Shown piece by piece: positions 1-5,603 of a stretch of DNA of 5,603 nucleotides. Made by a program: the position numbers and the translations under genes. Under the pieces are notes generated by a model. The model saw only the letters and a list, made by a program, of their open reading frames with translations, was not told the origin of the DNA and did no database searches. Positions within the stretch are counted from its first letter, which is position 1. Each line of letters opens with the position of its first letter. The DNA is from Bacteroidia bacterium (GTDB lineage: Bacteria > Bacteroidota > Bacteroidia > Flavobacteriales > NORP286): contig JAESTI010000086.1 in assembly GCA_016763665.1 (NCBI GenBank), positions 1 through 5,603 of the forward strand, given 5' to 3'.

Positions 1-3
1 GGA

Positions 4-92
4 AAAAAGAGAAAAGAAAAATTCCATAACTCCCCTTTTGAAAGGGGTGTAGGGGTATGTTAGTAAAAAACACATTTTGCTTTTCTCTTTTT
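4..92. repeat. Nested inverted repeats in the leader
   Basis: A perfect 7-bp hairpin stem, CCCCTTT (32-38) and AAAGGGG (41-47), has a 2-base loop and is followed by GTAGGGGTATGTTA. It resembles a G/C-rich dispersed intergenic repeat that I recall from Bacteroidota genomes. Around it, AAAAAGAGAAAAG (4-16) and CTTTTCTCTTTTT (80-92) form a 13-bp perfect inverted repeat. The outer arms are purine/pyrimidine tracts, so their pairing is weaker evidence than the inner hairpin. The structure could be the terminator of a gene to the left of the window. I see no TAnnTTTG promoter between it and the first gene. Confidence 0.45.
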
Positions 93-130
93 GGGACTTT
101 AGAGACAGACTTCAATTAGAGAAATAACCT

Positions 131-505
131 ATGATCAATAATTTGTTTATGATATGCTATATGGCTATAGATTTTATACCAGAAACAAACCTGGATAAGA
201 AGGTAGCCAAAGCAGGTTTATTTACATCCATATTTGTTTTAGGAATCTCAAATATGTCTTATGCGCTATATTGTTTGATATTAAATGCTGCATATAACAA
301 AACTATAATAATCACATTGATGATACTGTCAATTTTTGGAACTTATTTTTATTATGTTTTTAATGAAAGAGGAAAAAATATTGTAGCCAAATCAAAAAAA
401 GATGAAAATAAAAATAAAAGAATTTGGACATTAATATTAATATCCCTTGCAGCTTTTGGCCTCTTTATAATAAATATTCTTTTGATCGAGAAACTATCTT
501 ACTAA
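131..505 (+). CDS. Small hypothetical integral membrane protein
   Basis: I do not recognise the family of this 124-residue protein. Three hydrophobic stretches look like membrane helices: about residues 27-52, 57-77 and 97-119. The loop between the second and third (about 79-97) is rich in Lys, Glu and Asp, and by the positive-inside rule is probably cytoplasmic. There is no signal peptide with a cleavage site and no catalytic motif. The first ATG was chosen; Met7 and Met11 are possible alternatives, because no ribosome binding site decides the start. It lies 6 bases before the enoyl-CoA hydratase gene in the same direction, so co-transcription is likely. Codon use is AT-rich like its neighbours. 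Function is unknown. Confidence 0.65.
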   Translation: MINNLFMICYMAIDFIPETNLDKKVAKAGLFTSIFVLGISNMSYALYCLILNAAYNKTIIITLMILSIFGTYFYYVFNERGKNIVAKSKKDENKNKRIWTLILISLAAFGLFIINILLIEKLSY

Positions 506-511
506 GAAATT

Positions 512-1285
512 ATGACAACAGAAATAATTGATCAGGGCAATGTAGATGCTGTAATAAAAAGTGGAATTGCAACAATAACCTTTTCTCATCCAAAAAGTAA
601 TTCCCTTCCTGGTAAAGTTCTAAGAAAACTTGCGGAAACAATTACTGAACTTGGTCAAAACGATGAAGCCAAAGTTTTAATTCTGAAAAGCGATGGAGAA
701 AAAGCATTCTGTGCTGGGGCATCTTTTGATGAACTTTTGTCCATTGAAGATTTTGAGACCGGTAAAGAGTTTTTTATGGGTTTTGCAAGAGTAATTAATG
801 CTGCGCGAAAATGCCCTAAATTCATTATTGGAAGAGTTCAGGGAAAAGCTGTTGGCGGAGGAGTTGGAATGGCATCTGCCACCGATTATTGCTTGGCAAC
901 AAAAGAGGCTTTAGTAAAGTTGAGCGAATTAGCAATTGGTATTGGCCCCTTTGTGGTTGGCCCTGCTGTTGAACGAAAAATAGGGAAAGGTCCTTTTGGA
1001 GAGTTGGCAATTAATGCAACAGAGTGGCGAGATGCTCAATGGGCCAAAGAAAAGGGACTCTTTACTGAAGTATATGAATCTATCGATGATATGGATCAGG
1101 CAGTTCAGGAATTGGCCGAAAAGTTATCTAAAAGTAATCCTGAAGCCATGGGATTGCTTAAAAAAGCCCTTTGGCAAGGAACAGAAGATTGGAATCAACT
1201 ATTAGAAAACAGGGCTGAAATGAGTGGTAAGCTAGTCTTGTCTGATTTTACGAAAAATGCAATAGAGAAATTCAAAAGCAAGTAA
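512..1285 (+). CDS. Enoyl-CoA hydratase/isomerase (crotonase) family protein
   Basis: At 257 residues this has the usual length of a single-domain cytoplasmic crotonase. Family members act on acyl-CoA thioesters, holding the thioester oxygen in an oxyanion hole. The first hole segment is visible as AFCAGAS (65-71) and the second as GKAVGGGVGM (111-120). In classical hydratases two glutamates activate water. Here the position of the first (Glu144 in rat mitochondrial hydratase) is Gly119, while the second (Glu164) is kept as Glu139 in KLSELAIGIGP (136-146). The latter stretch is like proteins annotated in Bacteroidota as methylglutaconyl-CoA hydratase (leucine breakdown), but no leucine-pathway gene lies nearby. 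The missing glutamate makes isomerase, dehydratase or another crotonase reaction equally possible. Family assignment is firm; the substrate is not known. Confidence 0.93.
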   Translation: MTTEIIDQGNVDAVIKSGIATITFSHPKSNSLPGKVLRKLAETITELGQNDEAKVLILKSDGEKAFCAGASFDELLSIEDFETGKEFFMGFARVINAARKCPKFIIGRVQGKAVGGGVGMASATDYCLATKEALVKLSELAIGIGPFVVGPAVERKIGKGPFGELAINATEWRDAQWAKEKGLFTEVYESIDDMDQAVQELAEKLSKSNPEAMGLLKKALWQGTEDWNQLLENRAEMSGKLVLSDFTKNAIEKFKSK

Positions 1286-1287
1286 TA

Positions 1288-2913
1288 ATGAGGAAAACAG
1301 TTCTTCTTTTAATTCTAAATTCTACCTTCTTAATTCTAATTTTAAACGCCCAGCCACCTTTTAAAACGGGAGTAAACTTTCCAATGCGTAATCCTGAAAC
1401 TACAAGTATTCAGGAATTTTTTAAGAGATTGAATGAGACGAAAGCTCCTGTTACAAGGCAAGTTACGTTTGCAGATGTATTTTGGGGTAGTGTTGAGAGC
1501 CCAAATGATAGTTTTGATTTTACAAATCAAGATTCTGCTTTTTTGAATGATCATAATATACCTGTTATAGGAACCCTGTACTCAATGATGGGAGAACTAG
1601 ATTCTCTTGGGATACAGGTGCCGTGGCAAGCTTGTACAAATCCTGATACTTGTTTTTGGGATATTGCCCGTGATAGTAATGATACAAAGGATTATATTGA
1701 AACTATTGTAAACAGATATAAAGACCGGACAAAATACTGGGAACTTGCTAATGAGATTGAAGGGCATTCCAAACCTACAAGTCTGCCAATTATAGATTTG
1801 ATCAACTTCTTTAAATATAATACACAATGGATAAAAAATAATGATTCTACTGCAAAAACCTTGCTGCCTGGTTTGGTCGGGACTTACGGATTACCACTAA
1901 ATCAAAAGTATGCTTGGTTAAAATTGTTTTTAGTAGGTGGTGGAGGTGATGTTGTGGATATTATGAATTATCATGATTACAATTCATGGTGGACTTTACC
2001 CGCTCATTTTGATTCAATTAGAAATATATTGACGCAGTTTGGATATGCCGATAAGCCAATATGGATTACTGAATGCAGTATTTCTTCTGATACAGTTTCT
2101 AATATAACACCTGATTACTCCTCAGAAGATGAACAGGCTGCAGATGTTTGGAGAAGACCATCAGTGCTTTGGTCAAGAGGTGCAGAAGTGGTATTCTGGC
2201 ATTGCTTGTGGAGTAGTGACTATCAATCAGAATGGAGCCATTTTGGATTATTGAGTGATAAAGGAGAGAAGAAAAAATCATTTTATGCTTACCAGTTATT
2301 AATTGATGAAGTTGCGGATTTTGATAGCATTGAGTTAATTAGTAACGGAAATATTGTTGACAATAATGATAACGGTGGAGATGGGATTTGGGCAATAAAG
2401 TTTACCGTGCAGGGGAAAAAGAAATGGTTATTGTGGAGCCCGGATAACCAGGTTTATTCATTTCCAAGAAATTGGCTGGATAATTCGGATGTGGTGAATG
2501 TAACACATGTTGTACCGGATGAATTGTTTTTTAATGGAGATTCAGCGGTTTTTAATATTTATACCAAGGTATGTACCTCCGATAGCACTCAGTTTCAGTT
2601 AACATCATTACCAATATTACTGGAAGAGGGAACTGCAACCTCAATGGAAAAAGTTAGTGAAGTTAATAATGGAATAGAGGTTTTTCCAAACCCAACCAAT
2701 TCAATCATCAATATACAGTTTGATCTTCATGAGGAAGGTAAAATAAAGTTGAGCATTTACAATTTACAAGGGAAGCAGTTAATAAGTGAAGAATTGCAAA
2801 ATAATTCTGATAGCCATGCAATTGATGTGTCACATTTAGTGAATGGAGTTTATATCTTGAAAATTGAGTCAGATACCAAGACAGTAGTAAAAAAAGTGTT
2901 GCTTCAAAAATAA
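1288..2913 (+). CDS. Secreted clan GH-A-like glycoside hydrolase with T9SS type A sorting domain
   Basis: The 541-residue protein starts with a signal peptide (1-21, probable cleavage LNA|Q). Residues about 25-340 look like a TIM-barrel glycosidase. YWELANEIEG (150-159) carries the Asn-Glu pair of clan GH-A, with Glu156 as likely acid/base. KPIWITECS (256-264) supplies Glu262 as likely nucleophile, about 106 residues later. NYHDYNSW (227-234) and VVFWHCLW (301-308) fit later barrel strands. A beta-rich accessory region follows (about 345-447). The C-terminus is a T9SS type A sorting domain (about 463-541) with VFPNPT, IYNLQGKQL and LVNGVYILKI, so the protein should cross the outer membrane and be released or anchored. 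The CAZy family (GH39-like or another) and the substrate cannot be told from reading alone. It begins 2 bases after the hydratase stop, in the arrangement TAATAATG. Confidence 0.9.
   Translation: MRKTVLLLILNSTFLILILNAQPPFKTGVNFPMRNPETTSIQEFFKRLNETKAPVTRQVTFADVFWGSVESPNDSFDFTNQDSAFLNDHNIPVIGTLYSMMGELDSLGIQVPWQACTNPDTCFWDIARDSNDTKDYIETIVNRYKDRTKYWELANEIEGHSKPTSLPIIDLINFFKYNTQWIKNNDSTAKTLLPGLVGTYGLPLNQKYAWLKLFLVGGGGDVVDIMNYHDYNSWWTLPAHFDSIRNILTQFGYADKPIWITECSISSDTVSNITPDYSSEDEQAADVWRRPSVLWSRGAEVVFWHCLWSSDYQSEWSHFGLLSDKGEKKKSFYAYQLLIDEVADFDSIELISNGNIVDNNDNGGDGIWAIKFTVQGKKKWLLWSPDNQVYSFPRNWLDNSDVVNVTHVVPDELFFNGDSAVFNIYTKVCTSDSTQFQLTSLPILLEEGTATSMEKVSEVNNGIEVFPNPTNSIINIQFDLHEEGKIKLSIYNLQGKQLISEELQNNSDSHAIDVSHLVNGVYILKIESDTKTVVKKVLLQK
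1312..1346 (+). repeat. Heptamer array inside the signal-peptide codons
   Basis: Five consecutive 7-base units run ATTCTAA, ATTCTAC, CTTCTTA, ATTCTAA, TTTTAAA. Four carry TTCT at exact 7-base spacing (1313, 1320, 1327, 1334). The array encodes residues 9-20 of the glycoside hydrolase signal peptide, so 21 bases give a 7-residue echo (ILNSTFL then ILILNA). This looks like repeat sequence of intergenic type used as a hydrophobic segment. Confidence 0.55.
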
Positions 2914-2950
2914 AAATTGATCAAAAAGTCATTATTGACGGACACCATCT
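2904..2950 (-). pseudogene. Remnant copy of the 3' end of the downstream barrel gene
   Basis: This stretch aligns without gaps to 3480-3526, offset 576, at 36 of 47 positions. The right-hand copy is the C-terminal end and stop codon of the minus-strand barrel gene. Read on the minus strand, this copy gives MVSVNNDFLINFYF then stop, against MEPIINNFSINFHF then stop. In-frame TAG and TAA codons lie immediately upstream of the Met codon, so it is not the end of an intact gene. The 11 differences are 8 transitions and 3 transversions with no excess at third codon positions, which fits neutral decay after duplication. It overlaps the last 10 bases of the glycoside hydrolase gene. Confidence 0.6.
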
Positions 2951-2973
2951 ATTAACTTGAAAAACAACACTAT

Positions 2974-3049
2974 GTCACACTGAGTTTATCGAAGTGTTCT
3001 TTCCCAAACTTCAATAACCATAACCAGTCTTCGATAAACTCAGACTGAC
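2974..3049. repeat. 76-bp palindromic repeat element, copy A
   Basis: Left arm 2974-2994 and right arm 3029-3049 are inverted and match at 19 of 21 positions, with a 34-base centre. The arms begin GTCACACTGAG and end CTCAGACTGAC. The element is 67/76 identical to copy B at 3390-3465, and all arm bases are identical between copies. The sequence resembles the abundant TCACACTGAG...TCGAAGTG dispersed repeat that I recall from many Bacteroidota. It ends 19 bases before the endonuclease start codon, so that gene's leader, and perhaps its promoter, lie in or beside it. As RNA it could form a long hairpin downstream of the glycoside hydrolase gene. Confidence 0.9.
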
Positions 3050-3068
3050 CAATTCAATTAGTTCAAGA

Positions 3069-3377
3069 ATGACTAACGATAAATATACTGTATATATTCT
3101 TAAATGCTCGGATGATTCTTATTATACTGGTATTACCAATGATATTGATAGAAGAATGTTTGAGCATGAAACAGGAGCAATTGGAAGTAGCTATACCTGG
3201 AACAAGAAACCATTAAAACTTGTTTTTCAAGAACATTTTCATGATCCAAATCAAGCTATTAAATTTGAAAAGCAGGTTAAGGGCTGGAATAGAAAAAAGA
3301 AAGAGGCTCTAATTCAGGGAGATTGGGATGAAATTATTCGATTATCTAATCTAAAAAACACTACAAAGTCACACTGA
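3069..3377 (+). CDS. Small GIY-YIG endonuclease domain protein
   Basis: The protein has 102 residues, nearly all of it one GIY-YIG nuclease domain of the UPF0213/YhbQ-like type. The signature is present as VYIL (8-11) and YYTGIT (18-23), with Tyr9 and Tyr19. RRMFEH (28-33) supplies the probable catalytic arginine (Arg29), and Glu67 in KFEKQVKGW (65-73) is the expected metal-binding glutamate. RKKKEALI (75-82) completes the family pattern. All expected active-site residues are present, so it may be an active nuclease. There is no DNA-binding domain beyond the core. Older annotations call such proteins UvrC-like, but this is only the nuclease module. The gene is flanked by copies of one palindromic element, and its last codons and stop (S-H-stop, 3369-3377) lie within a partial repeat unit. 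Target and role are unknown. Confidence 0.92.
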   Translation: MTNDKYTVYILKCSDDSYYTGITNDIDRRMFEHETGAIGSSYTWNKKPLKLVFQEHFHDPNQAIKFEKQVKGWNRKKKEALIQGDWDEIIRLSNLKNTTKSH

Positions 3378-3384
3378 GATTATC
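3368..3384 (+). repeat. Truncated repeat unit overlapping the endonuclease stop codon
   Basis: GTCACACTGAGATTATC matches the start of the left arm of copy B (3390-3406) at 16 of 17 positions, exactly 22 bases upstream of it. The unit stops there and lacks the TCGAAG end. It supplies the Ser-His-stop end of the endonuclease gene. Its left flank (AACACTA) also occurs a few bases before copy A, which suggests it may be the older boundary of the downstream repeat. Confidence 0.75.
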
Positions 3385-3389
3385 TGCCA

Positions 3390-3465
3390 GTCACACTGAG
3401 TTTATCGAAGTGTTTCTTCCCAAACTTCAAAAACTAAGGTTAGTCTTCGATAAACTCAGACTGAC
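3390..3465. repeat. 76-bp palindromic repeat element, copy B
   Basis: Left arm 3390-3410 and right arm 3445-3465 are the same bases as in copy A; the 34-base centre matches at 25 of 34. It lies between the convergent endonuclease gene (plus) and barrel gene (minus), so its RNA hairpin could end transcription from both sides, though neither side has a clear U-tract. Both copies have the same orientation 416 bases apart and so bracket the endonuclease gene as direct repeats of a palindrome. Confidence 0.9.
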
Positions 3466-3479
3466 ATATTATCGAAAGG

Positions 3480-4211
3480 TCAGAAATGAAAATTGATCGA
3501 GAAGTTATTAATGATCGGTTCCATCTCTACATTGATCTCTGAATAGGTTTTGTTGCTTACTTCGTTGCTTATATTTGTAAGCGTAGTAGTACCAGTATTA
3601 TAAATAATATTCAACCCACCTTGGATGTTGAAAGATATCCGATTACTTAATTTATAATTAATGCCTGCAAAAGGAACAATTCCTACTTGGATATTTTCAG
3701 TTGAACTTTCAGCTGTTTCTTTGATGAATAATCCTGATTTTGGAACAGTATCAGGTCTATAGGTCGTAAATGTTGTTTTAGATTCGTTTTGGCCTCCGAG
3801 AATATCAAATCCATAAAAAACGGTGAAGTTATTCATTGGTCTTTGCCATTCTAAACCTAACTTTATTATGGACAATCCATTGATTTCATTAGAAATAAAG
3901 TTTGTTGTGTCACCAGCATCATTTTGGCTAACAGCCGTAGCAATGTCATTTGGTGTGAATACAAAGCCAAGTCTTATGGCCTTTCCTGATTTGAAATGAT
4001 GCTTGAATTTGGATTCAAACTTAGGCGTGGCCTGCCCACCTAAAAAGAATATCGCCCATTGAGAAAGGTTAAGATCTATTTCATTATATTTTCTTGCAGT
4101 GTCTACAAATGTCGTGTCATTAGAAGGCTCAATAACTGAATCTTGGGCAAAAGAACTAAGGGATGTAACGCTTAGCATCATGCAAGTAACATAAATGAAA
4201 ATACGTTTCAT
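3480..4211 (-). CDS. Secreted, probably outer-membrane beta-barrel protein
   Basis: The 243-residue protein has a signal peptide (1-22, probable cleavage SFA|Q) and no lipobox. After a polar linker (about 23-45) come alternating hydrophobic/polar stretches typical of amphipathic beta strands: AIRLGFVF (78-85), IIKLGLEWQ (115-123), FTVFYGFDILGG (129-140), IQVGIVPFAGINYKL (174-188) and ISFNIQGGLNIIYN (192-205). The last strand is NNFSINFHF (235-243) with a terminal Phe, as in many outer-membrane barrels. I do not recognise a specific family. The start is the ATG that gives a complete signal peptide. A weak TAATTTAG -7-like box lies on the minus strand at 4234-4241, without a well-spaced -33 box. 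Its last 47 bases are echoed at 2904-2950. No T9SS tag is present. Confidence 0.82.
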   Translation of the reverse strand: MKRIFIYVTCMMLSVTSLSSFAQDSVIEPSNDTTFVDTARKYNEIDLNLSQWAIFFLGGQATPKFESKFKHHFKSGKAIRLGFVFTPNDIATAVSQNDAGDTTNFISNEINGLSIIKLGLEWQRPMNNFTVFYGFDILGGQNESKTTFTTYRPDTVPKSGLFIKETAESSTENIQVGIVPFAGINYKLSNRISFNIQGGLNIIYNTGTTTLTNISNEVSNKTYSEINVEMEPIINNFSINFHF

Positions 4212-4259
4212 GGGTTTTATTTTAGGTTCGCCTCTAAATTAAAATATTTGATGTAATAC

Positions 4260-4268
4260 TTATCCACA
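4260..4268 (+). promoter_or_regulatory. Perfect DnaA-box sequence
   Basis: TTATCCACA matches the strict DnaA box consensus TTATNCACA. A weaker relative, AAATCCACA, lies at 4425-4433, so ATCCACAA occurs twice in the divergent intergenic region. One perfect box is not enough to call an origin. It could be a DnaA-regulated promoter site or chance in AT-rich DNA. Confidence 0.4.
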
Positions 4269-4279
4269 ACTTATTATTG

Positions 4280-4318
4280 ATTCGTTAATTCGTGTATTAG
4301 TATATTCGTTAATCGTGT
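4280..4318 (+). repeat. Degenerate octamer array (ATTCGTNN)
   Basis: Consecutive units are ATTCGTTA, ATTCGTGT, ATTAGTAT, ATTCGTTA and ATCGTGT (one base short). The first two units recur as a larger direct repeat with offset 24 (4280-4297 and 4304-4320, one base deleted in the second). It lies between the DnaA-like box and the heptamer array. I recall similar ATTCGTG-rich intergenic arrays in other Bacteroidota. Confidence 0.7.
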
Positions 4319-4323
4319 ATACG

Positions 4324-4414
4324 CTACTATTGTCTATTTGTTAAAGGTTATTATCTATAGGATATCTACTATAAGCTATTTACTATTAGCTATCAGCTAT
4401 AAACTATTAACTTT
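4324..4414 (+). repeat. Heptamer tandem array (NNNCTAT), 13 units in phase
   Basis: Thirteen 7-base units stay in register without an indel. Nine end in CTAT (starting 4324, 4331, 4352, 4366, 4373, 4380, 4387, 4394 and 4401). The other four end in TTAA, TTAT, ATAT and CTTT. CTACTAT occurs at both 4324 and 4366. The array ends just upstream of the promoter of the PKD gene. Translating through it gives a 7-residue periodic, hydrophobic peptide, which explains why an in-frame extension upstream of 4479 appears open without being real protein. Confidence 0.8.
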
Positions 4415-4416
4415 TT

Positions 4417-4449
4417 TTAGAAAAAAATCCACAATTTTCCTTACTTTTG
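4417..4449 (+). promoter_or_regulatory. Bacteroidota-type promoter of the PKD gene
   Basis: TACTTTTG (4442-4449) is an exact match to the TAnnTTTG -7 element of the Bacteroidota primary sigma factor. A T-run ending TTAG (4417-4420) lies 21 bases upstream, near the position of the -33 TTTG element but not a perfect match. Transcription would start near 4456, leaving a leader of about 23 bases before the TTG start at 4479. Confidence 0.6.
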
Positions 4450-4478
4450 CTACCCGTAATCCCAATAATGACAATCAA

Positions 4479-5543
4479 TTGAAGAGAATTGTATTTCTAT
4501 TAAGCTTTATTTTTATTTCGTTCATTTCTTTTGCGAATGTAACGTTTACAGCTAATAATGCATGTTACACTGAGCAAACTACTTTAACGGGTTCTTCTAC
4601 ATTACCTGACTCAATGATCACAAGTTGGAATTGGGACTTGGATGGCGATGGTGATTATGATGATGCTTCCGGACAAACTGTAATTCATACTTACACATCT
4701 TCCGATACTTTTAAAGTCGGATTAAAAACTGTTTTAGCGGATGGTTCCAGTGATTCACTTTCTACTCCAATAGATGTAGTTGTATACCCGATTCCAAGTG
4801 TTAATTTTCAGGTAGACAACTTGTGTCAGGGTAAAACAGCAGTTTACCAGGATAAATCAACTTTAGAAAGTGGAACCATTACCCAGTATCGCTGGGATTT
4901 TAACAATGATGGAGTTCCTGACACAATTACTACATTACCTTCTGCATCTTTTATAAATGGACCAGCAGGATTATATACTACAAAGTTGGAATGTGTTACA
5001 GATAACGGATGCATGTCTTTTGCTACTAAATCAACGGAAGTGTATACTCAACCGGAAGCAAGTTTTACAGTTTCTGATGCCTGTGTAGGTAGTGAAAGCA
5101 TTTTTACTAATAAGTCTACCGTGAGTTCTGACACTAATGTGATTTATGTTTGGGATTTTGGAGATGGAGAACAAGACTCTGATAATTCTCCTACACATGA
5201 ATATACATCTGGTGGAATATTTACTGCTACATTGTACGTTATCCCAGAAAATAATTGTAGAGATACTGCTACTGTTTCCGTGACAGTAAATCCGGAACCA
5301 ACAGCAAGCTTAGAGTATGATGGAGATACAGTTATCTATCAAGGAGAAACATTAGGTATTTCTATTGACGGTAGTTTTAGCTCGTACTCGTGGTCAAACG
5401 GAGAAACTTCACAAAGTATAACAGTTAAGAATGGTGGAATATTTTCAGTATTAGTTACTGATATCAATAACTGTACTAAAACTTTAACTACAGAGATCAT
5501 TTACAAAGATAAAGCTGATGAGGTACCATTGAGAATGACCTGA
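4479..5543 (+). CDS. Secreted PKD-repeat surface protein, interrupted by a frameshift
   Basis: The first frame gives 354 residues from a TTG start. That start places a clean signal peptide at the N-terminus (KRIVFLLSFIFISFISFA|N, cleavage after residue 19) about 30 bases beyond a promoter; upstream codons are only translated heptamer repeat. Three PKD-like domains follow: about 20-104 with WNWDLDGDGDYDD (50-62), 105-191 with YRWDFNNDG (137-145), and 193-272 with VWDFGDGE (224-231) and HEYTSGGIF (240-248). A fourth Ig-like domain (about 274-342) has YSWSNGETSQSI (303-314). Such repeats build extracellular adhesive or structural stalks in T9SS-exported proteins. The frame stops at 5541-5543, just where a type B sorting domain starts in the -1 frame. 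This could be a mutation or a sequencing error. The gene continues beyond the window. Confidence 0.85.
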   Translation: MKRIVFLLSFIFISFISFANVTFTANNACYTEQTTLTGSSTLPDSMITSWNWDLDGDGDYDDASGQTVIHTYTSSDTFKVGLKTVLADGSSDSLSTPIDVVVYPIPSVNFQVDNLCQGKTAVYQDKSTLESGTITQYRWDFNNDGVPDTITTLPSASFINGPAGLYTTKLECVTDNGCMSFATKSTEVYTQPEASFTVSDACVGSESIFTNKSTVSSDTNVIYVWDFGDGEQDSDNSPTHEYTSGGIFTATLYVIPENNCRDTATVSVTVNPEPTASLEYDGDTVIYQGETLGISIDGSFSSYSWSNGETSQSITVKNGGIFSVLVTDINNCTKTLTTEIIYKDKADEVPLRMT

Positions 5544-5603
5544 TAACACCCAATAATGACGGTTATAACGATTATTTCTTGATTGAAGAGATTAATTCCT
5601 ACA
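5528..5603 (+). CDS. T9SS type B sorting domain start, in the -1 frame, partial
   Basis: Read from 5528, the sequence gives IENDLITPNNDGYNDYF (5528-5578), followed by LIEEINSY to the edge. TPNNDGYNDYF is the hallmark opening of the gliding-motility-associated type B C-terminal domain. It belongs to the preceding PKD protein: joined after VP of ADEVP it makes a natural domain boundary. This frame has a TGA at 5519-5521, so the shift must lie between 5522 and 5540. The domain is cut by the window end. Confidence 0.85.
   Translation, partial: MENDLITPNNDGYNDYFLIEEINSY

Follow-up and report, generated by a model that had tools for sequence, protein, structure and literature searches.

The window, the whole 5,603-nt stretch of DNA analysed, probably carries a small REP-type element system, made up of a single-domain GIY-YIG endonuclease and its cognate tagged hairpins and driven by the nuclease. 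Judged by sequence comparison, small GIY-YIG nucleases are widely paired with tagged REPs, and the window is one case of this. An earlier note had suggested that such a nuclease acts on, or spreads with, the palindromic repeat family that flanks its gene. This suggestion is supported by the enrichment of the repeat at related genes and by its presence at nearly all of them, and the pairing appears wider than first proposed, taking in several repeat types, several phyla and the CGTC REP superfamily. That the nuclease acts specifically on its flanking repeat type is very probable; that it mobilises these repeats, or once did, is somewhat favoured. A large class of bacterial repeats has long lacked a known partner that spreads or processes it, and the GIY-YIG nuclease is probably that partner.

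The nuclease gene and its two repeat units

The locus comprises the following features, in the order of the window:

2973..3050, strand not applicable: Unit A, REPIN-like inverted pair of tagged hairpins (window repeat comparison and folding)
2973..2997, plus strand: Arm A1, TGTC-A-CACT-GAG-TTTAT-CGA-AGTG-T (arm reading of the window)
3026..3050, minus strand: Arm A2, GGTC-A-GTCT-GAG-TTTAT-CGA-AGAC-T (arm reading of the window)
3069..3377, plus strand: GIY-YIG single-domain endonuclease, 102 aa (PF01541, E 8e-17; 814 homologues; UPF0213/Slx1 fold relatives)
3367..3383, plus strand: truncated third arm, whose CACTGAG is the source of the nuclease stop codon TGA at 3375-3377 (arm reading)
3389..3466, strand not applicable: Unit B, second inverted pair (window repeat comparison and folding)
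3389..3413, plus strand: Arm B1, AGTC-A-CACT-GAG-TTTAT-CGA-AGTG-T (arm reading of the window)
3442..3466, minus strand: Arm B2, TGTC-A-GTCT-GAG-TTTAT-CGA-AGAC-T (arm reading of the window)

The two 76-bp copies described in the earlier note (2974-3049 and 3390-3465) were recovered, with 67 of 76 positions identical and no differences between copies in the outer arms, and the spacing of 19 bases between the end of copy A and the ATG of the nuclease gene was confirmed. The 102-residue gene between them is intact: a domain scan of six window ORFs found PF01541 in the ORF at 3069-3377, and a Y1_Tnp domain in none of the six. A 27-row protein alignment shows no variation at Y9, I10, Y19, R29, H33 and E67 and almost none at G21, which bears out the claim of preserved catalytic residues insofar as Y9, Y19, R29, H33 and E67 are catalytic, as in I-TevI and UvrC. 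The partial unit said to contain the stop codon is the truncated arm. This arm apparently encodes the protein end SH (3367-3377), and the end HPSTGSG of the protein at another locus, L080 (9965-10294), is also apparently encoded by an arm; such arm-encoded tails may recur among the predicted proteins. The predicted structure of the window protein (pLDDT 86) has as its nearest solved structures UPF0213 1zg2 and 1ywl, followed by Slx1 (E ~1e-3). No match was found in the phage records searched, and NCBIfam gave no family for the four proteins queried.

On this reading each palindrome of the window consists of a smaller unit, a tag with its own hairpin, present twice in inverted orientation. The tags of the four full arms are TGTC, GGTC, AGTC and TGTC, none being GTAG, and the stem has A-T as its first pair in all four and C-G or G-C as its second, with five pairs followed by a GA/GA mismatch. 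The two arms of one unit differ in two outer stem bases, which are paired within an arm and unpaired between arms. Folded as 78-nt single strands, units A and B gave z scores of -5.5 and -5.1, with none of 200 shuffles as good in either case; single arms evaluated with nearest-neighbour DNA energies showed no advantage over shuffles (z -0.2 and -0.3), and the GA/GA step may add stability that the energy model misses.

Outside units A and B, 2904-2950 and 3480-3526 form a 47-nt direct repeat of 77% identity, and both copies, translated from the minus strand, look like an outer-membrane protein terminus (INF.F stop). The unit may thus be bordered by a second copy of the 3' end of the gene at 3480-4211, or the resemblance may be chance. 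The product of 1288-2913, beside the unit, has 541 aa, a Por secretion tail domain and a glycosyl hydrolase match below threshold.

Tagged hairpins beside related genes

Relatives were collected by scanning a protein profile of 27 rows once over GTDB species genomes and keeping the best 80 of at least 558 confirmed relatives, a set of best-scoring contigs and not a random draw; 29 loci from whole genomes, duplicates of the 80 being left out, brought the number to 109. The loci are not independent: they were drawn from the top-scoring members of the family, and 16 of them occupy a single orthologous position in Flavobacterium-type genomes. With no prior assumption on repeat sequence, each of the nine most enriched 10-mers within 350 bp of the gene came from the arm; they were present at 27-34 of 80 loci, where 0.08-0.29 were expected. 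They derive from TGTCAnnCTGAGcgnagTCGAAG; one of them, for which 1,505 far segments predict 0.24 loci, is present at 34 of 80. A match to the strict type I pattern was located no more than 600 bp from the gene in 68 of the 80 loci, and type I arms number 172 in the 40.9 kb within 250 bp of the gene versus 9 in 1.04 Mb beyond 2 kb, a density about 480 times as high; 105 of them fall in the 21.2 kb immediately upstream and 67 in the 19.7 kb immediately downstream.

At least one of three scans placed an arm within 600 bp in 107 of the 109 loci (type I pattern 80, general plan 95, long-loop form 35), and the two misses, read by eye, hold an arm with T for A after the tag (L101) and an imperfect arm upstream (L041). 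The earlier note had named two outcomes that would speak against it. What was found is a repeat of the same plan at these 107 loci rather than orthologues devoid of repeats and, rather than hundreds of copies with no enrichment, 21-87 type I arms in six Bacteroidota genomes (counted with two slightly different patterns), with an extreme cluster at the gene. Its mention of other small GIY-YIG genes beside TCACACTGAG repeats proved correct. Beside some genes the arms form local tandem arrays, as at L006 and L052. One contig, titled Rickettsiales bacterium (L021), has neighbour genes with 74-95% protein identity to Marinoscillum (L042), and its bin label is probably wrong.

Loci without the type I pattern revealed a general arm plan, consisting of tag, A, four stem bases, GAG, loop, CGA and four complementary bases. 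Scanned over 119 loci (the 109 and ten weaker paralogue loci), sites of this plan within 600 bp had at least three of the four stem pairs in 310 of 351 cases and all four in 259 of 351; beyond 2 kb, 12 sites with at least three pairs were found in 1.04 Mb. GTCA, GAG and CGA are required by the search pattern itself, so that only the four stem pairs count as evidence. Among 91 distinct arms with six-nt loops, taken with no pairing filter, 90.3% of cells are paired, and covariation reaches 0.658 against 0.204 when shuffled (0/500) and 0.149 in the best slid register, with two of five covariation measures lying within the shuffles (double-change pairs 488/500, further pair types 143/500). In long-loop arms the loop itself often looks hairpin-like by eye. 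In 41 head-to-head pairs (gap of at most 60 nt), 146 of 164 outer-base comparisons are complementary inside an arm, as against 10 of 164 across the two arms, so that selection seems to be on the arm's own hairpin. All but one of the pairs (40/41) combine arms with unlike outer stem bases; their ends seem systematically unlike, as expected of left and right ends, and it seems that either long perfect palindromes are avoided or the two ends are distinct. These comparisons indicate that the arm, a TGTC-type tag with a covarying hairpin, is the real unit and that two inverted arms make a REPIN-like unit. As read from these loci, genes of the clade are flanked by tagged hairpins composed of TGTC, CGTC or CCTC, usually an A, and a covarying stem, in the window GAG-loop-CGA.

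In the available parts of a survey by Di Nocera, De Gregorio and Rocco (2013; PMC3733652), REPs are split into those tagged GTAG, which are served by RAYT, and those tagged CGTC, which 'apparently lack a dedicated transposase'; the CGTC tag is often TGTC or CCTC, and no tyrosine transposase gene flanked by CGTC repeats is reported there. The same parts define CGTC REPs by a stem of 8-9 bp with complementary A/T at the first and second positions, describe head-to-head dimers (hetero in some families), and place Neisseria dRS3 and the rickettsial RPE-4/6 in the superfamily, which is reported in Bacteroidetes too; which enzyme, if any, handles it is the survey's closing question (PMC3733652). Because these REPs were reported without a transposase, GIY-YIG genes in plasmid-collection records were examined, with a Rhizobium gene whose product is 31% identical to the window protein as second query (42 records). 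Fifteen loci were read, truncated Sinorhizobium medicae hits and near-identical strains being left out.

Hairpins tagged CGTC, TGTC or CCTC were found by scan within about 600 bp, on one or both sides, at 14 of the 15 proteobacterial loci, which include Sinorhizobium meliloti, Azospirillum lipoferum, Aeromonas, Photobacterium, Sphingobium and Neisseria; they number 51 in 18.5 kb near the genes versus 6 in 150 kb (three of the same records). The fifteenth, in Novosphingobium, has by eye CGTC-GCCCCGTG-CTTGA-CACGGGGC on both sides and was missed because the stricter scan required A after the tag; a looser scan gave at least two hairpins at 15 of 15 loci against 24% of shuffles. The Neisseria locus says less, since repeats of this kind (dRS3) are very common there. 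With stems of 8-9, loops of 4-5 and mostly a CCA tail, the proteobacterial repeats, compared by text, fit the description in the available parts of the survey (PMC3733652). They also adjoin the same enzyme family, an adjacency proposed here as a mark of membership, separate from the published definition.

Planktothrix and Spirosoma also carry their own TGTC hairpins (6 and 5 loose-scan hits, shuffled mean 0.3; none by the stricter scan), and in Methylobacterium arms were read by eye, the loose scan giving 0 and 2, no more than shuffles. Eight GIY-YIG loci of YazA-like, YhbQ-like, operon and other types showed no excess of tagged hairpins, with 0/8 by the stricter scan and at least two hairpins at 2/8 by the loose one, against 15% of shuffles. 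On a tree of 57 proteins, in which the Methylobacterium labels rest on the reading by eye, the presence of tagged hairpins needs two changes (four under the initial labels) versus 9.3 when shuffled (0/500), most simply explained by one large hairpin-bearing clade with one loss in two Sphingomonas operon genes.

Correspondence of nuclease and arm types, and movement of the units

A nuclease tree was built from 109 proteins and that of the window, with arm labels for 105 loci and the window (L101, L107, L111 and the window labelled by hand). Arm class changes 28 times on it versus 54.3 times when shuffled (0/200), a comparison to be read with the tree's 92 columns and weak resolution and with the fact that relatedness alone also clusters labels. 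Types III and TC6, of seven loci each, form one group apiece (support 86 and 99), and the small classes TT6, GT6 and GT5g, eight loci together, do not cluster. Whole-genome counts follow the same lines among the 28 of 49 nuclease genomes that were typed, two of these as a further type. Median numbers of type I, II and III arms are 17.5, 1.5 and 2 in type I nuclease genomes (n=12), 1, 8 and 2 in type II genomes (n=7), and 3, 1 and 17 in type III genomes (n=7); exceptions are two of the seven type II genomes with more type I than type II arms and one with equal numbers, and one of the seven type III genomes with 20 type I arms versus 4 of type III. Nuclease clades, as far as these sequences go, tend to carry their own arm type.

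Four genomes combine one strong nuclease match each (173-181 bits) with ten weaker hits, and type I arms were found at none of the ten weaker paralogue loci. That these paralogues are free of arms was ruled out by other tagged hairpin types at L085-L090. L085 has arms of the type TGTC-ATTCAGAG-CGCAG-CGAAGAAT on both sides, its two loose-scan hits being chance stems distinct from this repeat. The loose scan gave 13, 5, 1, 2 and 2 hairpins at L086, L087, L088, L089 and L090, with a shuffled mean of 0.53; TGTC-ATTTC-GACCGAAAGGA-GAAAT is an example from L087, and the count at L088 by itself is not outstanding against shuffles.

Type I arms number 35, 21, 87 and 44 in four genomes, where reversed-pattern controls gave 2, 0, 0 and 0. 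Among 149 genomes drawn evenly from Flavobacteriaceae, the family of one Flavobacterium genome, a nuclease match at E 1e-28 or better occurs in 49 and is single-copy in 35 of these. At least five arms of types I, II and III together are present in 42 of the 49 genomes with the gene versus 27 of the 100 without, with medians of 17 versus 1 (Mann-Whitney p 2e-14, the species not being independent). Arms and gene are also found apart: 16 of the 100 genomes without a strong match have at least ten arms, and 3 of the 49 nuclease genomes have fewer than three by the patterns used. Ten genomes carry five or more type I arms and lack a strong match; the matches in nine of them are all weaker or broken, and the tenth has no match. 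In G131 a broken GIY-YIG gene lies between two arms (C20:113044-113554), and the genome holds 40 arms by the three patterns.

Genomes with the gene also carry dispersed copies, both single arms and head-to-head pairs, and inverted pairs of ~69 bp are ~90-94% identical across many sites and species. The search for empty sites proposed in the earlier note was fruitful for the repeat: at one orthologous intergenic site, three Flavobacterium genomes carry the unit, one lacks it and another retains a remnant. No target-site duplication or excision product was recognised in the sites compared. The gene itself appears mostly inherited in place, since 16 of 17 Flavobacterium-type nuclease loci share one position. 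A Brocadia and a Nitrospirae genome each contain three type I arms in total, every one of them next to the gene. The left flank of the Brocadia locus is shared by all 11 genomes of the genus, and its right flank runs into another repeat; among the matches listed, none of the other ten genomes has the nuclease stretch at this site, and one of them has a 75% nuclease match elsewhere. The conserved left flank, with no listed match at the site in the other genomes, argues against a misbinned contig and for a joint arrival of gene and arms. At L126 (340-520) an inverted pair lies within another Flavobacterium repeat (GCCACAGATTAAA...AATCTGTGGC), and L205 is a copy of that host repeat, in another genome, without the inverted pair.

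Known systems, proposed mechanism and rival explanations

By analogy, the GIY-YIG nuclease and its tagged hairpins work like RAYT-REP with an unrelated enzyme and are no member of that system. Both have a dedicated enzyme gene flanked by its own type of tagged hairpin, with the repeats dispersed (here in relatives) as single and head-to-head copies; both mostly have one strong enzyme copy per genome, an enzyme type that tends to match the repeat type, and a gene that is mostly vertical. In contrast, RAYT is an HUH/Y1 tyrosine transposase with the tag GTAG, whereas the window enzyme is a GIY-YIG endonuclease and the linked tags are TGTC, CGTC or CCTC. We infer that the nuclease is the functional counterpart of RAYT for TGTC/CGTC-tagged REPs. 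UPF0213 proteins (YazA and YhbQ; COG2827) share the single-domain fold but differ in the lack of hairpin excess at the eight loci of this and the operon type, several of which are in operons. The GIY-YIG nuclease domain is likewise common to Slx1, the UvrC N-terminal domain and I-TevI-type homing enzymes; these have extra domains, and we know of no repeat partner of this kind for any of them. CGTC REPs, as described in the available parts of the survey (PMC3733652), share the CGTC/TGTC/CCTC tag, the hairpin and the head-to-head dimers, but are reported there without a dedicated enzyme. The window arms fall outside the CGTC families described in those parts because of their 5-bp outer stem, GA/GA mismatch and absence of a CCA tail (PMC3733652), and two of their four tags are the superfamily variant TGTC, the others being GGTC and AGTC.

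In the mechanism proposed, the nuclease would recognise its own tag and hairpin in single-stranded or extruded DNA and cut at or near the tag. The inverted pair would be the transferred unit, copied or moved to new intergenic sites, sometimes as a whole gene with flanking arms, and host repair and replication would complete the transfer. Recognition of a folded hairpin with a tag is an economical idea, since one compact domain leaves little room for a separate DNA-reading module. We lean, if only slightly, towards the broader joint reading that small GIY-YIG endonucleases are the missing enzymes of the whole TGTC/CGTC/CCTC REP superfamily, across Bacteroidota, Cyanobacteria, rhizobia and Neisseria (dRS3), and constitute a second and independent system of REP transposition; there a GIY-YIG enzyme, in place of a tyrosine transposase, would recognise tag and hairpin and copy inverted pairs.

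Slx1 is a nuclease for branched DNA, and an Slx1-like, structure-specific repair enzyme might instead remove or resolve repeat cruciforms, with the repeats spread by something else and kept beside the gene as its regulators or through local repair duplication. The Slx1 structures that come next after UPF0213, the vertical inheritance of the Flavobacterium-type gene and the tandem arm arrays would all suit such an enzyme. We nevertheless consider it unlikely, since the matching of clades to hairpins, with several nuclease-hairpin pairs in one genome, is unexpected of a general cruciform enzyme, and the Brocadia and Nitrospirae genomes hold the pair with no other type I copies. Those two genomes, with type I arms solely beside the gene, also count against a parasitic homing-type gene inserting into pre-existing repeats as harmless landing sites, as do the greater abundance of arms where the gene is present and the single strong copy in 4/4 genomes with 21-87 arms and in most gene-bearing Flavobacteriaceae. 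GIY-YIG is a known homing-endonuclease family, and the arm does supply the gene end in the window and at L080, but we regard this explanation as distinctly improbable.

Movement of the repeats by RAYT or another Y1 transposase, with the GIY-YIG gene as passenger, is already disfavoured and very improbable. Y1_Tnp proteins occur in 10 of 14 genomes tested, but the four without them are all arm-rich, no arm lies within 1.5 kb of any of 30 Y1_Tnp loci examined (a subset of the matches), and the survey, in its available parts, reports no gene for a tyrosine transposase with CGTC repeats at its flanks (PMC3733652). Ordinary intergenic terminators or neutral repeats lying beside the gene by chance would account for strong hairpins in intergenic positions, as in the window; as the main explanation this is refuted, and given next to no weight, by the several-hundred-fold enrichment at one gene family, the reversed-pattern controls and the eight YazA/YhbQ/operon-type loci without hairpin excess.

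In the open-licence literature, no title or abstract start linked GIY-YIG to REP, RAYT, REPIN, dRS3 or palindromic or interspersed repeats, and the arm sequences searched as text gave no related paper among the matches listed; the repeats are partly known already, and the enzyme partner is, as far as this literature shows, undescribed. If the proposal is true, it would be, to our knowledge, the first transposase-like role of a stand-alone bacterial GIY-YIG protein of this size, and it would account for several dispersed intergenic repeat families in Bacteroidota and proteobacteria. It offers a candidate enzyme, found beside its own repeat types in several phyla, for the question on the CGTC superfamily raised in the available parts of the survey (PMC3733652), a question now directly testable with one small protein and short oligonucleotides.

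Three weak GIY-YIG relatives of another family (28-35 bits; L091, L092 and L093, ~1250-2000) each lie beside a tRNA gene (Val, two Asn and Arg), with a partial tRNA copy on the gene's other side whose longest exact repeats are 16, 28 and 27 nt, respectively. They raise the question of whether this type is a small GIY-YIG element that uses tRNA genes as sites.
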